DNA of 64,000 nucleotides from a virus. The stretch is from the IMG/VR virus record IMGVR_UViG_3300046002_008717, positions 47,729-111,728 of that record; one strand, 5' to 3'. Numbering within the stretch: the first letter of the stretch is position 1; the number at the start of each line of letters is the position of its first letter. The notes beneath the pieces were generated by a model. It had not been told where the DNA came from and ran no database searches. It saw nothing but the letters and a program-made list of their open reading frames with translations. The position numbers and the translations under genes were made by a program. Below are positions 1 to 64,000 of this stretch, in pieces.

Positions 1-720
1 TATAGTTTCCCTACTATTTTTAAATAGCGTTATTTTGCCATCATTATTTGCTATATTATCAACAACTACGATTTTATCCGAATCTTTAGAAAAATATTCA
101 TAATAAAATGTTTCTAAACAAAGACCCTTTAAATGTGAAGTTCTATCGATCCAATCTCGCTTGGAAATAAATTTAGGTATGGTTGATAGATAAAAATCTA
201 AATTCATATAGAAATATAATGTTTGATAACCGTTGAATGAATTTAGACGTAAATCTTCGAAATAAGCTTTTTTATTTAATTCGACCATTGATTTATCAAA
301 CTCTATTAAAACCTCTATGTCACCATCATTTAAAATAGAATCACCTACAAAAAAATGTATATTATCGTATCCTAATTGTTTCAAATATATAAAATTCTTA
401 TCAAATTGTCTTATTATTGAATATGTTACATCAAATGTATTAATGCCCTTACCTACTAGTTTAAAATTTTTTGTTGTATATGTTTGGTTTGAAAAGATAT
501 TCATTTTTTTGCTATCCAATATTTCTTGGAATGTGATTATATCGTTTTCATTATTATACAGCGAAAATGTACATATTTCTTGTATGCGTTCATCTATAGG
601 TACTAATGATGTATAAATAACATCTTTACCAGTCTTTTTTAATTGCGATATACAATCTAGTACTATATTAACTTTTTCTTCAGTATCTGCCCAAAAATTA
701 ACTACTATACAATTTTTCAT
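1..720 (-). CDS. glycosyltransferase-like protein, C-terminus beyond window edge
   Basis: Read leftward from the ATG at 720-718, the frame stays open for 240 codons to the window edge, so the C-terminus is missing. I see no catalytic motif that names it alone. By eye it resembles the second half of the 661-residue glycosyltransferase at 2291-4276. Both begin with a hydrophobic strand and a 'K..-LDCI..-KK' helix, and both later carry 'KQLG', a hydrophobic strand, and 'ILND.DIE'. It is therefore probably a paralogous sugar-transferase-type domain. It starts 6 bases after the acetyltransferase stop and is the fourth gene of the leftward cassette. Function is inferred from context and from this paralogy only. 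Confidence 0.6.
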   Translation of the reverse strand, partial: MKNCIVVNFWADTEEKVNIVLDCISQLKKTGKDVIYTSLVPIDERIQEICTFSLYNNENDIITFQEILDSKKMNIFSNQTYTTKNFKLVGKGINTFDVTYSIIRQFDKNFIYLKQLGYDNIHFFVGDSILNDGDIEVLIEFDKSMVELNKKAYFEDLRLNSFNGYQTLYFYMNLDFYLSTIPKFISKRDWIDRTSHLKGLCLETFYYEYFSKDSDKIVVVDNIANNDGKITLFKNSRETI

Positions 721-726
721 TTTTTA

Positions 727-1143
727 TTAATGCTCTAAGTTATTTCTCATCGTTATACACTCATTTATAAATCCATTTCTTTCATAAAAATTAACTCTAT
801 CAGGAAAACATGAAAGTATAACCTTATAGCAACCAAGATCTTTTGCTTTTTTTATTAATGCATCTAGTAATTTGCTACCTATATCGTTTCCTCTATATTT
901 TTCTCTAATAGCGACATCCTCTATTAAACCTGCTATTCCCCCGTTACGTATTAATTTATTTTCTATGTGTAAAATGCCTGTTCCTATTATATCATTTTCA
1001 TGTTCAACCACTAACATATGGTTATTATTGGATAGAAAGCTATTAAGTGTAAAATCGCTTATTTCTGAAATAGACCAAACCTCTTTATATGTTTCTAATA
1101 GCCCATTATCTATATCCTCTTTTTTAAAATCTCTAATTATCAT
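727..1143 (-). CDS. GNAT acetyltransferase, GNA1-like (aminosugar N-acetyltransferase)
   Basis: A 138-residue single-domain GNAT protein, the usual length for this family. The acetyl-CoA binding stretch is clear: 'EDVAIREKYRGNDIGSKLL' around residues 73-91, followed by 'LGCYKVILSC' and the C-terminal 'FYERNGF'. This order is very close to glucosamine-6-phosphate N-acetyltransferase (GNA1), which moves acetyl from acetyl-CoA to an aminosugar. Its start overlaps the stop of the upstream aminotransferase by four bases (ATGA type), so the two are probably translated together. An aminotransferase followed by an acetyltransferase is the order of steps for making an N-acetylated aminosugar, as in the WecE/WecD pair. 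The exact substrate cannot be read from sequence. Confidence 0.8.
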   Translation of the reverse strand: MIIRDFKKEDIDNGLLETYKEVWSISEISDFTLNSFLSNNNHMLVVEHENDIIGTGILHIENKLIRNGGIAGLIEDVAIREKYRGNDIGSKLLDALIKKAKDLGCYKVILSCFPDRVNFYERNGFINECITMRNNLEH

Positions 1144-2294
1144 ATGTATAATTTATATCCTTCTATTACTTTATTAGCTACGTATTTTACCTCATCATCA
1201 GATAATTTCATATGCAAAGGTAATGATATTATTTCCTCGCTTATCCCATGTGAATATGGACAAGTTCCATACCCATCGCTATACATTTTATAATGGGTAT
1301 TATCTCTATAATGAACTCCTGGATATATGTTTTGTGTATTTAGATATTCCATGATTTTATTTCTATTTGGAACTACAATCTGATATAAATGTCTAGATGA
1401 AACTATAGTTTCTTTACTAGTCTTTATAGATTTTATTGCAGTATTTTTAAAGAAATCATCATATAGTGAACATATTTTTCGTCTTCTTATATTATCATCT
1501 TCCAGATATTTCAATCCAACTATTCCCATGGAAGCCATTATAGAATTTCCGTGATATTTATAACCAACATCAACTAATTCATATTCCCATTTATAGCTTC
1601 CCTTATCATTGGTTCTTTGATACGTATCCTTGTCTATACCAAGCCAAGATAGTTTTCTTGCTACTGAATCATAGTCATCATTTTTAAAACATATCATACC
1701 AGAATCAGCAGTTGGCAAATTCTTAACTGCTTGAAAGCTAAATATAGTAACGTCAGCATTATCACCTATATGAACAACATCCCCTTTATAATCTAATATT
1801 CTTGTCCCCGCCATATGTGCAGCATCCAGAATCAATTTGATCTTGTATTTTTTACATATATCTACAATTTTAGAATATTGCCCTGCATTTCCACCCATGC
1901 CTACAAATAAAACGGCTTTTGTTTTCTTTGTAATTCTTTTTTCTACTGATTCAGGATCCAAACATAAAAATTCATCCACATCAGCAAATATAGGTTTTAA
2001 ATTCTCGTATAATATTGCATGATTGGTTGATATAAATGTTAATGGGGTTGTAATAATTTCATCACCATCTGACCATTTATTAGCATCTTTCAATATCTTA
2101 ACAGCCAGATGTAATCCGGAAGTATTAGAATTTAAAAAATGCGCATTTGGTAGATTTGTGTATTTTTTCCAAGCTTCCTCAAACTCTATAGTTTTATAAC
2201 CTAATCCAGTCCATCCTTTATCTAAACATTCATTAATCTGTTCAGTAATTTCCTCGTTTCTAAAATAAGGAACAAATAAATTTATATTATTCAT
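1140..2294 (-). CDS. DegT/DnrJ/EryC1/StrS-family sugar aminotransferase
   Basis: At 384 residues this is full length for the PLP-dependent DegT/DnrJ/EryC1/StrS family, which transfers an amino group from glutamate to a keto-sugar nucleotide. Family features visible are the N-terminal 'GWTGLGYKTIEFE' segment, 'SNTSGLHLA' for cofactor phosphate binding, 'LDAAHMAGT' carrying the PLP-ring aspartate, and 'FSFQAVKNLPTADSG' with the Schiff-base lysine. The C-terminus has 'YPGVHYRDNTHY' and 'SLPLHMKLSDDEV', also typical. It overlaps both the glycosyltransferase upstream and the acetyltransferase downstream by four bases. The product is probably an amino-sugar nucleotide that the neighbours acetylate and transfer. 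Confidence 0.88.
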   Translation of the reverse strand: MNNINLFVPYFRNEEITEQINECLDKGWTGLGYKTIEFEEAWKKYTNLPNAHFLNSNTSGLHLAVKILKDANKWSDGDEIITTPLTFISTNHAILYENLKPIFADVDEFLCLDPESVEKRITKKTKAVLFVGMGGNAGQYSKIVDICKKYKIKLILDAAHMAGTRILDYKGDVVHIGDNADVTIFSFQAVKNLPTADSGMICFKNDDYDSVARKLSWLGIDKDTYQRTNDKGSYKWEYELVDVGYKYHGNSIMASMGIVGLKYLEDDNIRRRKICSLYDDFFKNTAIKSIKTSKETIVSSRHLYQIVVPNRNKIMEYLNTQNIYPGVHYRDNTHYKMYSDGYGTCPYSHGISEEIISLPLHMKLSDDEVKYVANKVIEGYKLYI

Positions 2295-4276
2295 ATATTC
2301 TCTTTTAACATCCCATTATTATAATGATGAGATACTGTTTCATTATTTAGTTTATAATTTTCTTTTTTGTATACATTTTCTCCATCATAGAATAATACAT
2401 TGATATCAATTGGTATATTTCTATATTCAATTTTTTTAACATATTCCCTAGTTTCTGATATTTTTATTCTTTCGTTAAATATTTTAATCTCATTCTCTAA
2501 TATGGTAATTTCTAATTCCTTTTCATCTAAATTGTAAGTAAAAAAATAAAAAGCCCATATATTAGTCGAATCATTTACCGGTATAAGCGAAAAATATTCA
2601 GAATTGGACGAAACTCCTAATCCAGAATTTGGAAGAATAGTTCTTTCGTCGTTATTGACGATCCAAAGTAATTCTTCATCCTTTAAAATCCTCATGAAAT
2701 AATCTTCTAAAAAATTCTGACATCCCAATTCAATACATAGGTTATTAAATATATCGCCATCTCTAATATCACTAAATATTTCTAGAAAATAGTTGGTCCT
2801 AAATACCATCGATGTCGTTTCTATGCCTTCACCTAAATCCGTATTCATTTTGGATAAACAACATTTCCAATTATTATCTAATTTATCAAAATACCCATTA
2901 ATTAATTCAATATCAAGATCATTTAAAATCACATCATAGGTTACTGTCATAACTTTAGATATTCCTAATTGTTTAGCTAGCAGCATACCATTATAAAGAT
3001 TTATAAAAGCAGCTAATGATTGATTCGGTTTCTTTGAGTTGTTTATATTAATTTCTGCTCTATACTTTTCAGTATTGCTATAGAATTTATTATAATATGA
3101 ATTTGGAATCATCATATTATTTTTATCGTATATGTAATAATCTACCTCTTTTTGTATTTCCAACGAAACCGGGTAATGAGAAACCAATATAATTTTTCTA
3201 TTTAGTTTTTTAAAACTATTGATGCAATCGAGAGTTAAATTTTTTCTTTTTATCGTATCAGGATACGTAGTTATTATAATCCCCTCTGATTCTTCTATAT
3301 TTTCGTATGAATCATTTATTTTTTCTGGTTTTATGATTCTTAATAAAATTTCAATATCTTTTTCAATATCACCAGTTATGAAACTAATATTTTCATAATT
3401 ATCATATTTACTACAATACACATCCAAATTATACATTAACATAGGTATTTTATACTCAAGAGCTTCCTTTAATGCAATTGGATTCAATTCCTTATTATTT
3501 CGATCCCCTTTAGATGCAAAGAAAAATAAATCGCTTGCCTCTATGAACGAAGGTACATCCTTTCTTTCACCCCATAATATACAATTATCTGGTTTATCAT
3601 CTAATAATGGCTTCCAGTAACTTTTGAAATTATCTGCTTGGTTTCCTAAAAAATGAAATTTTATTTTATATTCTTCCAATCTTCTTGCAATTTCAAACAC
3701 ATAGGATTGATTTTTTCTTTCCGTAAATAAACCTACATTCAATACGTGTTTATATGTGGGATCAAATTCTAAAATTCTTTGATTTTTTTGTTTATCCGGA
3801 TTTTTATAATCTACTGGATATTCTACTATTTCATAAGGGATATCATATATCGAATATCTGAATCCATTAAATGCACTTACGAATATAAATTTATCGGGAA
3901 AAAATCTTTTTGATGTTACAGGAAAACTCGAATCGTGAGTAGTTTCTAATATAGTATAGGATCTATCACTTTTATAAATTAATTTTGTTATATTATCATC
4001 CATGAAAAATTCTGGAAATTCCTCCATACTAATCACATCAGGCTTAAATTCATCAATTATATCTAGTAAGCGATTCTTATTATCACCAAGTGAATGAAAA
4101 TTGGATCCCAGTAATTTTTCTACTTGATTACGTTGTATAACAAAAGCAAAACCAAAAAAATCATATTCTACACATTTTATAATATAGTTATCATTTAATA
4201 ACTTTATTTTATTTAGAGTTACTTGAGGGGCACCTCCTGTACTAAGATGAGGAGTTATTACTAATATTTTTTTCAT
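2291..4276 (-). CDS. two-domain glycosyltransferase (GT-B domain plus C-terminal GT-A-like domain)
   Basis: The 661-residue protein has two parts. Residues about 1-310 look like a GT-B glycosyltransferase: an N-terminal 'HLSTGGAPQVTLNKI' and, near 178-300, 'NVGLFTERKNQ', 'FHFLGNQADN' and 'LNPIALKEALEYKIPMLMY', which form the nucleotide-sugar binding half. From about residue 330 a second domain starts with 'IIITTYPDTIKRKNLTLDCI' and resembles the truncated protein at the window edge, so that domain is present in two genes. It is the first gene of the leftward cassette; a 109-base gap separates it from the rightward tail module. The acceptor (capsid, tail fibre, DNA or host surface glycan) is unknown. 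Confidence 0.75.
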   Translation of the reverse strand: MKKILVITPHLSTGGAPQVTLNKIKLLNDNYIIKCVEYDFFGFAFVIQRNQVEKLLGSNFHSLGDNKNRLLDIIDEFKPDVISMEEFPEFFMDDNITKLIYKSDRSYTILETTHDSSFPVTSKRFFPDKFIFVSAFNGFRYSIYDIPYEIVEYPVDYKNPDKQKNQRILEFDPTYKHVLNVGLFTERKNQSYVFEIARRLEEYKIKFHFLGNQADNFKSYWKPLLDDKPDNCILWGERKDVPSFIEASDLFFFASKGDRNNKELNPIALKEALEYKIPMLMYNLDVYCSKYDNYENISFITGDIEKDIEILLRIIKPEKINDSYENIEESEGIIITTYPDTIKRKNLTLDCINSFKKLNRKIILVSHYPVSLEIQKEVDYYIYDKNNMMIPNSYYNKFYSNTEKYRAEININNSKKPNQSLAAFINLYNGMLLAKQLGISKVMTVTYDVILNDLDIELINGYFDKLDNNWKCCLSKMNTDLGEGIETTSMVFRTNYFLEIFSDIRDGDIFNNLCIELGCQNFLEDYFMRILKDEELLWIVNNDERTILPNSGLGVSSNSEYFSLIPVNDSTNIWAFYFFTYNLDEKELEITILENEIKIFNERIKISETREYVKKIEYRNIPIDINVLFYDGENVYKKENYKLNNETVSHHYNNGMLKENI

Positions 4277-4329
4277 GTATCTATTATAATAAAGTTATTA
4301 TACATTTTAATGGCATATTGTTTCTTATA

Positions 4330-4368
4330 TTGGCAGGTAAAACTAGTTATATTATATTTGATATATAA
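4330..4368 (+). promoter_or_regulatory. overlapping host-type and late-type promoter elements
   Basis: In the divergent gap, TTG (4330-4332), 20 bases, then TATATTTG (4353-4360) fits the Bacteroidota -33/-7 promoter. The final G of that box begins GATATATA (4360-4367), the octamer found before many late genes here, 26 bases before the ATG at 4386. The two elements overlap by one base. Assignment is by motif only. Confidence 0.45.
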
Positions 4369-4385
4369 AAGAAAGTAGTAATTAA

Positions 4386-6899
4386 ATGGCTTTCTATCCT
4401 GAAAATAAAATACCAAAAACTGGAGCTCCTGTTTATAACGGTAACGGCGAACAATATATTATTTCTGATCCTAGATATTCCTATCATGACGGATTACAAA
4501 ATACTGACAAAATAAAGAAATCATCTAGCGATAATATATATGATACCACTGGTGGAGCTAATGCTAGAGCTAAACAAATAGGATGTTCAGGTTACCACGA
4601 AACCCTGATAGACGGTATTAAGTACTATATGCCTTGCGAAAATGTAGATTCTTATGATTTACGTATAGAGCAACTAGATAGTGCCTTAAACTTCACTTAT
4701 ATAGGTAACTATAGGGTATTATCATGGGATAAACCTTTTGAAAACGTATCATTGTATAAGGGATGGATTATTGATGCATCACATAGCAATAGTGCTGAAC
4801 CTGTATTGGACGCAGATGATATTTCAATAGAATTTAGATATAGCATAGATGGAAAAACCTGGTCGTTATGGGTTAATGTAGGAACTGCGCTAATGGGTCT
4901 TACTAATGAATTTTCATTAATAGATGAAATAGTACTAGATCCAAGTAATAAATTTTATCCTGAATTTAGATTCACATCAGTTATAAAGGATGCTAATGGA
5001 TCAAATATTTATGATCAAGGTGATGTAATAGATCCTTCCATAGTTATAGTTGCTTTTAATTTAGATTTAACCTATGCTGCTGCTCAAGAAATTCCTATCA
5101 ATAGACCATCTATCATATGCTCAAATGAGGTTTCAAACAGACCTGTAATTTTCTCCGATTGTAATTTTACATTTAATCCATATGCTGTAAACAAAGCACT
5201 AAACCTATATCAGGATTTAAGTTCTATGGTTAATAAAATATTTGGACTAGATGCAAATTATTATTCTATTCAGCCACAAGGTAGAGGGAAAGATGTAATA
5301 TTAAAGGAATATACACTTTTTGATGTTGTCGAGGAAAAATGCGTCAAGGTAATGCTAAACCAAAACCAATTCCCTGATAATAAAATAAACTTTGATCCAT
5401 TCGGAACAAATTATCAGGAGCCATTTGAAATACAGATGGATAAATTATATTTTGAATCTATTTTTGGAAAGGGATCACAACCAAGAAAGAGAGATATCAT
5501 ATATTTCCCAATGACTAATAGAATATATGAAATAAATGCTACGTATTTATTCAGAGATTTTATGAATGCACCAGTATATTTTAAAATGGAAATCAAAAAA
5601 TATACGCCAAAAAGTAATACATATTTTAAAGATCCTACACTTAAGGAGGAGCTCGATGGAATAATGATCACCACCAGAGACCTTTTTGGAGCTGATGTTA
5701 CGGATGAAGAATTGAAGATAACAAACCCTCAGCAATATGCTACTACTATAAATCAAATGTCTCAAGATCCAATTAGATCCTATGTATATAAAAATCTTGC
5801 TAATATAGGATATGATTTAAATAATAATTGGACTATAGTTTTTAATAATTATTATGACATGTCAACATCATTTAATGATGATATCGATTTTATAGCAGAA
5901 CCACATAAATATAGAACTGCAATAGGATATAAGGTATTGCCGAAATTAGCAGCATCTGAGGAATTAGCATATACTGCTTGGTTTAGTATTAAGGATCTCT
6001 ATGACAATAACCAGATGTTGAAGCGTCCATTCCCAATTATAAATATGGTACTAGAATCATATGACAGTGATTTTCTATATTTCGATACAACACCCAAAAA
6101 ACACAGACTGGAAAAATGGCTGAATTACGATAGTAATCCTGAGGGATATGTATCAATAAGTGGGGATCTAACACATACGGGAGGATATCACGTAATCGAT
6201 ATTATAGATGATTATAAATTTAAAGTCGAAAATCTTAATATCGATTTTGATAATGACCTACCAATACCATGGAAAATGCAAAAAGCACAGTCCAGAAACT
6301 TAATAAGCGGTATCATGGGAGGTACAGGCGGTACAGGAGGAACAGAAGCTAATATTGGTACCGGATTTAGAATTGACATAGTACACTCCGGTATAATAGA
6401 TGAAAACAATAATCCATTTTTGGGTGAGGGTAGTCTTATTATAAAATTGAATGATAAAATAATAAATTCACCATTACAATTTAAGCCTGTATTGGGTGAT
6501 TGGTATGGTTTGGTTGTAAATTTTTCCAATGTATATAAACAAATAGCCATGAATATATGGGGTATGTCATATGATCCAACATCAACTGGCGAACAATCAA
6601 GTAAATTAATAAAAATACATGATGATGCCAGATTAATAAAAGATCCAATTATATTTAATCACACTTCTAGTATAAATAGAGATAATGATAGTCCATTCTA
6701 TGGTGACGATACAAATGGATATAAAATATATACTAGTCCAATTTATTTAACTAATATAAGATTATTTAAGAATATGATAGATATAGATAACCAATCAGCT
6801 GTATTAAATCAGAATATAGTTAGAGATTCGCATCTTTCTCATATAATAGATAATGCTAAACCTCTTCTCTCTATTCCTAAATTTGCAAGAAATAAATAA
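4386..6899 (+). CDS. large virion structural protein of unknown role, upstream of terminase
   Basis: I do not recognise this 837-residue protein. It has no signal peptide or membrane segment, is rich in Tyr, Asn and Asp, and looks like a beta-rich structural protein. Residues about 640-655 contain a Gly-rich hinge ('GIMGGTGGTGG'). The segment after it (about 655-800), with alternating strands such as 'GDWYGLVVNFSN', could be a LamG/concanavalin-like jelly roll. It lies three bases ahead of the next gene and directly before the terminase genes, where T4 places neck and tail-completion genes 13-15, so a neck or collar role is possible. The role is inferred from position. Confidence 0.6.
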   Translation: MAFYPENKIPKTGAPVYNGNGEQYIISDPRYSYHDGLQNTDKIKKSSSDNIYDTTGGANARAKQIGCSGYHETLIDGIKYYMPCENVDSYDLRIEQLDSALNFTYIGNYRVLSWDKPFENVSLYKGWIIDASHSNSAEPVLDADDISIEFRYSIDGKTWSLWVNVGTALMGLTNEFSLIDEIVLDPSNKFYPEFRFTSVIKDANGSNIYDQGDVIDPSIVIVAFNLDLTYAAAQEIPINRPSIICSNEVSNRPVIFSDCNFTFNPYAVNKALNLYQDLSSMVNKIFGLDANYYSIQPQGRGKDVILKEYTLFDVVEEKCVKVMLNQNQFPDNKINFDPFGTNYQEPFEIQMDKLYFESIFGKGSQPRKRDIIYFPMTNRIYEINATYLFRDFMNAPVYFKMEIKKYTPKSNTYFKDPTLKEELDGIMITTRDLFGADVTDEELKITNPQQYATTINQMSQDPIRSYVYKNLANIGYDLNNNWTIVFNNYYDMSTSFNDDIDFIAEPHKYRTAIGYKVLPKLAASEELAYTAWFSIKDLYDNNQMLKRPFPIINMVLESYDSDFLYFDTTPKKHRLEKWLNYDSNPEGYVSISGDLTHTGGYHVIDIIDDYKFKVENLNIDFDNDLPIPWKMQKAQSRNLISGIMGGTGGTGGTEANIGTGFRIDIVHSGIIDENNNPFLGEGSLIIKLNDKIINSPLQFKPVLGDWYGLVVNFSNVYKQIAMNIWGMSYDPTSTGEQSSKLIKIHDDARLIKDPIIFNHTSSINRDNDSPFYGDDTNGYKIYTSPIYLTNIRLFKNMIDIDNQSAVLNQNIVRDSHLSHIIDNAKPLLSIPKFARNK

Positions 6900-6901
6900 A
6901 T

Positions 6902-7678
6902 ATGCCAAGAAGAAAGCCAAAACCAGAAAAAGTAATACAAGAAAGGATAAAAGAGAATCTGGATTCTATTCTAATAGACGAATCGAGGGATAGTATGATA
7001 GATATGAATTTCCAAGATTTGCCTAGGGTAAAAATATCAGACATGATGAATATTACCGATGAGCAAGCTACTGCTGCATCAGTTGCTAAGCAATTATTGG
7101 ATTCTATTGCTAATTTTTATACCGATCTTGCTGATGATGAAAGCTCACATGTAGCATGGAAGAAAAAAGTCGATGCAGTAAATATATCTGCCATGATGTT
7201 TCAATTGAAATCTGCACAACATGCGATTACAAAAATATTAGAAGAAATAGACTATGGTAATACAGATGTAAAATTATTTGCAGTTCTTGCACAATTACAA
7301 GCTCAGATAATGCAGATGCCAAAAGATTATCAATCATATATGGAAAAAATGGAGATTAATTATAAGAAATCCAGAACAGAAATTGACGATAAGAAAGCAG
7401 CAAATGCAAGCATAATTACAGATGGAACACAGGAATACACATCTTCGCATATTACAAGCGATGGTGGAATTAGATCTAGAGGAACCAGAGGTATAATGGA
7501 AGGTCTTAGAGAAATAATGGGAACAGAGGTTATCGATATCAGAGCTGAAGTAGTTGATGCTAATGCATTAGTAAATGCTAAACAAAAAAAAGTGATGGAT
7601 TTATCTAATCCATCTAATAAGAACGCGGATTTTGATGAGAATTCCAGTGATTATATAGTAGATTCTGATCTATTTTAA
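6902..7678 (+). CDS. probable small terminase subunit (gp16-like by position)
   Basis: This 258-residue, mostly helical, charged protein lies directly upstream of the large terminase, the position of T4 gene 16. It has a basic N-terminus ('MPRRKPKPEKV') and a long central helical region (about 55-175) with the heptad-like pattern expected of a ring-forming small terminase. T4 gp16 is shorter (164 residues), and I see no helix-turn-helix I could defend. Small terminases recognise phage DNA and stimulate the gp17 ATPase. The call rests on gene order and predicted helical character, not on sequence identity. Confidence 0.5.
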   Translation: MPRRKPKPEKVIQERIKENLDSILIDESRDSMIDMNFQDLPRVKISDMMNITDEQATAASVAKQLLDSIANFYTDLADDESSHVAWKKKVDAVNISAMMFQLKSAQHAITKILEEIDYGNTDVKLFAVLAQLQAQIMQMPKDYQSYMEKMEINYKKSRTEIDDKKAANASIITDGTQEYTSSHITSDGGIRSRGTRGIMEGLREIMGTEVIDIRAEVVDANALVNAKQKKVMDLSNPSNKNADFDENSSDYIVDSDLF

Positions 7679-7687
7679 GATATAAAT

Positions 7688-9508
7688 ATGGCTAACGTTG
7701 CACTAAATAATACAATAGAAACAACATCCTGGACAACAGCAAAAATAAACGAACTGCTAAGGAAGGTTGATGAAGACGGTATAGATTTTAAGGATATTGA
7801 TAATCCATTTCATGATAACGATCCTGAATTAAAAAGAGCCAAGGTTCTATGGGAATATACAAATGAGGAAATAATCGAAATAGAGAAATGTGCTAAGGAT
7901 GTTACATACTTTGCAAAATATTGTAAGGTAATGATGGATGAGGGTTTAGATTATATACACCTTAGAGATTATCAAGAATCAGTACTTAGAGAATATCAAT
8001 CCAATAGATTTAATATATTTTTAGCACCCAGACAGGTTGGTAAATCAATAACATCATCAATAATTTTAGTTTGGTATCTTTTATTTAATCACGATAAAAA
8101 TGCAATGATTCTAGCGAATGTTGGGGATACTGCAGAAGAATTAATGGATAAGATAAAATCCATCATAAAAGGACTTCCTTTCTTTTTAAAACCTGGAATG
8201 TTGGTTAATAATGTAATGTCCATGAGATTTGATAATGGATGTAGGGTAATTGCCAAAACTACAACAAAAACATCAGGTATTGGATTTACTATACACTTTC
8301 TTTATATGGATGAGTTTGCTCACATTAACGAGAATTTTATAGAAGCTTTCTTTAGATCCACATATCCAACTGTATCATCATCCAAGGTATCCCGTATCAT
8401 CATAACATCAACTCCCAATGGGATGAATAAATTTTATGATATTTATAAAGCTGCTTTAGATGGGGAAAACTCATTTAATCCTATTAGAGTAGATTGGTGG
8501 CAGGTTCCTGGCAGGGACGAAGCATGGAAACAGGTAGAAATTGGGAATCTTGGTAGTGAAGAATTATTCAATCAGGAATATGGTAATCAATTTCTTAGTT
8601 CCTCGAATCTTTTATTAGGTTCGGAAGAACTTAAAAAAATAAAAGCGAATGAAACCGAATATACATGGCGAGAGATAAGCGATTTACATTATGCTGATGT
8701 TAATTATGAAAAATTAATATGGCATCCCAAATTTGATATTGACACGTGCAATTCTCCTGGAAATAAGTTTGTATTAACCATAGATCTAAGTGAGGGTGCT
8801 AAAGGTGATTATACTGTTATAAATATATTCAAAGTTACTCCACTACCAAAATACATAATAGATAAAATAATAGAATTTGAAGATGAATCGGATTTTTTCG
8901 GTTTACTACAGGTTGGTATATTTAGGGATAATACAATTAAACTCGAAGACATAGCAAAAATCATTTATATATTAGCAGAAAGTGTAATTAGCGTGGATAG
9001 AGTAAAGATAGCTATAGAAATGAATTATAAGGGTGAATTATTATACGATAGACTTAATAATAGGGAAGAATTTTTTGATGAAATGTTTTTGTATACAAAA
9101 CATACAGAAGCAGCAAGAATAATGAAGATCGGAATAAAATACAACGAAAAAAACAAATTGAAGTATTGCGAGTTACTAAGAAGTCTAATAAAAGAAAATC
9201 GGTTATTCATAAACGAAAAAAAATGGACAATACCCGAGTTATTTACATTTGGGATGAATAAGTCAGGTACATATTCAAGTCAAAGTGGACACGATGATGT
9301 TGCCATGACGCTAGTAAATCTACCGGCATTAATGGACGGAAGCGATTTCAACCAAATGGTCAGTGACATTTTTGACGAAATGGAGGATAGTGTATATAAG
9401 GATATGATTATTGCAAAATTGGAAGGGGAATTACCATCAGATGAAGACATGAGAGATTTTTCTACCAAACAAGGACAGAGCTATAAGGATTTCAGTAAAC
9501 TATTATAA
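7688..9508 (+). CDS. gp17: terminase large subunit, ATPase-nuclease packaging motor
   Basis: At 606 residues it matches T4 gp17 (610). The ATPase half has Walker A 'APRQVGKS' (about 113-120), Walker B 'LYMDEF' (205-210) and the coupling motif 'TSTPNG' (240-245). The nuclease half has 'TIDLSEG' (364-370), with the first catalytic aspartate, and 'GHDD' (534-537), close to T4 gp17's DCSEG and GHDD. The enzyme docks on the portal, pumps DNA into the prohead using ATP, and cuts concatemers. It starts 9 bases after the preceding gene. TATAAATA lies across its start (7681-7688), too close to serve as its own promoter. The family assignment is secure. Confidence 0.97.
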   Translation: MANVALNNTIETTSWTTAKINELLRKVDEDGIDFKDIDNPFHDNDPELKRAKVLWEYTNEEIIEIEKCAKDVTYFAKYCKVMMDEGLDYIHLRDYQESVLREYQSNRFNIFLAPRQVGKSITSSIILVWYLLFNHDKNAMILANVGDTAEELMDKIKSIIKGLPFFLKPGMLVNNVMSMRFDNGCRVIAKTTTKTSGIGFTIHFLYMDEFAHINENFIEAFFRSTYPTVSSSKVSRIIITSTPNGMNKFYDIYKAALDGENSFNPIRVDWWQVPGRDEAWKQVEIGNLGSEELFNQEYGNQFLSSSNLLLGSEELKKIKANETEYTWREISDLHYADVNYEKLIWHPKFDIDTCNSPGNKFVLTIDLSEGAKGDYTVINIFKVTPLPKYIIDKIIEFEDESDFFGLLQVGIFRDNTIKLEDIAKIIYILAESVISVDRVKIAIEMNYKGELLYDRLNNREEFFDEMFLYTKHTEAARIMKIGIKYNEKNKLKYCELLRSLIKENRLFINEKKWTIPELFTFGMNKSGTYSSQSGHDDVAMTLVNLPALMDGSDFNQMVSDIFDEMEDSVYKDMIIAKLEGELPSDEDMRDFSTKQGQSYKDFSKLL

Positions 9509-9549
9509 CCATATAAATACGATAGCTACGATATTTCTATTACTTTTTT

Positions 9550-9557
9550 GATATATA
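9550..9557 (+). promoter_or_regulatory. candidate late promoter octamer GATATATA upstream of tail sheath
   Basis: The octamer lies 37 bases before the sheath ATG in the 78-base gap after the terminase gene. A T4-type TATAAATA is also present at 9512-9519. Either could drive the tail genes. Confidence 0.5.
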
Positions 9558-9586
9558 GTACAGAAGTAAAAATATATTGAAAAATA

Positions 9587-12500
9587 ATGGCAAATAAGGT
9601 AAAAATAGACTATTCACAATTTAGAGCATCTGGTGTATATACGCTTGAATTCGACGCGTCTCAAAACGTCATACTTACATCCCAAACTATTAGATTAGTA
9701 GTGGGATTCTCTAATAAGGGTCCTTTTAATACTCCAGTTTATATCCCGGACGTAACAACACTAATATCTATTTTTGGAGATGTGGATAGATCTCTTGAAA
9801 ATAATGGATCATTCTTCCAAAGATCGATACTAACCTGTTTAAACGCGGGACCGGTTTTTGCTTTGAATCTTTTAAAAGTAAACGATGATATAACATCAGC
9901 AGATCCTGATACGGTAACGTATAAATCATACTCGCTTGATACTGAAGAAATTAATGGTGTACCAACAAGCAAATTATATTCATCGTATTATAATAAAGAA
10001 AGATTTTGGTTCCCAGATACTAATTACTTTTTAGCAACACTAGGAACAGTAGATCAAGGTAAGTTATTAAATTTAACAAATCTTGGTAAATCTCCTATGA
10101 GTATAATAATTAGAAAATCTTCTGATTCATCTAAACCAATTAAAGGGTATGATATTTTTGCAGTAGATTGGTACGGATCTGATAAAGTTCCTACTTTTAT
10201 GAATCCTTATGATTATATGTCTGATTACTTTATAGATGTAATAGGAGTTTATGGAGACTGGACAAACTATCAGGCATTAGCATTAGATCCTAAATGGAGC
10301 AACTATTTTACCAATAACGGATTTAAAAAATCCATGATGGATTCATTTCTTGCTAGCCCTGACGTTTCTATAGTAACATCAGTTACCGGATGTATAATCC
10401 CTGATTTTGTAGACCTTAATGGAATAAATCAATATATACAAACCTTAATAAATAACAATACGCCTTCTAGTGGATTATTTTGTGCAATTGACGAAAGAGC
10501 ATTTGATGATATATGTGAGAGCACATCGAGAATAGATTTAGTTGGTCACCATTTAATAGACGGAAGAGATGTTAATAACGAATTTGCTATAACAAGAGTA
10601 AATTTCTTAAGTTACGATCAGGCTTTATCTGCAGATTATTTATATGCACAAAATTCTATTGGTATTACAGGGGCTACTGGATTTACCGGACCTGTTGGAG
10701 GTACTGCTTATACTGCAGGAATAAATACAGGAACACTATTTACATTAACAGGAGCAACAAGTGGTGTTATATCCGGATCATTTTTACCATACAGCAGTTC
10801 TGCATATGATATGGGATTACATTATCTAGAAACATCTGGTGTAACTGGATCAGCAGGAGGATTTGAAACAGCAGCACAAAAAACACAATTGAAAACATTC
10901 CTATCCGTATCTTCATCTAGCGATCAGAAATTTATATTGGGTGTTGTTACTGGAGTATCAGGAACAACTGCTACGGGTTTTGCTGAAGCAGATTTAATTA
11001 AATTGAAAGTTACAGGAACAAAAGAAATTGGTGGAGAACTTAGAATATATTTTACACATCCACTAGATACAAGTTTTTACAGAGGACAAGGAATAGTAGT
11101 AAAGCCTACTGATAATTTAGCTTCACTAAGCTCTAGTTTATATGCAGCTTCATACCAATTTGGTAATTCTGATTACATAGACATAGCAAGTATTGCTACT
11201 CCTAGTGGTATAACTGGACCAGGTGCACCATTTGGTGTTGCTAATACGTTAATTGGATACAATGCTTCGAAATTATATCAAGATAATAAATACGCAGAAG
11301 TTGTAAATAGTGATGTAATATGGTTGGATACCGTCGGTACACAACAGCAACATCTAGGTTTCGAATCTACTGTAGATAGAGATTTATTTAGCTTAGTATA
11401 TGCTAGATCATTCAGTAACGAATCGCTTGATAATACAACAATAACAGATATAGCTGCTTTCGGAACAGATTATACTACATATGGTACACAAGCGGGAGCG
11501 GGTACAACCAATATAGTTTCACAGGTTGGATCTATAAATTCATTAGTACCTTGTACATCAGTTGATGAATATACAATATTAATAACTAATGACTCTAATG
11601 GAAATGCTCCTCTATCGGTTGGAGATCTATTAGTTTCTAAGGAAGTTGATATATGTACATCCACTACAGGTGCAACACAAAAAAGATTAACAAAAGTAAA
11701 ATCGGTAGCTAAAACTACAACATCAGGAACATATAAGGTTATTGCAGCAAGACCTATAGAAATAACTAGTAATAGTGAAGTTAGAAAATTTCAATCTATA
11801 GCTCAATTTACTAAATCCTTTAATTTTACATATCTTAACGGATTTAAAACTAAAGCAGCGCATAGACCGAATGGAACAGATGCAAGAGTAACTGAACTTC
11901 TTGAAGTTTTATATACTACCAATATAGCTAAAACCTTGGCATCTAAGGATATTATATCATTCAGATACATCGTTGATACATTCAGTGGTCAAATTTTACC
12001 TAGTTCTAAAAATGAATTAAGTAGACTTGCTAAACTGAGACAACAATCATTGGCTATAATAAATGCACCATCTATAGCACAATTTAGAAATAGCACAGAT
12101 CCTAGATTTACAGATGAGCCTACGAGCACAAACCCGTATCCAAAATTAAATACCTCTTATATCGTATCGGGTGGTAATTTGGCATTGAATCCAACATATA
12201 CATTCAGTTTACCTACTGATGATGAAGGTGCTAGATTTAGTGCATTTTATTCTCCTTATATAGTAGTAAGAGACGGAAATAGAAACGTAAACATTCCGCC
12301 TGCAGCACACGTTTCTAATAATTTTATTAGAAAATTTGCTAACGGTGAACCGTATGCTATTATAGCTGGTCAAAAAAGAGGAATATTAAGTGGTGGCAAT
12401 GTAGTTGGAGTTGAATACGAATATGATGATGATGATAGAGGAAACTTGGAAGTATTTGGTATAAATCCTATAGTAAAAAGAAAAGGTGTTGGTGTTATCA

Positions 12501-12880
12501 TATTTGGTAACCAAACAGCATATCAAGAGGTAAATTCAGCATTTAATCTAGTTCACGTTAGAGATCTATTAATAAGTATAGAAAGTGACGTTCAAGAAAT
12601 ATTGGCTAATTATCTATTTGATTTCAATGAAGATTCTATAAGATTAGAAATAAAAACTTTAGTTGATAATTATTTAGATGGTGTTAGATCAGGTGGAGGT
12701 ATATACTCATACCAAACAATAATGGATGCATCTAATAATACACCAGCTATTATAGATAAGAATATGGGTATAATAGACGTTATAGTAGAACCAACTAGAG
12801 GTATACAAAAATTCATTAATAGAATAACAGTTACTAGAACAGGTGGTATTGCTGCTGGTGGATTTATACAATTTGTATAA
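9587..12880 (+). CDS. gp18: tail sheath protein, enlarged (gp18-like)
   Basis: The C-terminal third carries the sheath core fold shared with T4 gp18: 'FGNQTAYQEVNSAFNLVHVRD', 'VDNYLDGVRSGGGIYSYQ' and 'NTPAIIDKNMG', ending in a 'VEPTRGIQKFINRITVT' strand. The N-terminus ('SGVYTLEFDAS') also fits. At 1097 residues it is about 440 longer than T4 gp18 (659). The extra mass lies mostly in the middle, including a short collagen-like Gly-X-Y stretch ('GATGFTGPVGG') near residues 359-370. Sheath subunits surround the tube and contract on infection; inserted domains usually project outward. It is followed by the two tube genes, as expected for the tail operon. Confidence 0.93.
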   Translation: MANKVKIDYSQFRASGVYTLEFDASQNVILTSQTIRLVVGFSNKGPFNTPVYIPDVTTLISIFGDVDRSLENNGSFFQRSILTCLNAGPVFALNLLKVNDDITSADPDTVTYKSYSLDTEEINGVPTSKLYSSYYNKERFWFPDTNYFLATLGTVDQGKLLNLTNLGKSPMSIIIRKSSDSSKPIKGYDIFAVDWYGSDKVPTFMNPYDYMSDYFIDVIGVYGDWTNYQALALDPKWSNYFTNNGFKKSMMDSFLASPDVSIVTSVTGCIIPDFVDLNGINQYIQTLINNNTPSSGLFCAIDERAFDDICESTSRIDLVGHHLIDGRDVNNEFAITRVNFLSYDQALSADYLYAQNSIGITGATGFTGPVGGTAYTAGINTGTLFTLTGATSGVISGSFLPYSSSAYDMGLHYLETSGVTGSAGGFETAAQKTQLKTFLSVSSSSDQKFILGVVTGVSGTTATGFAEADLIKLKVTGTKEIGGELRIYFTHPLDTSFYRGQGIVVKPTDNLASLSSSLYAASYQFGNSDYIDIASIATPSGITGPGAPFGVANTLIGYNASKLYQDNKYAEVVNSDVIWLDTVGTQQQHLGFESTVDRDLFSLVYARSFSNESLDNTTITDIAAFGTDYTTYGTQAGAGTTNIVSQVGSINSLVPCTSVDEYTILITNDSNGNAPLSVGDLLVSKEVDICTSTTGATQKRLTKVKSVAKTTTSGTYKVIAARPIEITSNSEVRKFQSIAQFTKSFNFTYLNGFKTKAAHRPNGTDARVTELLEVLYTTNIAKTLASKDIISFRYIVDTFSGQILPSSKNELSRLAKLRQQSLAIINAPSIAQFRNSTDPRFTDEPTSTNPYPKLNTSYIVSGGNLALNPTYTFSLPTDDEGARFSAFYSPYIVVRDGNRNVNIPPAAHVSNNFIRKFANGEPYAIIAGQKRGILSGGNVVGVEYEYDDDDRGNLEVFGINPIVKRKGVGVIIFGNQTAYQEVNSAFNLVHVRDLLISIESDVQEILANYLFDFNEDSIRLEIKTLVDNYLDGVRSGGGIYSYQTIMDASNNTPAIIDKNMGIIDVIVEPTRGIQKFINRITVTRTGGIAAGGFIQFV

Positions 12881-12905
12881 TAAAATATAAAGATAATAAT
12901 TAATT

Positions 12906-13460
12906 ATGGCAGGATTATCACACTATAACAATGGAATATCGGCAATCAATAAACAGGAGCCTGTTTATTTGAATCAATTCGAAGTAAGTATAATACCTCC
13001 TGGAGTTATAGCGGGAGGTAAAATATTACTGGAGCATGTCACAAAAGTTAGTGGACTTTCTCTAGATAAAAATCCAGGAATAATACAACAGAAATTTAAA
13101 TTCGCTAAAAGGAATTATGCTGGTGGTAAACCTGAGAATACCTTTATGGATTTGAGTTTAAGTTTTAATGTCAATTTGGACGAATCTAATTCAATGTATG
13201 TTTTCAAAACATTAAGACAATGGTCGGATTTAATATACAATCCGCTAACTGGAGCAATGGGATTAAAAAATGATTACGTCGGAACTATAGTCATATCGAT
13301 ATTTAATAAGCAGGGTGATGTATATAGAAGAATTACATGTAAAGATGCATTTCCAATTAAACCTATAACTCCGATGAATCTAAATTATACATCTACAGAT
13401 CTATATAAAATAGATGATATGGTTTGGGCAGTTGATGTTTGGGAGGATCTATTCATATAA
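12906..13460 (+). CDS. gp19: tail tube protein, copy 1 (gp19-like)
   Basis: A 184-residue protein with the T4 gp19 fold pattern and position directly after the sheath. 'YLNQFEVSIIPP' near the N-terminus and 'RQWSDLIYNPLTGAMGLK' in the middle are typical tube-family segments, the latter lying in the region that packs between hexameric rings. It polymerises into the inner tube through which DNA passes. A second copy follows after 15 bases. The two share the ring-packing segment and the 'WEDLFI' terminus but differ elsewhere. Confidence 0.9.
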   Translation: MAGLSHYNNGISAINKQEPVYLNQFEVSIIPPGVIAGGKILLEHVTKVSGLSLDKNPGIIQQKFKFAKRNYAGGKPENTFMDLSLSFNVNLDESNSMYVFKTLRQWSDLIYNPLTGAMGLKNDYVGTIVISIFNKQGDVYRRITCKDAFPIKPITPMNLNYTSTDLYKIDDMVWAVDVWEDLFI

Positions 13461-13475
13461 AATAATAATAAATAA

Positions 13476-14051
13476 ATGTCAGGATTATCACATTTTAACA
13501 ATTCAAAAGCGGGAATACTTAATAGAGAACCAGTTTTTCTTAACCAATTCTCTCTTATTATAAATCCTCCAGCAGGAATACTGGATGCAGGAAAACAATT
13601 TAATGGAGAAAGTATACTTGCACAGCAAGTAAAATCCATAACAGGATTGGCTGTAGATATCACACCAGCACAAACAGTGGAGCAACATTATAAATTTGCT
13701 ACCAGAAGATATGCAGGCGGTGAGCCATCTACTAGTGATATGGCGTTATCTATGGAATTTGAAGTCAATTTGAATGATAAGAATTCTATGGAAGTATATA
13801 AAATATTAAGACAGTGGTCAGATTTAATCTACAACCCTCTAACTGGAGCTATGGGATTGAAAACAGATTACGTTGGATCTATGCTTATTACTGTATTTAA
13901 CAAAAGAGGTGATATATTTAGAAAAATTAGAATACCATCATGTTTCTTAAGTGAAGCTATAAACCCAATGGATCTTGATTATGAAACTCCAGCTATTTAT
14001 ACAATAACTGCTTCATGGATATGCGATACGTGGGAAGATTTATTCATATAA
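13476..14051 (+). CDS. gp19: tail tube protein, copy 2 (gp19 paralogue)
   Basis: At 191 residues it is a clear paralogue of the preceding tube protein. It has the same start ('MSGLSHFNN' against 'MAGLSHYNN'), the same 'RQWSDLIYNPLTGAMGLK' segment and the same 'WEDLFI' end. Differences cluster in the loop after residue 25, where this copy is slightly longer ('GILDAGKQFNGES'), and in the C-terminal half. Possible roles are a mixed tube, a specialised ring at one tail end, or redundancy. Sequence alone does not show which copy forms the bulk of the tube. Confidence 0.88.
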   Translation: MSGLSHFNNSKAGILNREPVFLNQFSLIINPPAGILDAGKQFNGESILAQQVKSITGLAVDITPAQTVEQHYKFATRRYAGGEPSTSDMALSMEFEVNLNDKNSMEVYKILRQWSDLIYNPLTGAMGLKTDYVGSMLITVFNKRGDIFRKIRIPSCFLSEAINPMDLDYETPAIYTITASWICDTWEDLFI

Positions 14052-14085
14052 ACGTTAAAGTTTTCAAAATCCGAAACCTTATGTC

Positions 14086-14220
14086 AATTACAAGCTAAGA
14101 TAATTATCTAATGGGACCCGGCGATAAATACTATTACTATATAGTAATCTAAGAGGGTTTAATTTATATTCACTAGTTGAACCCTAAACTTATTATCTAA
14201 CCCCAGTTTTTGAATAAAAG
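14086..14220 (+). ncRNA. candidate structured RNA after the tail tube genes
   Basis: This non-coding stretch can fold into a branched structure. One hairpin is ATTACT/AGTAAT with an ATAT loop (14133-14148). A second is AGGGTTTAA (14154-14162) pairing with TTGAACCCT (14177-14185) around a 14-base loop. Outer pairs are GATAA (14123-14127) with TTATC (14193-14197), and TGGG (14112-14115) with CCCA (14202-14205). It is less AT-rich than other gaps and precedes an intrinsic terminator. It is not a tRNA by my reading. The function could be a small RNA or an mRNA 3'-end stabiliser. Confidence 0.4.
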
Positions 14221-14231
14221 TAATAATTAAT

Positions 14232-14258
14232 AAAGACCTAATTTGGTCTTTTTTTTAT
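14232..14258 (+). terminator. intrinsic terminator after tail tube genes
   Basis: Stem AAAGACC/GGTCTTT (14232-14238 with 14245-14251), six-base loop TAATTT, then a T run to 14256. It would end transcription of the sheath and tube operon. Confidence 0.8.
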
Positions 14259-14302
14259 GTATGGTTATATATGTAATATAATAATAAAAATTAATATAAA
14301 TT

Positions 14303-15331
14303 ATGCAATTAGACATATCACCAGAAGAAATATTGAAAAATAAAGAAATGCAAGGTGGTCTTATTTATGATGAAGAAATTATAAGTGAAACACCAAAGTC
14401 TGATCTAATAGAAACTACACAAGATATAAAGGAAAGTATAGTTTTGGATCCAGAAATAATTTCTGTACCAAAAGTTGAATCTTCTCTTCCTCCTTCATTT
14501 GAATTGGGATGGAAAAATATACCGTTACATATATTACCATCTCGCGGTATTTTTTATCCAGAAGGAACTAGAATGGCAATATATCCAGCAGAAGTTAATG
14601 AGATACGACATTATTCTACAATAGATGAAGAAGATAGACTAGGTGTCGAAGAAAAACTTGGCTATATATTAGAGAGGTGTCTTAAAATAGATTTTCCTAA
14701 TGCTGGTATAGTTTCATATAAACATCTAAAACAAGAGGATAGATTTTTTGTAATAATGGCAATACGTGATTTATCGTTCGTTGTAGGTGAAAATGTAATA
14801 TTACTTACACCCAATAAAAAATGTAAAGATACAGACGAGTGTCCATTTTCTAATGGTATAGAACTTAGAACCGGTGCTCTAGATTTTTATGAGCTTGATA
14901 AGAAAGTATTAAAATATTATAATCCAAAAACTAGAAGTTTTGTATTTAATGTTAAAAAAATTAATAAAAGTATAGAAATGTTTATACCTAGTGTAGGAAT
15001 AAATCAAGCGATTACTAATTTTATGGTATATGCAAATAATAATTCTATAGAAGTGGATGAGGGTTTTATAAAAATTGCTCCTTTCCTATTTGACGATTGG
15101 CAGAAAGTAACCAATACTAGTATACTTTTAGCATTCAGAGAATCTGATAATTGGACTAAAGAAGAATATAGTTTATATTTCGAATTATCAGAAATTATAA
15201 AAATCGGTACAAAACTAGGCATTAAACAAAGATGCCCAGTTTGTGATGAGGAGGTCACTGCCGATATTGCCTTTCCCTTTGGGCTCAGATCTCTTTTCGT
15301 TATTTCAGATATCTTTGGACAATTACTTTGA
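14303..15331 (+). CDS. gp26-like baseplate hub/assembly protein, ends at a CTT TGA frameshift candidate
   Basis: The 342-residue protein has a variable acidic N-terminus (1-70), then a conserved region beginning 'IPLHILPSRGIFYPEGTRM' that resembles the T4 gp26 baseplate family: a beta region, then a helical region around 'GVEEKLGYILERCLKIDFP'. A 'CPVC' pair near the C-terminus may be a residual zinc site. It sits between the tail tube genes and the tape-measure-like gene. The last sense codon and stop read CTT TGA, and the +1 frame stays open for 57 more codons (to 15503). It could therefore make a short and a long product, as tail-assembly chaperones do. The gp26 assignment is moderately confident. 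Confidence 0.7.
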   Translation: MQLDISPEEILKNKEMQGGLIYDEEIISETPKSDLIETTQDIKESIVLDPEIISVPKVESSLPPSFELGWKNIPLHILPSRGIFYPEGTRMAIYPAEVNEIRHYSTIDEEDRLGVEEKLGYILERCLKIDFPNAGIVSYKHLKQEDRFFVIMAIRDLSFVVGENVILLTPNKKCKDTDECPFSNGIELRTGALDFYELDKKVLKYYNPKTRSFVFNVKKINKSIEMFIPSVGINQAITNFMVYANNNSIEVDEGFIKIAPFLFDDWQKVTNTSILLAFRESDNWTKEEYSLYFELSEIIKIGTKLGIKQRCPVCDEEVTADIAFPFGLRSLFVISDIFGQLL

Positions 15332-15503
15332 TATTAAATTCAGATTACGGGCGGAACATAAAGTTGATATGATATGGATAGAAAATATACCATATTACGA
15401 ATATCAAATATTTCTTGACGGCTTAAATAAAAAAATAGAAAAAGATAATATGGAAGCCCAATCCAGTGATGGTGTAAAAGAGCTGTTTAACTTTAAAAAA
15501 TAA
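15330..15503 (+). CDS. +1-frame extension of the gp26-like gene (possible frameshift product or overlapping gene)
   Basis: After the TGA at 15329-15331, the +1 frame continues from GAT (15330) for 57 residues: 'DIKFRLRAEHKVDMIWIENI' and onward, ending '..KELFNFKK'. Its composition looks like protein, with aromatic and charged residues alternating. It runs to just before the tape-measure-like gene. This frame also extends upstream to an ATG at 15243, overlapping the gp26-like gene by 89 bases, and has an internal ATG at 15369. Separate initiation is therefore possible. Fusion by +1 slippage on CTT TGA is the more interesting reading. Confidence 0.6.
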   Translation, partial: DIKFRLRAEHKVDMIWIENIPYYEYQIFLDGLNKKIEKDNMEAQSSDGVKELFNFKK

Positions 15504-15511
15504 GATATATA
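15504..15511 (+). promoter_or_regulatory. candidate late octamer GATATATA before tape-measure-like gene
   Basis: The octamer starts just after the preceding stop, only 15 bases before the ATG at 15519. That is closer than at the other genes, so it is a weak candidate. Confidence 0.25.
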
Positions 15512-15518
15512 TTGTTAT

Positions 15519-17036
15519 ATGGCAGCAAGTGATCCCAAATTAATAGCACAATTACTAGATCTTAGTAGAAGTGTTAGCAGTCTTACATTGGAAGTTAAAA
15601 AAAATACCAATGTAAATTCCTCATTGACAGAAATAAATGAGGACATAAAAGAATCCAATGATATAGGAAAGGTTGCGGACGCTTTAAAAAATATAAATAT
15701 AAAAGACCTAAAATCTGAATTTGGTTCTTTATCCAAAAGTTTAAAGGATCTTGATTTTAATAATATAGCCAAAGAATTAAAAAATATAAATACTAAATCT
15801 GATGTTCTTAAAGATCTTGATATAAAAAAAATATCAGAGGGATTAAATGGATTAAAAAAATTAGATTTTAAAAACATAGCTAAAGATATAGGTAAAGACT
15901 TCGGTAAGGACCTTATTAAAAATGTTGATCTATCTAAAGGAATAGGCGGAATTAAGGATGTAGTTTCTGGATCTATCGGAGGTATAGGTAAAAAATTATT
16001 AGGTGCATTTGAGAACGGTGGGGATGTAAAGAAAAGTGGCAATTATTTGGTCGGAGAAAAAGGTCCGGAAATAGTTGATCTAAAAAAAGGTGCTAATGTT
16101 ATATCAAATAGTAATTTATCAGGGCTTAGCAAAAAAATTAAAGATACCCCAACAGCATCAGAAATAGAGGAAAAAAAGAAAAACCTAATTAAAGAGGATC
16201 CTGAATATTTAAGAGATCCTAAATATTTAGCTGATGAAATTGAATATTACATAGATAGCTACGATAGGAAGAAAAACCAGAAGGCATTTAGTAAAAATGA
16301 CTTTGCGAATTTATTAGCTCCTATTGCTAAGAAAAAAGAGGATGAAAAAATAGCAGGCCCTACGAATAAAAATGTTTTAAAGCCTAAACTAGAAGAGACA
16401 AAAATAGAAAACAATATAGTTACTAAAAAACCAAATCTTCTTTCTAAAATACAGGGAACATTAAATAGCGATGATATATTCAATAATATAACTCCTAATA
16501 AAATAATTGGGGGAGCAGCTAAACTTATAAACAAGAATAATAACCCATTAGTTAAAAACGGTCTTAATATTGCAACTAATCTATTATCTAATAAATCATC
16601 ATTAAAATTTAATGATATTGCTAAGGGTGTAATGAATAATCCAGAAATCAATGCTATTACTAGCAAGATATCTAAGATCGGTGATTTTGGAATAGGTGGG
16701 GGTATTAAAAAAAATCTTACTAAATTATCAATTCCATTAGCATCTAAAAATAATCAGGAAGCCATTCAACCCGATTCTGGTACATCCTCTAATAACAATG
16801 AACAAAAAATACAGGTACCAAATCAAATAAAAAACGAACCTAATTATCAGGAAGTTGCTAAAACTGAAAACGCAGTTAGTACGAAGACAGCAGAGAATGT
16901 ACAATCTGAGGGCTTATCTAAAATTGATGCTGATAATATGATAAGATTATTATCTGAGATGGTTAATTTATTAAAAGGTCCTCTTAGTGTATCTCCGATG
17001 GACTCCCCATTTAGACCAAATTCAAGAAAAGTATAA
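15519..17036 (+). CDS. tail tape-measure-like protein (gp29 position)
   Basis: The 505-residue, largely helical protein has an N-terminal half made of repeated 'LKNINIKDL' and 'LKDLDFNNIAK' type units (about 50-145). Near residues 160-200 is a Gly-rich stretch and then 'GNYLVGEKGPEIVDLKKGA', which matches the 'VGE.GPE....GA.V' signature common in phage tape-measure proteins. T4's tape measure gp29 has 590 residues. Tape measures set tail length and leave through the tube at injection. Its place after a frameshift-prone overlapping pair copies the classic tail-chaperone and tape-measure order. A hub-associated virion protein is the alternative. Confidence 0.6.
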   Translation: MAASDPKLIAQLLDLSRSVSSLTLEVKKNTNVNSSLTEINEDIKESNDIGKVADALKNINIKDLKSEFGSLSKSLKDLDFNNIAKELKNINTKSDVLKDLDIKKISEGLNGLKKLDFKNIAKDIGKDFGKDLIKNVDLSKGIGGIKDVVSGSIGGIGKKLLGAFENGGDVKKSGNYLVGEKGPEIVDLKKGANVISNSNLSGLSKKIKDTPTASEIEEKKKNLIKEDPEYLRDPKYLADEIEYYIDSYDRKKNQKAFSKNDFANLLAPIAKKKEDEKIAGPTNKNVLKPKLEETKIENNIVTKKPNLLSKIQGTLNSDDIFNNITPNKIIGGAAKLINKNNNPLVKNGLNIATNLLSNKSSLKFNDIAKGVMNNPEINAITSKISKIGDFGIGGGIKKNLTKLSIPLASKNNQEAIQPDSGTSSNNNEQKIQVPNQIKNEPNYQEVAKTENAVSTKTAENVQSEGLSKIDADNMIRLLSEMVNLLKGPLSVSPMDSPFRPNSRKV

Positions 17037-17077
17037 TAAATAATCTGCATTTTATTTTTTTTACCGTATTTATAAAA

Positions 17078-17085
17078 TATATTTG
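17078..17085 (+). promoter_or_regulatory. candidate host-type -7 box TATATTTG before dCMP deaminase
   Basis: The octamer matches the Bacteroidota -7 consensus TAnnTTTG, 23 bases before the ATG at 17101. I find no clear TTG at the -33 position, only a T-rich stretch. Confidence 0.4.
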
Positions 17086-17100
17086 CGATAAAAATAAAAC

Positions 17101-17697
17101 ATGGATAAAAAAATCGGGAAAGATAGTATAACTAGTAATGGCCTGCATTTTCATAAAGGATTAAATTTTATGGATGATATATTCATGTCTCATAAGATGT
17201 GGGTAGTTAAAAAATCAAAATACGAGGGGGAATATATCGAAGCTTATTCTGATGATGTAGATTCTCCATTTTTATATCCAGATTATGGATCAAAAGATGA
17301 ATTATATTTAGAGATGGCATCAGTGTGGTCAAAAAATTCTCATTGTTCCAGAATGAAAGTTGGATGTCTTATAATCAATAACAAATCTATAATTTCCGAT
17401 GGTTATAATGGATCACCAGAGGGATTTCCTAACGTGTGCGAGAGCGATGATAATATAACCCTCCCGTACGTATTACACGCGGAAGCAAATGCAATTACCA
17501 AATTAGCAAAAGGTACGCAAAGCTCGATTGGATCAACTTTATATGTAACATTATCGCCATGTTATGAATGTTCCAAATTAATTATACAGTCGGGGATTAA
17601 AAAAATTGTATTTTCTGAGGTATATAGAAACCCTGAATCAATTTTTTTCTTAATAGAAGCAGGAATAGAGGTTTTAAAAATAGATAGAAATAAATAA
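17101..17697 (+). CDS. cd: deoxycytidylate (dCMP) deaminase
   Basis: At 198 residues it is close to T4 dCMP deaminase (193). The zinc site is intact: His126 and Glu128 in 'HAEANAI', then Cys154 and Cys157 in 'SPCYEC'. The preceding 'MKVGCLIINNKSIISDGYNG' is typical of the family. It converts dCMP to dUMP, feeding thymidylate synthesis and the dNTP balance during replication. The first 70 residues ('GLHFHKGLNFMDDIFMSHK') are an N-terminal extension I do not recognise. A host-type promoter box precedes it, and the sigma-factor gene follows two bases after its stop. Confidence 0.93.
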   Translation: MDKKIGKDSITSNGLHFHKGLNFMDDIFMSHKMWVVKKSKYEGEYIEAYSDDVDSPFLYPDYGSKDELYLEMASVWSKNSHCSRMKVGCLIINNKSIISDGYNGSPEGFPNVCESDDNITLPYVLHAEANAITKLAKGTQSSIGSTLYVTLSPCYECSKLIIQSGIKKIVFSEVYRNPESIFFLIEAGIEVLKIDRNK

Positions 17698-17698
17698 T

Positions 17699-18310
17699 AT
17701 GAAAAAAGAAACAAGCATTCAGAAGTTGGCTGAGAATTTTATAAATAACAAATCAGAGAAAACATTTAAATATCTATTTGAAAGATTGAGACCCGGCTTA
17801 TTAAATCATTGTTATCTAATACTGAAAGAAAATGATCTAGCCGAAGATGCTTTTTTAAGCGCCATGGCTAAAGTATATTTTAAAATAGATCAATACCAAC
17901 AGGACAAGGGTAATTTTTCAACATGGTGTTATAATATAGGCAAAAATGAGTCATTGCTTATCATAAAGGAGAGAAAAAAATACTATTCGCATAATGATAC
18001 GGAAATGGAATTTATTTCTGCAAAAAATGAAATAGGCGATATAGGTGGTTATTATGTGATGGAGGATGATAGTACAAATTCATTCTTTAATGATGAAAAT
18101 AAATTCGAAATGATATATGAAGCAGTATTGGAGGAAATAAGGGATCTACCCGATCTATATAGAGATATCATGATAGACAGGGAATTGCATAAAATGAAAT
18201 ATAAGGACATAGCAGAAAAGTATGATATGAAAAAAAGATCAGTAGCAACCAGAATTAGAAGAGCTAGAAATAAAATAACTAAGAAAATAGAAGAAAACCC
18301 AAAAATGTAG
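17699..18310 (+). CDS. ECF-type RNA polymerase sigma factor
   Basis: The 203-residue protein has the two-domain layout of an extracytoplasmic-function sigma factor. Region 2 lies around residues 30-100: 'NDLAEDAFLSAMAKVY' for core binding, then 'GNFSTWCYNIGKNESL' for -10 recognition. Region 4 lies around 140-195: 'DLPDLYRDIMIDRELHKMKY', then a helix-turn-helix ending 'KRSVATRIRRARNKI' for -35 recognition. A gp55-type late sigma is encoded separately at 25410, so this is a second phage sigma factor. It may serve a middle class of genes or redirect host transcription. Its stop lies within a terminator hairpin. Confidence 0.8.
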   Translation: MKKETSIQKLAENFINNKSEKTFKYLFERLRPGLLNHCYLILKENDLAEDAFLSAMAKVYFKIDQYQQDKGNFSTWCYNIGKNESLLIIKERKKYYSHNDTEMEFISAKNEIGDIGGYYVMEDDSTNSFFNDENKFEMIYEAVLEEIRDLPDLYRDIMIDRELHKMKYKDIAEKYDMKKRSVATRIRRARNKITKKIEENPKM

Positions 18311-18327
18311 GAAACCTTACATTTTTA
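18301..18327 (+). terminator. intrinsic terminator overlapping the sigma-factor stop codon
   Basis: Stem AAAAATGTAGG / CCTTACATTTTT with one bulged T and an AAA loop. The TAG stop of the sigma gene (18308-18310) lies in the 5' arm, so translation to the end could weaken termination. Confidence 0.6.
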
Positions 18328-18332
18328 TTATC

Positions 18333-18340
18333 TATAAATA
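18333..18340 (+). promoter_or_regulatory. candidate late promoter TATAAATA
   Basis: Exact T4-type late octamer 24 bases before the ATG at 18357, directly after the terminator. Confidence 0.4.
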
Positions 18341-18356
18341 ATAAAATATCAAAACC

Positions 18357-18800
18357 ATGTTTAGAATATTTAAAGTAATAAAAGAAATAATATTATATAG
18401 GGAATATATAAAAACTATAAAATACGAGGCTATGAATTCTCCTCTATGGAGTAGGAGAAATTTAAGAATCGATTATCTTAATCGTATATACACTGTTGTT
18501 AATTTGCCAGCTGCTATATTGATGTCTACCGATTTACCAAAGGATGCTAGACCTTCATTTGTTATAAACGAAATAAAACCAACTAACGAATATTTAAAAT
18601 CCATAAATTTGGAGGAAATCCTTACTATGTGGATAGAACCTATAAAAAATACAAATGAGGAATCTTATCTTGTTGTATATCAATTTTTGTTTAGACAAAT
18701 AAGTTGGTTATGGATTCTTAGATTTATCACACAATTGGTATTAATATTTTTAATAATTTATAATTTTAGTACTATATCTACATTTTTTAATAGTCTGTGA
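18357..18800 (+). CDS. small membrane protein, function unknown
   Basis: I do not recognise this 147-residue protein. One hydrophobic segment near the C-terminus (about 118-138, 'LRFITQLVLIFLIIYNF') is long enough to span the membrane, with a Trp-rich 'ISWLWILRF' entry. The preceding 115 residues are soluble-looking and begin with a basic amphipathic helix. This is the layout of a tail-anchored inner-membrane protein. Its stop overlaps the GTG start of the next gene, so the two are probably translationally coupled. Confidence 0.7.
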   Translation: MFRIFKVIKEIILYREYIKTIKYEAMNSPLWSRRNLRIDYLNRIYTVVNLPAAILMSTDLPKDARPSFVINEIKPTNEYLKSINLEEILTMWIEPIKNTNEESYLVVYQFLFRQISWLWILRFITQLVLIFLIIYNFSTISTFFNSL

Positions 18801-19615
18801 ATGAAATATTAGAAACAAAAAGAATTGAAATAAATAAAAAATTTGAATTCTTTAATGATCCCAAATTTATTTTTGAAGAAGATAAACATGTCTATACATA
18901 TGATGGTGTAAAATTTGATTCAGTTACAACATTTATTAAGATATTCAAAAAACCATTCGATTTAGATTTTTGGTCTAAGAAAAAAGCATATGAAAGAAAT
19001 GTTGACGTTTCTGTTGTACTTGATGAATGGGAAGAAAAAGGTAACGTAGCAAATATATTAGGTACAGCAGTACATGCTTTTATAGAAGATTTTCTAAGTG
19101 GTAGAAACCCTGATATTCCTATTGAGGATGGAAAATCACAGTATGCTTTTAGAGTTAATAATTTTTTAAAATTCTACGAAAGAAAATTAAAGCAATTAGT
19201 ACCTCTTAAATCTGAGCTTAAAGTATTTTCCAGAAAATGGAGATTGGCAGGGACAATAGATCAGCCATTTCTATTTTGGGATAACGAAAGACAAAAAATC
19301 CTATTTTTAATAGGGGATTGGAAAACTAATGGTGTATTTAAGAGCGATCTTCATAAGAAGGGAAAATATACAAAGTTGCTTAGACCTTTCTCTAATTTAT
19401 GGGAGAATCATCTAAATGAATATTCTATACAAATAAGTTTATATAGACTTATATTGGAAGAAGAATTGGGTATAGCAACCGATGGTGGTTTTTTATGCCA
19501 CATTGGACCTGATACTGAGGTAAAGATGTATCCAGTATTGGATTTAAGAGAACCACTAAAAGCATATCTGGATCAAAATAGATGTGATAATTTCGATATT
19601 TATGATTTAAATTAA
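18797..19615 (+). CDS. PD-(D/E)XK nuclease, RecB/Cas4-like
   Basis: At 272 residues, the motifs of the RecB/Cas4-like nuclease superfamily occur in order: 'GTAVHAFIED' (His and acid before the core), 'LAGTIDQPF' (motif with the metal-binding Asp) and 'IGDWKTNG' (D-x-K). Such enzymes cut or resect DNA, often with a helicase. It starts at GTG 18797, overlapping the preceding TGA; no nearby in-frame ATG keeps the conserved N-terminus. Possible roles are recombination-dependent replication or host DNA breakdown. I cannot choose between them. Confidence 0.8.
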   Translation: MNEILETKRIEINKKFEFFNDPKFIFEEDKHVYTYDGVKFDSVTTFIKIFKKPFDLDFWSKKKAYERNVDVSVVLDEWEEKGNVANILGTAVHAFIEDFLSGRNPDIPIEDGKSQYAFRVNNFLKFYERKLKQLVPLKSELKVFSRKWRLAGTIDQPFLFWDNERQKILFLIGDWKTNGVFKSDLHKKGKYTKLLRPFSNLWENHLNEYSIQISLYRLILEEELGIATDGGFLCHIGPDTEVKMYPVLDLREPLKAYLDQNRCDNFDIYDLN

Positions 19616-19663
19616 GAAACCTTTTTAAAAATTACACTTAAATATATAAAATAATAAAATATT

Positions 19664-20200
19664 ATGTCACAAAAAGATAAAAAAGAAAAAACACAAAAAG
19701 TAATAGCTATGGATGTTAATGGACCAGAACCAGCAAACTTCGATATAAATGATACAGATAATCCTGGATTTAGCGTTGATAATAATCTGATTAACGAATT
19801 AAGGGAAAAAATAATAGTTAAGAAAAAAGAACTTGCCGATAATGTATATGCTGTAACGTGTTCTAATGAATTATTTTCTGCATATAAAGATTTTGTAAAG
19901 TTTGAGGCTGAATGGTCTTCTACTGAGGCTATTGGTATTATTGAATTGGATAAGCAAATAAATAAGATATTAGGTGAAGGTATTAAGGATGGCGTAGTTT
20001 ATCTTAGTGGACTTCATTTGGAAGCTAGTCATTATTTTATATCTAAAATGAAAGGTAAGGGATTAGACGAAGCTAAGAAATTTATTGCATTATATAAGCC
20101 TTTTGATCAGGCATTATCAGATGTTAAAAAAGAAGCAGGTATAGTAAAAGACTTAGAATCACAGTATAATGCAGCAATGCAAGGTGTTACTTTGGGATAA
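19664..20200 (+). CDS. hypothetical helical protein
   Basis: This 178-residue protein is not recognised. It has a Lys-rich N-terminus ('MSQKDKKEKTQKV'), a central helical region with Glu/Lys patterning and a helical C-terminus ('KDLESQYNAAMQG'). It has no membrane segment or cysteine cluster. It follows the nuclease gene by 48 bases and is closed by a strong terminator, so it is the last gene of its transcript. Codon use resembles its neighbours. Confidence 0.75.
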   Translation: MSQKDKKEKTQKVIAMDVNGPEPANFDINDTDNPGFSVDNNLINELREKIIVKKKELADNVYAVTCSNELFSAYKDFVKFEAEWSSTEAIGIIELDKQINKILGEGIKDGVVYLSGLHLEASHYFISKMKGKGLDEAKKFIALYKPFDQALSDVKKEAGIVKDLESQYNAAMQGVTLG

Positions 20201-20222
20201 TTATAAAAACTATAAAAATTAT

Positions 20223-20252
20223 AAAAAAGCTAGTATATCACTAGCTTTTTTT
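20223..20252 (+). terminator. intrinsic terminator
   Basis: Perfect 12-base stem AAAAAAGCTAGT / ACTAGCTTTTTT around ATATC, followed by Ts. It closes the 17101-20200 block. Confidence 0.9.
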
Positions 20253-20269
20253 TTATACATATATTTTTA

Positions 20270-20277
20270 GATATATA
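20270..20277 (+). promoter_or_regulatory. candidate late promoter octamer GATATATA
   Basis: Located 25 bases before the ATG at 20295 and just after a terminator, where a new transcript should begin. Confidence 0.55.
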
Positions 20278-20294
20278 ATATAAAAATATATGAT

Positions 20295-20591
20295 ATGGAA
20301 AAATTTGAAGAGTTTATAGCAAAAAATGGGAGATATATCGTAATTCTTTTATTACTGTTAATTTATGTTAAATCGTGCAATTCTGATAATAATAGTGAAT
20401 TCAATAGAAAATCTCTAAAAGAGATAAATAATAGAATAGATAGGTTACCTACATACAAAGATCTCCAAATAGAAGGATTAAAAAATGAAAAGAGAATGAT
20501 ACAATCTACTAATAGAAGAATTTTGGATGTTAATAGACAGACCGAGATTGATTTGGAGATAACTAAATTAAGATCTGATTCATCTAAATAA
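20295..20591 (+). CDS. small membrane-anchored protein, function unknown
   Basis: The 98-residue protein has one N-terminal hydrophobic segment (about 14-26, rich in Leu and Ile) ending 'KSC' at Cys28, then a charged helical tail with coiled-coil character. It could be a signal-anchored inner-membrane protein or a lipoprotein; the lipobox fit is weak. The layout recalls small phage lysis or spanin proteins, but nothing proves this. It starts a transcript after a terminator and lies three bases before a polytopic membrane protein, so the two may work together at the membrane. Confidence 0.65.
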   Translation: MEKFEEFIAKNGRYIVILLLLLIYVKSCNSDNNSEFNRKSLKEINNRIDRLPTYKDLQIEGLKNEKRMIQSTNRRILDVNRQTEIDLEITKLRSDSSK

Positions 20592-20594
20592 TAT

Positions 20595-21191
20595 ATGGGA
20601 AAAAATAAATTAGTAAAAGGATCGATAATAGGGATATTTATATTTCTTTATTTAATGGTGTCGACCATTTCTATGATAAATTCATTTGATTTTTTCCATT
20701 TATCTCAGGGAGATACAATGGCTTGGGTATTAGCAGTATCTTTTGAATTGGGGTCAGCGTGTTCTTTGGCTTCTTTGATAATATTGAATAGAATAAACAA
20801 AACCATAGTATGGATGTTATTTATTACATTGACATCGTTTCAAATAATGAATAACGTATATCACACATATATCAATCTTAATGATTTTAAGGGATGGATA
20901 GAACTATTTGGACTTGAGGATGAAGAGATAATATATCAGAAAAGAATATTATCAATAATAAGCGGTGCAATATTACCTTTAATTTCTCTTGGGTTTATAA
21001 AATCATTGGTTGATTATATAAACCCTGATGATGTAAAGATGGATGATTCTATATTATTAGAAACTGTATTGTCTGATGATAATGTAGAAAATATTAAAGT
21101 AGAGGAGATTAAAAGTGATGATATAAATACAGAAAGCAGTATTAATAATAACCAATATATTTCACACGTAGACCCAACTAAATTAAAATAA
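20595..21191 (+). CDS. polytopic membrane protein, function unknown
   Basis: This 198-residue protein has about four hydrophobic segments: near 8-27, 42-65 ('AWVLAVSFELGSACSLASL'), 71-90 and 118-138. Its C-terminal tail of about 55 residues is acidic and soluble-looking. It is not recognised. It sits directly after the small membrane protein and before two paralogous soluble proteins. No signal peptide cleavage site is evident. A role in altering the host membrane or in superinfection exclusion is possible but speculative. Confidence 0.7.
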   Translation: MGKNKLVKGSIIGIFIFLYLMVSTISMINSFDFFHLSQGDTMAWVLAVSFELGSACSLASLIILNRINKTIVWMLFITLTSFQIMNNVYHTYINLNDFKGWIELFGLEDEEIIYQKRILSIISGAILPLISLGFIKSLVDYINPDDVKMDDSILLETVLSDDNVENIKVEEIKSDDINTESSINNNQYISHVDPTKLK

Positions 21192-21200
21192 ATAATAAAA

Positions 21201-21875
21201 GTGTCAAACTCAGAAGATCAAAATATTAATAATTTCGGTGGTGGTGATTCTTCTAGTGCTGGAGGATCCATATTATCAGGTGGTGGAGCAGATTTCACAA
21301 CTGAACCAGGAGCAAGCGGTGGATTTAAGACCGAATATAAAAACATAGCGCCCAACGAAACATTGGGCATGGATGTAGTAAATGCAACATTTAAAAGGTT
21401 TAATGATCCTAGTAAACTTAGATTTATTAAAAGCTCATTTGAGGTAATCAAGGGACACGAAACATTGGATCTCATAGATCTTAGTACATTTTTTCATCCC
21501 CTTCAGAGTTTCTCTGATATCGAAAAACAGACTATGGTAATAGGATCTATGACTTCTGTTAATATGAGTCCATCATCATTCGGAAATACTAAGGGAGAAG
21601 TTTCTCTAATAATAGCTAGAGCCTATTATCTTCCCGAATCTGAACTTGATGAGCGTGTTCTATTTTGGGATTATTTGGGGTCTCAACGAAATATAATGGG
21701 AAAATTCATGGTATTAACTGGAGCAGTTAAGGATGGATACGTATGGAAAGGATGGGACGTTGATCCATTTTTAACATATAACCATGCAGAACCAGCAAAT
21801 AATGGGCTAGGAGGACTTATATTTAGCAATCCAACCCCGCATAATGTAAAATTAGTAGTAATAATAGCAAATTAA
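21201..21875 (+). CDS. putative virion protein, paralogue of the next gene
   Basis: Starts with GTG at 21201; 224 residues. The first 50 residues are Gly/Ser-rich and probably flexible ('GGGDSSSAGGSIL'). From about 95 on it matches the following protein: 'GEVSLIIARAYYLP', 'FWDYLGSQRNIMGKFMVLTG', then 'GWD' and 'GGLIFSNPTPHNVKLVVIIA'. The shared C-terminal domain looks beta-rich. The pair sits in a block with a late promoter, so both are probably virion components such as decoration or tail proteins. I cannot name the family. Confidence 0.65.
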   Translation: MSNSEDQNINNFGGGDSSSAGGSILSGGGADFTTEPGASGGFKTEYKNIAPNETLGMDVVNATFKRFNDPSKLRFIKSSFEVIKGHETLDLIDLSTFFHPLQSFSDIEKQTMVIGSMTSVNMSPSSFGNTKGEVSLIIARAYYLPESELDERVLFWDYLGSQRNIMGKFMVLTGAVKDGYVWKGWDVDPFLTYNHAEPANNGLGGLIFSNPTPHNVKLVVIIAN

Positions 21876-21876
21876 T

Positions 21877-22371
21877 ATGGCAACAAGACCTATAGAATGC
21901 CCATACACCACACCGGAGGGACTTAAGTTTAATAATGGTAATTTAGTGCTAGATAACGGTAGCATGAATCTAGAGAGTTTTCTATATATGAAGGATCTGG
22001 ATTTAGATATTAGTACTTTTGCTAGAAATAAGGTAACATTAAAGCCACAAACATGTTTTATGTTAACAGAAAATAATATAGGAGATGATATGGGATACGT
22101 ATCATTTATTATAGTAAAGGCTATATTTCCAGCAGGTATAGTAGAATCTAAAAAATATCTGGAATGGACATATAATGGTAATACCAATACGATGGGAGAA
22201 CTAATGATTTTATCCGGGGATCGAATATCAGCAAGTGATTCGACATACGAGGGATGGGATCTTTCCAAACCTGGTGGATATACCGACGGGTCTGTAGGAG
22301 CTGGTGGTATAATCTTTTGTAATACTAGCGTAGATCTTTCTATTAAATTAGAAATGTTAATAGCTAGATAA
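21877..22371 (+). CDS. putative virion protein, paralogue of the preceding gene
   Basis: The 164-residue protein starts one base after the previous stop. It aligns with the C-terminal two thirds of its neighbour: 'GYVSFIIVKAIFPAG' against 'GEVSLIIARAYYLPE', 'NTMGELMILSG' against 'NIMGKFMVLTG', then 'GWD' and 'GGIIFCNTSVDLSIKLEMLIA'. It lacks the Gly/Ser-rich N-terminal arm. The clear duplication suggests two versions of one structural building block. No known fold could be assigned. Confidence 0.65.
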   Translation: MATRPIECPYTTPEGLKFNNGNLVLDNGSMNLESFLYMKDLDLDISTFARNKVTLKPQTCFMLTENNIGDDMGYVSFIIVKAIFPAGIVESKKYLEWTYNGNTNTMGELMILSGDRISASDSTYEGWDLSKPGGYTDGSVGAGGIIFCNTSVDLSIKLEMLIAR

Positions 22372-22401
22372 TAATATAGTAAAATTTCATATCTCTATGT
22401 A

Positions 22402-22409
22402 GATATATA
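22402..22409 (+). promoter_or_regulatory. candidate late promoter octamer GATATATA
   Basis: Located 30 bases before the ATG at 22432, in the 60-base gap after the paralogous pair. Confidence 0.5.
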
Positions 22410-22431
22410 ATCAGTAAAAAAAATGTAAACC

Positions 22432-25176
22432 ATGGATTTCATAAATCAAGTTAAAAAAGTAAAAGCAATGACAAAATCACCTGAAGTTAAAGCTTTGTGC
22501 GAAAGTTTCCTTAATGGGGAATCAATTTCTAAGGATGAAATAGCATCTACCATAAATGAGGCTATATTATCTGAAGGTATGGAAAATACCGATACCAACG
22601 TACAAGGTATAGATTTAATCAGGAAAGAAGAAAATGAAATTTCTAAAAAATCAGCAGCAGCTCTAATGGAATCTTGGTCTGGAATTGGTAGAGTTTCTTC
22701 AAATAATGCAGGTTCTTATATAGGAAAAAAAGAGCCAGTTAATGAAGATAATGCATTACTTGAAAGTATTTCTAATTTAGCATCTGATGATTCTGTTGCT
22801 AATTCATTTATACAATCACAGGGAGTAAAAAATCTAGGGATTAGAGATGCTATATCTCAAATAAAAGAATCGTCAATATACACATATCCAAAAGCTAAAA
22901 TAGTTTGTGAGCAATATGAAAATTTATTAGATGTTAGAAATATAGGAGAATTTGCATTGATCCACAATTTTATAAATGAGCTTGATGGGTTTATATGGGA
23001 TTCTACTGTATCTGCTATATCTGAAAAATTAAAAGCTACCTCAGATAAACTTAGCAGAGAGATACAAGTTGCATATGTTTTGGAAAGTATTAAAACCAGT
23101 GGTAATTCTTCATTCTATTCAGATTTATCATTAACTTTGAATGAATGGATGGTTTCTGAAAATAAATCTAATGGTCTTTTAGTTAAATCTATTTCTAAAT
23201 TTTCATTTAATCCTGTAGTTAGAAATCTAATAAACTTTTTAAATATCAATGAAAGCACTGATAATAGAAAACTGAATTTACCTGTTAATACTCAAGGTGA
23301 ATCTGGAGTATCTAGCGTGTATTCTCCTGTATTGTTCGAAAATGGGAAAACTTTTTTCTCTATAGGACAAAGTATATTTGAAGCAGATAAAAATGAATTG
23401 AGAAAAATACCTAATGGAGAAATTTCTGAGGTTCCTAGTGATTATATAAAAGTTCTAAAATCTGTTAATAAATCAAATGTTAAAATTAACGAAAATGGAA
23501 TAAGTATACAATTCGGTAAAAAAACTGTTAGATTAACAGAGGAAAATGAAAATGTATCAGTATATCTAGGTAATACTAAATTGAAATTTGGTGATAGCGC
23601 TACATTAGCAAAAATAATAGGACTCGAAGCATCAACATATTTAGGTGTCGATGAATCTATTATAGTTAACGATACTGTTGTATTATATGAAAATTATTCT
23701 AATATAGTTGAATTGGATTTTGCCAAAACTATAACATCAAATATCTATGAAGGTGTTTCTATTAATCTTTTAAAATGGGATAATAAAATATATCTTAATA
23801 GAATAAACGGAACTATGAATGAAAATTCATTCTATAAAGTAAATGGAACACAAGCAGTTTCTATGGTTAAAAAATATATGGGATATGATATCTCTGAAGG
23901 TTTAACAGAATTCTTGGAAGGCGAAAATAAAATAAAATCTATCATGATAAATGATAGAAATAAAATTTTAGAAAATATAACTAAAATAGAAGGCGAAATT
24001 TCAAAAATCCAAAAATTAGTAGAATCTAATGTAATATACAGAAATTCCAAAGAAATATCTGCTGCTAGTATAATGCTAGAAAAAGAATTAGGGATATTGA
24101 AATCTAAATGGAATGATGTAAATAAAGAAATAGTAAAAGTTGAAAAAGATATAGTTGGTATTGATATATCAAATCTTTTCGAAGACGAAAAATTTTCTTT
24201 AGGTTCTTCTATAAAAATTAAAGAATCAGGTGAAACTGGTAAAATAATGTCTATTGATGCTACATCTGGTAGATATACAGTTTTATTAGATAATGGTAAA
24301 ACTTCTAATTTTTTTGTTAATGAAATTAGTGATATAAAAGAAGCTGCTAAAGAGGAGGAGGAAGAAGAAACTAAACCTGCTGAAGATTCAGAAAAAGCTG
24401 CAGATAGTGCCGAAGGTGAAGCTGAAGGCGATGAAGTTAAAGAATCTAATAATCTAAATAAATCGGAATTACCAATATCTGATCAAAAGAAACTATTAAA
24501 AAGTTTTGCTGATTTACATGGATTTGCTAAAGCACCAGGATCGGAAAAATCAGAGATTAAGATAGAATTAGATTCTTTGCATGGTTACAATATAAGTATG
24601 AATGAATCTAAAGAAGTAGTTGTACCAACTTTAGCAAAAGCTCCTGGAAATAGTAATTTAAATAAAGGAAAAGACGAAAGTCCAAAAACTTTGGCAAAAG
24701 CTCCTGGAGATGATAAGAAAGTAAAAGGAAAAACAGTAGGTACTGCATCTTTATCGGAAGCACCTGATGATAGTAACAAAGATGTTAAATTTGATGCCAA
24801 CGATGAGAAAGATACTAAATATCCAATAGGCTATAATATAAAAGAAGGAGCAGTTGCTGATGATACAGTGGAACAAATAATCGATGACGTAACTCCTGAA
24901 GACATAATAGAAATAGCGGAAGATCTAGCTAAAGATCTTGGTGAAACTGAAGAAACAGAAGAAACCGAGGAAACTGAAGAAACTGAAGAAACTGAAGAAA
25001 CTGAAAAGGTAGAGGAAACTGAAGAAACTGAAAAGGTAGAAGAAACCGAAGAAACTGAAAAGGTAGAGGAAACTGAAGAAACAGAAGAAACTGAAGAAAC
25101 TGAAAAGGTAGAGGAAACTGAAGAAACTGAAAAAGTTGAGGAATCAGAAGAAACAGAAGAAGTAAAAAAAAAATAA
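22432..25176 (+). CDS. large acidic repeat protein, probable internal head or scaffold-associated protein
   Basis: The 914-residue protein starts 'MDFINQVKKVKAMTKSPEV', followed by several 'NE..' and 'SEG' sites like prohead-protease targets. Residues about 500-600 are helical. A small beta domain ('KIKESGETGKIMSIDATS', KOW-like) lies near 602-640. Next come four copies of a 'K/E-APG/D' motif ('FAKAPG', 'LAKAPG' twice, 'LSEAPD') within a low-complexity region, and finally an acidic TEE/TEK-VEE repeat tail (about 840-905). The frame stops just after an A10 run, and a -1 frame continues it for 50 residues. Position before gp55, gp4 and portal suggests a head role. The function is unknown. Confidence 0.65.
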   Translation: MDFINQVKKVKAMTKSPEVKALCESFLNGESISKDEIASTINEAILSEGMENTDTNVQGIDLIRKEENEISKKSAAALMESWSGIGRVSSNNAGSYIGKKEPVNEDNALLESISNLASDDSVANSFIQSQGVKNLGIRDAISQIKESSIYTYPKAKIVCEQYENLLDVRNIGEFALIHNFINELDGFIWDSTVSAISEKLKATSDKLSREIQVAYVLESIKTSGNSSFYSDLSLTLNEWMVSENKSNGLLVKSISKFSFNPVVRNLINFLNINESTDNRKLNLPVNTQGESGVSSVYSPVLFENGKTFFSIGQSIFEADKNELRKIPNGEISEVPSDYIKVLKSVNKSNVKINENGISIQFGKKTVRLTEENENVSVYLGNTKLKFGDSATLAKIIGLEASTYLGVDESIIVNDTVVLYENYSNIVELDFAKTITSNIYEGVSINLLKWDNKIYLNRINGTMNENSFYKVNGTQAVSMVKKYMGYDISEGLTEFLEGENKIKSIMINDRNKILENITKIEGEISKIQKLVESNVIYRNSKEISAASIMLEKELGILKSKWNDVNKEIVKVEKDIVGIDISNLFEDEKFSLGSSIKIKESGETGKIMSIDATSGRYTVLLDNGKTSNFFVNEISDIKEAAKEEEEEETKPAEDSEKAADSAEGEAEGDEVKESNNLNKSELPISDQKKLLKSFADLHGFAKAPGSEKSEIKIELDSLHGYNISMNESKEVVVPTLAKAPGNSNLNKGKDESPKTLAKAPGDDKKVKGKTVGTASLSEAPDDSNKDVKFDANDEKDTKYPIGYNIKEGAVADDTVEQIIDDVTPEDIIEIAEDLAKDLGETEETEETEETEETEETEETEKVEETEETEKVEETEETEKVEETEETEETEETEKVEETEETEKVEESEETEEVKKK
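24946..25160 (+). repeat. in-frame acidic tandem repeat (GAAACTGAAGAAAC units)
   Basis: Nine-base GAAACTGAA-type units, with occasional AAGGTAGAG variants, encode TEE and TEK-VEE repeats at the end of the 914-residue protein. Length variation between related phages is likely. Confidence 0.85.
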
Positions 25177-25325
25177 GCACTAACTTTTATTTTACTGATA
25201 GAAGTGCAAAACATTCTGATATAGGTAAAGATTTTTCTAATCCAGGTAATGGAAATTTCCAAAAAGCACCGTCTGGTAAGAAAGAAAATGACATCGAGGA
25301 TGGTATAGATAAACCTAAAAATTAA
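25173..25325 (+). CDS. -1 frame continuation of the 914-residue protein
   Basis: Directly after the A10 run (25164-25173) and stop, the -1 frame is open for about 50 codons to TAA at 25323-25325. The encoded 'NFYFTDRSAKHSDIGKDFS' is followed by 'GNFQKAPSGKK', which repeats the K-A-P motif found four times in the main frame. The terminator begins right at its stop. This is strong evidence that it is real coding sequence. It may be reached by -1 frameshifting or polymerase slippage on the A run, or it may mark a single-base homopolymer error or mutation. Confidence 0.65.
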   Translation: MSTNFYFTDRSAKHSDIGKDFSNPGNGNFQKAPSGKKENDIEDGIDKPKN

Positions 25326-25360
25326 AAAAATGTAGTACTTTTTAGTACTACATTTTTTTT
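25324..25360 (+). terminator. intrinsic terminator
   Basis: Stem TGTAGTAC/GTACTACA flanked by A and T runs, six-base loop. It begins at the stop of the -1 frame extension rather than at the main-frame stop. Confidence 0.88.
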
Positions 25361-25409
25361 ATATGAAATCTTTTAGTATTTTTAACTAAGATTGATAAAG
25401 ATAAATACT

Positions 25410-25769
25410 ATGGCAAAAGAATATGTAAAAAATAGCGAATTATTAATTGCTATAATAGAATCAAAAGAAAAAGGAGTATTAACTTCCGATACTATAGAAA
25501 TGTTTGATCTTATAATAAATGGGATTTCTAAAAAAATGTCATATAAGGATCCTAACGACAAAGAAGATTGTATGGCATTTGCTATGGAGGATCTTTGTAA
25601 ATATTGGAATAGATTCAATCCTGAAAAATCTAATAATCCATTTTCATATTATACTCAAATAGCTAAAAATGGTTTTGCTAAGGGGTGGAAAAAAATTCAT
25701 CCTCCAAAAAATCCTAAAACTATCCCATTCAGTTATATAACGGGTGATGATAATTCATATAATATCTAA
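25410..25769 (+). CDS. gp55: late-transcription sigma factor, gp55-like
   Basis: Start chosen at ATG 25410; a TTG 18 bases upstream is less likely. The 119-residue protein follows T4 gp55 in order: 'YVKNSELLIAIIESK' (T4 'YVNNKELLQAIIDWK'), 'SDTIEMFDLIINGISKK' (T4 'NDTIGLAIMLIAEGLSKR'), then 'RFNPEKSNNPFSYYTQIAKN' matching T4 'NFDETKYKNPHAYITQA'. It is shorter than T4 gp55 (185), mainly at the C-terminus, where T4 gp55 carries the clamp-binding tail. gp55 directs RNA polymerase to TATAAATA-type late promoters. The GATATATA octamers in this window are its likely targets. Confidence 0.8.
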   Translation: MAKEYVKNSELLIAIIESKEKGVLTSDTIEMFDLIINGISKKMSYKDPNDKEDCMAFAMEDLCKYWNRFNPEKSNNPFSYYTQIAKNGFAKGWKKIHPPKNPKTIPFSYITGDDNSYNI

Positions 25770-25777
25770 ATTTTAGT

Positions 25778-26263
25778 ATGAGCAATATAAAAAAAATAAA
25801 GCCTAACGGATTATACAAAAACGGATTATTCGAACCAAGAAATCCCGATAAGTATGTAGGTGATATACATAATATAATATATAGATCCTCCTGGGAATAT
25901 AGATTTTGTAAATATTGCGATAATACCGAATCTATAATTAAGTGGAGTTCTGAACCTATAGGAATAGACTATTATAATCCGCTTGATAAAAAAGAGCATG
26001 TGTATCATGTTGATTTCTATATGAAGGTAGTTAAGGAAGATAATACTGAGCAAGATTGGATAATAGAAATTAAACCAGAAAACCAAACAAAAAAACCCGT
26101 ATATGTCGGATCTATAACAGAACCAAAGTTAAAATCATATAATAGAAATATGGGAATTTGGATAACGAATCAATCTAAATTTAAGGCAGCAAAAATATGG
26201 GCCGAAAAAAGGGATTTTCGTTTTGGAGTAATAGATGAAAACTTTCTATTTAATAGCATATAA
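25778..26263 (+). CDS. gp4: head completion nuclease, gp4-like
   Basis: At 161 residues it is similar in length to T4 gp4. The signature 'NPDKYVGDIHNIIYRSSWEY' is nearly that of T4 gp4, followed by 'IIKWSSEPIGIDYYNP' and 'HVYHVDFYMKV'. The last has the H-x-D pattern of a PD-(D/E)XK nuclease core, with 'DWIIEIKPE' giving the E-x-K. gp4 acts after packaging to finish the head so that the tail can attach. It begins eight bases after gp55 and is followed by the portal genes, which fits a head module. Confidence 0.88.
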   Translation: MSNIKKIKPNGLYKNGLFEPRNPDKYVGDIHNIIYRSSWEYRFCKYCDNTESIIKWSSEPIGIDYYNPLDKKEHVYHVDFYMKVVKEDNTEQDWIIEIKPENQTKKPVYVGSITEPKLKSYNRNMGIWITNQSKFKAAKIWAEKRDFRFGVIDENFLFNSI

Positions 26264-26285
26264 AGAGATCTACTTGCACTAGACC

Positions 26286-26297
26286 GATATATAAATA
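26286..26297 (+). promoter_or_regulatory. candidate late promoter GATATATAAATA before first portal
   Basis: Combines GATATATA (26286-26293) and TATAAATA (26290-26297), 29 bases before the portal ATG. An AAAT microsatellite follows, forming an A-rich leader. Confidence 0.6.
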
Positions 26298-26314
26298 AAT
26301 AAATAAATAAATAA

Positions 26315-27958
26315 ATGGCAGGTTTCATAGATAATAATACTCCGCAGGCATCACCGGTCGTACAAAAGATAAGGGATTCTGTTAAAAAACTTAGCAAATT
26401 TGGAATGAAATACGATGACATGGTTATTCGTAATTCCCAAGCTGTTGGTGTAACCGAAGCAGCGTTCCTAAATAAATCCAAAACAGATGCTGAAGACGAG
26501 AGTATGATTTATACTCTTGCGAAACAGGATATAACATCTAGACAATTTATATCTTATTTTGATAAAGATTATAAAGCAAAGAGAGATTATCTTCGGACAT
26601 TTTCATTGAATCCTGAAATCGAATGGGTATTGGATACTATTTGTGATGAGTCCATATCTTATGATCCTTCTAATTTTTTTGCATATCCTTCATTTATTGA
26701 CTTAAGTAATCTTAATGAGAAAATCAAAGATGATCTATATGAAGTATATAAACAAGTATATGACGTATGGGGATTTAGTGATGATATAACAGCATGGCAA
26801 TATTTTAGACAATTCGTTGTTGAAGGATTTCTTGCGTTTGAGATTGTATACGATAATGATGGAATCAATATCATAGGATTTAAAGAACTTGATGCAATAA
26901 CATTAATTCCTAGTGTAGAAAAACAATTAGACGGATCATATTTAAGTGTATGGATACAATATCCTCAAGATATCAAAAGAAAAAGGATATTATACGAACC
27001 CCAAATTATTTATATGTCCTATGCTAAGGGCAATTCTATATCTAGAGTAAGTTACATGGAAAGATTAATCAGACCATATAATATACTTAGAATAATAGAA
27101 TATACCAGAGTTATTTGGGCAGTTATGAATGCATCTTTTAAATTGAAGATGACTATTCCAATCGGTACAAAATCACAGCAAAAAGGGATGCAAACTCTGG
27201 GTGAGTTAATGAGCATATACAAGGAAGACATACAGCTAAATGACGAAAGCGGAGAGCTTACAGTAGACGGAAGACCAAAAATGCAATTTTATAAAAATTA
27301 TCTTATGCCTTCTGGTGTAAATGGAACACCTACAGTGGAGCCAATAAATACTGAAGGACCTAATTTAAATGATATGCAACCTTTATCATATTTCTTTGAT
27401 AAGTATATACTAGAATCTAAAGTACCCCCGTCCAGGTTTCATAATCCAGATGGTGGTAGTACATCTTCATATTCTAATGGTGCAGAAGGATTAGATAAGG
27501 AAGAAATAAGATTTGCTAAATTCATTTCGAGATTAAGATCTTCATTTCAGGATATTCTTTTAAAACCACTTTGGATACAAATGGTTAAAAAACACGAAGC
27601 CCTTGCTAACGATTTTGCATTCAAAAGTCAGCTAGGATTGGATTATTGGTCTGATAATCCGTTCAAACTAAATCAGGAAATAGCTAAAATGACCTCTAAT
27701 AAGGATGGTATAATTGCTATGGGCGGATTAATGGGTGATGATGAAACCCCATTTTTTTCTAATGGTTTCCTAATAGAATCATATTTGGGATTATCTAAAA
27801 ATGATATCGATGCTAATAAGGAAGCAATAGCTAGAAAGAAAAAAAATAAAAAAACAGCGGGAGCACCTGCATCTGAAGAAGCATCACCAGAAGGTGAAGC
27901 TCCAGAAACAACTCCAGAAACGGAAGGTGCACCTCCAGCTGAACCAGTAACACTTTAA
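26315..27958 (+). CDS. gp20: portal vertex protein, copy 1 (gp20-like)
   Basis: At 547 residues it compares with T4 gp20 (524). Family segments include 'KRDYLRTFSLNPEIEWVLD', 'FFAYPSFIDL', 'LIRPYNILRIIEYTRVIWA', 'GELTVDGRPKMQFYKNYLMP' and 'YFFDKYILESKVPPSRF'. The portal is a dodecameric ring at one head vertex. It nucleates prohead assembly, docks the terminase and later joins the tail. The last 35 residues are a Pro/Glu-rich low-complexity tail ('EGEAPETTPETEGAPP'). A paralogue follows after four bases, so the two are co-transcribed. Confidence 0.93.
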   Translation: MAGFIDNNTPQASPVVQKIRDSVKKLSKFGMKYDDMVIRNSQAVGVTEAAFLNKSKTDAEDESMIYTLAKQDITSRQFISYFDKDYKAKRDYLRTFSLNPEIEWVLDTICDESISYDPSNFFAYPSFIDLSNLNEKIKDDLYEVYKQVYDVWGFSDDITAWQYFRQFVVEGFLAFEIVYDNDGINIIGFKELDAITLIPSVEKQLDGSYLSVWIQYPQDIKRKRILYEPQIIYMSYAKGNSISRVSYMERLIRPYNILRIIEYTRVIWAVMNASFKLKMTIPIGTKSQQKGMQTLGELMSIYKEDIQLNDESGELTVDGRPKMQFYKNYLMPSGVNGTPTVEPINTEGPNLNDMQPLSYFFDKYILESKVPPSRFHNPDGGSTSSYSNGAEGLDKEEIRFAKFISRLRSSFQDILLKPLWIQMVKKHEALANDFAFKSQLGLDYWSDNPFKLNQEIAKMTSNKDGIIAMGGLMGDDETPFFSNGFLIESYLGLSKNDIDANKEAIARKKKNKKTAGAPASEEASPEGEAPETTPETEGAPPAEPVTL

Positions 27959-27962
27959 TAAT

Positions 27963-29585
27963 ATGGCAGGATTTTTAGATTTCTTAAAACCAAATCAATC
28001 AGCACTAGGTAATATAATAAAAAACTTAGGAGCTGTTGCTAAATTTGGTATGCACTATGATGATATGGTTGTGAAAAATTCACAAGCAATCGGTAAAACA
28101 GAAGCTATGTTTGCTAATCAGGATTCTAGCGGACTTACTTCAAATGATGCTTTTTATTGGACTGCATCATATCAAGATACTAAAGTTAAAAAATATATTG
28201 CTTATTTCGATAGAGAGTACATAGAGAAAAGAAACTATCTTAGAAAATTTTCAATAAACGGAGAAATCGAATTTATCTTGGACGTATTAACAGACGAGGC
28301 TATAGTTTATGACGATAGAAATTATTTTGCATATCCATCTTTTGCAAATTTAGATGTAAAAGACAATATAAAAGAAAAATTGACTTCGCATTATAATAGA
28401 TTATATTCGGTTTTCCAATTTCAAAATACTATACTTGCTTGGCAATATTTTAAACAATTTTTGGTTGATGGATTTCTTGCTTTTGAAATAATATATGATA
28501 ATAAGGGTAAGGAAATAATAGGATTTAAAGAATTGGATCCTTCCTCATTGCAACCAGTCGTAGAAAAGATAAAGGAAAATGAATATAAACAGTTTTGGAT
28601 CCAATATCCAGGTAATCCTCAAATGACCAGGAAAATAACAAATGAACAGATTATTTACATATCATATGCTAAAGGAAATACTATATCAAGAGTTAGTTAT
28701 GTTGAGAGATTAGTTAGGTCGTATAATATATTAAGGATAATGGAGAATTCACGAATTATTTGGAATGTTATGAATTCCTGTTATCGTATGAAATTTATAA
28801 TCCCAATTGGTACGCAATCACAGCAAAAAGCAATGCAAAATCTGGGGCAATTAATGGCTAATTATAAGGAGGATATAACTATAAATGATGCATCTGGTGA
28901 ATTAACTGTTAATGGTAGACCTAAGGTTCAGTTTTATAAAAATTATTTATTTCCTGAAAATAATGGGGTTTCCCCTGAGATATCGTCATTAACCCCATCA
29001 GGCCCAGATTTTAATGTCATGGAAAATGTACTATATTTCTTTAATAAATTAAAGATGGATTCTAAAATACCATATGCTAGATTTGCTTCCAAAAATGGTA
29101 CACCCGCAAATTATCAGATAGCAATAGATCAATTAGAAAGAGACGAAATAAGGTTTGGTAAATTTCTTAGAAGAATTAGATCAATATTCCAAGAATTATT
29201 AATTAAGCCTCTTTATATACAGATGTGTTTAGATCACCCAGAATTAGCAAAGGATAGAGCATTTAAAGCAAATTTGGGCCTTAAGTTTTGTAGCGATAGC
29301 GAATTCGAGGAAATGGTCGAGATGACAAATTTTACAAAACGTAGTGAATTCATTAAAGGACTCGGAGAACTTAAAAATACCGGAACGGTCGCTGAGGGCG
29401 AAGAACCTGATTCATACTTTGATAATGAATTTTTAATACAAAGATTTTTGGGTATGAACTTGGATCAGTTGAAAAGTAACGAAAGATATAAAAAGGAAGA
29501 AGCTGCTGCAGGAAAGAAAAAAGAAGAACCAGAGGAGGAACCAGAAAAGGGAACAGGAAAGGAAACTCCAAAGGTAACATTATAA
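27963..29585 (+). CDS. gp20: portal vertex protein, copy 2 (gp20 paralogue)
   Basis: At 540 residues it is homologous to the first portal over its whole length. Examples are 'FGMHYDDMVVKNSQAIGKTE' against 'FGMKYDDMVIRNSQAVGVTE', 'YISYAKGNTISRVSYVERLV' and 'GELTVNGRPKVQFYKNYLFP'. Neither copy looks damaged, and both have a charged low-complexity tail, here Glu/Lys-rich. Divergence is substantial, so this is an old duplication under constraint. Two intact portals next to each other are unusual. A mixed ring, or one copy as a tail or neck adaptor, are possibilities. Confidence 0.9.
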   Translation: MAGFLDFLKPNQSALGNIIKNLGAVAKFGMHYDDMVVKNSQAIGKTEAMFANQDSSGLTSNDAFYWTASYQDTKVKKYIAYFDREYIEKRNYLRKFSINGEIEFILDVLTDEAIVYDDRNYFAYPSFANLDVKDNIKEKLTSHYNRLYSVFQFQNTILAWQYFKQFLVDGFLAFEIIYDNKGKEIIGFKELDPSSLQPVVEKIKENEYKQFWIQYPGNPQMTRKITNEQIIYISYAKGNTISRVSYVERLVRSYNILRIMENSRIIWNVMNSCYRMKFIIPIGTQSQQKAMQNLGQLMANYKEDITINDASGELTVNGRPKVQFYKNYLFPENNGVSPEISSLTPSGPDFNVMENVLYFFNKLKMDSKIPYARFASKNGTPANYQIAIDQLERDEIRFGKFLRRIRSIFQELLIKPLYIQMCLDHPELAKDRAFKANLGLKFCSDSEFEEMVEMTNFTKRSEFIKGLGELKNTGTVAEGEEPDSYFDNEFLIQRFLGMNLDQLKSNERYKKEEAAAGKKKEEPEEEPEKGTGKETPKVTL

Positions 29586-29589
29586 AAAT

Positions 29590-29622
29590 AAAAGGGAAAT
29601 ATTTAACATATTTCCCTTTTAT
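29590..29622 (+). terminator. intrinsic terminator after the portal genes
   Basis: Thirteen-base stem AAAAGGGAAATAT / ATATTTCCCTTTT around TTAAC. It separates the late head genes from DNA ligase. Confidence 0.88.
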
Positions 29623-29649
29623 TTTATTTTTAATCCCGTATTATAGATT

Positions 29650-29657
29650 TATATTTG
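29650..29657 (+). promoter_or_regulatory. candidate host-type -7 box TATATTTG before DNA ligase
   Basis: Matches TAnnTTTG, 27 bases before the ligase ATG at 29677. The -33 region is T-rich without a clear TTG. Confidence 0.42.
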
Positions 29658-29676
29658 TAATAAATTTATATAATAT

Positions 29677-31014
29677 ATGATAAAAGAATTAAGACTGCTA
29701 AGAGAGATGGAATCTCTTGTTGGAAATGGATCGCAAAAGGCAAAGCAAAAAATAATAAGCGATAATATAACGGAATCTCTTTCCTATCTATTGAATATTT
29801 GCTTTAATCCATTCATTACAACAAAACTCAATAAGATTAAGTTTAACGATGAAATATCAGAAGTTAATCATAACCAGTGGGCAATTTTTGTAGATCTCTT
29901 AGAAGAACTAAAATGTGCACCAGCAGCTAACGATACGCTACGTATCAGAGCTAATAATCTAATATCAACAAGAATATCTGATGATCCATTGGAGGATATA
30001 GAACTTCGTACGATATTGATGAAGGTTATAACAAAAAGCATGAATATTGGTATAGGTGCTAAATTGATAAACAAAGCTCTTGGCAATGAATTGATACCGG
30101 ATCCTTCTGTTATGCTAGCCACCGATAATAGGGAAACCATAGAAAAATGGTCAAGAATATACTGTGAAGAAAAATATGATGGCGTCAGGGTAATAGCATT
30201 ATTAAAAAATGGAGAATTTACGTATTTTACTAGAGCTTTTAACGAGTTAGATGCATCTAGACTTTCCCGTATTACTTTTGCATTAAAAACAGCAATAATA
30301 AATAGCGGAAAAAGTATAATTGGCGATTGGTTTTTTGATGGCGAACTTACCGATTTGAATAGAAAATCAGTAAGTGGGAAAGTTACGCAGATATTAAGAG
30401 GTACTGCAGATAAGGATATAGATGAAAATATGCTTTTTAATGTTTTTGATTTCGAGGAAGCTGTTACATTGTCAATAGGAACAGGTGTAATCGAATATGT
30501 TGATAGAAGAGCAACATTAGAGAAAATACTTTCTTTCCTTCCGGAAGAAAGCCACGTAGTACTCGGGAAAATGTGGGAATTGGAATCAGCTGATGGTATA
30601 GCAGAAATATATCAAAGAATAGTAAACGAAGGTGGCGAGGGAGTTATATGTAAAGATAATAGTGTTTATGAATGTAAGCGTTCTAAATCTTGGGTAAAGA
30701 TAAAAGAAATAAGCGAATGTGATCTTGAAGTTATAGGTTGGTATCCAGGAGAGGGAAAAAGAACTGGGTTTATTGGTGGATTTATATGTACTGATGCATC
30801 AAAAACTGTTAATGTTAAAGTTGGCTCCGGATTTACAGACGAAGATCTTAAATCCCTTAGCATATCTCCCGATGATAATATAGGAAAGATTATAGCTGTA
30901 TTATATAATGTCGTGATAGAGGATAAACATAAAAATAGATCTTTATTTTTACCCAGATATGTAGTTACTAGATTCGATAAGGATAGTCCGGATGATCTAT
31001 CAAATAAATATTAA
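29677..31014 (+). CDS. gp30: ATP-dependent DNA ligase
   Basis: At 445 residues it is close to T4 ligase (487). The adenylation lysine is Lys166 in 'EEKYDGVR' (motif I, KxDG). Later nucleotidyltransferase motifs follow: 'FDGEL' (motif III), 'EGGEGVICKDN' (motif IV) and 'KSWVKIK' (motif V). A C-terminal OB-fold region is present. The helical N-terminal DNA-binding domain is shorter than in cellular ligases. It seals Okazaki fragments and repair nicks. It opens the replication block under a host-type promoter box and is followed by clamp-loader and kinase genes. Confidence 0.95.
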   Translation: MIKELRLLREMESLVGNGSQKAKQKIISDNITESLSYLLNICFNPFITTKLNKIKFNDEISEVNHNQWAIFVDLLEELKCAPAANDTLRIRANNLISTRISDDPLEDIELRTILMKVITKSMNIGIGAKLINKALGNELIPDPSVMLATDNRETIEKWSRIYCEEKYDGVRVIALLKNGEFTYFTRAFNELDASRLSRITFALKTAIINSGKSIIGDWFFDGELTDLNRKSVSGKVTQILRGTADKDIDENMLFNVFDFEEAVTLSIGTGVIEYVDRRATLEKILSFLPEESHVVLGKMWELESADGIAEIYQRIVNEGGEGVICKDNSVYECKRSKSWVKIKEISECDLEVIGWYPGEGKRTGFIGGFICTDASKTVNVKVGSGFTDEDLKSLSISPDDNIGKIIAVLYNVVIEDKHKNRSLFLPRYVVTRFDKDSPDDLSNKY

Positions 31015-31032
31015 TAATAAAATAAATAAAAT

Positions 31033-31332
31033 ATGGGAATGTCTACGCGAATATCATGTTATATTTCTGATAAGGATGCAACTTATCAGAAATATAAGGA
31101 AGTATTGCTGGTATGTAATGCAGCAAAAGTCGATTTACCGAAGGAAGTAGCTGATTATTTTGGGTATAAGTATCCCGAACTTTGTGCTCTTGAGGAAAAA
31201 TTGGAATTAGATTTGGAGGAGGGTGTTCATTATTATGAAGCGGAGGGTCATGAGATGGAAGAAGGTTTTGATGTTATACTGGCTAATCTTCCTGTAGGTG
31301 CATATAAATTACGATTTACTAATTCCTATTAA
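31033..31332 (+). CDS. hypothetical small acidic protein
   Basis: This 99-residue, acidic protein is not recognised. It contains 'ISDKDATYQKYKEVLLVC' at the N-terminus and a cluster of Glu around residues 55-80. No membrane segment or metal site is seen. It lies between ligase and the clamp loader, 18 and 14 bases from them, and is surely part of the same transcript. A DNA-metabolism accessory role would be a guess from position only. Confidence 0.7.
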   Translation: MGMSTRISCYISDKDATYQKYKEVLLVCNAAKVDLPKEVADYFGYKYPELCALEEKLELDLEEGVHYYEAEGHEMEEGFDVILANLPVGAYKLRFTNSY

Positions 31333-31346
31333 TTTTTAAATAATAT

Positions 31347-32291
31347 ATGATACAAGAATTATTGACTGAAAAGCTTAGGCCTAAAATGCTTAAACATATG
31401 ATCCTTCCTGATAGGATCTCTAAAATATTTGAAAATGGATTAGGACAAAATGTTCTTTTAAGCGGATCTCCTGGTTGTGGAAAAACCACGTTAGCTAAAA
31501 TACTAGCTTCTCCTTTTCCTCATTTATTTATAAACGTATCTGATGAGAGCTCTGTTGAAGTAATTAGAACTAAAATAACTGATTTCTGTTCAACCATATC
31601 TGTTATGGATGGATTATCATCCAAAAAAATAGTAATTCTCGATGAGTTTGATGGTGCATCTGATCAATTTTATAAAGCTTTAAGAGGGACTATAGAAAAA
31701 TTTGCAGCTAATAGCAGATTTATAGCAACGTGTAATTATATAAATAAAGTTCCTGAAGCTATACAAAGCAGATTTGAGGTAATTGATTTCAATCCAGTTA
31801 GTACAGAAGAAGACAATTTATTGAAAGCAGAGTGGGATAAAAGAGTAAAATTAATATTAGGTAAGATTAATATAGGCATAGATGATTCTGCTCTTGCTGA
31901 GTTTCAAAAAAATTATTATCCCGATTTTAGAGCTGCATTGAATAAGATTCAGTCTTGGATGATAGAGGGAGTTACTAATATCGATTCGGATAAAGTTAAA
32001 GAATTCGGATGGTCATATGAGGATATTTATAATCTCATTATCACCGAAAAGGATCCTATTAAAAATTATCAGAATATAGTAGGAATGTACCAGGGTAAAG
32101 TTGATGACGTTATGTCAGCACTAGGTGAGGAGTTTATAAATTGGCTAATCAACAATAAACCGGAATTAAAAAATATAATACCGGGAGTAATTGTATTAGT
32201 AGCTGATCACCAAGCTCAAAGAACACAAGTAATTGATCCAATGGTTTCATTATTATCATTGGTATTCCAAATCCAAAAATTAATAAACTGA
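31347..32291 (+). CDS. gp44: sliding-clamp loader large subunit, gp44-like AAA+ ATPase
   Basis: At 314 residues it matches T4 gp44 (319). It has Walker A 'GSPGCGKT' (40-47), Walker B 'IVILDEFD' (95-102), the sensor 'TCNYINK' (128-134) and the 'SRF' arginine finger (Arg142). The N-terminus 'EKLRPKMLKHMILPDRI' matches the clamp-loader family. With its small subunit it opens the sliding clamp and loads it on primed DNA using ATP. I do not recognise a gp62 partner or the clamp gp45 in this window. Its stop overlaps the next start by one base. Confidence 0.93.
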   Translation: MIQELLTEKLRPKMLKHMILPDRISKIFENGLGQNVLLSGSPGCGKTTLAKILASPFPHLFINVSDESSVEVIRTKITDFCSTISVMDGLSSKKIVILDEFDGASDQFYKALRGTIEKFAANSRFIATCNYINKVPEAIQSRFEVIDFNPVSTEEDNLLKAEWDKRVKLILGKINIGIDDSALAEFQKNYYPDFRAALNKIQSWMIEGVTNIDSDKVKEFGWSYEDIYNLIITEKDPIKNYQNIVGMYQGKVDDVMSALGEEFINWLINNKPELKNIIPGVIVLVADHQAQRTQVIDPMVSLLSLVFQIQKLIN

Positions 32292-32845
32292 TGAAACACC
32301 CTCAAAAATACAAAAGAATAATATTAGTAGGAAAAGCAGCATCTGGAAAAGATTATGCTAGAGTTGAATTGCAGGAAAGGGGATTTACCTACTGCAAATC
32401 ACATACTACTAGACCGCGTAGACATGATGAAATTAACGGGGAGGATTATCATTTTATAAGCTTAGATGCAGCTATACATCATTATATAATGAAAGATTTA
32501 TTTTATGAATATGTTATCTTTAATGGTTGGGTATATGGTACATCTCTGGAAGAATTTGATAAATCTAATCTTTTTATAATGACACCTTCAGGAATATCCA
32601 AAATGAAAGAAGAAGACAGAAATGAATCTTTTATAGTTTATTTTAATATTGATTGGGAAGTAAGAAAAAATAGATTACTTTTAAGAAATGATGTTGACGG
32701 TGTTACCAGACGTTTGGATGCGGACGAACTAGATTTTAAAGATTTTGATGATTACGATTATATGGTTACCGACGCAATGTATGATCCTACATGGCTTTTT
32801 CACGAAATTAAAAATTATTTAATAGAAAAACATTATGTTAATTAG
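32291..32845 (+). CDS. guanylate kinase-like nucleotide kinase
   Basis: The 184-residue P-loop kinase has 'LVGKAASGKDYARVELQERG' as its ATP loop and 'KSHTTRPRRHDEINGEDYHF', the GMP-binding segment of guanylate kinases. The C-terminal lid is less conserved. It would phosphorylate (d)GMP to (d)GDP and so help supply dNTPs for replication. Its start overlaps the gp44 stop by one base, and its own end overlaps a small membrane-protein gene by 11 bases. Substrate specificity is inferred from the TTRPRR motif. Confidence 0.85.
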   Translation: MKHPQKYKRIILVGKAASGKDYARVELQERGFTYCKSHTTRPRRHDEINGEDYHFISLDAAIHHYIMKDLFYEYVIFNGWVYGTSLEEFDKSNLFIMTPSGISKMKEEDRNESFIVYFNIDWEVRKNRLLLRNDVDGVTRRLDADELDFKDFDDYDYMVTDAMYDPTWLFHEIKNYLIEKHYVN

Positions 32846-32978
32846 ATTAATTAGATTGATAGCAGGAATTTTATTTATAGCAACTGCACTATTTACATTG
32901 CCCATACTCTTGGTAATTTGGGTTATTACCGATATAAATTACACCGAAGAAATAATGGAATGGATCATATCAGGATAG
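32835..32978 (+). CDS. 47-residue single-pass membrane protein
   Basis: A short frame starting at ATG 32835 inside the end of the kinase gene encodes a basic start ('MLIRLIRLIAG'), then a continuous hydrophobic stretch to about residue 32, and an acidic end ('INYTEEIMEWIISG'). That is a plausible single-pass membrane protein with positive-inside orientation. It overlaps the kinase by 11 bases and the next gene by 19 bases, as is common in compact phage operons. Its function is unknown, and its reality rests on composition and fit between neighbours. Confidence 0.55.
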   Translation: MLIRLIRLIAGILFIATALFTLPILLVIWVITDINYTEEIMEWIISG

Positions 32979-33151
32979 ACGAGATAAGCTATTTAGAATT
33001 AGGTGATCTGTTATACAGAAAAATCCCATGTCCTGGATGTCAGGGAGGTGGATGTCCAACCTGTATGGGTCAGGGGTATTGGGGGGAAGAAAAAAATACA
33101 TTAATTTGGGAAGAATTAAGTATTACTATATATAAAAAAGATAAAATATAA
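32960..33151 (+). CDS. small zinc-ribbon-like protein
   Basis: Start chosen at ATG 32960, giving 63 residues; an upstream TTG start would overlap the membrane-protein gene more deeply. The middle reads 'CPGCQGGGCPTCMGQGYW', two CxxC pairs with glycines as in the DnaJ central zinc domain (CxxCxGxG). It probably binds one zinc ion. The surroundings are replication and nucleotide genes. I cannot say whether it binds protein or nucleic acid. Confidence 0.7.
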   Translation: MDHIRIDEISYLELGDLLYRKIPCPGCQGGGCPTCMGQGYWGEEKNTLIWEELSITIYKKDKI

Positions 33152-33159
33152 TAACTCGT

Positions 33160-33537
33160 ATGGATACATTAACTAGAGAAGATAGAATTAATATAATAAA
33201 TATAATTATAAATAAAATAGCTACTACTGGTAGAAATTTTTTTAGTTATAAGGGTGCGATTTCGAAAATTACATATAGGAACGGAAGACTTTATATGTTT
33301 AATGAATATACAAAAAAGGACATGTCATTGTCCACTAAATATGGCTATCCCCCTCGTGGATTTTCAGGAGGGGGTACGCTTTGGGCATTAACTAAGGATT
33401 TTAAGGATTTTATTCTAAGCGGAGAAAAATCAAATCATAACCATGGATACGGAGGATTATATTGTACGTATTGGGGTTATGAAGAAAAAGATATGCTAGA
33501 AATACAAAAATTGGCAAAAGAACTTGGGTATTTATAA
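33160..33537 (+). CDS. hypothetical protein
   Basis: This 125-residue protein is not recognised. It starts 'MDTLTREDRINIINIIINKI' and has a Gly- and aromatic-rich middle ('YGYPPRGFSGGGTLWALTKD') and a His/Tyr/Gly segment near 92-105 ('NHNHGYGGLYCTYWGY'). It has no membrane segment. It is spaced nine bases from the zinc-ribbon gene and 15 from the exonuclease gene, so it belongs to the same transcript. Confidence 0.7.
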   Translation: MDTLTREDRINIINIIINKIATTGRNFFSYKGAISKITYRNGRLYMFNEYTKKDMSLSTKYGYPPRGFSGGGTLWALTKDFKDFILSGEKSNHNHGYGGLYCTYWGYEEKDMLEIQKLAKELGYL

Positions 33538-33552
33538 TATAAAATAAACATT

Positions 33553-34713
33553 ATGATAAATGTAATAGTTGATGGGAATTATATTTTCCATAAGACATTT
33601 GGCGTTTTTGCTGGATATGATAAAAATATAGATCCAGGTAAAATACTAAAAAATAAATCGGATCAATCTTCTTTTATTAGAAAAGTATCTACCGATTTAT
33701 GTGCTGCTCTAAAATTAATACCATATGATGGAAAATTAGTATTTGTAACTGATAGTAGAAGCTGGAGAAAGGATATAGAAATAGAAAACGGTGGTTACAA
33801 ATCGGGAAGAATCAAAGACGAAACCGTAGATTGGACTATTTTCTTTGAGCTATTAACTGCATTTGGTGATCAATTGGAAAAAATGGGATTTATATTCTCT
33901 AAAGTAGAAGGAGCTGAAGGTGATGATTTATTACTCTATTGGTCAGATTATTTTAAGGCAAGAGGGGAGAATTCTTTAATATTAACTGGTGATCATGATA
34001 TGTACCAGCTAGCAAGGATGAGCGACGATTCGTGGATTGTTGTATGGAATAATAATTCAAAAAAGAATATTATTGCTGTTCCCATGGGATGGAAAGATGA
34101 GTGGTTAGAAAAATCAGAAATAGTTGAAACTATTGATATATTTAATATGGGATCATCTATTTTATCTGATAGGTCTCAATTTAGAGAATTTCTAAAAAAT
34201 ATCAAAATCGACGAGATTGATGACAGAGCTTTTATATTTAATAAAATACTAATAGGTGACGATGGCGATACCGTTCCTAGCGTATGGGAATATAAAACGA
34301 ATATTGGGCTAGAAAATGAAAAACTTATTAGATTTACCCCAAAAAAAGCGGAAACCGTTTATAATGCATTTTTATTATCTGAATGGAAAAATTTAGAATT
34401 TGCAGAACTTATGGATGATAAAGAATTTCTAAATTGGGCTGCTGGATTAATATTAAGAATTAGTAAGGATGTTGCCAATAGTAATAATATAGTAAAAGTA
34501 AAAGTAAATATAGTCAGAAATTTCATTTTAATGTGGCTTGACCAGTATGTAATCCCTAATTTTGTTGCTGATTCCATAGTGAATGAAATAAATAGAGCTG
34601 ATGCGCTAGAGGTAAAACCCGTAATAATCGATAGAATGAAGTTATTAAAAGGAACTGATTGGGTAACTGAAGATTACCAGCCTCGACAATTTAACCCATT
34701 TACATTTTTATAA
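33553..34713 (+). CDS. rnh: FEN-family 5'-3' exonuclease / RNase H (T4 rnh-like)
   Basis: At 386 residues it is longer than T4 RNase H (305). The FEN-fold acidic residues appear in order: 'VDGNYI' near the N-terminus, 'EGAEGDDLL' (about 118-126), 'TGDHDMYQL', and 'IGDDGDTVPSV' with the helix-hairpin region after it. 'RKDIEIENGGYKSGR' with a following 'DW' matches the T4 segment 'RRDFAYYYKKNRGK'. The enzyme removes RNA primers and flaps from lagging-strand fragments, working beside the ligase encoded upstream. Extra length lies in the region after the catalytic core. Confidence 0.85.
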   Translation: MINVIVDGNYIFHKTFGVFAGYDKNIDPGKILKNKSDQSSFIRKVSTDLCAALKLIPYDGKLVFVTDSRSWRKDIEIENGGYKSGRIKDETVDWTIFFELLTAFGDQLEKMGFIFSKVEGAEGDDLLLYWSDYFKARGENSLILTGDHDMYQLARMSDDSWIVVWNNNSKKNIIAVPMGWKDEWLEKSEIVETIDIFNMGSSILSDRSQFREFLKNIKIDEIDDRAFIFNKILIGDDGDTVPSVWEYKTNIGLENEKLIRFTPKKAETVYNAFLLSEWKNLEFAELMDDKEFLNWAAGLILRISKDVANSNNIVKVKVNIVRNFILMWLDQYVIPNFVADSIVNEINRADALEVKPVIIDRMKLLKGTDWVTEDYQPRQFNPFTFL

Positions 34714-34715
34714 AT

Positions 34716-35141
34716 ATGGAATTATTTGATATAGTTAAAAATATATTTTCTAAGAATAATTCCAAATGGGATTCTATAGGAAAAATTGATAAATCTAGAA
34801 ATTTCTTCATGATTAATAGGATAATGAGTATTCAATATCCATTGCAGGCAAATCAATTTAATAAACTTAAAATAACACCGGTGTATGTTGTAGATTGGTG
34901 GAGAAATACCCTGGCTAGCAGATATTCAAAAACGCCTAATTGGATATACACACTAACTAAGAAAAAAGAAGCTGCAGCCAATAAGAAAACAAAGGTGGTA
35001 GATCTTTCCGCTACCGAAAAATTTATTAGAGAAAAATTTAAAATATCATCCAGGGATCTAATGCAGATTAAAAAATTCTATCCTGAAAAATATAATGCAT
35101 GGGTATTAGATATATCTGATCAAATAGGATTAAAAGAATAG
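34716..35141 (+). CDS. hypothetical protein downstream of the exonuclease
   Basis: This 141-residue basic protein is not recognised. It starts two bases after the exonuclease stop. Visible features are 'MELFDIVKNIFSK', 'FFMINRIMSIQYPLQANQFN', a Trp pair in 'VYVVDWWRN', a Lys/Ala stretch in the middle ('KKKEAAANKKTK') and a helical C-terminus. Position suggests a replication partner. It shows no clear likeness to T4 gp62, so I leave it unnamed. Confidence 0.7.
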   Translation: MELFDIVKNIFSKNNSKWDSIGKIDKSRNFFMINRIMSIQYPLQANQFNKLKITPVYVVDWWRNTLASRYSKTPNWIYTLTKKKEAAANKKTKVVDLSATEKFIREKFKISSRDLMQIKKFYPEKYNAWVLDISDQIGLKE

Positions 35142-35148
35142 TACTAAT

Positions 35149-35156
35149 GATATATA
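35149..35156 (+). promoter_or_regulatory. candidate late octamer GATATATA
   Basis: Located 23 bases before the ATG at 35172. It would start a new transcript within the replication block. Confidence 0.4.
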
Positions 35157-35171
35157 TGGAAAATAGAAAAA

Positions 35172-35681
35172 ATGACAGATCTAATAATAAAAAAAGTAAT
35201 AGATACTTTATCATGGGATACTATTTATGAGGTCAATAAATGCTTCAAACACGGAATAGGCGAGGGTACAAGCGCTATCCCTGGATTAAAAAAGAAAGTA
35301 TTCTCTGATAAGCTAACAAAGAATGATATTAGGAATGAATTAAGATCTATCCTTAAGTACGTAATTTCTAATAATGTTCCTGAATTTGTATATGGCAACT
35401 GGATGATATTTTGGAATGATGATATCAGGGATATTTATAATGAGGAAGATATGGAGAGTCTGGATATACCAATTTCTGGATTATCAGGTGGTCCTTCAAT
35501 AGAAGTTATATATACTCCGCAGAGAATATATATGGGAAATATAAAAATAATTGGTGGTAAATTACCAGAAAGCGATGATAACATAGAACTTAATAGAATG
35601 CTAAAAAATGCGGAAGATAACGAACAGTACGAATTGGCATCTAAGATAAGAGACGTTATTAAATTGCAGGATACAAAATAA
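35172..35681 (+). CDS. hypothetical protein with C-terminal UVR-like motif
   Basis: The 169-residue protein is unknown except for its C-terminus. The segment 'LNRMLKNAEDNEQYELASKI' resembles the UVR motif found at the end of UvrB and inside UvrC and ClpC, a helical hairpin for protein contacts. The N-terminal part is mixed helical and beta with 'GIGEGTSAIPGLKKKVFSDK'. A late-type octamer precedes it. A UVDE-like gene lies 0.5 kb downstream, but a repair link is speculative. Confidence 0.65.
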   Translation: MTDLIIKKVIDTLSWDTIYEVNKCFKHGIGEGTSAIPGLKKKVFSDKLTKNDIRNELRSILKYVISNNVPEFVYGNWMIFWNDDIRDIYNEEDMESLDIPISGLSGGPSIEVIYTPQRIYMGNIKIIGGKLPESDDNIELNRMLKNAEDNEQYELASKIRDVIKLQDTK

Positions 35682-35690
35682 TAATATAAA

Positions 35691-36170
35691 ATGAAGCATA
35701 TAAAAAACATAAATGAATATTTTGATATTGGAGTATTTGGTGATACCTATGGATATGGTGGAGCTAATGGTGTGCTAAGAGTGAAATATAAACCATATGA
35801 TGATTTATCTGTTACAGTTGGTCCTGATCCTTCTATAGAAAAAACTACAAAAGGCGCTGAATATAAATTGGGTGATGTCGTTAAAGGACAACCTATAGAT
35901 TCTAAGAAAAAAGTTACCGGTGTTATAGTTAGAGCTTTTAAAAATCCTGACAATCAACAATTTCGATATTTTATACAAATTTATACAAAAGGTGAAAGAA
36001 CAAAGGCTGTGATAGAAATAAAATCTAATGATATAGAATTTGCTGATGGAGGTAATCACGGTAATGTTGATATGTCATCCAAAGAAAAAGGCGCAGATAT
36101 ACCTGCAGGCGTATTTAATTCTAAAACCGTATATACATCATCACAATTGGGATTAGAAGCTACCGCATAA
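35691..36170 (+). CDS. hypothetical protein with capsid-targeting-like N-terminus
   Basis: The 159-residue protein is not recognised. The N-terminus 'MKHIKNINEYFDIGVFGD' recalls T4 internal head proteins (MKTYQEFIAEA). The body looks beta-rich, with 'EYKLGDVVKGQPIDSKKKVT' and 'QFRYFIQIYTKGERTKAVI' resembling a small SH3-like barrel. It follows the preceding gene by nine bases. It may be carried inside the head or may simply be a small soluble protein. Confidence 0.6.
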   Translation: MKHIKNINEYFDIGVFGDTYGYGGANGVLRVKYKPYDDLSVTVGPDPSIEKTTKGAEYKLGDVVKGQPIDSKKKVTGVIVRAFKNPDNQQFRYFIQIYTKGERTKAVIEIKSNDIEFADGGNHGNVDMSSKEKGADIPAGVFNSKTVYTSSQLGLEATA

Positions 36171-36216
36171 TAAAAAGAAACAATTGCAATAAATTCTGTA
36201 TAATAATAAAATTATA

Positions 36217-37119
36217 ATGTTATTAGGACAAAATAGATCAAATATTTCTTATTTAGGATTACCAAAAAAGATGTCATCATGTGGGAATAAAATATCCTCA
36301 TATAATGACCTTTTTTCTGCTCTTTTGTCTGCATGTATAATAAATTCCGAAATATTATCTAAAATAGTATGTCTAGATGTTTCCGAGTTCGTATTCCTTC
36401 CCAGTTTTTTTGATAGCGTAATGGAGGAGGAAGATATAGAATTGTCCGATAAAATAGATAAGATAAATACGATTATAAATAAGCATTCCATGAGAATATT
36501 TATTTATGTAGGGAAAGATTATTTTTTAGGAACCCAAATCGAGGATGTAAAAATAAAAACTATAGCATTATTAGATTCTCTTTCTATCTTACTTGATTCA
36601 CTCGGAATTGATTATCCATCATTAATAGTTAGAATTGGTTCAGCTTATGGTAATAGGAAAAAAACGATGAAAACTTTTTGTTCTCGACTTCCGCTGCTAA
36701 ATAAAAATACGGTTAAAAAGCTTACCGTTACTAATGATGATAAACCAAGTCTTTTTTCTATAACAGATTTATTATCAGGAATATATTATGAATGCAGCAT
36801 ACCTTTATGTTTCCGATTATTGCCACATCATTTTAATAACGGAGGACTTACTATAAGGGAAGCATTATTTTTAGCATGCTCGACCTGGGATATTAAGGAT
36901 AAGCCAATTTTCTTTCATTCAGAATCTTTTGAAATAGATGAATATGGAATATCATTAAGCCCTGTTAATGCTGATTTATTAACTAGAAGAATACCTACGT
37001 TTGGGCTAGATTGCGATGTTATAATAGATTCACAGTTAAAAGAAATAGCATATATGCATTATATAAAAAACCATAGAGGATTTTTACCGATGGTTATAAA
37101 TAAAAAAATAAAAAAATAA
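36217..37119 (+). CDS. UV-damage endonuclease (UVDE)-fold protein, active-site residues altered
   Basis: At 300 residues it is typical for UVDE/UvsE. Family landmarks align in order: 'YLGLPKKMSSC', 'FLPSFFDS', 'MRIFIYVGKDYFL' (normally MHP.QF), 'IVRIGSAYGNR' (normally IHVGG.YG.K), 'LTVTNDDKPS' (normally LENDDKS), 'LCFRLLPHHFNN' (normally D..HH) and a final 'DVIID' (normally DVM.E.K). At these sites the usual His, His, Glu and Asp metal ligands are replaced by Tyr, Arg, Thr and Arg. The fold seems kept, but the classical metal centre does not. It may bind damaged DNA without cutting, or use a different chemistry. The alignment is by eye. Confidence 0.65.
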   Translation: MLLGQNRSNISYLGLPKKMSSCGNKISSYNDLFSALLSACIINSEILSKIVCLDVSEFVFLPSFFDSVMEEEDIELSDKIDKINTIINKHSMRIFIYVGKDYFLGTQIEDVKIKTIALLDSLSILLDSLGIDYPSLIVRIGSAYGNRKKTMKTFCSRLPLLNKNTVKKLTVTNDDKPSLFSITDLLSGIYYECSIPLCFRLLPHHFNNGGLTIREALFLACSTWDIKDKPIFFHSESFEIDEYGISLSPVNADLLTRRIPTFGLDCDVIIDSQLKEIAYMHYIKNHRGFLPMVINKKIKK

Positions 37120-37135
37120 TTTAATAACTATACTT

Positions 37136-37837
37136 ATGTTTAAATTGGATGCAATCAAAAAAGTTTTATATCTTGATATAGAAACTGCATGTATAGAGAG
37201 GGATTTGGATAAATTATGGATATCTAATCCAAGATTGGCGCAATTATGGGAAAAAAGAGCTGATCACTATAGAGCGATAGATCCCAAATTAGATATATGT
37301 ACCAGCAGTGAAATATTTCTAAAAAAAGCAGCATTGGAGGCAGAATTTTCTAGGATAGTATGCATATCATTTGGATCGTTTGATGATGACGGAAAAAAAG
37401 TATTTAAATCATTCTTTGGAGATAATGAAACTGATATACTCAATGTAGCAAACAAGGTTATAAATAACGCTATGGCAAAAAATTGGAAGTTATGCGGACA
37501 TAATATAAAGGGATTTGATATACCATGTTTAGGCAAGAGAATGCTATATAATGGTATAAATCCATCAAATAATATCCAAATGATAGATAAAAAGCCATGG
37601 GAGGTTCCATTTATAGATACGTGCGAATTATTATCATTTGGCAGTTGGTCTCAAAATAGAAACATAACATTAGATCTATTAACATGTTCATTAGGTATAC
37701 AATCGCCAAAAGAAAATATGGAGGGTTCTCAGGTTAATCTAGTATATTGGGATGATCACGCTTATCGTGAAATAGCAGATTATTGTGAAAATGATGTAAA
37801 TGCAGTTATGTGTATAATGGAAAAACTCTGTTTCTAG
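37136..37837 (+). CDS. DnaQ-like 3'-5' exonuclease (DEDDy)
   Basis: The 233-residue protein has the DEDDy exonuclease motifs: 'LYLDIETA' (Asp14, Glu16), 'GHNIKGFDIPCL' for the second Asp, and 'YCENDVNAV' carrying the Tyr and last Asp. Such a stand-alone exonuclease could proofread, trim 3' ends in recombination, or degrade host DNA. It lies 16 bases after the UVDE-like gene and ends just before a terminator hairpin that also carries a promoter motif for the next gene. Confidence 0.85.
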   Translation: MFKLDAIKKVLYLDIETACIERDLDKLWISNPRLAQLWEKRADHYRAIDPKLDICTSSEIFLKKAALEAEFSRIVCISFGSFDDDGKKVFKSFFGDNETDILNVANKVINNAMAKNWKLCGHNIKGFDIPCLGKRMLYNGINPSNNIQMIDKKPWEVPFIDTCELLSFGSWSQNRNITLDLLTCSLGIQSPKENMEGSQVNLVYWDDHAYREIADYCENDVNAVMCIMEKLCF

Positions 37838-37857
37838 AAAAAAAAACAAAAATACAT

Positions 37858-37894
37858 AAAAGCTTTCTTCGATATATAGAAGAAAGCTTTTTTT
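37858..37894 (+). terminator. intrinsic terminator with the late-promoter octamer as its loop
   Basis: A perfect 13-base stem, AAAAGCTTTCTTC (37858-37870) with GAAGAAAGCTTTT (37879-37891), is followed by Ts. The eight-base loop is exactly GATATATA. The next ATG is at 37895, directly after the T run. Confidence 0.85.
37871..37878 (+). promoter_or_regulatory. late promoter octamer GATATATA inside terminator loop
   Basis: Located 24 bases before the ATG at 37895, the same spacing as at other late genes. It would start the next transcript from within the terminator of the previous one. Confidence 0.5.
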
Positions 37895-38701
37895 ATGCGC
37901 AATATATTAGGATTTGCTATATTTTCCGATGAATATCTAAACGAAAAACAAATCAATAGTTTTTATCACGATGAACTTTGTCCTATTTTTTGGAAAGCCA
38001 AAAAAAATTCGGATGGGAATACTACATGGGTATTTGATCAAAGAATAAGAAAAAAATTAATAAGAGTAGCCAATGATTTCTTTTCCAATTTTAGTGAGAT
38101 CATAGGAAATAGAAAAATAAAGGATATTCAACTTACTGGCTCGCTTTCCAATTTTAACTATACTGATTTTTCTGATCTTGATATACACGTTATGATTGAT
38201 CTTAGTGGAATAGATGATGATAATAAGAAAGTTCTGGTATCTGCAATAAACGGAATAAGATTTATATGGAACAAGAGACATGATATATCGATAAGAGGAT
38301 ATGATGCAGAATTATATCTGCAGGATATAAAAGAAGAACATGTTGCATCTGGTTTATTTTCTTTGATGAATAACGAATGGATAAAAAAACCTATATTCAA
38401 TCCGCCGGAGATAGATGATAGAGATATAGATCTTAAATATAACTTATTATCAAAGGATATAGAAATATTACATGATCGATTAAATATATCGGGATTAACT
38501 GCAGCTAATGCTAAAATGCTTTATGCCCGATGTATTAAACTAAAATCTAAAATTCATAAGATGAGAAAGGAAGGTCTATCCGAGGGCGGTGAAATGTCTA
38601 TAGGAAACCTCGTATTTAAAAAGCTTAGAAATGAGGGATATATAGAGAAACTAATAGATATTATATCTAAATCCTACGATAAAATTTATACAGAAAAATG
38701 A
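37895..38701 (+). CDS. nucleotidyltransferase-fold protein
   Basis: The 268-residue protein has the polymerase-beta-type nucleotidyltransferase signature 'LTGSLSNFNYTDFSDLDIHV': Gly82-Ser83, then Asp94 and Asp96 as the metal pair. The C-terminal 110 residues are helical and charged. Enzymes with this core add a nucleotide to RNA, small molecules or proteins. No antitoxin-like partner is adjacent. It overlaps the next gene by four bases. The substrate is unknown. Confidence 0.78.
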   Translation: MRNILGFAIFSDEYLNEKQINSFYHDELCPIFWKAKKNSDGNTTWVFDQRIRKKLIRVANDFFSNFSEIIGNRKIKDIQLTGSLSNFNYTDFSDLDIHVMIDLSGIDDDNKKVLVSAINGIRFIWNKRHDISIRGYDAELYLQDIKEEHVASGLFSLMNNEWIKKPIFNPPEIDDRDIDLKYNLLSKDIEILHDRLNISGLTAANAKMLYARCIKLKSKIHKMRKEGLSEGGEMSIGNLVFKKLRNEGYIEKLIDIISKSYDKIYTEK

Positions 38702-41187
38702 TTATATTATTACCGATTAAAGGGAAATACAATAGGAATGATAAATTCCCATTTATTACTATCCCGATGGATATGCCAAATGCGGAAGAAAAAACATTTG
38801 ATGATTTTCAATGGTGGGCATATTCTAAAGATTTTGCTAAATGGAGAGCACAGAATCCAAGATCTTGGGTAGCAGATTCTGAGAATAATGATATTAAATA
38901 TGCTGATTATTCATTTATACCGGAAAATTCCGTATATAATATTTCATCTAATTACGCAGCAATAGATAAAGATGCTTTAATGTCATATAATAATTTTGGA
39001 AAGGATCTATCCGTTTATGAATATGACGATTCAGAGAAAAGTGAGGATGATAAGAAATTCTTAAAATTCCATTTTGCGTATAATAAATTAATAAGCGATG
39101 GGAAATTAGATAAAAGTATAGCTGTATCATCTATATCAACTAAATCGGACAAAGCTTTATTTTTATTAATGAAGGATGATAAAGGAGAAAATTCTTTGCC
39201 CACTTTAAAAGCATATAGAATAAAACAATTTGGTGCATCCTCTGATAAGATAAAATTAGTAAATGTTACAGAAATGCTACCTGGTGGATCCATGAATAAA
39301 TACGATACTACCGCTAAATTACTGAAAAAGATTTCTGACGATGCTATTAAAATAGCTACCGGAATAGGGGTTGTTGGTATAGGATGGGGATTACTTAAGT
39401 TTAGTGCTAGAACGATCAGAGGTTTATTTTTATTGCGTTCGATTAGAGGTTTACCTACTACGACTGTTACAAATACGCCCGGACTTATGTCCAGATTGGC
39501 AACCAAATCTATGCCAACAGTAAAAACTATATTTGGACAAATCCCTGACATGGTTAAATTTAAAAATACCAGAAATGCAATAAAGTATGGTTATGGGTTT
39601 GGTAAAATGGCTGCAGACGCAGGTGGTGGAGCAGCATCTATTGCAAAATGGACAGCAAAAGGATTTTTGAGTGGGGCAAAAGCTACAGGTCTTAGAGGAG
39701 GTGCAAGGCTTATACCGTTTGTGGGTGAAATATTAATGGGCGCTGAAGTTATAGGTTCAATATTTAATTGGCAGTCTGATAATCAAGCTCCGACATTTAG
39801 AGAAGTTGATAATATAGGACATGAAGAATTTAATCCAAAAGCTCTAAAAGTCGGAGATAGTATAACTATCTGTTGGGCTCAACCAGCAGGAACTGGCGTA
39901 GGAATAGCTACATCTTTTGTATATAGTAATGACACTAGAACAACTGCAGAATTAGTTAAAATCGGGGATAATGGAAGCGAAACTATATTCATATTAACAC
40001 AAGTAAATTCCAAAGAATATCAGGAAGCTTTATCTAAACATGCACTTACACTAATATCAATAAATAATACGGAAGTTATCAATAAGCAATCCGGTGGATT
40101 TATGAATATAAGTAATGCCGTACGACGAGTGGTTGATAACGAAGATATTGATTTTAAGATATCCTATGTTGATAGTATTTCAAAATTAGCAATGCCATAT
40201 GTATATATGGGATCTTGTGATTGGTCCTTGCTATTAGACTATTATAATGATGCATCTGATCAATATATAACAACTGATGAAAATGCACCTGATAATTATG
40301 ATTTTTATTATAAGAATGAGAATGACAATTATATAAACGTATCCGGTAGATTGGTTACTAATGATGAATTAAAGAATAAAAGCGATAGCGATATTAATGA
40401 TTTATTCTTTCCAAAAGAGAAAGATAAAAATGAATCTATAATAACTGATTTTTCTTCTTTTAGCGTTATTAATGAGGGTGGGGATGAAGGTTCTTCTCCA
40501 GTTACGCTAACCCATAAAGAATTATCAGGACCAGCTAAAATTGCTATTTATAGATTAACTAAAAGTGAATATGCAGATCCTTCCAAGAATGAATATCAAC
40601 CTACCAAATTTAAAAATTTTATGATAGATCCAGCTGATTATAATGCTAGTGATAACGAATCTATAATGGTTGAAATTAATTATACAGGAGAAGTAATAAA
40701 TGATCCTAAAAGGGGGATTTATAAATTTTCTAAAGATAACAAGGATAAAGAAGATGAAACCGATAAACACACTTCTCCCGATGACGATAGCGAAGATAAT
40801 AATGGTGAAAATGATAAGGAGGATACCCTTGATAACGGTACAATAACCGATGATTACTATGTTAGTGCTAAACCTGAAGATATAAAAATAATAAAGCGTA
40901 AAGGAGCCACAGTGATAATAGATAAAAATAAGGATGATGGCTTTGATCTAGCTGGTAAATTTTTATCAGAAAAAGAAAAAGAAATATTAGGTATAGATTC
41001 TTGGGATTCTATAACATTAGCTAAAGGATATCTTGATAATAAAGGTAATATGATAGAAATCAAGCTTAAAAATAAATACGGAACTTCAGGTAACAGGGTT
41101 AAAAAATATAAAATAACTGATGGTGAAGCATTTGATATTGCCAAAAAATTTGTGGATACGGTTGAATCTAGAATAAAATATGAATAA
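38698..41187 (+). CDS. large protein with membrane-active-looking segments, possible internal head protein
   Basis: This 829-residue protein is not recognised. After a soluble N-terminal part there are Gly/Ala-rich hydrophobic stretches near 215-240 ('GIGVVGIGWGLLKFSART') and 335-355 ('ARLIPFVGEILMGAEVIGSI'), as in virion proteins that enter the host envelope. A 'FSSFSVINEGG' site around residue 590 resembles the F..F..-NE(S/G) motif at the starts of several neighbours. Residues about 680-710 are Asp/Glu/Asn-rich linkers. It precedes the prohead protease and capsid genes, so packaging inside the head is plausible. Function unknown. Confidence 0.6.
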   Translation: MIILLPIKGKYNRNDKFPFITIPMDMPNAEEKTFDDFQWWAYSKDFAKWRAQNPRSWVADSENNDIKYADYSFIPENSVYNISSNYAAIDKDALMSYNNFGKDLSVYEYDDSEKSEDDKKFLKFHFAYNKLISDGKLDKSIAVSSISTKSDKALFLLMKDDKGENSLPTLKAYRIKQFGASSDKIKLVNVTEMLPGGSMNKYDTTAKLLKKISDDAIKIATGIGVVGIGWGLLKFSARTIRGLFLLRSIRGLPTTTVTNTPGLMSRLATKSMPTVKTIFGQIPDMVKFKNTRNAIKYGYGFGKMAADAGGGAASIAKWTAKGFLSGAKATGLRGGARLIPFVGEILMGAEVIGSIFNWQSDNQAPTFREVDNIGHEEFNPKALKVGDSITICWAQPAGTGVGIATSFVYSNDTRTTAELVKIGDNGSETIFILTQVNSKEYQEALSKHALTLISINNTEVINKQSGGFMNISNAVRRVVDNEDIDFKISYVDSISKLAMPYVYMGSCDWSLLLDYYNDASDQYITTDENAPDNYDFYYKNENDNYINVSGRLVTNDELKNKSDSDINDLFFPKEKDKNESIITDFSSFSVINEGGDEGSSPVTLTHKELSGPAKIAIYRLTKSEYADPSKNEYQPTKFKNFMIDPADYNASDNESIMVEINYTGEVINDPKRGIYKFSKDNKDKEDETDKHTSPDDDSEDNNGENDKEDTLDNGTITDDYYVSAKPEDIKIIKRKGATVIIDKNKDDGFDLAGKFLSEKEKEILGIDSWDSITLAKGYLDNKGNMIEIKLKNKYGTSGNRVKKYKITDGEAFDIAKKFVDTVESRIKYE

Positions 41188-41224
41188 ATATAATAAAAGT
41201 CAAAAAAATTCATATATCGTTAGT

Positions 41225-41232
41225 GATATATA
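41225..41232 (+). promoter_or_regulatory. late promoter octamer GATATATA before prohead protease
   Basis: Located 22 bases before the ATG at 41247, ahead of the protease and capsid genes. Confidence 0.55.
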
Positions 41233-41246
41233 GATAATATAAAAAT

Positions 41247-43217
41247 ATGTATAAAATGTCAATAAATAAAATGTTAAACGAGAATTTGGTTTTTATTCTA
41301 GATAGACAAACTTCTATCCTGGAATCAACTAAGATTGATTCTGAGCATTATGTACTGGAAGGTACGGCTGCTGTTTTCGGAAAGGAAAACAACAATGCAA
41401 GAATTTACGAAGAAGCAGAATATCTACCTCATCTAAATTATCTTAATGAGAAAATAGCTCAAAGAAGATTAGTTGGTGAATTAGATCACCCTGAGAAATT
41501 TGACGTTTCGCTTAAAAACATTTCACATATAATAGAAGGTCTTAATTACGATAAGGATACAAGAGAATTAAAAATAAAAGTTAGACTTTTAGATACCCCG
41601 ATGGGTTTAATAGCTAAAAATCTTGTTGATGCTGGTGTACCTTTATCTATATCATCTAGAGCTGCTGGATCAGTAGGTAATGATAAAAAGGTAATGATCA
41701 AAAAAATATTTACATATGATCTAGTTGCTGATCCTGGTTTTCAAGATGCCCAACTAGGTAGAGTATATGAAAGCGTTGGATATTCATCGGAAGATTTCTC
41801 TAATATTAAGGATAAAGATGTAACTAATAACTTATTTTGTTTAAATGAGCAATTGGGTCTAAAAAATGAATCTGGTATGAAGATATATAAAGTTGAAAAT
41901 AACGAGGAATTTAATAAACTCGTATCGACATTGGACAAAAATAAACAAACACTCATGGAGAATAATGAATTCGTTACTACTGAAGATCTTAATGGATATT
42001 CAATCTTTCTAAAAAAAGAAATGGATGCTATGAATACCAAGATTTCTGAACTTAAAGAGTCAAAGGAATCATTAACTGAATCAGCTATAGAAGATAGAAA
42101 TACAGAATTAGAAGAAAGAGTTATTAAATTAGAAAAATATTCTGAATATTTAGCTGAAAATCTGGACAATGCTATTAAATACGGAGAATATCTTGCAAAA
42201 AATTTAGATGAAAGTATTAACTATAGTAAATATCTTGCTGAAAATTTAGATACTAATATTACATATACTAAATCTGTTGATGAAAATGTAACTAAAGGAA
42301 TTTCTTATTCTGAATATGTTGCAGAAAGTGTTGATAGAAGTATAGAATATTCCAAATATCTTGCTGAGAAAGTTGATCAGAATATACAATATTCTGAATA
42401 CATAGGTGAAAATTTAGAAAAAGGAATAGCTTATAGCGAATATCTAGGTGAGAATTTAGAAAAAGGAATAGCTTATACCGAGTATCTTGCAGAAAATTTA
42501 AATAATGGAATTAAAAAGACTGAAGCATTAGATGAGACAGTTAATAAAAATATACAATATGCTAATTATTTAGCAGAAAATGTTAACAAAGGTTTGGATT
42601 ATTCCGAATATATTTCAGAGAGATTAACAAAATCTATTTCATATACTGAATATATAAGTGAAAGTATAAATACTAACACTATGAAACCAAGTGAAACATT
42701 AAGAGAAGGCGTAGAACTTTCATCTGAAGCAGGATTAAACGAATCTGGTTTTGGTGGAGATTATACAGATCTTACAAGTAAAATAGATAATTTGATAGAA
42801 TCAGTTAAAACACAAAAAACTGAATCAGATATAAATGAAGCTTCTAATAAAATGAAGCAAGTAGCCAATACACAAGAGGCTAAAGAAGAAGAAGTTCTTA
42901 ACGAAAAGGAAAACACTAATAAAACTGGACTTAAGTTTATAGACGAAATTCCTGAAGATTATGCTAAAGTATGGGAATCACTTACAGATGGTCACAAGCA
43001 ATCAATTATTGCTCAAAGCCACACCTGGAATTTAGATACACCATACCAGATCAGAAACTTCTGGTCAACACGTCAACTTGGAACAGCTCCAATAGGGGTT
43101 CAAAAATTAGACGAGAATGAAAACACGGAAATATCCAATACACCAACATTAGGTTATAGCAACGATTATATGGCTGCTATCGCTTCAGCATTGGATAAAA
43201 AATTCCAAATAAGATAA
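41247..43217 (+). CDS. gp21: prohead protease (gp21-like) fused to a repeat/scaffold region
   Basis: Residues about 1-180 form a T4 gp21-type serine protease. 'LVGELDHP' holds the catalytic His81, and 'SISSRAAGS' (134-142) holds the nucleophile, probably Ser137, matching T4 'VSSRGLGS'. T4 gp21 has only 212 residues; this protein has 656. Residues 298-479 are thirteen 14-residue repeats of the type 'YSEYLAENLDNAIK', predicted coiled coil. The C-terminus (about 555-656) holds 'SHTWNLDTPYQIRNFWSTRQ'. No separate gp22 scaffold gene is seen between it and the capsid gene, so the extension is probably the scaffold. That would give a protease-scaffold fusion. Confidence 0.85.
   Translation: MYKMSINKMLNENLVFILDRQTSILESTKIDSEHYVLEGTAAVFGKENNNARIYEEAEYLPHLNYLNEKIAQRRLVGELDHPEKFDVSLKNISHIIEGLNYDKDTRELKIKVRLLDTPMGLIAKNLVDAGVPLSISSRAAGSVGNDKKVMIKKIFTYDLVADPGFQDAQLGRVYESVGYSSEDFSNIKDKDVTNNLFCLNEQLGLKNESGMKIYKVENNEEFNKLVSTLDKNKQTLMENNEFVTTEDLNGYSIFLKKEMDAMNTKISELKESKESLTESAIEDRNTELEERVIKLEKYSEYLAENLDNAIKYGEYLAKNLDESINYSKYLAENLDTNITYTKSVDENVTKGISYSEYVAESVDRSIEYSKYLAEKVDQNIQYSEYIGENLEKGIAYSEYLGENLEKGIAYTEYLAENLNNGIKKTEALDETVNKNIQYANYLAENVNKGLDYSEYISERLTKSISYTEYISESINTNTMKPSETLREGVELSSEAGLNESGFGGDYTDLTSKIDNLIESVKTQKTESDINEASNKMKQVANTQEAKEEEVLNEKENTNKTGLKFIDEIPEDYAKVWESLTDGHKQSIIAQSHTWNLDTPYQIRNFWSTRQLGTAPIGVQKLDENENTEISNTPTLGYSNDYMAAIASALDKKFQIR
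42138..42683 (+). repeat. thirteen 42-base units encoding 14-residue repeats
   Basis: In-frame tandem units encode Y-[ST]-[EK]-Y-[LIV]-[AG]-E-[NSK]-[LV]-x-x-x-I-x. Two heptads per unit suggest a regular coiled coil. The DNA copies have diverged while the protein pattern is kept. Confidence 0.9.
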
Positions 43218-43233
43218 AAAAATTAATTAAATC

Positions 43234-44907
43234 ATGAAATTGATTAACGAACAAGAAATCTACGATACCTGGTCACCGCTTATTGAAAGCAAAGCTGGTA
43301 TTACAGACGAAAATAAAAAAGTATGGTTGACTAAATATTGTCATTACCATTCATTAAACGAATCTGCCGGAGCTTATAATTCATTAGGAGTTGTAAACGG
43401 TATGGGTAACGTTGCTGCACCGGTATATCCTACTGGTAATGCTAATACTGCATTTTACAATACAGGAAATCAAGGTTCAGGAGATAAATTCCCTTCATTA
43501 TTGCCTTTAGCTATACAAGTAGCTGCTAAGACAATCGGGTTTGATATCGTACCTGTTATACCTATGTCAGGACCAACAGGTATCTTATCTTACTTAGATT
43601 ATGTATACGCTGGTGGTAAAATTGGAGCTGCTTCTGCATCTACTGCTGCTGATCAGTTAGCTTCTGCACCTTCTATGATTAAATTCCCAGTTGAGGTAGC
43701 AGGAATTACAGGTGGTACTGGCGCTAGCGCTACTACTTTTACTGTTGGTACTACTTACACTGTTAATACTACTTTAGAATTAACATTCATCGGATTATCA
43801 AGAATAGATGGATTCCCTATATTTAAAGTAACTGCAATAGCACAAGGTAGCAATATCTCTACTTATTTCAACGGTACTTCTTATCAGGTTGGAACTAGCG
43901 GATTCTATACAGTGGGAACAGCAGGTTCTGCACAATTAGTTAAAGCTTTGCAAGATCATATTCAAGGATATGTTGGAGCTGGTTCTACTAATAGTGATGC
44001 TTGGCAAGGTCCTTATGTAGATGGTACTAAAACGTACAACCCTATGTTAAGAGGAACTGGTGAGTCTACTTACTATAACTCAATGGGTCTTTCAACTTTC
44101 ACTAAATTCGTTGAAGCTGAAACTTTCCAAGTAGCTGCTGCAGTTACAACTGAGCAAATTCAGGATCTTAACAAACAATTCGGTATCGACGTTATCTCAA
44201 TGATCGAAAACGCATTGGTTAATGAAGTTTCTCAGGCTATTAACAAACACATACTTTCAAGAGCATTTGCTCTAGGATGGTCAAATCACTTACAATTTAG
44301 CTTAGTTGAAAGTCAAAACCTTAACCTTAACTTAGTGTTAAGTGGTGCTGCTGGTACAACTTTAGCGTATGTGAAAAAAGACGACACTGCATCAACTATG
44401 GTAATCCCTGCTGGTCCAGTATCAGGAGGATATGAAAACTTATCAACTCTACAAAGAAGATTGTTTTCAAGAATACTTGCAGGTGCTAATGTAGTTGCAA
44501 ATAGAGGTAGAAGAGGACCTGCTAACTTCATCGTTACTAACGCTGCTTTAGCTAGTGCACTTCAAGATATTTCTCAGTTCACTTTTGCTCCATTCTCTAA
44601 TACTTTAACTCAAAATAATGGTACTTTATACCCTGTAGGTTCACTTGCTGGTATGACCGTTTATGTAGATCAGAACATGAACTACAACGATACCAGAATC
44701 TTGATCGGTAGAAAAGGTGGTGACGATGAGCCAGGTATTAAATTCATGCCTTACATGATGGCAGAAAGCATTCAGACAATCTCTGAAGGTACTATGTCAC
44801 CTAAAATCGCGGTAAAATCTAGATATGCTTTAGTTGAAGCTGGATTCTTACCAGAAACTATGTACTTAACATTATTTGTACAAGTACCAGTTGGTGGTTT
44901 GGCATAA
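43234..44907 (+). CDS. gp23: major capsid protein (gp23-like)
   Basis: At 557 residues it compares with T4 gp23 (521). The N-terminus 'MKLINEQEIYDTWSPLIES' parallels T4's propeptide ('MTIKTKAELLNKWKPLLEG'), and 'SLNESAGAYN' near residue 45 is a likely prohead-protease cleavage site. Capsid-core segments are 'GFDIVPVIPMSGPTGILSYLDYVYAGG', 'FQVAAAVTTEQIQDLNKQFG' and 'YPVGSLAGMTVYVDQN'. An insert around residues 150-250 holds Thr/Gly-rich beta sequence. Codon use is enriched for C-ending codons compared with neighbours, as expected for the most expressed protein. A strong terminator follows. Confidence 0.95.
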   Translation: MKLINEQEIYDTWSPLIESKAGITDENKKVWLTKYCHYHSLNESAGAYNSLGVVNGMGNVAAPVYPTGNANTAFYNTGNQGSGDKFPSLLPLAIQVAAKTIGFDIVPVIPMSGPTGILSYLDYVYAGGKIGAASASTAADQLASAPSMIKFPVEVAGITGGTGASATTFTVGTTYTVNTTLELTFIGLSRIDGFPIFKVTAIAQGSNISTYFNGTSYQVGTSGFYTVGTAGSAQLVKALQDHIQGYVGAGSTNSDAWQGPYVDGTKTYNPMLRGTGESTYYNSMGLSTFTKFVEAETFQVAAAVTTEQIQDLNKQFGIDVISMIENALVNEVSQAINKHILSRAFALGWSNHLQFSLVESQNLNLNLVLSGAAGTTLAYVKKDDTASTMVIPAGPVSGGYENLSTLQRRLFSRILAGANVVANRGRRGPANFIVTNAALASALQDISQFTFAPFSNTLTQNNGTLYPVGSLAGMTVYVDQNMNYNDTRILIGRKGGDDEPGIKFMPYMMAESIQTISEGTMSPKIAVKSRYALVEAGFLPETMYLTLFVQVPVGGLA

Positions 44908-44925
44908 TACTTTAAATAGTTATTT

Positions 44926-44957
44926 AAAAGTCCTAAGTTTACTTAGGACTTTTTTTT
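44926..44957 (+). terminator. intrinsic terminator after the major capsid gene
   Basis: Twelve-base stem AAAAGTCCTAAG / CTTAGGACTTTT around TTTA, followed by Ts. Confidence 0.93.
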
Positions 44958-44985
44958 GTTAGATATAAATAAGTTATAACATGTT

Positions 44986-44993
44986 GATATATA
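44986..44993 (+). promoter_or_regulatory. late promoter octamer GATATATA
   Basis: Located 30 bases before the ATG at 45016. TATAAATA also occurs at 44964-44971, directly after the capsid terminator. Confidence 0.55.
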
Positions 44994-45015
44994 CATAGAA
45001 AAATATAACAATCAT

Positions 45016-46155
45016 ATGATAAATATGCCTTCCTTCTCTGAGTTTCTTGAATACGATTCACTTATAGAGAGTATCGATATTAAATTGGTAGAAGAATTAA
45101 AAGAAATTGATATTACTAACCTTGAATATAATATAAACGAAGGTCGAATTGGTAATATATTAAAAAATAAATTATCTAAATTCCTATTAGGATCTTTTTC
45201 TGGTATAGGTATGTTAGATCAGGCGGTAAGCATAATATTATCTTTAGAAATAGATCTGGTAAAGAAAGAATATGCACTTGAAGATACTATAGCCAATATA
45301 GAAAAAGAGATAAAAGAAACTAGTGATAATGATAGAAAACTTGCATTGCAAAATGAAAAAGTTGCAAAGATAAGAGAATTTGAAGCATTCAACAAAGCAC
45401 AGGAACTTAAAATTAAGAAATCCAAAAATGTTGCTAAAAAATTAGTGGATGATAATCATAGAAGAAGAGAATATTTGGAGGGATGCTACGCTGAAAACGC
45501 GCTTGCACTTGCTGAGGTTGAATATGATTTAGCAAAAGCCCACTCTGAAGATCAGAGTAAACTTAGTAAATATGCAGATAAGGTAAAAACCGCTAGTGCT
45601 GAAGTTGATGCATTAGCAAAGGAAATGGAGGAAGAAGTTGATAGTGCAAATAAACGAAAATCCAATCTGGATGATTTTTCAATCAACCCAGAACCTGAGA
45701 AGAAATTATTAACCAAAAAAAGAGGTGGTGATATAATTAAAAGGAAAAATGAATTAGAAAAAGAAATATCCGATACTAAAGCTGATATGGAAAGAAAGCT
45801 TAATGCATTAGAAGCTAAACTTAAAAGATCAGATAAACCACTTAGTCCTAGATATTTAGAAAATAATAAATTGGATATAATAGAAATGGCTGCAACTCTT
45901 GATTATAAAAGAAATCTTTTAGCAACTCTTTCAAGTTTGGGTAAATCCGTTGTTGGGATAGATAAGAATCTAGATAACAAAGATGCTGTATCTAATGCTT
46001 TATCTAAAGTAAATGCAAATGCAAACACTGCAAAATCTGCATCTGGACCTCTTTCTAAAGAACTTAAAAATAAGCTTTCATTAGTTGGTATTAATAAATC
46101 TGGTAAATTAACTCTTGATACGATTGAACAAATCAGAAAAAAATTAAATTTATAA
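45016..46155 (+). CDS. probable internal head protein, coiled coil
   Basis: This 379-residue protein is mostly helical, with long coiled-coil stretches around 75-130 and 150-280 rich in Lys, Glu and Ala. The start 'MINMPSFSEFLEYDSLIES' has the F..FL..(x)-ES pattern of T4 internal proteins (MKTYQEFIAEA), which are targeted into the prohead core and trimmed by gp21. It lies just downstream of the capsid gene under its own late promoter and overlaps the next gene by one base. It may be a core protein or be injected with the DNA. The exact role is unknown. Confidence 0.65.
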   Translation: MINMPSFSEFLEYDSLIESIDIKLVEELKEIDITNLEYNINEGRIGNILKNKLSKFLLGSFSGIGMLDQAVSIILSLEIDLVKKEYALEDTIANIEKEIKETSDNDRKLALQNEKVAKIREFEAFNKAQELKIKKSKNVAKKLVDDNHRRREYLEGCYAENALALAEVEYDLAKAHSEDQSKLSKYADKVKTASAEVDALAKEMEEEVDSANKRKSNLDDFSINPEPEKKLLTKKRGGDIIKRKNELEKEISDTKADMERKLNALEAKLKRSDKPLSPRYLENNKLDIIEMAATLDYKRNLLATLSSLGKSVVGIDKNLDNKDAVSNALSKVNANANTAKSASGPLSKELKNKLSLVGINKSGKLTLDTIEQIRKKLNL

Positions 46156-47051
46156 TGACTTTAAAATTTAAGGAATGGTCAGTATTGAACGAATCTGGCA
46201 TGGAAGATAAAATTAAAGATTGGTTTAGTAGCAATTTTGGTGGGGCTAATAGTAAATTAAATAATCTATTAGGTGAATATAAATCTGCTGAACTTGAATA
46301 TCTGGATGAATGGGAGAAAATACATGATGCCATAGATAAACTTTCATTAGAAAGATCACAGATCAAAAGCGATCCTGCGGAATTGAAAAAAACCGATAAA
46401 TTTATACAGAGAAATAATGAATCTCTTGCTGCTGGTGAAAAAGCACATTCTAGAAAGATTGATTATATAATGAATAAGGTTAAGAAAGTTATAGACGAGG
46501 ACGAAAGACTTAAAAAGTATTGGGAATTAAATAAATCTAAACTTGATTCAGAAATAGCAGAGGATATGTATAATAGATCTAAGGATCTAGCAAGTAGCAC
46601 ATTATCTGGTGAATTATATAATAAATATAAAGCAGCTGTATTAAAAGCAAAAGATAGGGATACCGAATTCAAAAAAGAATATGGTGATCTTTTAAGCGGT
46701 TCTGATTTTAGATCGGAAAGCTCAGGTACTAATAGAAGTAAAGTAATTGGATCTGCTGGTGAAGTCAGTGGTTATGCTAAAATGAATCTTGGTGATTTTT
46801 CTAGAAGCGTTAAAAACATGGATCCTAAACAAATAAAAGATCTAGTTGCTAAATTAGTACAGAATAGAAATGAATTATATACGCAAATGGAAGTAGAGAG
46901 AGAAGCTCTTAATGATCTTATTTCTAAAAAAGAAGGTGATGGCGCAACTAAGGAAAGCGCTGCTAATAAGGTTACTGAAATCCGTGCTAAATATATGGAT
47001 AAAATTAAGGAATTACGTTCAAAAATAACAATAGCAAGAAGAAATGATTAG
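46155..47051 (+). CDS. probable internal head protein, helical
   Basis: The 298-residue protein starts 'MTLKFKEWSVLNESGMEDKI', a capsid-targeting-like leader with a plausible cleavage after NES. The rest is highly charged helix with coiled-coil segments near 35-85 and 225-290 and a Ser/Gly linker around residue 180 ('SGSDFRSESSGTNRSK'). It overlaps the preceding stop by one base and the next start by eight bases, so this is a tightly coupled set. Not recognised otherwise. Confidence 0.65.
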   Translation: MTLKFKEWSVLNESGMEDKIKDWFSSNFGGANSKLNNLLGEYKSAELEYLDEWEKIHDAIDKLSLERSQIKSDPAELKKTDKFIQRNNESLAAGEKAHSRKIDYIMNKVKKVIDEDERLKKYWELNKSKLDSEIAEDMYNRSKDLASSTLSGELYNKYKAAVLKAKDRDTEFKKEYGDLLSGSDFRSESSGTNRSKVIGSAGEVSGYAKMNLGDFSRSVKNMDPKQIKDLVAKLVQNRNELYTQMEVEREALNDLISKKEGDGATKESAANKVTEIRAKYMDKIKELRSKITIARRND

Positions 47052-47304
47052 TTATAAAGATTATAGTAAATTAACGGAGGCATCAGATAATACTAAGTTA
47101 CAAGAGATTAAACTTAATATTGCTAAAAAATTTGATGATATAACAGAAGCTAAAAAATTAAAAAAACCAGGGGATAGAAATTCCGAAATTCTAAGTGTAG
47201 ATAAGCAAGCTGCTATATATTTGGAAATTTCTGGATTGATGAAAATGCTTTCCGGAGAGATGAGAAAGCCAACAGTGACTAAGCCGTCTACAGATACATA
47301 CTAA
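47044..47304 (+). CDS. small probable internal head protein
   Basis: The 86-residue protein starts 'MISYKDYSKLTEASDNTKL', again matching the T4 internal-protein leader, with TEA as a possible cleavage site. The remaining 70 residues are helical and basic, ending in a Thr/Pro-rich tail ('RKPTVTKPSTD'). It overlaps the preceding gene by eight bases. Its size and charge resemble T4 IPI-IPIII, which are injected with the DNA. It may therefore counter a host defence, but no activity can be read. Confidence 0.6.
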   Translation: MISYKDYSKLTEASDNTKLQEIKLNIAKKFDDITEAKKLKKPGDRNSEILSVDKQAAIYLEISGLMKMLSGEMRKPTVTKPSTDTY

Positions 47305-47317
47305 AAAATAAAAAGAC

Positions 47318-49792
47318 ATGAATAAGAATCCACAAATAAACAATCCAGTAGCTAAAAATTTATTAGATAGCTACAATTACGGTAAACTTTTTGAAAACGA
47401 ATTAGTCGATGCACTATTAAATAAAATAACTGCTAATGCTTTGGAGGTTTTCAAAATACTTATATTTGATATAGCACCAAAAAGGGATAGGAATCCAGAA
47501 GCTACCAGAGCCAAATTATCACTTATGGCTAATGCTAAAAATGTAAAAGAATTATCTTCTATATTAACTAATGATACTATGGATGTTGATGTGGTAAATT
47601 CTAAATATTCGGAAGCAAAAAGATTATATCAGCTTTCACTTGAGAAGTTTGCAGAAGCTTTAGAAAGAGGAGTAGAGATAAGTAAAGAAAAAGAAGAAGG
47701 CATACTCGCATACGCTAAGAATGCGGCACAAAAATTACAAAACTCATTTGACAATAGGGCTAAAGAATATCAAGCTGAATTGGATAGTAAAACACAGAAC
47801 AGCTCAGAAGAATCTTTCTATTTCAGTGACGATATCCTTAATGAAAATGGATTATTTACCGGATATAAAGGTAGAGTCGATTCATTGAGAAAAATGCTAG
47901 TAAATTTAATAAGCTCAGCTGAAGGTAAGGATGGTAAAAATGGGTATGGTAGAGATTGGAAGAGAACTTTTCTTGATCTTGATGAGAAAAGAAAAGCATT
48001 AGATAACGGAAGAGGCGGATTTGGTGAAAAGGACAAAAGATCACTAGATGAACTTGAAAAACAAGTAGATAAATTTAGACTTGATTTTTTAACTGCATCC
48101 AATAAATCTATAGATAATGATTTATTGAAAATTCAAAATGATGAGGAGATCAAAGGATCATATTCGGATGTTACTGATTTAACAACAGAGGCACTCGAAC
48201 TTAAAACTAGGGCTGATGCACAAAGAAATATTGCAATAGGCGAGATAGGTGATGACCATAAGACGAAGGAAGGTGATTTTATTAAAACCTTATTTCCGCT
48301 TAAAAGAGGTGATACCGATGCTGATGATAAAATAAAAGAAAGCGGATTAATAGCAGCTATACAAACAGCTATTGCTAATGGTATTAAATCAGCAGGTACT
48401 TTGTTGAGATCTAAAGGAGGTCCTAATGGTAAATATGGTCCTGCTACTACATCTATAATAGCCACTATACAAAAATCTGTAGGTAATAAGAATACTAATG
48501 GTAGTTTAGATCAAGCACTATTGGATGATATTATATCATCTGACTGGGTTTCTGAAAAAGATAAAGCAGCCATACAAAAATCTTTGGATATAATAAGAGG
48601 TAAAATGCACGAAAGTAATACTGGTGTTATGAAATTTGGTGATTTTCTTAATATAACTATAAACGAATCTAAGATAATAATAAACAATTCAGATTTCGAA
48701 AAGGAACTAGCAAACCAATATAAAGATATAACAGGTAATGATATGACACGTGCAGCTTCTAATAAAATAGGGGACAATGAGGGTGACGATATTACAGGAT
48801 CTGCAGGGAAAGAAGTAGATAAACTTGCTTCTTCTCTTAGAAAAAATTATAATTTAAAAGTTGAGGGTAGTGACTTTATCAGAAATGATGGATCATTAAA
48901 ACCTGCATATGATACTAAATTCATAAAAGCATGGAATTCAGCTTTAGCTGCTACCGCAGAAAACCCAAAAGATTATTCATATTTCTTTTTTAATAACGGT
49001 TTATATAATATCAATCTTGCTAGCACATCATTAAAGTTTCCTTGTAACTGGGAAAGATTTGAAAAACTGGATGAAAGTGATGATCCATTAGTATTTTTTA
49101 ATAACTATCTTAAAGGGTGGGCAACTTTTGGTATGATCAGACCAGCTGAAAGATATAACGGAATAAATTCCATATTGGGAATGAAGGATAAATTAAAATT
49201 GCCTGGAGTATACAATAAGATGGATTTAACTATAGTTAATAAGGTAACACCGTTTATAAAATTTGATGATTTAAAAGGTGGTATTAAAGAAGCATTCAGA
49301 ATACTTACCGATGATGATGATTGGGGAGGAAATGAATTTGTAGCATTTAATAATTTATTGGTTTCTGTTGCTAATGCTATATCATTTGATGGTGAAAAAT
49401 TTATAAGCTGTTTAAAATGGCTAAATGACGATGAGCTTAAATACAAAACAGAAAAAATAGCTAGTGATTCCATAATTACTAGTACATCCTCCGATACTGG
49501 TAAGGTCGTACTCGGTTTTGCTGGTAGCAAAATAATAAATAATACAGTAGCTTCGTACGAGAATATAGAAATAAAAAGAGGTTTAAAATCTCATAAGGAT
49601 GTTAGCAGTTTGGATCCATTTCTTAATTACGGAGGTAATAGGGGACAAAGAAAAGCATTATGTAAAAATTGTGAATATATTGGGTCCGAGATATATCCAG
49701 GAATCAAAGTACATTTACAAAGAATGAACATGGTGAAATTTTCAGATTTCCCTAATGACAGTAAAGGGTTTAAGTGTAAGGAGATTAAATAA
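47318..49792 (+). CDS. large probable internal head protein with peptidoglycan-binding-like segment
   Basis: The 824-residue protein has a helical first 300 residues. Around residues 365-395 the pattern 'GKYGPATTSIIATIQKSVG' with 'NTNGSLD' resembles a PG_binding_1 unit (G.YG..T..A...FQ...G...DG). Near residue 435 is 'MKFGDFLNITINESK', the same F..FL..-NES signature that begins neighbouring proteins. This suggests two modules were joined. The C-terminal half is mixed fold. A peptidoglycan-binding module would fit a protein released into the host envelope during injection. Function is otherwise unknown; a strong terminator follows. Confidence 0.6.
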   Translation: MNKNPQINNPVAKNLLDSYNYGKLFENELVDALLNKITANALEVFKILIFDIAPKRDRNPEATRAKLSLMANAKNVKELSSILTNDTMDVDVVNSKYSEAKRLYQLSLEKFAEALERGVEISKEKEEGILAYAKNAAQKLQNSFDNRAKEYQAELDSKTQNSSEESFYFSDDILNENGLFTGYKGRVDSLRKMLVNLISSAEGKDGKNGYGRDWKRTFLDLDEKRKALDNGRGGFGEKDKRSLDELEKQVDKFRLDFLTASNKSIDNDLLKIQNDEEIKGSYSDVTDLTTEALELKTRADAQRNIAIGEIGDDHKTKEGDFIKTLFPLKRGDTDADDKIKESGLIAAIQTAIANGIKSAGTLLRSKGGPNGKYGPATTSIIATIQKSVGNKNTNGSLDQALLDDIISSDWVSEKDKAAIQKSLDIIRGKMHESNTGVMKFGDFLNITINESKIIINNSDFEKELANQYKDITGNDMTRAASNKIGDNEGDDITGSAGKEVDKLASSLRKNYNLKVEGSDFIRNDGSLKPAYDTKFIKAWNSALAATAENPKDYSYFFFNNGLYNINLASTSLKFPCNWERFEKLDESDDPLVFFNNYLKGWATFGMIRPAERYNGINSILGMKDKLKLPGVYNKMDLTIVNKVTPFIKFDDLKGGIKEAFRILTDDDDWGGNEFVAFNNLLVSVANAISFDGEKFISCLKWLNDDELKYKTEKIASDSIITSTSSDTGKVVLGFAGSKIINNTVASYENIEIKRGLKSHKDVSSLDPFLNYGGNRGQRKALCKNCEYIGSEIYPGIKVHLQRMNMVKFSDFPNDSKGFKCKEIK

Positions 49793-49807
49793 ATATTAAT
49801 ATAGTTT

Positions 49808-49836
49808 AAAAAAGAGGACATCGTCCTCTTTTTTTT
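49808..49836 (+). terminator. intrinsic terminator
   Basis: Stem AAAAAAGAGGAC / GTCCTCTTTTTT around ATC, followed by Ts. It closes the internal-protein operon. Confidence 0.92.
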
Positions 49837-49861
49837 GTGTATGGTGAAATAAATATATTTG
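49835..49861 (+). promoter_or_regulatory. host-type promoter TTG-N16-TATATTTG
   Basis: TTG (49835-49837) and TATATTTG (49854-49861) fit the Bacteroidota -33/-7 consensus. The -7 box ends 11 bases before the ATG at 49873. This supports that ATG over a GTG at 49837, which would place the promoter inside the gene. Confidence 0.5.
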
Positions 49862-49872
49862 TTAATACTATA

Positions 49873-50457
49873 ATGTATATGATTTATGTATTCGAAGGAC
49901 CAAGAAATTCGGGGAAAACTTATCTTTCCCAAAAAATATCGGAAAATATAGACGATTTGTCTAGATTTCAATTCGATTTTGTTAATTATTTCGATCTATT
50001 GAGATTAACAAGTAAGGATAATACCGAGGCCCATTCTTTTGCTATGGGTAAAGAACTCATGATTATGCAGATTGCCAGAGATTTGAACGGTAAAAATTGT
50101 ATAGGTAACTTTATACACGATAGAGGGATTCTAACTGTTCTTGCTTGGGGTTTATCTGAAAATAGAATAACCAAAGCGGAAGTAATTAGGCAAATTGAAT
50201 TTATAATAAAGAATGATTTATTATCAGACATTCATATTATTTATATTTGTGGAGATAATCCGGATACGCAGGATAGGAACAAGGATCAATGGGATTATGC
50301 TGACAATAACGATTTAGAAAAAAATGCATTCGAGTTTGTTATATCTAAATTTAATGAGATTAAACCTAATTGTATACAAAAATTCTATAATAACTTTAAA
50401 CCAGATTCTCTTGAAAAATTGGAAAATATTATAAGAGAACATATAAAAACAAATTAA
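49873..50457 (+). CDS. P-loop nucleotide kinase (dNMP kinase-like)
   Basis: Start chosen at ATG 49873 (194 residues), with another ATG six bases later. Position 49837 (GTG) was rejected because it lies in the terminator and promoter. 'IYVFEGPRNSGKTYLSQKIS' is a P-loop at the N-terminus, followed by 'FIHDRGILT' and 'HIIYICG', the arrangement of thymidylate- and deoxynucleoside-kinase-type enzymes. It probably phosphorylates a (deoxy)nucleoside or its monophosphate for dNTP supply. It is followed after three bases by the asparagine synthetase-like gene. Confidence 0.75.
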   Translation: MYMIYVFEGPRNSGKTYLSQKISENIDDLSRFQFDFVNYFDLLRLTSKDNTEAHSFAMGKELMIMQIARDLNGKNCIGNFIHDRGILTVLAWGLSENRITKAEVIRQIEFIIKNDLLSDIHIIYICGDNPDTQDRNKDQWDYADNNDLEKNAFEFVISKFNEIKPNCIQKFYNNFKPDSLEKLENIIREHIKTN

Positions 50458-50460
50458 AAC

Positions 50461-51864
50461 ATGTGCGGAATTTTATTAACAACGGCAGTAAATAATAAGG
50501 ATGTCTTTGATTCTATTAAACATAGGGGTATAGAATCATCATCGGAAACATTCGGTAGTGTAACATTATGCCATCATAGATTACCCATACAAACTTCTGA
50601 TGGTGATGATTGGAGTCAACCCATAGAGATATCCGACGGTATTTATTTGATGTTTAATGGTGAGATATTTAATTATGATACTGAATTATTTTCATCTGAT
50701 ACAGAATATCTATGTAATCTGTTTTCTGGATATAGCAAAAATAGTTTAGAATTTTTTAGTGCTATGTATATCCCACATATTATAGGATGGGACGGGTTTT
50801 GGGCAATTGTAATATACGATACGAAAACTCAGGATGTTTTAGCATTTACCGATCCTCTTGGAAAGAAATGTTTATATAAAAATGAGCTAGGCGAGATATG
50901 TTCAGAGATAAAAGGTTTATATACACCAAAATCTATTATGGACGAAAAATATATTAGTGTAATTAGAAAATGGGGATATAATAAGGATAACAGAACACCA
51001 TATGAAAATATAAAAAGATTATTACCTAATAACATATATTCGTATAATATGGCATCGCCTATGTTTGATCATATATATTATGAATATTACGTAGTTTGGA
51101 ATTCGCCTATACCTGAATTAGTTAATGCTGATTACGAAACCCATATGAATTGGCTTTGGGATAAGATGGTAGAAAGCGTAGAAAATAGATTGGTTTCTAA
51201 AAATTACCCAATTTCAATTTTAGTATCAGGAGGACTCGATTCATCTATAATAGCTGCTATACTTAAGGGTAATAATTCAGACGTAACTTGGTTTAGTATA
51301 GAGAACGGAGAGACCCCATTTATTAATGATTTAAGCGCTTATTTAGACACACCCGTAAAATTTCTAAGCTATTCTATGGATAGTAGTAAAAATGCTCTTA
51401 TATATGCTAAATGGAATGAAAGCCCGATTGATTTGGGATCTGTCATACCGCAATACCATTTATTTGAAGCTATTCGTAAACATAGTGATTTTAGAATAGT
51501 TATTAGCGGAGATGGAGCAGATGAATTATTTGGTGGGTATTCGAGGATACATGAATACGATTCACAAAAATCAGATATATTTGAAGAATTAACATTTTAT
51601 CATTTACCTAGACTTGATAAGATGTCAATGGCTCATACCTTGGAATTAAGATCACCTTTTCTTAATTTGGATATAGTTAGATTTGCTATGCATCTTCCTA
51701 TAGAATGGAGAACCGATAAAAAGATATTGAAAGATACATTCGAGTCTATATTACCCGCTTCTATTTTGGACAGGAAAAAAGAAGCTTTAAAGAATCCGGA
51801 GATAAAGGATGATAAATTAGCATACAGACAAAAAGCAATAGAACTCTTTTTATCCAGAGCATAA
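50461..51864 (+). CDS. asnB: glutamine-dependent asparagine synthetase-like amidotransferase
   Basis: The 467-residue protein has the class II glutaminase N-terminus: Cys2 in 'MCGILL', then 'KHRGIESS' and 'LMFNGEIFNY'. The synthetase half has the PP-loop 'ILVSGGLDSSIIAAIL' near residue 257 for ATP binding and 'ISGDGADELFGGYSR' and 'RLDKMSMAHTLELRSPFL'. Classical AsnB turns aspartate into asparagine; relatives amidate other carboxylates. It is slightly shorter than bacterial AsnB (about 550). In a phage it could supply asparagine, which is abundant in these proteins, or amidate a sugar or base. The substrate is not proven. Confidence 0.88.
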   Translation: MCGILLTTAVNNKDVFDSIKHRGIESSSETFGSVTLCHHRLPIQTSDGDDWSQPIEISDGIYLMFNGEIFNYDTELFSSDTEYLCNLFSGYSKNSLEFFSAMYIPHIIGWDGFWAIVIYDTKTQDVLAFTDPLGKKCLYKNELGEICSEIKGLYTPKSIMDEKYISVIRKWGYNKDNRTPYENIKRLLPNNIYSYNMASPMFDHIYYEYYVVWNSPIPELVNADYETHMNWLWDKMVESVENRLVSKNYPISILVSGGLDSSIIAAILKGNNSDVTWFSIENGETPFINDLSAYLDTPVKFLSYSMDSSKNALIYAKWNESPIDLGSVIPQYHLFEAIRKHSDFRIVISGDGADELFGGYSRIHEYDSQKSDIFEELTFYHLPRLDKMSMAHTLELRSPFLNLDIVRFAMHLPIEWRTDKKILKDTFESILPASILDRKKEALKNPEIKDDKLAYRQKAIELFLSRA

Positions 51865-51881
51865 TATTTCTATTTTAGTTA

Positions 51882-51889
51882 GATATATA
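51882..51889 (+). promoter_or_regulatory. late promoter octamer GATATATA
   Basis: Located 27 bases before the ATG at 51909. Confidence 0.5.
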
Positions 51890-51908
51890 GCTTAAATAAA
51901 CTATAGAA

Positions 51909-52526
51909 ATGACAAAATTGGATACATTCGAAACTTTTTCATACAATAGAGAAGCGATCGATGAGGATTTTAATGTACTTGACCTATTAGGAAAAGCATT
52001 TTCTACATTGGGCGAAGGTGTAATAAAAACTATAAAGCAAAAATTCCTAGCATACATATTAGAAAAATTTGGCATAAAAGAGGAATCAATTATGTCAACT
52101 ATGTTACAGCAAGCATTTGACTCTATACCACTTGCAGATTGGCCATCCATAATATCAGGAGATGATATTAATCTTGAATATTTTGCTCCTGTATTAGCAG
52201 CATCTATACAAGGAACGATAGAAAGAAAAGGATTTGATGGAATTGCAACATCGATAGGTATAGAACCTAGAGGATTAATATATACAACACTTGTTAATTC
52301 ATTAGTTGGCGAATTGGGCAAAAAGAAAATAGAAAAAGCTATAATGGTTGCATTTAGTGATATATCTAAAGGTGCAAAAATAATGGATAAATTACCACCA
52401 GAGGACAAAGATGCAGTAAGTAGTGCGGTAAAGGATCAAATATCAAAAACATCGGGAGCAAACGTTAAATCAGATCAACCTGATATGATTTCTAATTTTT
52501 TGAGCGGATTTACTAAAAGTTCTTAA
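51909..52526 (+). CDS. hypothetical protein, possible internal head protein
   Basis: The 205-residue helical protein starts 'MTKLDTFETFSYNREAIDED', a leader resembling the F..F motif of the internal-protein group. Hydrophobic helices around 20-55 and 95-150 are amphipathic rather than membrane-spanning. The C-terminus ('SDQPDMISNFLSGF') is short and polar. It has its own late octamer and is followed after 22 bases by another small protein. Not recognised. Confidence 0.6.
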   Translation: MTKLDTFETFSYNREAIDEDFNVLDLLGKAFSTLGEGVIKTIKQKFLAYILEKFGIKEESIMSTMLQQAFDSIPLADWPSIISGDDINLEYFAPVLAASIQGTIERKGFDGIATSIGIEPRGLIYTTLVNSLVGELGKKKIEKAIMVAFSDISKGAKIMDKLPPEDKDAVSSAVKDQISKTSGANVKSDQPDMISNFLSGFTKSS

Positions 52527-52548
52527 TAAATAAAATAAATAGATTACT

Positions 52549-52860
52549 ATGAATCAACACGATGTAGCAAAAAGAGAATTATTAGATTATAGTGAATTTT
52601 TAAAAAAAGTTCACGATGATACATATAAACCATTTTCAGCAGAAAATCAAACAGACCAATCAGAAAAAACTGGTTTATCGAAAATAAAAAGAGAACAAGC
52701 ATACGACTTTGTTGGATACGCAGATTCTGTATTTGCTGGTAAATCAAAAATCGATACACCTGCATTAGTAGTACCCGGAGACAGTGGTACTGTATTCGAT
52801 ATGGATACTAATGAAAGCAAAGTAGAATTGGAGTTCATAAAGAAATTAGAAGAATTCTAA
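52549..52860 (+). CDS. small hypothetical protein
   Basis: The 103-residue acidic protein starts 'MNQHDVAKRELLDYSEFLKK', again with a Y..FL leader. The middle is low in hydrophobics ('SAENQTDQSEKTGLSKIK'), so it is probably largely disordered with a helical end ('ELEFIKKLEEF'). It ends just before a bidirectional terminator. It is not recognised; packaging into the head is possible from the leader. Confidence 0.6.
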   Translation: MNQHDVAKRELLDYSEFLKKVHDDTYKPFSAENQTDQSEKTGLSKIKREQAYDFVGYADSVFAGKSKIDTPALVVPGDSGTVFDMDTNESKVELEFIKKLEEF

Positions 52861-52877
52861 AAAAATATAATATACAT

Positions 52878-52907
52878 AAAAAAAGAGAGCATATGCTCTC
52901 TTTTTTT
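52878..52907. terminator. bidirectional intrinsic terminator
   Basis: Perfect 30-base palindrome with core AGAGAGCATATGCTCTCT, A run on one side and T run on the other. It lies between convergent genes, overlapping the first bases of the leftward stop codon. Confidence 0.93.
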
Positions 52908-53625
52908 ATGTTACTGATTCTATAAATTTTTCTTTTGCTAATTTATAAATTTCTGAATGCTCATCAAAATTTTCATAAATTTCTATTACGTGTAAATCAG
53001 GGGATATATTTTCTTCTTTAAAATTTTCTAGTAATTCGTGATATATGAATTCGTAGCATAAAGAGAATCTTTGATTTTTTGAATTGATTTTTTTGAGTAT
53101 ACATATACTCTTATCACCATTCGTTGTTTTTAGCGTCATTGATCCCTGCCAATAATACGATATGATTCCATCTGTTATCATATTTCTGATAATTAGTATA
53201 CCCGAATTACTTTTAATCGTATTCTCGTTACTTTTTGGTGGGGGTATTCTAAATATCTTTATTTTTTCTTCTTCCGTTTTAAGTATTTCCAAAAAGATCT
53301 CTGAATATCTATAAAGTGTTTCTAATGATGATTCAATAGTATCAATTACTGTTGATTTATCGTTATTACTTAACATATTAAAATTGAAATTTTTAATATA
53401 TTTTTTATCCTTAATTGTTAAACCTGGCTCATCAATATTTAATGATTTGTGTTTCTTGAAATAATTTAGGGATCTTATTATTTTTGATACAGATTTTAAT
53501 ATCGAATAGCAATTTTCGGGTTTTAAATTTTTACTTATATGCTTTAGATAATTTAGAAGTATATATTCTTTATGTTCTTGATCGAATGGTTCTTCTATAA
53601 ACCATGTATGATTTATCTTTTTCAT
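52906..53625 (-). CDS. hypothetical protein on the opposite strand
   Basis: This 239-residue protein is the only leftward gene between 4.3 kb and the right edge. It is not recognised. It has a helical basic N-terminal half ('YILLNYLKHISKNLKPENCY', 'KIIRSLNYFKKHKS') and a more beta-like C-terminal half with 'GIISYYWQGSMTLKTTNG'. It has no membrane segment. It ends on the bidirectional terminator. Reverse orientation and a separate promoter region suggest different timing from the late genes, perhaps early expression against a host target. That is an inference. Confidence 0.75.
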   Translation of the reverse strand: MKKINHTWFIEEPFDQEHKEYILLNYLKHISKNLKPENCYSILKSVSKIIRSLNYFKKHKSLNIDEPGLTIKDKKYIKNFNFNMLSNNDKSTVIDTIESSLETLYRYSEIFLEILKTEEEKIKIFRIPPPKSNENTIKSNSGILIIRNMITDGIISYYWQGSMTLKTTNGDKSICILKKINSKNQRFSLCYEFIYHELLENFKEENISPDLHVIEIYENFDEHSEIYKLAKEKFIESVT

Positions 53626-53642
53626 TTTGTATTTTTAATAAT

Positions 53643-53656
53643 GGTATATATATACC
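53643..53656. promoter_or_regulatory. 14-base perfect palindrome between divergent genes
   Basis: GGTATATATATACC lies 18 bases upstream of the leftward start at 53625 and 47 bases upstream of the rightward start at 53704. It could be an operator or part of a leftward promoter. Confidence 0.35.
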
Positions 53657-53676
53657 TACAATCAAAAAATTAAAGT

Positions 53677-53684
53677 GATATATA
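53677..53684 (+). promoter_or_regulatory. late promoter octamer GATATATA
   Basis: Located 27 bases before the ATG at 53704. Confidence 0.5.
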
Positions 53685-53703
53685 ATAAAAATAAACTTAG
53701 ATA

Positions 53704-54135
53704 ATGAATAAGATATATGACTATTTAGCATTTAATGATTCAAAGAATCCTTCAAATACTGGAGATTATACTTTTGGTATGGAAGTAAAATATGTTGATA
53801 TAGATATACATAATAAACCTGAAGAATATACAGATATAAATGATGCTAAAGCTTTTATACAATATACTGTAAATTTCATAATAAAAAAAGCTGGAATAGA
53901 TTCTATAGATTTTGTGATTAATTCAATCGAATTTGAATTTGAAGTTGACGATTCACCAAATGCTCCCAAAGAATTTGATATGGACTTAGTTCCAGGAAAA
54001 ACTATAGATTTTGGACAGATCCAAATAGAAAAGGGTGATTCGTGTATACCTACATATCCTACCAAATTGGAAATAGATATGAATAAATCTACAGAGCCTA
54101 GCAATTTTGATGTCATTGTGCATTTTAATAAATAA
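53704..54135 (+). CDS. hypothetical beta-rich protein
   Basis: This 143-residue protein is not recognised. The start 'MNKIYDYLAFNDSKNPSNTG' resembles the internal-protein leader with Y..LAFN. The remainder alternates strands of acidic and hydrophobic residues ('DFVINSIEFEFEVDDSPNAP'). It is very acidic overall. It shares a transcript with the next gene, 13 bases away. A structural or internal head role is possible from the promoter class. Confidence 0.6.
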   Translation: MNKIYDYLAFNDSKNPSNTGDYTFGMEVKYVDIDIHNKPEEYTDINDAKAFIQYTVNFIIKKAGIDSIDFVINSIEFEFEVDDSPNAPKEFDMDLVPGKTIDFGQIQIEKGDSCIPTYPTKLEIDMNKSTEPSNFDVIVHFNK

Positions 54136-54148
54136 AAATTAAATAAAA

Positions 54149-55102
54149 ATGAAGATTTTAAAGTTTCCAAATTTTATAATGAACGAAAGTGCACCTCTAA
54201 TATATGATGAAATTACGGGAGTTAAAAAAGTAATGGGCGATTTATATGAAATTACTGCGGAGGATTTTATAGATTCTGAGGGAACACCACCATTCGGTGT
54301 AATATTAGTAACTAAGGATATACAGAAAAGTATATGTCTAAGTTTCTTTGATTTTAAGGGTAAGCAAAAAACTGAGTTATGGATACCAAAGGAGGCTATA
54401 GATATAGAGAAAAAACAAAACGATTATATCATTACAATAGATCCTGATAAAGAATGGTTTTCTAAAGATGCTAATATGAACTTAGTTGATGATTTTATAG
54501 AGGATCTATATGATTGCAAGATGCGTGATAAGTTATATGATTCATCTGCAATAAATACAGTAAAAGAGGACGTTATTAGCATAATGGATATACTTGATAT
54601 AGAATGCAATATAAGGGATATAAAAAAGATATCAGATAATAATGAATACGAGGTAACTTTAGATAATGATATTTTCATAGAGATAAAAAAAAGAAATTCT
54701 AATGATCTTATTGGAGAATTTAAATTTTATGTTACTGAATCATCTTCCCATCCGTCATTTGAAATAAAAAGTATGTCTGATAAGATACTATTATCTTTTT
54801 ATCTTGATGATGCCTATACAACTGAGGAGGAATCGGATATAAGCAATATAAATAAAGATCCCAAATTAAATTATCTTCTAAAAAAATCATTAAATCTTTC
54901 TACCAATACGGACAAGGAAAGACTTTATGATTACTTCTGTGATTATATCAAATCTAACAATTGGGTACATAATAATGAAATTGATGCTAAAACAGAGGCT
55001 TTATATAAGGAAAGATCTAAAAAACTGAAAGAATTGAAAAAAATCATATCCAGTTTTGTATCTAGCGAAAAAATAGAAAAAGTATATCCTAGTAATATTT
55101 AA
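54149..55102 (+). CDS. hypothetical protein with capsid-targeting-like leader
   Basis: The 317-residue protein starts 'MKILKFPNFIMNESAPLIYD', one of the best matches here to the F..F...NESA leader, with a likely prohead-protease site after NES. The body is mixed alpha/beta and acidic. The C-terminal 60 residues are helical and basic ('KERSKKLKELKKIISSF'). It is followed by a hairpin terminator. Not recognised by family. Confidence 0.62.
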   Translation: MKILKFPNFIMNESAPLIYDEITGVKKVMGDLYEITAEDFIDSEGTPPFGVILVTKDIQKSICLSFFDFKGKQKTELWIPKEAIDIEKKQNDYIITIDPDKEWFSKDANMNLVDDFIEDLYDCKMRDKLYDSSAINTVKEDVISIMDILDIECNIRDIKKISDNNEYEVTLDNDIFIEIKKRNSNDLIGEFKFYVTESSSHPSFEIKSMSDKILLSFYLDDAYTTEEESDISNINKDPKLNYLLKKSLNLSTNTDKERLYDYFCDYIKSNNWVHNNEIDAKTEALYKERSKKLKELKKIISSFVSSEKIEKVYPSNI

Positions 55103-55116
55103 ATATTTAATGAAAC

Positions 55117-55163
55117 AAAACACCTATTGTTATTCTATAAAAGAGTAACGAGATGGTGTTTTT
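55117..55163 (+). terminator. long hairpin terminator
   Basis: AAAACACC (55117-55124) pairs with GGTGTTTT, with an inner stem TTGTTATTC / GAGTAACGA containing G-U pairs, followed by Ts. Confidence 0.7.
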
Positions 55164-55187
55164 ACTTTCTTATATATTATTAATCTA

Positions 55188-55829
55188 ATGTGGAAAATAA
55201 AAAACATATTCTCTTTTAATCCATTAAAAACCAAAAATAAAGCTATGAATCCTGATACTGCAATGTCTCCAGAAGAAAAAATAGAACTAGAAACTAAATA
55301 TAAAGCTATGGAATTCCAATGGATCAAGGGTGATGATCAGGGAATGACTGAAACTTTTTATGAATTGATAATTAATGATGAAGATGTTTTTTTATCCTTT
55401 AATAGCGGTAAAAGAATGAATTCTGATTTATTAACTGAATATATGATATATTATCCGCTACCTATAAATATAGAAAGTGTAGACCAGATTCAATATTCTA
55501 GACCTACTAATGTTACTTCTGTTGTAATTTCAGAGAAACCGAATCCAGTAGAATCCCCGATATATAAATTACTGAAAAAACAAAAAAAGAACCAAGTTGA
55601 TGTTTCCATCAAATTAAAATTGAATTTACCATCTAAGGATCTTTATAATATATTAGCATCTTCATTTGATGATGCAGAAAAAGAAATAATAGATTTCGTT
55701 TTATCCGATATTGATATTGATGATATCAAAGCTGCACTAGCCGAATCGATCAAGAAATCATATTATATTAATGATAAGACTGAAGCAAAAGCTCCTGTTG
55801 TTAAAAAAGAAAAAATTAAAGATGTATAA
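55188..55829 (+). CDS. hypothetical protein
   Basis: This 213-residue protein is not recognised. A basic N-terminus ('MWKIKNIFSFNPLKTKNKA') precedes a mixed alpha/beta body with 'EKIELETKYKAMEFQWIKGD' and a helical acidic part near 165-190 ('DDAEKEIIDFVLSDIDIDDI'). Its end overlaps the Nudix gene by eight bases, so the two are co-translated. No membrane segment or motif was found. Confidence 0.7.
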   Translation: MWKIKNIFSFNPLKTKNKAMNPDTAMSPEEKIELETKYKAMEFQWIKGDDQGMTETFYELIINDEDVFLSFNSGKRMNSDLLTEYMIYYPLPINIESVDQIQYSRPTNVTSVVISEKPNPVESPIYKLLKKQKKNQVDVSIKLKLNLPSKDLYNILASSFDDAEKEIIDFVLSDIDIDDIKAALAESIKKSYYINDKTEAKAPVVKKEKIKDV

Positions 55830-56400
55830 AGATAAAATTGTAACAGAAACCCCTAAATTTAATTTAATAGAAAGGGAAAATAAAATGGGAATAGTTTCTA
55901 CTGTTGAAACAGTAATGTTATTGCCTTTTATTAGCGATGATAAAGGTTTGCCATTAATGATTGGGGTTTTAAGAGAAAGAAATTTTTTTAGAGAAGGCGG
56001 ATATGCACAAAGTTTAATAACAGGAACTTGCGAGGATAATGATGATTATTTAAAAACCGCTAAGAGAGAATTAAAAGAGGAATCTGGTTATGATGTAGAT
56101 GACAACGATAAGTGGTATTTCTTAGGTACTGTAACTGGTAATAAATTCGTAGATAAGGAATATTCATGTTTCGGTATAGATGTTACCGGTATAGAGCCAA
56201 GTAAACCTATTACTGATGGTTCTGAGCAAGAAGAAGCATCAAAATTTCATTTTATTGCTGCTAATGATGTAGTTAAAGCTAAGGATGTATTTATACCTGC
56301 ACTATTCCTTAAATTGTTTAAATTTGTAGTCGGCATGGATTTATACAATAGAGACGATTCAACCTTTGGCAAAGAAAAAGGATTTACTGGAGAAATTTAA
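55822..56400 (+). CDS. Nudix hydrolase
   Basis: Start chosen at ATG 55822 (192 residues), overlapping the preceding stop; an upstream ATG at 55771 would overlap 59 bases and adds a Lys/Leu-rich stretch. The Nudix box reads 'GTCEDNDDYLKTAKRELKEE' then 'SGYD', matching G-x5-E-x7-REUxEExGU with Asp in place of the first Glu. The catalytic RELKEE is intact. It cleaves nucleoside diphosphates linked to another group, perhaps sanitising nucleotides or removing NAD-like caps. Specificity is unknown. Confidence 0.87.
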   Translation: MYKDKIVTETPKFNLIERENKMGIVSTVETVMLLPFISDDKGLPLMIGVLRERNFFREGGYAQSLITGTCEDNDDYLKTAKRELKEESGYDVDDNDKWYFLGTVTGNKFVDKEYSCFGIDVTGIEPSKPITDGSEQEEASKFHFIAANDVVKAKDVFIPALFLKLFKFVVGMDLYNRDDSTFGKEKGFTGEI

Positions 56401-56412
56401 TTTTTAATAGAT

Positions 56413-56688
56413 ATGAGCAATAGAAAAGAAAGAAGATTGATGCTTAAGCAATTAGGTATTTTAAATCTTAATAAAAAAAAACCAAGCGATGTTGGTGCTA
56501 ATATAGAAAAGGGTAAAAATTTGCATCGTCAATATTTACAGAATGTAAAGAATGAGGATAATAGAAAAAATTCAGTAGAAAATACAGACAATGCTTCATT
56601 TTTTAGCGAAAATATTGATGATAAATATTCATCTTTTCAATCATTGTTAATGAAAAAAAATTGGGACGAACCCGAATCCAATACCTAG
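56413..56688 (+). CDS. hypothetical small basic protein
   Basis: This 91-residue protein is not recognised. The N-terminus is strongly basic ('MSNRKERRLMLKQLGILNLN', 'KKKPS') and the C-terminal half is polar and probably disordered ('ENTDNASFFSENIDDKYSSF'). It could bind nucleic acid through its N-terminus. It lies 12 bases after the Nudix gene and one base before the next gene. Confidence 0.65.
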   Translation: MSNRKERRLMLKQLGILNLNKKKPSDVGANIEKGKNLHRQYLQNVKNEDNRKNSVENTDNASFFSENIDDKYSSFQSLLMKKNWDEPESNT

Positions 56689-56689
56689 A

Positions 56690-57019
56690 ATGGAGAAAGT
56701 AATTAAAGTAATTTTTTATTTATCTAAATATTCGCCGAAAGAATCTAAAAAAAGATCTCCGGTCGGATCAGATTTTTATATAGTTGATATAACTAAGTTA
56801 ATAAAGGATCTAGGATATGAATTAGATAATTTAACTAATGAATCTGAGTTCATTATTAACTATACTATTCGAAAGAAAATTACGCAAGGAATATATAGTA
56901 CAAAGAGTGATGGTATACTCGTGTGCTATAAAAGTTTAAATGATGATTTTGTTGAAAATCTTGAAGATTTTCTTGACGAATCAGAAACTACAATAGAGTA
57001 TACTATTCATAATCTATAA
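56690..57019 (+). CDS. hypothetical small protein
   Basis: This 109-residue protein, starting one base after the preceding stop, is not recognised. It contains 'KVIFYLSKYSPKESKKRSPV', then alternating strands and an acidic helix ('DDFVENLEDFLDESET'). It is compact, soluble and acidic at the C-terminus. It lies immediately before the baseplate genes but is more like the small genes upstream of it. Confidence 0.65.
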   Translation: MEKVIKVIFYLSKYSPKESKKRSPVGSDFYIVDITKLIKDLGYELDNLTNESEFIINYTIRKKITQGIYSTKSDGILVCYKSLNDDFVENLEDFLDESETTIEYTIHNL

Positions 57020-57040
57020 AAAAAAGATTTTGAGTAATAT

Positions 57041-58867
57041 ATGTCAACACTACCCCTAAATCCACAAGGCGGGTCTAATATAAGAGGAACTATAGAAAGA
57101 AGGTATCAGGGAGTAATGTCTGATTCAGTAGAACGCAATAGTAATCTAGGATCAGCAAATCCATATAAGGGTCCTACTGCTCGTACTCTTTTTTACGAAG
57201 CTGGAAAAAGAACACCTGGTAAATATGGACAATTCTTATTCTATTCTTTAGGTAATAATGATAATAATTTTATAGATTCTTATTATAAATCAGAGAACTC
57301 CGCATATAATAGATCTATATCCTCACTAAAATCAAAAAATCCATCTGCTGGATTTTTGATAAGAGATACTGCTGATTCGGAAGCAGTTGATAAATCAAAT
57401 CAAGGAACTATAACTGGTGGGCTTAGTGGAAATTATGATAAGAACATAATAGGAGGAATAAGTGCTCCGTATTATTGGAAAGATTTTCTATATGCTAGAT
57501 ATTACGGTACTATACCTAATAACTATATGGTGACTCTTCGAAGATTTCCTACTCCTGTATTAGATAATTTAAGTGTGCCTGATGCTATAAAGAATAGTTC
57601 GGTTATGCAAAAGGAAGGTGCAGGAAGACCAGTAGCTCAGGCTATTACGTGGTTCGGAGGAAATACAGGTAATAAACTAAATGATTTGATATCATTTACT
57701 ACTGGATTATCATTTGAACAAAGAACACAAGAACAAACATTGACGCAAAATGCCTTTTCTAAAGGATTTTTTGAAGATCTTCCATATCAATGGATGAGCA
57801 AACTGGCAGAACTTGGTACGGGTTATGATCTTGGTGGTAGCTTTGCAACAATAGTAAATGGTATGGCCATAGCTTTTGATGATAAGAATACAACTATAGA
57901 AAATGTAAAATATCAAGGCCTTAGAGAATTAGCTAAAGATCCTACTAGAGGTGGGGTAATGAGCGAATATATATGGGTTCCTGTTGATACTATAAGTAAA
58001 ACGAATATAAGAACTGCTGGATTACCTTTTGAGTGGGGTCCATTATCCATAGTATGCGAATATGATCTAACATCAGTAGGGGAAGTTAATACTAAAGCAG
58101 CTATGCTAGATCTATTAGCAAGTTTATTATCGATCGGAACTAATTATGGTAATTTTCTGACACCAGATTTTAGATATAATTCGAATTATCCAGCTCTTGG
58201 ATTTCCCGGTGGAGATGCAGGATTGGAAGAATTTTATAGGGATCCTATAAGTTTTATGAAAACATACGGAGCTGAATTGACAGATATTGGTAAGAATGCG
58301 GTTGCCAGCGGTAACGGTGAAGGTGATAAAAATACGATAGGTGGTGTACTTAATATAGAAAAACCTGAAATGTATAAAGTATCGGATACTACCAAAATAG
58401 ATTATTCTAACGTTGAAAAAGGCGTGGGTGGTGTATTAAAAATGATGGCTACTACATCATTTCTAGAAAAATATCAAGCTCCTGCTAGCTTTTTAACAGG
58501 TGCACCGATAGGAGAATGGCATTTAACTATCGGTAATCCATGTAATCCCATAGCAATGATTGGTAATTTAATATGTAAAGGCGTAAAAATTGAATTTAAT
58601 GATATATTGGGACCGGATGATTTCCCAACTATGCTAAAGGCAACCTACACGCTGGAGCACGGAAGAGATAGAGAAAGAGGTGAAATAGAAAGTATCTTCA
58701 ATAGAGGTGACGGTAGATTATATCAATCAGCACAGCCTACATCAACATCACAACAATCTTATAGTGCACATATGGATACAGAAGGCCATAATGTACCAAC
58801 AACTGCAGCTGCAGGTTTAAGTAATACCGTATATAGCGAGGACGTAAATAATATGATAAAAAGATAA
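57041..58867 (+). CDS. probable baseplate protein, tube-initiator-like
   Basis: The 608-residue protein's C-terminal part (about 480-570) reads 'GEWHLTIGNPCNPIAMIGNL', 'CKGVKIEFNDILGPDDFPTM' and 'LEHGRDRERGEIESIFNRG'. This pattern resembles tail-tube-fold baseplate proteins such as T4 gp54/gp48, which start tube growth on the hub. The middle has 'NNYMVTLRRFPTPVLDN'. It heads a run of baseplate and hub genes, with its stop overlapping the next start by one base. The family is inferred from pattern and place, not from a strong identity. Confidence 0.6.
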   Translation: MSTLPLNPQGGSNIRGTIERRYQGVMSDSVERNSNLGSANPYKGPTARTLFYEAGKRTPGKYGQFLFYSLGNNDNNFIDSYYKSENSAYNRSISSLKSKNPSAGFLIRDTADSEAVDKSNQGTITGGLSGNYDKNIIGGISAPYYWKDFLYARYYGTIPNNYMVTLRRFPTPVLDNLSVPDAIKNSSVMQKEGAGRPVAQAITWFGGNTGNKLNDLISFTTGLSFEQRTQEQTLTQNAFSKGFFEDLPYQWMSKLAELGTGYDLGGSFATIVNGMAIAFDDKNTTIENVKYQGLRELAKDPTRGGVMSEYIWVPVDTISKTNIRTAGLPFEWGPLSIVCEYDLTSVGEVNTKAAMLDLLASLLSIGTNYGNFLTPDFRYNSNYPALGFPGGDAGLEEFYRDPISFMKTYGAELTDIGKNAVASGNGEGDKNTIGGVLNIEKPEMYKVSDTTKIDYSNVEKGVGGVLKMMATTSFLEKYQAPASFLTGAPIGEWHLTIGNPCNPIAMIGNLICKGVKIEFNDILGPDDFPTMLKATYTLEHGRDRERGEIESIFNRGDGRLYQSAQPTSTSQQSYSAHMDTEGHNVPTTAAAGLSNTVYSEDVNNMIKR

Positions 58868-59451
58868 TGGGAGTTTTAATAATAGATACTATAAGCAAAA
58901 ATAAAAGTGTATTTAATCCTGATCCTGGATTAAGTTCTGCAAAATATGGTATATGGGATCTTACTAAATCTTCTGTATATTATTCATCTACACCTATATT
59001 TGATGATGTTTTTATAGTTACCGAATACTATCAAATGCGTCCTGATTTAATTGCTGCTATAAAATATGGGGATCATTCTAAAGTTGGATCTTTATTGAAA
59101 TATAATAATATTAGTAATCCTTTTGCTTTAATGGAAGGTACAGTATTAGCTATGCCCTCTTATAAATCAATAGAGGATCCATTTACGCAAAGAAAAAATA
59201 AAAACCAATCTAATCCAATCTCTAATACAAATAGTAACCCAAATGAAGTATTTAAGAAGACCCAGGAGCAGAAACAATTCAAAGTTAGTGACGGTAGAAA
59301 AAAATTCTTGGATTCTAAGATTAAGAATCATCCAGTTATGATATTATCTCCAAATATAACACAACCTAATGAAACTACCATACTTAAGAAAGATGGTTTT
59401 CTAATATTTGCACCCGATGCAGGTGGAGGAGGATTCAATAAACCAATTTAA
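58867..59451 (+). CDS. LysM-like baseplate protein (gp53-like candidate)
   Basis: The 194-residue protein's residues about 40-100 ('VTEYYQMRPDLIAAIKYGDH', 'LLKYNNISNPFALMEGTVLA', 'MPSY') have the LysM-type layout: a strand, two helices around the chain 'LLKYN.I.NP', and a closing strand ending 'LAMPS'. Such domains occur in T4 gp53 and related baseplate wedge or hub proteins, where they contact the tube or hub. The C-terminal half is Asn/Lys-rich and partly disordered. It overlaps the preceding gene by one base. Confidence 0.65.
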   Translation: MGVLIIDTISKNKSVFNPDPGLSSAKYGIWDLTKSSVYYSSTPIFDDVFIVTEYYQMRPDLIAAIKYGDHSKVGSLLKYNNISNPFALMEGTVLAMPSYKSIEDPFTQRKNKNQSNPISNTNSNPNEVFKKTQEQKQFKVSDGRKKFLDSKIKNHPVMILSPNITQPNETTILKKDGFLIFAPDAGGGGFNKPI

Positions 59452-59457
59452 TAAAAT

Positions 59458-61005
59458 ATGAATTCAGATACTACTAAAATTGCTTCTATAGCTCTTAATA
59501 ATATTAAGCTGGATGAAATGTTTCAGATTGATACATCAGGTGGATCTGATAGCCAAACAGCTAAAGAATGGATGGGTTCAACTGCTGAAAAAGCAACCGG
59601 TACAAATAGCCCATTTGTAACAATAAATGGCTATAATATAACCACATATATGTCAAATTTTAATTTGGAGCTTAGTGGTATTTTGCCTGTTGTTAGGTTT
59701 TCTTTTAATGCTGGTAATCCTGTTTTTATATCTAATAATTATCCTAAAGATGGTGATATAGTTTCTGTTTATATGAGATCCCCGGGGGATTATTATAAAC
59801 CATTTAGAATGGATTTTAAAATACTAAATGTATATAGTGATGTATCTAGTAAATATTCACCAGAGGGGGAAGATTCAATCGGTAAATATTTTAAATTTTC
59901 AATTGTCGCCGAATGCTTTATTCCTGGTTTATATTCTCCTAGAATAAAATCATTTCCAAAATTAACATCGATGGATGTTTTATTAGAGGTTTCCCAAAAT
60001 CTGAATCTTGGTTTTTCTACTAACGACAAATCAACTAATGATATCATGACATGGATATGTCCAAATTATTCATATTATGATTTTATACATGAAGTTGTAG
60101 CAAGATCATATAAAGATGATGAAAGTAGTTTTTTTGATGTATGGATAGATTCGTATTATAATTTAAATTTTATTAATATGGGATCACAATTTTCATACGA
60201 GGGAATAATAAAAGATAAGGTAGTTTATATACCAGGATATACTAACAGAGGACTAAATGTTGATATGAATATACCAGGAGCATCAACACCAGCTAGCGTA
60301 TCTGCAAATATTCTATTAACAAATAAAGGAGTACCTGGTGAAAGCCCATTTTTGATAAACGGATATACGCTAACATCCAGAGCAGGATCAAATAGCAATA
60401 GCATGGGTTATATAACAACCATTGGATTTTATGATGATGTTGCTGAAGTTGATCAGCCATATAGTAAATATATACAATATGACATAGAATCAATAACATC
60501 TGATAACGTGAAGCCTGGATCTATGCTACAAAAAGGAAGAGTTAGAAGTAATGATTATAAAGAAGAGACCAGGAAAGAATGGCTTGGTGTATTAAATCGG
60601 GATTCTAATGGTAATGGGGTTCATGAAAATTTTCTTCATGCCAAATATCAAAATCTAATAAACCAGAATGATACCACTAAGATGACATTGGAGGTTGAAT
60701 TAGAAAATTATTTTCCTGGAATAATAAGAGGTCAAATCGTACCAGTAGAAATATATGTTTTTGAGGGAGGAAATCGACAACAAAATGTTGGGAAAATACC
60801 AAATAAGGAACCAAATACAGGATTAAGCCCAACACTGGATTTATTTTTATCTGGTAATTATATTGTTATCGGGATTACTGTATACTGGGATCCATCTAGA
60901 GGTATAAAACAAAAACTAATATTATCTAAAAGAACGTGGGATGCTAATATATCTGGTGCTACACCAAGAGCATTTCCTATTTCTATAATTAATAGAAAGT
61001 ACTAA
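59458..61005 (+). CDS. gp27: baseplate hub protein (gp27-like)
   Basis: The 515-residue protein resembles T4 gp27 (391) in order of segments: an N-terminal barrel ('FVTINGYNITTYMSNFNLEL'), 'GDIVSVYMRSP', a second barrel, then 'TSMDVLLEVSQNLNLGFSTN' and 'SYYDFIHEVVARSYKDDESS' followed by 'FDVWIDSYYNLNFINM', which parallels the T4 region '[20 protein letters not shown]'. The C-terminal barrel ends 'VYWDPSRGIKQKLILSKR'. Hub trimers join the tube to the central spike. The spike gene follows one gene downstream, as expected. Confidence 0.7.
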   Translation: MNSDTTKIASIALNNIKLDEMFQIDTSGGSDSQTAKEWMGSTAEKATGTNSPFVTINGYNITTYMSNFNLELSGILPVVRFSFNAGNPVFISNNYPKDGDIVSVYMRSPGDYYKPFRMDFKILNVYSDVSSKYSPEGEDSIGKYFKFSIVAECFIPGLYSPRIKSFPKLTSMDVLLEVSQNLNLGFSTNDKSTNDIMTWICPNYSYYDFIHEVVARSYKDDESSFFDVWIDSYYNLNFINMGSQFSYEGIIKDKVVYIPGYTNRGLNVDMNIPGASTPASVSANILLTNKGVPGESPFLINGYTLTSRAGSNSNSMGYITTIGFYDDVAEVDQPYSKYIQYDIESITSDNVKPGSMLQKGRVRSNDYKEETRKEWLGVLNRDSNGNGVHENFLHAKYQNLINQNDTTKMTLEVELENYFPGIIRGQIVPVEIYVFEGGNRQQNVGKIPNKEPNTGLSPTLDLFLSGNYIVIGITVYWDPSRGIKQKLILSKRTWDANISGATPRAFPISIINRKY

Positions 61006-61030
61006 GAATAATATAAAAATAATAAATTGT

Positions 61031-63355
61031 ATGTCATTAGGAGCAACAGATAAACAAAGAAGCTTATTTCTAAAAGGATTTAATCTTTCGAAACAAGGAA
61101 ATTATGAAGATCCAACATATTTGGGATTTAAAATAGTAGTGGATTTTGGTAGTTTACCTATCAATGCTGATGATGGATTACCTCCAAGCCCACTATTTAA
61201 AAAAGGCAGTTATTTTACCGATAAGAATACACTATTTGGTACAAACCCATTTGGACAGGAACAGTATTCACAAAAAAGCTCTGGTAATGATGGTGACGTA
61301 GCATATTATTCAGCTATTAGTTACTTAGAACAAAGAGAATTTGATTTTATAAATGGCGGAAAAAGGGCTGATGCTCTTAAACAATTTGGTATTACGTTTA
61401 GTGATTTGCTTACTAATTCTCCATGGTTTATACAATCAATAACAGGTCTTGATGAAATGATGAAAGTTCCTAGACCTGGATATCAATCACAGGGAGAAAA
61501 TGCATATACTGCTTTTAATCCCCAAAGAACAGCTGGAAAAGTATTAGAATTTACGACTCTTGAATCATTAAATTTAAGAATGACTGCACTTGCAGATCTA
61601 TATAATACTGCAACGTTTGATTATGATAATATGAGAGAATTACTTCCAAGAAATCTTAGAAAATTTACTATGTACATTTTTGTTTCTGAAATTAGAAATT
61701 TTTTCAAAACATCAAGATTAATAGGATCATCAACAGCATTAACTGCAATTGATGATTTATCTAGTTTATTAGGTTCTGGTAATAATCCAGGTAGTAATCT
61801 CGGAGTAATCGGAGAACAAAATACCGAATTTGGTAAGTCTAATTTCAGTCCATCCAGTGTGTTTAATTCTTTTGTTGGTAATGTTATAAATAAATCGGGA
61901 ATAGATAGTGATCTTTCATTTTTAAAAAATCAACAGGATACATCAGGTATAAAGCCTATGCTTGTATTCGAGTGTAGAAATTGCGAATTTGATTTTACTG
62001 AAAGTACACCATTAAAAGTATCGATAAGCAACGGGAGTTCTACAGCTGATCCGGAAGGACAAAAATTTAAAATTCACGTCGGTAAAGTTAGAATGAGAAA
62101 TCAGTATCCAAATATAAGAACTGATGGTAAACCATTGATAATCGGTGATGGATGGGATTCTGCTAGAACGTCGGTACAAAAGAATCCTATTAATAGCGAT
62201 GATATAATTTCATTGGGCGGTGAATTACTTACTAACTTTATAAGTAACTCTGTAAATGATCTAATAAATGAAGGTGTAGCTAGCTTTATCAAACCTAATG
62301 TAGCAGGAATTGATAAATTACTTATGGGTAATGTGTATAGTTTTAATCCAAGCGAACTAATGACTAATCTTTCGTATAATAGTGCTCAGAATTTCTTAAA
62401 TGGCCTTTCTGGTGTAGAAGCAGGATTTAAAAATACTACTTTGCCAAATCCGCAATCTATGGGATTAGGAGGGCCTGCTGAAAGGGTATATCCAGCACCT
62501 AAGGGTGATGTATATCCAACTAATCCTGGTAAAGATTTAGGATTGCCTGAAAGAGTATACAAAGCACCGATTGGTGATGTATATCCAACAAATCCAGGTA
62601 AAGATCTAGGTATACCTGAACGAATTTATAGTAAACCAGCAGGTGATGTATATCCAACTAATCCTGGACCTGATTTGGGAGTACCTGATAGAATATACCC
62701 AGCACCATCGGGTGATGTATATCCAACTAATCCTGGACCTGATTTAGGTGTTCCTAGTAGAGTATATCCAGTACCAGCAGGTGATGTATATCCAACCAAT
62801 CCTGGACCTGATTTGGGAGTACCTGATAGAATATACCCAGCACCATCGGGTGATGTATATCCAACTAATCCTGGACCTGATTTGGGAGTGCCTGATAGAA
62901 TATACTCAGTTCCAAGCGGTGATGTATATCCGACTAATCCTGGACCTGATTTAGGAGCACCCGAACGTATTTATAGAGGAATTAATGATAAAGCTTATGA
63001 TGATAAAACTATACAAAGAGGATCAATAGATTCAGAAAGCGTTTATACAAACGGTGATTTTAATCCATATCCAGTAAATATTGATAATAATTCTATGTAT
63101 ACTAAAGTTTCTAAAATATCTTCTGATGGTGAATTAAGGGATCCAAGTAATACATTCACTCAAAAACCTGAACCTGTATATAAGCCAGTAGAAAATACTA
63201 TAGATAATAGAGCAAGGAATATGGGAAGGATATATCCTACTACGATTGGTGATTTTATAGCTAAACCTCCAATAGATTTAGGAAACTTAAAACCTGATAC
63301 TAAGTATAATATAAGTACTGATGGATTTAATTCAGATAAAAATGATTTTGTATAA
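61031..63355 (+). CDS. baseplate-associated protein with C-terminal 23-residue repeats
   Basis: In this 774-residue protein, residues about 1-370 form a conserved part with 'ESLNLRMTALADLYNTATFD', 'RNLRKFTMYIFVSEIRNF' and 'CRNCEFDFTES', probably a tail-tube-fold or wedge-like baseplate protein. Residues 484-644 are seven tandem 23-residue repeats of the type 'RVYPAPKGDVYPTNPG' plus 'PDLGVP'. A degenerate copy ('GRIYPTTIGDFIAKPP') sits near the end. The repeats are Pro/Gly/Tyr-rich and probably extended and surface exposed. It lies between the hub and spike genes. Confidence 0.65.
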   Translation: MSLGATDKQRSLFLKGFNLSKQGNYEDPTYLGFKIVVDFGSLPINADDGLPPSPLFKKGSYFTDKNTLFGTNPFGQEQYSQKSSGNDGDVAYYSAISYLEQREFDFINGGKRADALKQFGITFSDLLTNSPWFIQSITGLDEMMKVPRPGYQSQGENAYTAFNPQRTAGKVLEFTTLESLNLRMTALADLYNTATFDYDNMRELLPRNLRKFTMYIFVSEIRNFFKTSRLIGSSTALTAIDDLSSLLGSGNNPGSNLGVIGEQNTEFGKSNFSPSSVFNSFVGNVINKSGIDSDLSFLKNQQDTSGIKPMLVFECRNCEFDFTESTPLKVSISNGSSTADPEGQKFKIHVGKVRMRNQYPNIRTDGKPLIIGDGWDSARTSVQKNPINSDDIISLGGELLTNFISNSVNDLINEGVASFIKPNVAGIDKLLMGNVYSFNPSELMTNLSYNSAQNFLNGLSGVEAGFKNTTLPNPQSMGLGGPAERVYPAPKGDVYPTNPGKDLGLPERVYKAPIGDVYPTNPGKDLGIPERIYSKPAGDVYPTNPGPDLGVPDRIYPAPSGDVYPTNPGPDLGVPSRVYPVPAGDVYPTNPGPDLGVPDRIYPAPSGDVYPTNPGPDLGVPDRIYSVPSGDVYPTNPGPDLGAPERIYRGINDKAYDDKTIQRGSIDSESVYTNGDFNPYPVNIDNNSMYTKVSKISSDGELRDPSNTFTQKPEPVYKPVENTIDNRARNMGRIYPTTIGDFIAKPPIDLGNLKPDTKYNISTDGFNSDKNDFV
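62480..62962 (+). repeat. seven 69-base tandem repeats
   Basis: In-frame units encode 23 residues each (R[VI]Y-x-x-P-x-GDVYPTNPG-[KP]-DLG-x-P-[EDS]). The later copies are nearly identical in DNA, which suggests recent expansion or gene conversion. They are coding, not CRISPR. Confidence 0.93.
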
Positions 63356-63357
63356 TT

Positions 63358-64000
63358 ATGCCAAGTGAAAAAACATATTTAGGAAGGATAGTAGATATAA
63401 AAGATCCTCTTTATCAAGGTAGAGCTAAAATAAGTGTATTCGGTATATTTGATGATATACCAATTGAGGATCTACCATGGGCTGAACAGAATGCTGGACT
63501 TGCATTTGGTGCTAATCACGGGGGTGGAAATATATCTATTCCAAGATTAGATGCTGTTGTATCTGTTCATTTCGAGATAGAGAATTATTACAAAATTACA
63601 TTTGATTATCTTAAGGAAATATCGAATGATCTATTGGAAGAATTGAAATCCGAAAATTCCTATGAGGGTACGCAATCTCTGATATATGATGGGGAAGCTT
63701 TACCCGGATTATTAAAGATGCTATATACCAGAAAAAATGGATTAGTATTAAAATTAGGTGATGCTACTATACAATTAGATACACAAAATGGCGGAACCGA
63801 TAAGGAAAAACTTAGAATCGTTTTAAAAATGAACGGGGATGAGATTAGAATGGAAAAAAACGGGGGAAAACAAAAAGTTATAGTAAATTCATCAAACATA
63901 GAACTTGGTGAAGCGGCAATAGAAAAAATAATTAAAGGAAGTACATTCTTAAAATTGTATAATGCGCATACACATCCAACCGGAGTTGGCCCTTCGGGTA
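63358..64000 (+). CDS. gp5: gp5-like central spike / baseplate protein, C-terminus beyond window edge
   Basis: Open from ATG 63358 to the window end (214 codons seen). The N-terminus 'YLGRIVDIKDPLYQGRAKIS' followed by 'VFGIFDDIPIEDLPWAEQ' is the OB-fold of T4 gp5 and gpV/VgrG proteins (T4: GIVEDRNDPLKLGRVRVRIFGIH, LPWA). 'GGNISIPRLDAVVSVHF' completes the barrel. Near the edge 'AHTHPTGVGPSG' is the usual start of the spike or metal-binding tip region in such proteins. No lysozyme domain like that of T4 gp5 is seen in the part present. It forms the membrane-piercing spike on the hub. Confidence 0.83.
   Translation, partial: MPSEKTYLGRIVDIKDPLYQGRAKISVFGIFDDIPIEDLPWAEQNAGLAFGANHGGGNISIPRLDAVVSVHFEIENYYKITFDYLKEISNDLLEELKSENSYEGTQSLIYDGEALPGLLKMLYTRKNGLVLKLGDATIQLDTQNGGTDKEKLRIVLKMNGDEIRMEKNGGKQKVIVNSSNIELGEAAIEKIIKGSTFLKLYNAHTHPTGVGPSG

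What the first reader, a model, noticed from the sequence alone, without database searches (positions are those of the whole stretch)
15243..15503. Candidate +1 programmed frameshift (CTT TGA) in a gp26-like gene just before the tape measure
The gp26-like frame ends CTT TGA (15326-15331). CTT TGA is the sequence at which bacterial RF2 genes shift +1. A +1 slip of the CTT tRNA to TTT lands on GAT at 15330 and opens a protein-like frame of 57 codons ending at 15503, 16 bases before the tape-measure-like gene. Overlapping frames joined by a shift just upstream of the tape measure are the hallmark of tail-assembly chaperones in lambda- and P2-like phages, usually by -1 slippage. Here it would be +1 and fused to a T4-type baseplate protein. 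I see no strong Shine-Dalgarno stimulator upstream.
Basis: partly seen in the sequence, partly recalled or inferred. Interest (0 to 1): 0.8.

Follow-up and report, generated by a model that had tools for sequence, protein, structure and literature searches.

The report
+1 frameshift making phage tail chaperone

Summary
The two frames are real. The 342-aa frame (14303-15331) ends CTT TGA, and an open +1 frame continues to 15503. The upstream frame is a gp26-type protein (profile comparison with T4/cyanophage gp26, E=1e-6). The +1 frame encodes the C-terminal domain of T4 gp51 (E=1e-9). More than 160 distinct relatives (IMG/VR, Lak megaphages, other huge phages, Flavobacterium and Chryseobacterium phages) keep this arrangement. 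The gene is therefore a tail assembly chaperone whose long form needs a shift into the +1 frame.

The shift is not at CTT TGA. Close relatives lack a stop there (L035, L097), another clade has GAA TAA, and the gp51-like frame is already under selection upstream. The evidence points to TTT_CCC at 15272-15277, which re-pairs perfectly as TTC, CCN in +1. TTTCCC is invariant in two clades although CCC is a rare Pro codon (1 of 260 in one). +1 stops lie just upstream of it and none downstream, where 8.9 and 8.1 sequences with a stop were expected. A conserved Shine-Dalgarno-like AGGAGGT lies 16 nt upstream. Cyanophages use -1 at T_TTT_TTC at the equivalent point; T4 uses two genes.

New variant of a known kind; protein-level proof is missing.

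The parts
14303..15331 (+). Frame-0 ORF, 342 aa: short chaperone form (TAC-N, T4 gp26-like)
   Evidence: phrog_36717 1.3e-22; profile-profile match to T4/Kyanoviridae gp26, E=1e-6
15248..15256 (+). GAG GAG GTC: Shine-Dalgarno-like AGGAGGT (15249-15255), 16 nt upstream of the TTT; candidate stimulator
   Evidence: GTC is 5-10% of Val codons but found in 18/21, 18/26 and 8/9 representatives (z -12, -10, -6)
15272..15277 (+). TTT_CCC: proposed +1 shift site (P-site TTT to TTC, A-site rare CCC)
   Evidence: TTTCCC in 52/52 (W) and 53/53 (A4), 44 of 61 (A3); expected 0.075, 0.002 and 0.036 from codon usage
15279..15503 (+). +1-frame extension (TAC-C), 74 codons and stop; the T4 gp51 C-terminal-like domain starts at about 15297 (SLFQISLDNYF)
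   Evidence: phrog_634; hhalign E=1.1e-9 with gp51 C-terminal domains; helical domain at 338-388 of the fused model
14303..15503 (+). Whole unit: fused long form (TAC-NC), 399 aa if the shift is at CCC_T
   Evidence: translation (P0002); model pLDDT 80, pTM 0.79, low-confidence hinge 325-328 at the junction (P325)
15326..15331 (+). CTT TGA: ordinary frame-0 stop, not the shift site
   Evidence: not conserved in relatives that keep the +1 frame
15519..17036 (+). Tape-measure-like gene (505 aa)
   Evidence: weak hits to several tape-measure PHROGs, best 7.8e-5

Best explanation
The locus encodes the tail assembly chaperone pair of a large T4-related phage. Most ribosomes read frame 0 and make a 342-aa gp26-like protein (TAC-N). 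A minority slip forward one base at TTT_CCC (15272-15277): the Phe tRNA on TTT re-pairs on TTC while the rare codon CCC waits in the A site. They continue in +1 and add the gp51-like helical domain, giving a 399-aa TAC-NC. By analogy with lambda gpG/gpGT, the short form coats the tape measure and the added domain recruits tube subunits. Shown by sequence: homology of both parts, conservation of the +1 frame, and the change of selected frame near 15272-15298. Inferred: the exact slip codon, the +1 (not -2) direction, the stimulator, the efficiency and the chaperone role.
For: Homology: frame 0 to the T4/Kyanoviridae gp26 family, hhalign E=1e-6; +1 domain to T4/Kyanoviridae gp51 C-terminus, E=1.1e-9. 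Foldseek matches of the fused model are T4-like baseplate hub and hub assembly proteins. Frame use: downstream of 15298, changes are mostly silent in +1 and replacing in frame 0 (16:5, 27:3, 7:3 in clades W, A3, A4); upstream it is the reverse (11:35, 10:47, 9:17). Slip site: TTT-C occurs at this place in all W and A4 sequences and 56 of 61 A3, and in L008, L009, L012 and Lak; TTTCCC is far above codon-usage expectation. +1 stops occur two codons upstream of TTT in 41 of 166 sequences and never between TTT and the gp51 domain, except L106, whose gp51-like ORF has its own ATG. Synonymous resampling expected 8.9 of 21 (W) and 8.1 of 26 (A3) representatives with a stop in that interval; 0 seen. 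In W, codons ending in A before Arg always pair with CGA, never AGA, avoiding TAA in +1. L009 and L270-L274 have a longer +1 insert before the domain, which needs an early shift. 39 of 171 have no ATG/GTG/TTG in the +1 ORF upstream of the domain. UUU_Ynn is described as especially prone to +1 shifting in bacteria (PMC5009743).
Against: No protein or ribosome data exist. Between TTT_CCC and 15298 the +1 peptide is poorly conserved, so that stretch is supported mainly by stop avoidance and codon choice. Five A3 sequences (L168, L169, L171, L177, L182) have TTC CCA instead, and L007, L010 and L013 also lack TTT-C there, so the site is not universal. The AGGAGGT lies 16 nt upstream, not the about 3 nt of prfB. 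No conserved RNA structure was found. Stop-test probabilities assume independent sequences, which relatives are not.
Confidence: 0.82

Rival explanations
1. The +1 shift happens at the frame-0 stop CTT TGA, as in prfB.
For: CTT TGA is present here and in most of clade W. CTT_U is the prfB slip tetramer (PMC5009743). Lak has TTT TAA at its stop.
Against: L035 and L097 have no stop there; clade A4 has GAA TAA, which cannot re-pair; gp51 homology and +1 selection start upstream of the stop.
Confidence: 0.04
2. The shift happens at the conserved NTT TTC GTT (15293-15301), by +1 at CTT_T or -2 at TTC.
For: The most visible change of selected frame is at this TTC. CTT TTC is present in nearly all W, and in the five A3 sequences that lack TTT-C.
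Against: In clade A3 the codon before TTC is CTC, CTG, TTA, CTA, TTG, ATG and others, which cannot re-pair at +1 or -2. +1 stops are avoided upstream of it. The invariant rare CCC is unexplained.
Confidence: 0.1
3. The gp51-like ORF is an independent overlapping gene with its own start (GTG 15243, ATG 15369, or reinitiation after the AGGAGGT).
For: L106 has its own ATG; annotators call the downstream ORF a separate gene in MaF61, MA9V and cyanophages. AGGAGGT is conserved and clade A4 has an ATG 10-11 nt after it, but in frame 0.
Against: 39 of 171 sequences have no ATG/GTG/TTG before the domain; 41 of 166 have a +1 stop just before TTT. ATG 15369 would cut the domain.
Confidence: 0.06
4. Sequencing or assembly frameshift error, or a pseudogene.
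For: None beyond the broken frame itself.
Against: The same frame relation is found in more than 160 distinct sequences from many metagenomes and cultured phages.
Confidence: 0.01

Closest known systems
T4 gp26 / gp51, identified as tail assembly chaperones (Vladimirov, Gautam and Davidson 2022, Virology 566:9-15; paper not held, cited in PMC12846349; content partly from memory)
   Same: Both parts are homologous; T4 gp51 is a gp26 paralogue carrying the extra C-terminal domain.
   Different: T4 encodes the two forms as separate genes in opposite orientation; here one gene plus a +1 shift.
Kyanoviridae (cyanophage) gp26-gp51
   Same: Same overlap at the equivalent point; the gp51 domain is out of frame and continues the gp26 frame.
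   Different: The gp51 frame is -1 there, at T_TTT_TT[C/T] in 9 of 9; here it is +1 at TTT_CCC.
Lambda gpG/gpGT and relatives (-1), Mu (-2)
   Same: Short and long chaperone made from one gene just upstream of the tape measure.
   Different: Different protein family and shift direction; -1, -2 and +1 are all reported across tailed phages (PMC5009743).
HF1-group haloviruses, proposed TTT-CGC +1 shift in the chaperone gene (PMC7230728)
   Same: Same codon type (TTT_C) proposed for a +1 shift at the same kind of locus.
   Different: Archaeal viruses, untested; the usual A-site codon here is CCC, although clade A3 members L174, L178, L180, L183, L185 have TTT CGT.
Influenza PA-X UCC_UUU_CGU (PMC3498833)
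   Same: P-site UUU_C with a rare A-site codon; some relatives here carry TTT CGT.
   Different: Eukaryotic virus; no UCC requirement seen here.
prfB CTT TGA
   Same: +1 direction; internal Shine-Dalgarno-like element upstream.
   Different: No stop codon at the proposed site; spacing is 16 nt, not about 3.

Membership tests
T4 gp26/gp51 chaperone family | N-terminal part homologous to gp26 | tested here: met
   hhalign E=1e-6, probability 91; 4 of 16 members hit phrog_150 (baseplate hub)
T4 gp26/gp51 chaperone family | C-terminal part homologous to the gp51 extension | tested here: met
   hhalign E=1.1e-9; phrog_634 1e-5
Tail assembly chaperone with programmed shift | Located between tail tube genes and tape measure | tested here: met
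   tail tube homologues at 12906 and 13476, sheath at 9587, tape-measure-like ORF at 15519 (weak, 7.8e-5)
Tail assembly chaperone with programmed shift | Overlapping frames conserved together across relatives | tested here: met
Tail assembly chaperone with programmed shift | Two protein products in a fixed ratio, absent from virions, binding the tape measure | not testable with these tools
   needs protein work
prfB-type +1 site | Shift at CTT before an in-frame stop | tested here: not met
   stop absent or different in relatives that keep the +1 frame
prfB-type +1 site | Shine-Dalgarno about 3 nt upstream of the slip codon | tested here: not met
   AGGAGGT is 16 nt upstream of TTT
UUU_Y (+1-prone) site | P-site UUU followed by a pyrimidine | tested here: met
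   TTT-C in all W and A4 and in 56 of 61 A3 sequences
UUU_Y (+1-prone) site | Slow or rare A-site codon | tested here: met
   CCC is 7%, 4% and 1% of Pro codons in the representatives of W, A3, A4 and 45 of 673 in the window
UUU_Y (+1-prone) site | Measured shifting at this sequence | not testable with these tools
   needs a reporter or mass spectrometry

The most novel reading that the evidence does not exclude
TTT_CCC together with a conserved AGGAGGT 16 nt upstream is a distinct bacterial +1 shift cassette. It works without a stop codon or RNA structure, has a longer Shine-Dalgarno spacing than any +1 site I know of, and is fixed across a large group of T4-related and huge phages, while sister groups use -1 or separate genes at the same position.
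Probability: 0.35. Interest if true: 0.72.

Novelty: new variant of a known kind. Interest (0 to 1): 0.57.

Why it matters
It assigns the T4-type tail chaperone, short and long forms, to a large group of phages including huge phages and probably Lak megaphages, where the downstream ORF is annotated as hypothetical or not at all. One homologous locus is solved in four ways: +1 here, -1 in cyanophages, two genes in T4, and an own ATG in L106. That makes the gain and change of frameshift direction open to direct study. It also offers a natural, widely replicated UUU_C +1 site in bacterial viruses, a class predicted by Firth et al. 2012 (PMC3498833).

Tried and rejected
CTT TGA as the site: rejected by L035, L097 and clade A4. 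CTT TTC (+1 or -2): my second idea, dropped when clade A3 showed CTC, CTG, TTG and ATG before TTC. Own start codon: rejected for most, accepted for L106. RNA structure: none (single-sequence z=+2; no consensus pairs). Solved-structure searches gave nothing useful. A query built from MA9V and PTm1 found one locus (L266, same length as the PTm1 record) and one from PAU only one identical contig. The key paper, Vladimirov 2022, is not held, so whether it already lists these phages or a +1 case could not be checked.

Full report
Observation. Frame 0 runs from ATG 14303 to TGA 15329-15331, and its last codon is CTT. The +1 frame is open from before GTG 15243 to TAA 15503. Both points are as described. 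The +1 ORF matches phrog_634 (T4 gp51, 'baseplate hub assembly catalyst') at 1e-5. The 57 codons after CTT TGA alone give only 0.085, so the homology begins before the proposed site, at about 15297.

Relatives. Frame 0 has distant relatives in Lak megaphages, other huge phages, Flavobacterium MaF61, Chryseobacterium MA9V-1/2, Sphingomonas PAU and Tenacibaculum PTm1/PTm5. In all of them a +1 frame continues past the frame-0 stop (Lak needs TAG=Q). IMG/VR scans gave hundreds more; three clades were analysed after removing identical overlaps: W (window clade, 52), A3 (61) and A4 (53).

What the gene is. Profile comparison links frame 0 to T4 gp26 plus Kyanoviridae gp26 (E=1e-6) and the +1 domain to the T4 gp51 C-terminus plus Kyanoviridae gp51 (E=1.1e-9). 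T4 gp51 itself is a gp26-family protein (phrog_150 2.6e-84) with the extra domain. Kyanoviridae and related records have the gp51 frame at -1, entered at T_TTT_TT[C/T] in 9 of 9 examined. The T4-like chaperones were identified by Vladimirov et al. 2022 (cited in PMC12846349). The phrog_634 domain occurs once in the 111.7-kb record holding the window, here; that record may be a fragment, so a separate gp51 elsewhere is not excluded.

Where the shift is. (1) CTT TGA is not conserved: L035, L097, L069, L085, L086 and clade A4, GAA TAA. (2) Downstream of TTC 15296-15298 changes are mostly silent in +1 and replacing in frame 0 (16:5, 27:3, 7:3 for W, A3, A4); upstream the reverse (11:35, 10:47, 9:17). 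(3) TTT_CCC at 15272-15277 is in 52/52 W and 53/53 A4 sequences and 44 of 61 A3; 12 further A3 sequences keep TTT-C with CGT, CCA, CCT or CAA; five A3 sequences have TTC CCA. Given Phe-Pro, codon usage predicts TTTCCC at 0.075, 0.036 and 0.002 (W, A3, A4); in A4, CCC is 1 of 260 Pro codons elsewhere in the gene. (4) 41 of 166 sequences have a +1 stop two codons before the TTT; none has one between TTT and the gp51 domain except L106, where the downstream ORF has its own ATG. Resampling synonymous codons predicts 8.9 of 21 (W) and 8.1 of 26 (A3) representatives with such a stop before the TTC; 0 were seen (nominal log10 P -5.6 and -4.6, assuming independence). A4 is uninformative for this test. 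(5) In W, a codon ending in A is followed by CGA in 4 of 4, while C- or T-ending ones are followed by AGA or AAA in 48 of 48, which avoids TAA in +1. (6) L009 and L270-L274 keep TTT CCC, have a +1 stop just before it, and carry a longer open +1 stretch before the gp51 domain.

Mechanism. On TTT_C the Phe tRNA re-pairs on TTC, and CCC_N re-pairs on CCN; no -2 slip here re-pairs. UUU_Ynn is described as especially prone to +1 shifting in bacteria without a stop (PMC5009743). A rare A-site codon helps at influenza UUU_CGU (PMC3498833), and TTT-CGC was proposed for haloviral chaperones (PMC7230728). GAG GAG GTC (15248-15256) is conserved through rare codons in all three clades, 16 nt from TTT; whether it stimulates is unknown. 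No RNA structure was found.

Structure. AlphaFold2 on the fused protein (22-row alignment) gives pLDDT 80 and pTM 0.79. The +1 domain is helical (338-388) and the low-confidence segment 325-328 lies at the junction, P325. Foldseek finds T4-like baseplate hub and hub assembly proteins among viral models and nothing in the PDB.

Limits. Everything is inferred from sequence. The TTC-CCA A3 subclade, L007, L010 and L013 need another site; Lak could use either TTT CAA or its stop TTT TAA. Sequences within clades are related, so nominal probabilities overstate the evidence.

Noticed in passing
window 14232-14256: Terminator-like hairpin AAAGACC-taattt-GGTCTTT followed by a T run, in the 250-nt gap between the tail tube gene and the chaperone gene; seen by eye.
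   Followed up: no
window 12906-13460 and 13476-14051: Two adjacent related tail tube genes (both hit phrog_32623, 4.1e-33 and 4.5e-30).
   Followed up: no
window 17699-18310: A sigma-factor-like gene (phrog_1740, 2.7e-18) beside a dCMP deaminase (17101-17697) and an exonuclease (18797-19615), right after the tape-measure-like gene.
   Followed up: no
L106 1501-2900: Relative without the shift: frame-0 tail diverged, +1 stop present, gp51-like ORF begins with its own ATG (MKAVAGISVDKKSILSMFKINLENFF).
   Followed up: partly
L168, L169, L171, L177, L182: A3 subclade with TTC CCA instead of TTT CCC but CTT TTC downstream; may have moved the shift to CTT_T.
   Followed up: partly
L002, L003 3230-3300: Lak phages (TAG=Q) have TTT CAA at the equivalent site and also TTT TAA at the frame-0 stop; either could be the +1 site.
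   Followed up: partly
L016-L022, L024, L025: Cyanophage and related gp26 genes have T_TTT_TT[C/T] at the end of frame 0; gp51 is annotated as a separate gene in most.
   Followed up: partly
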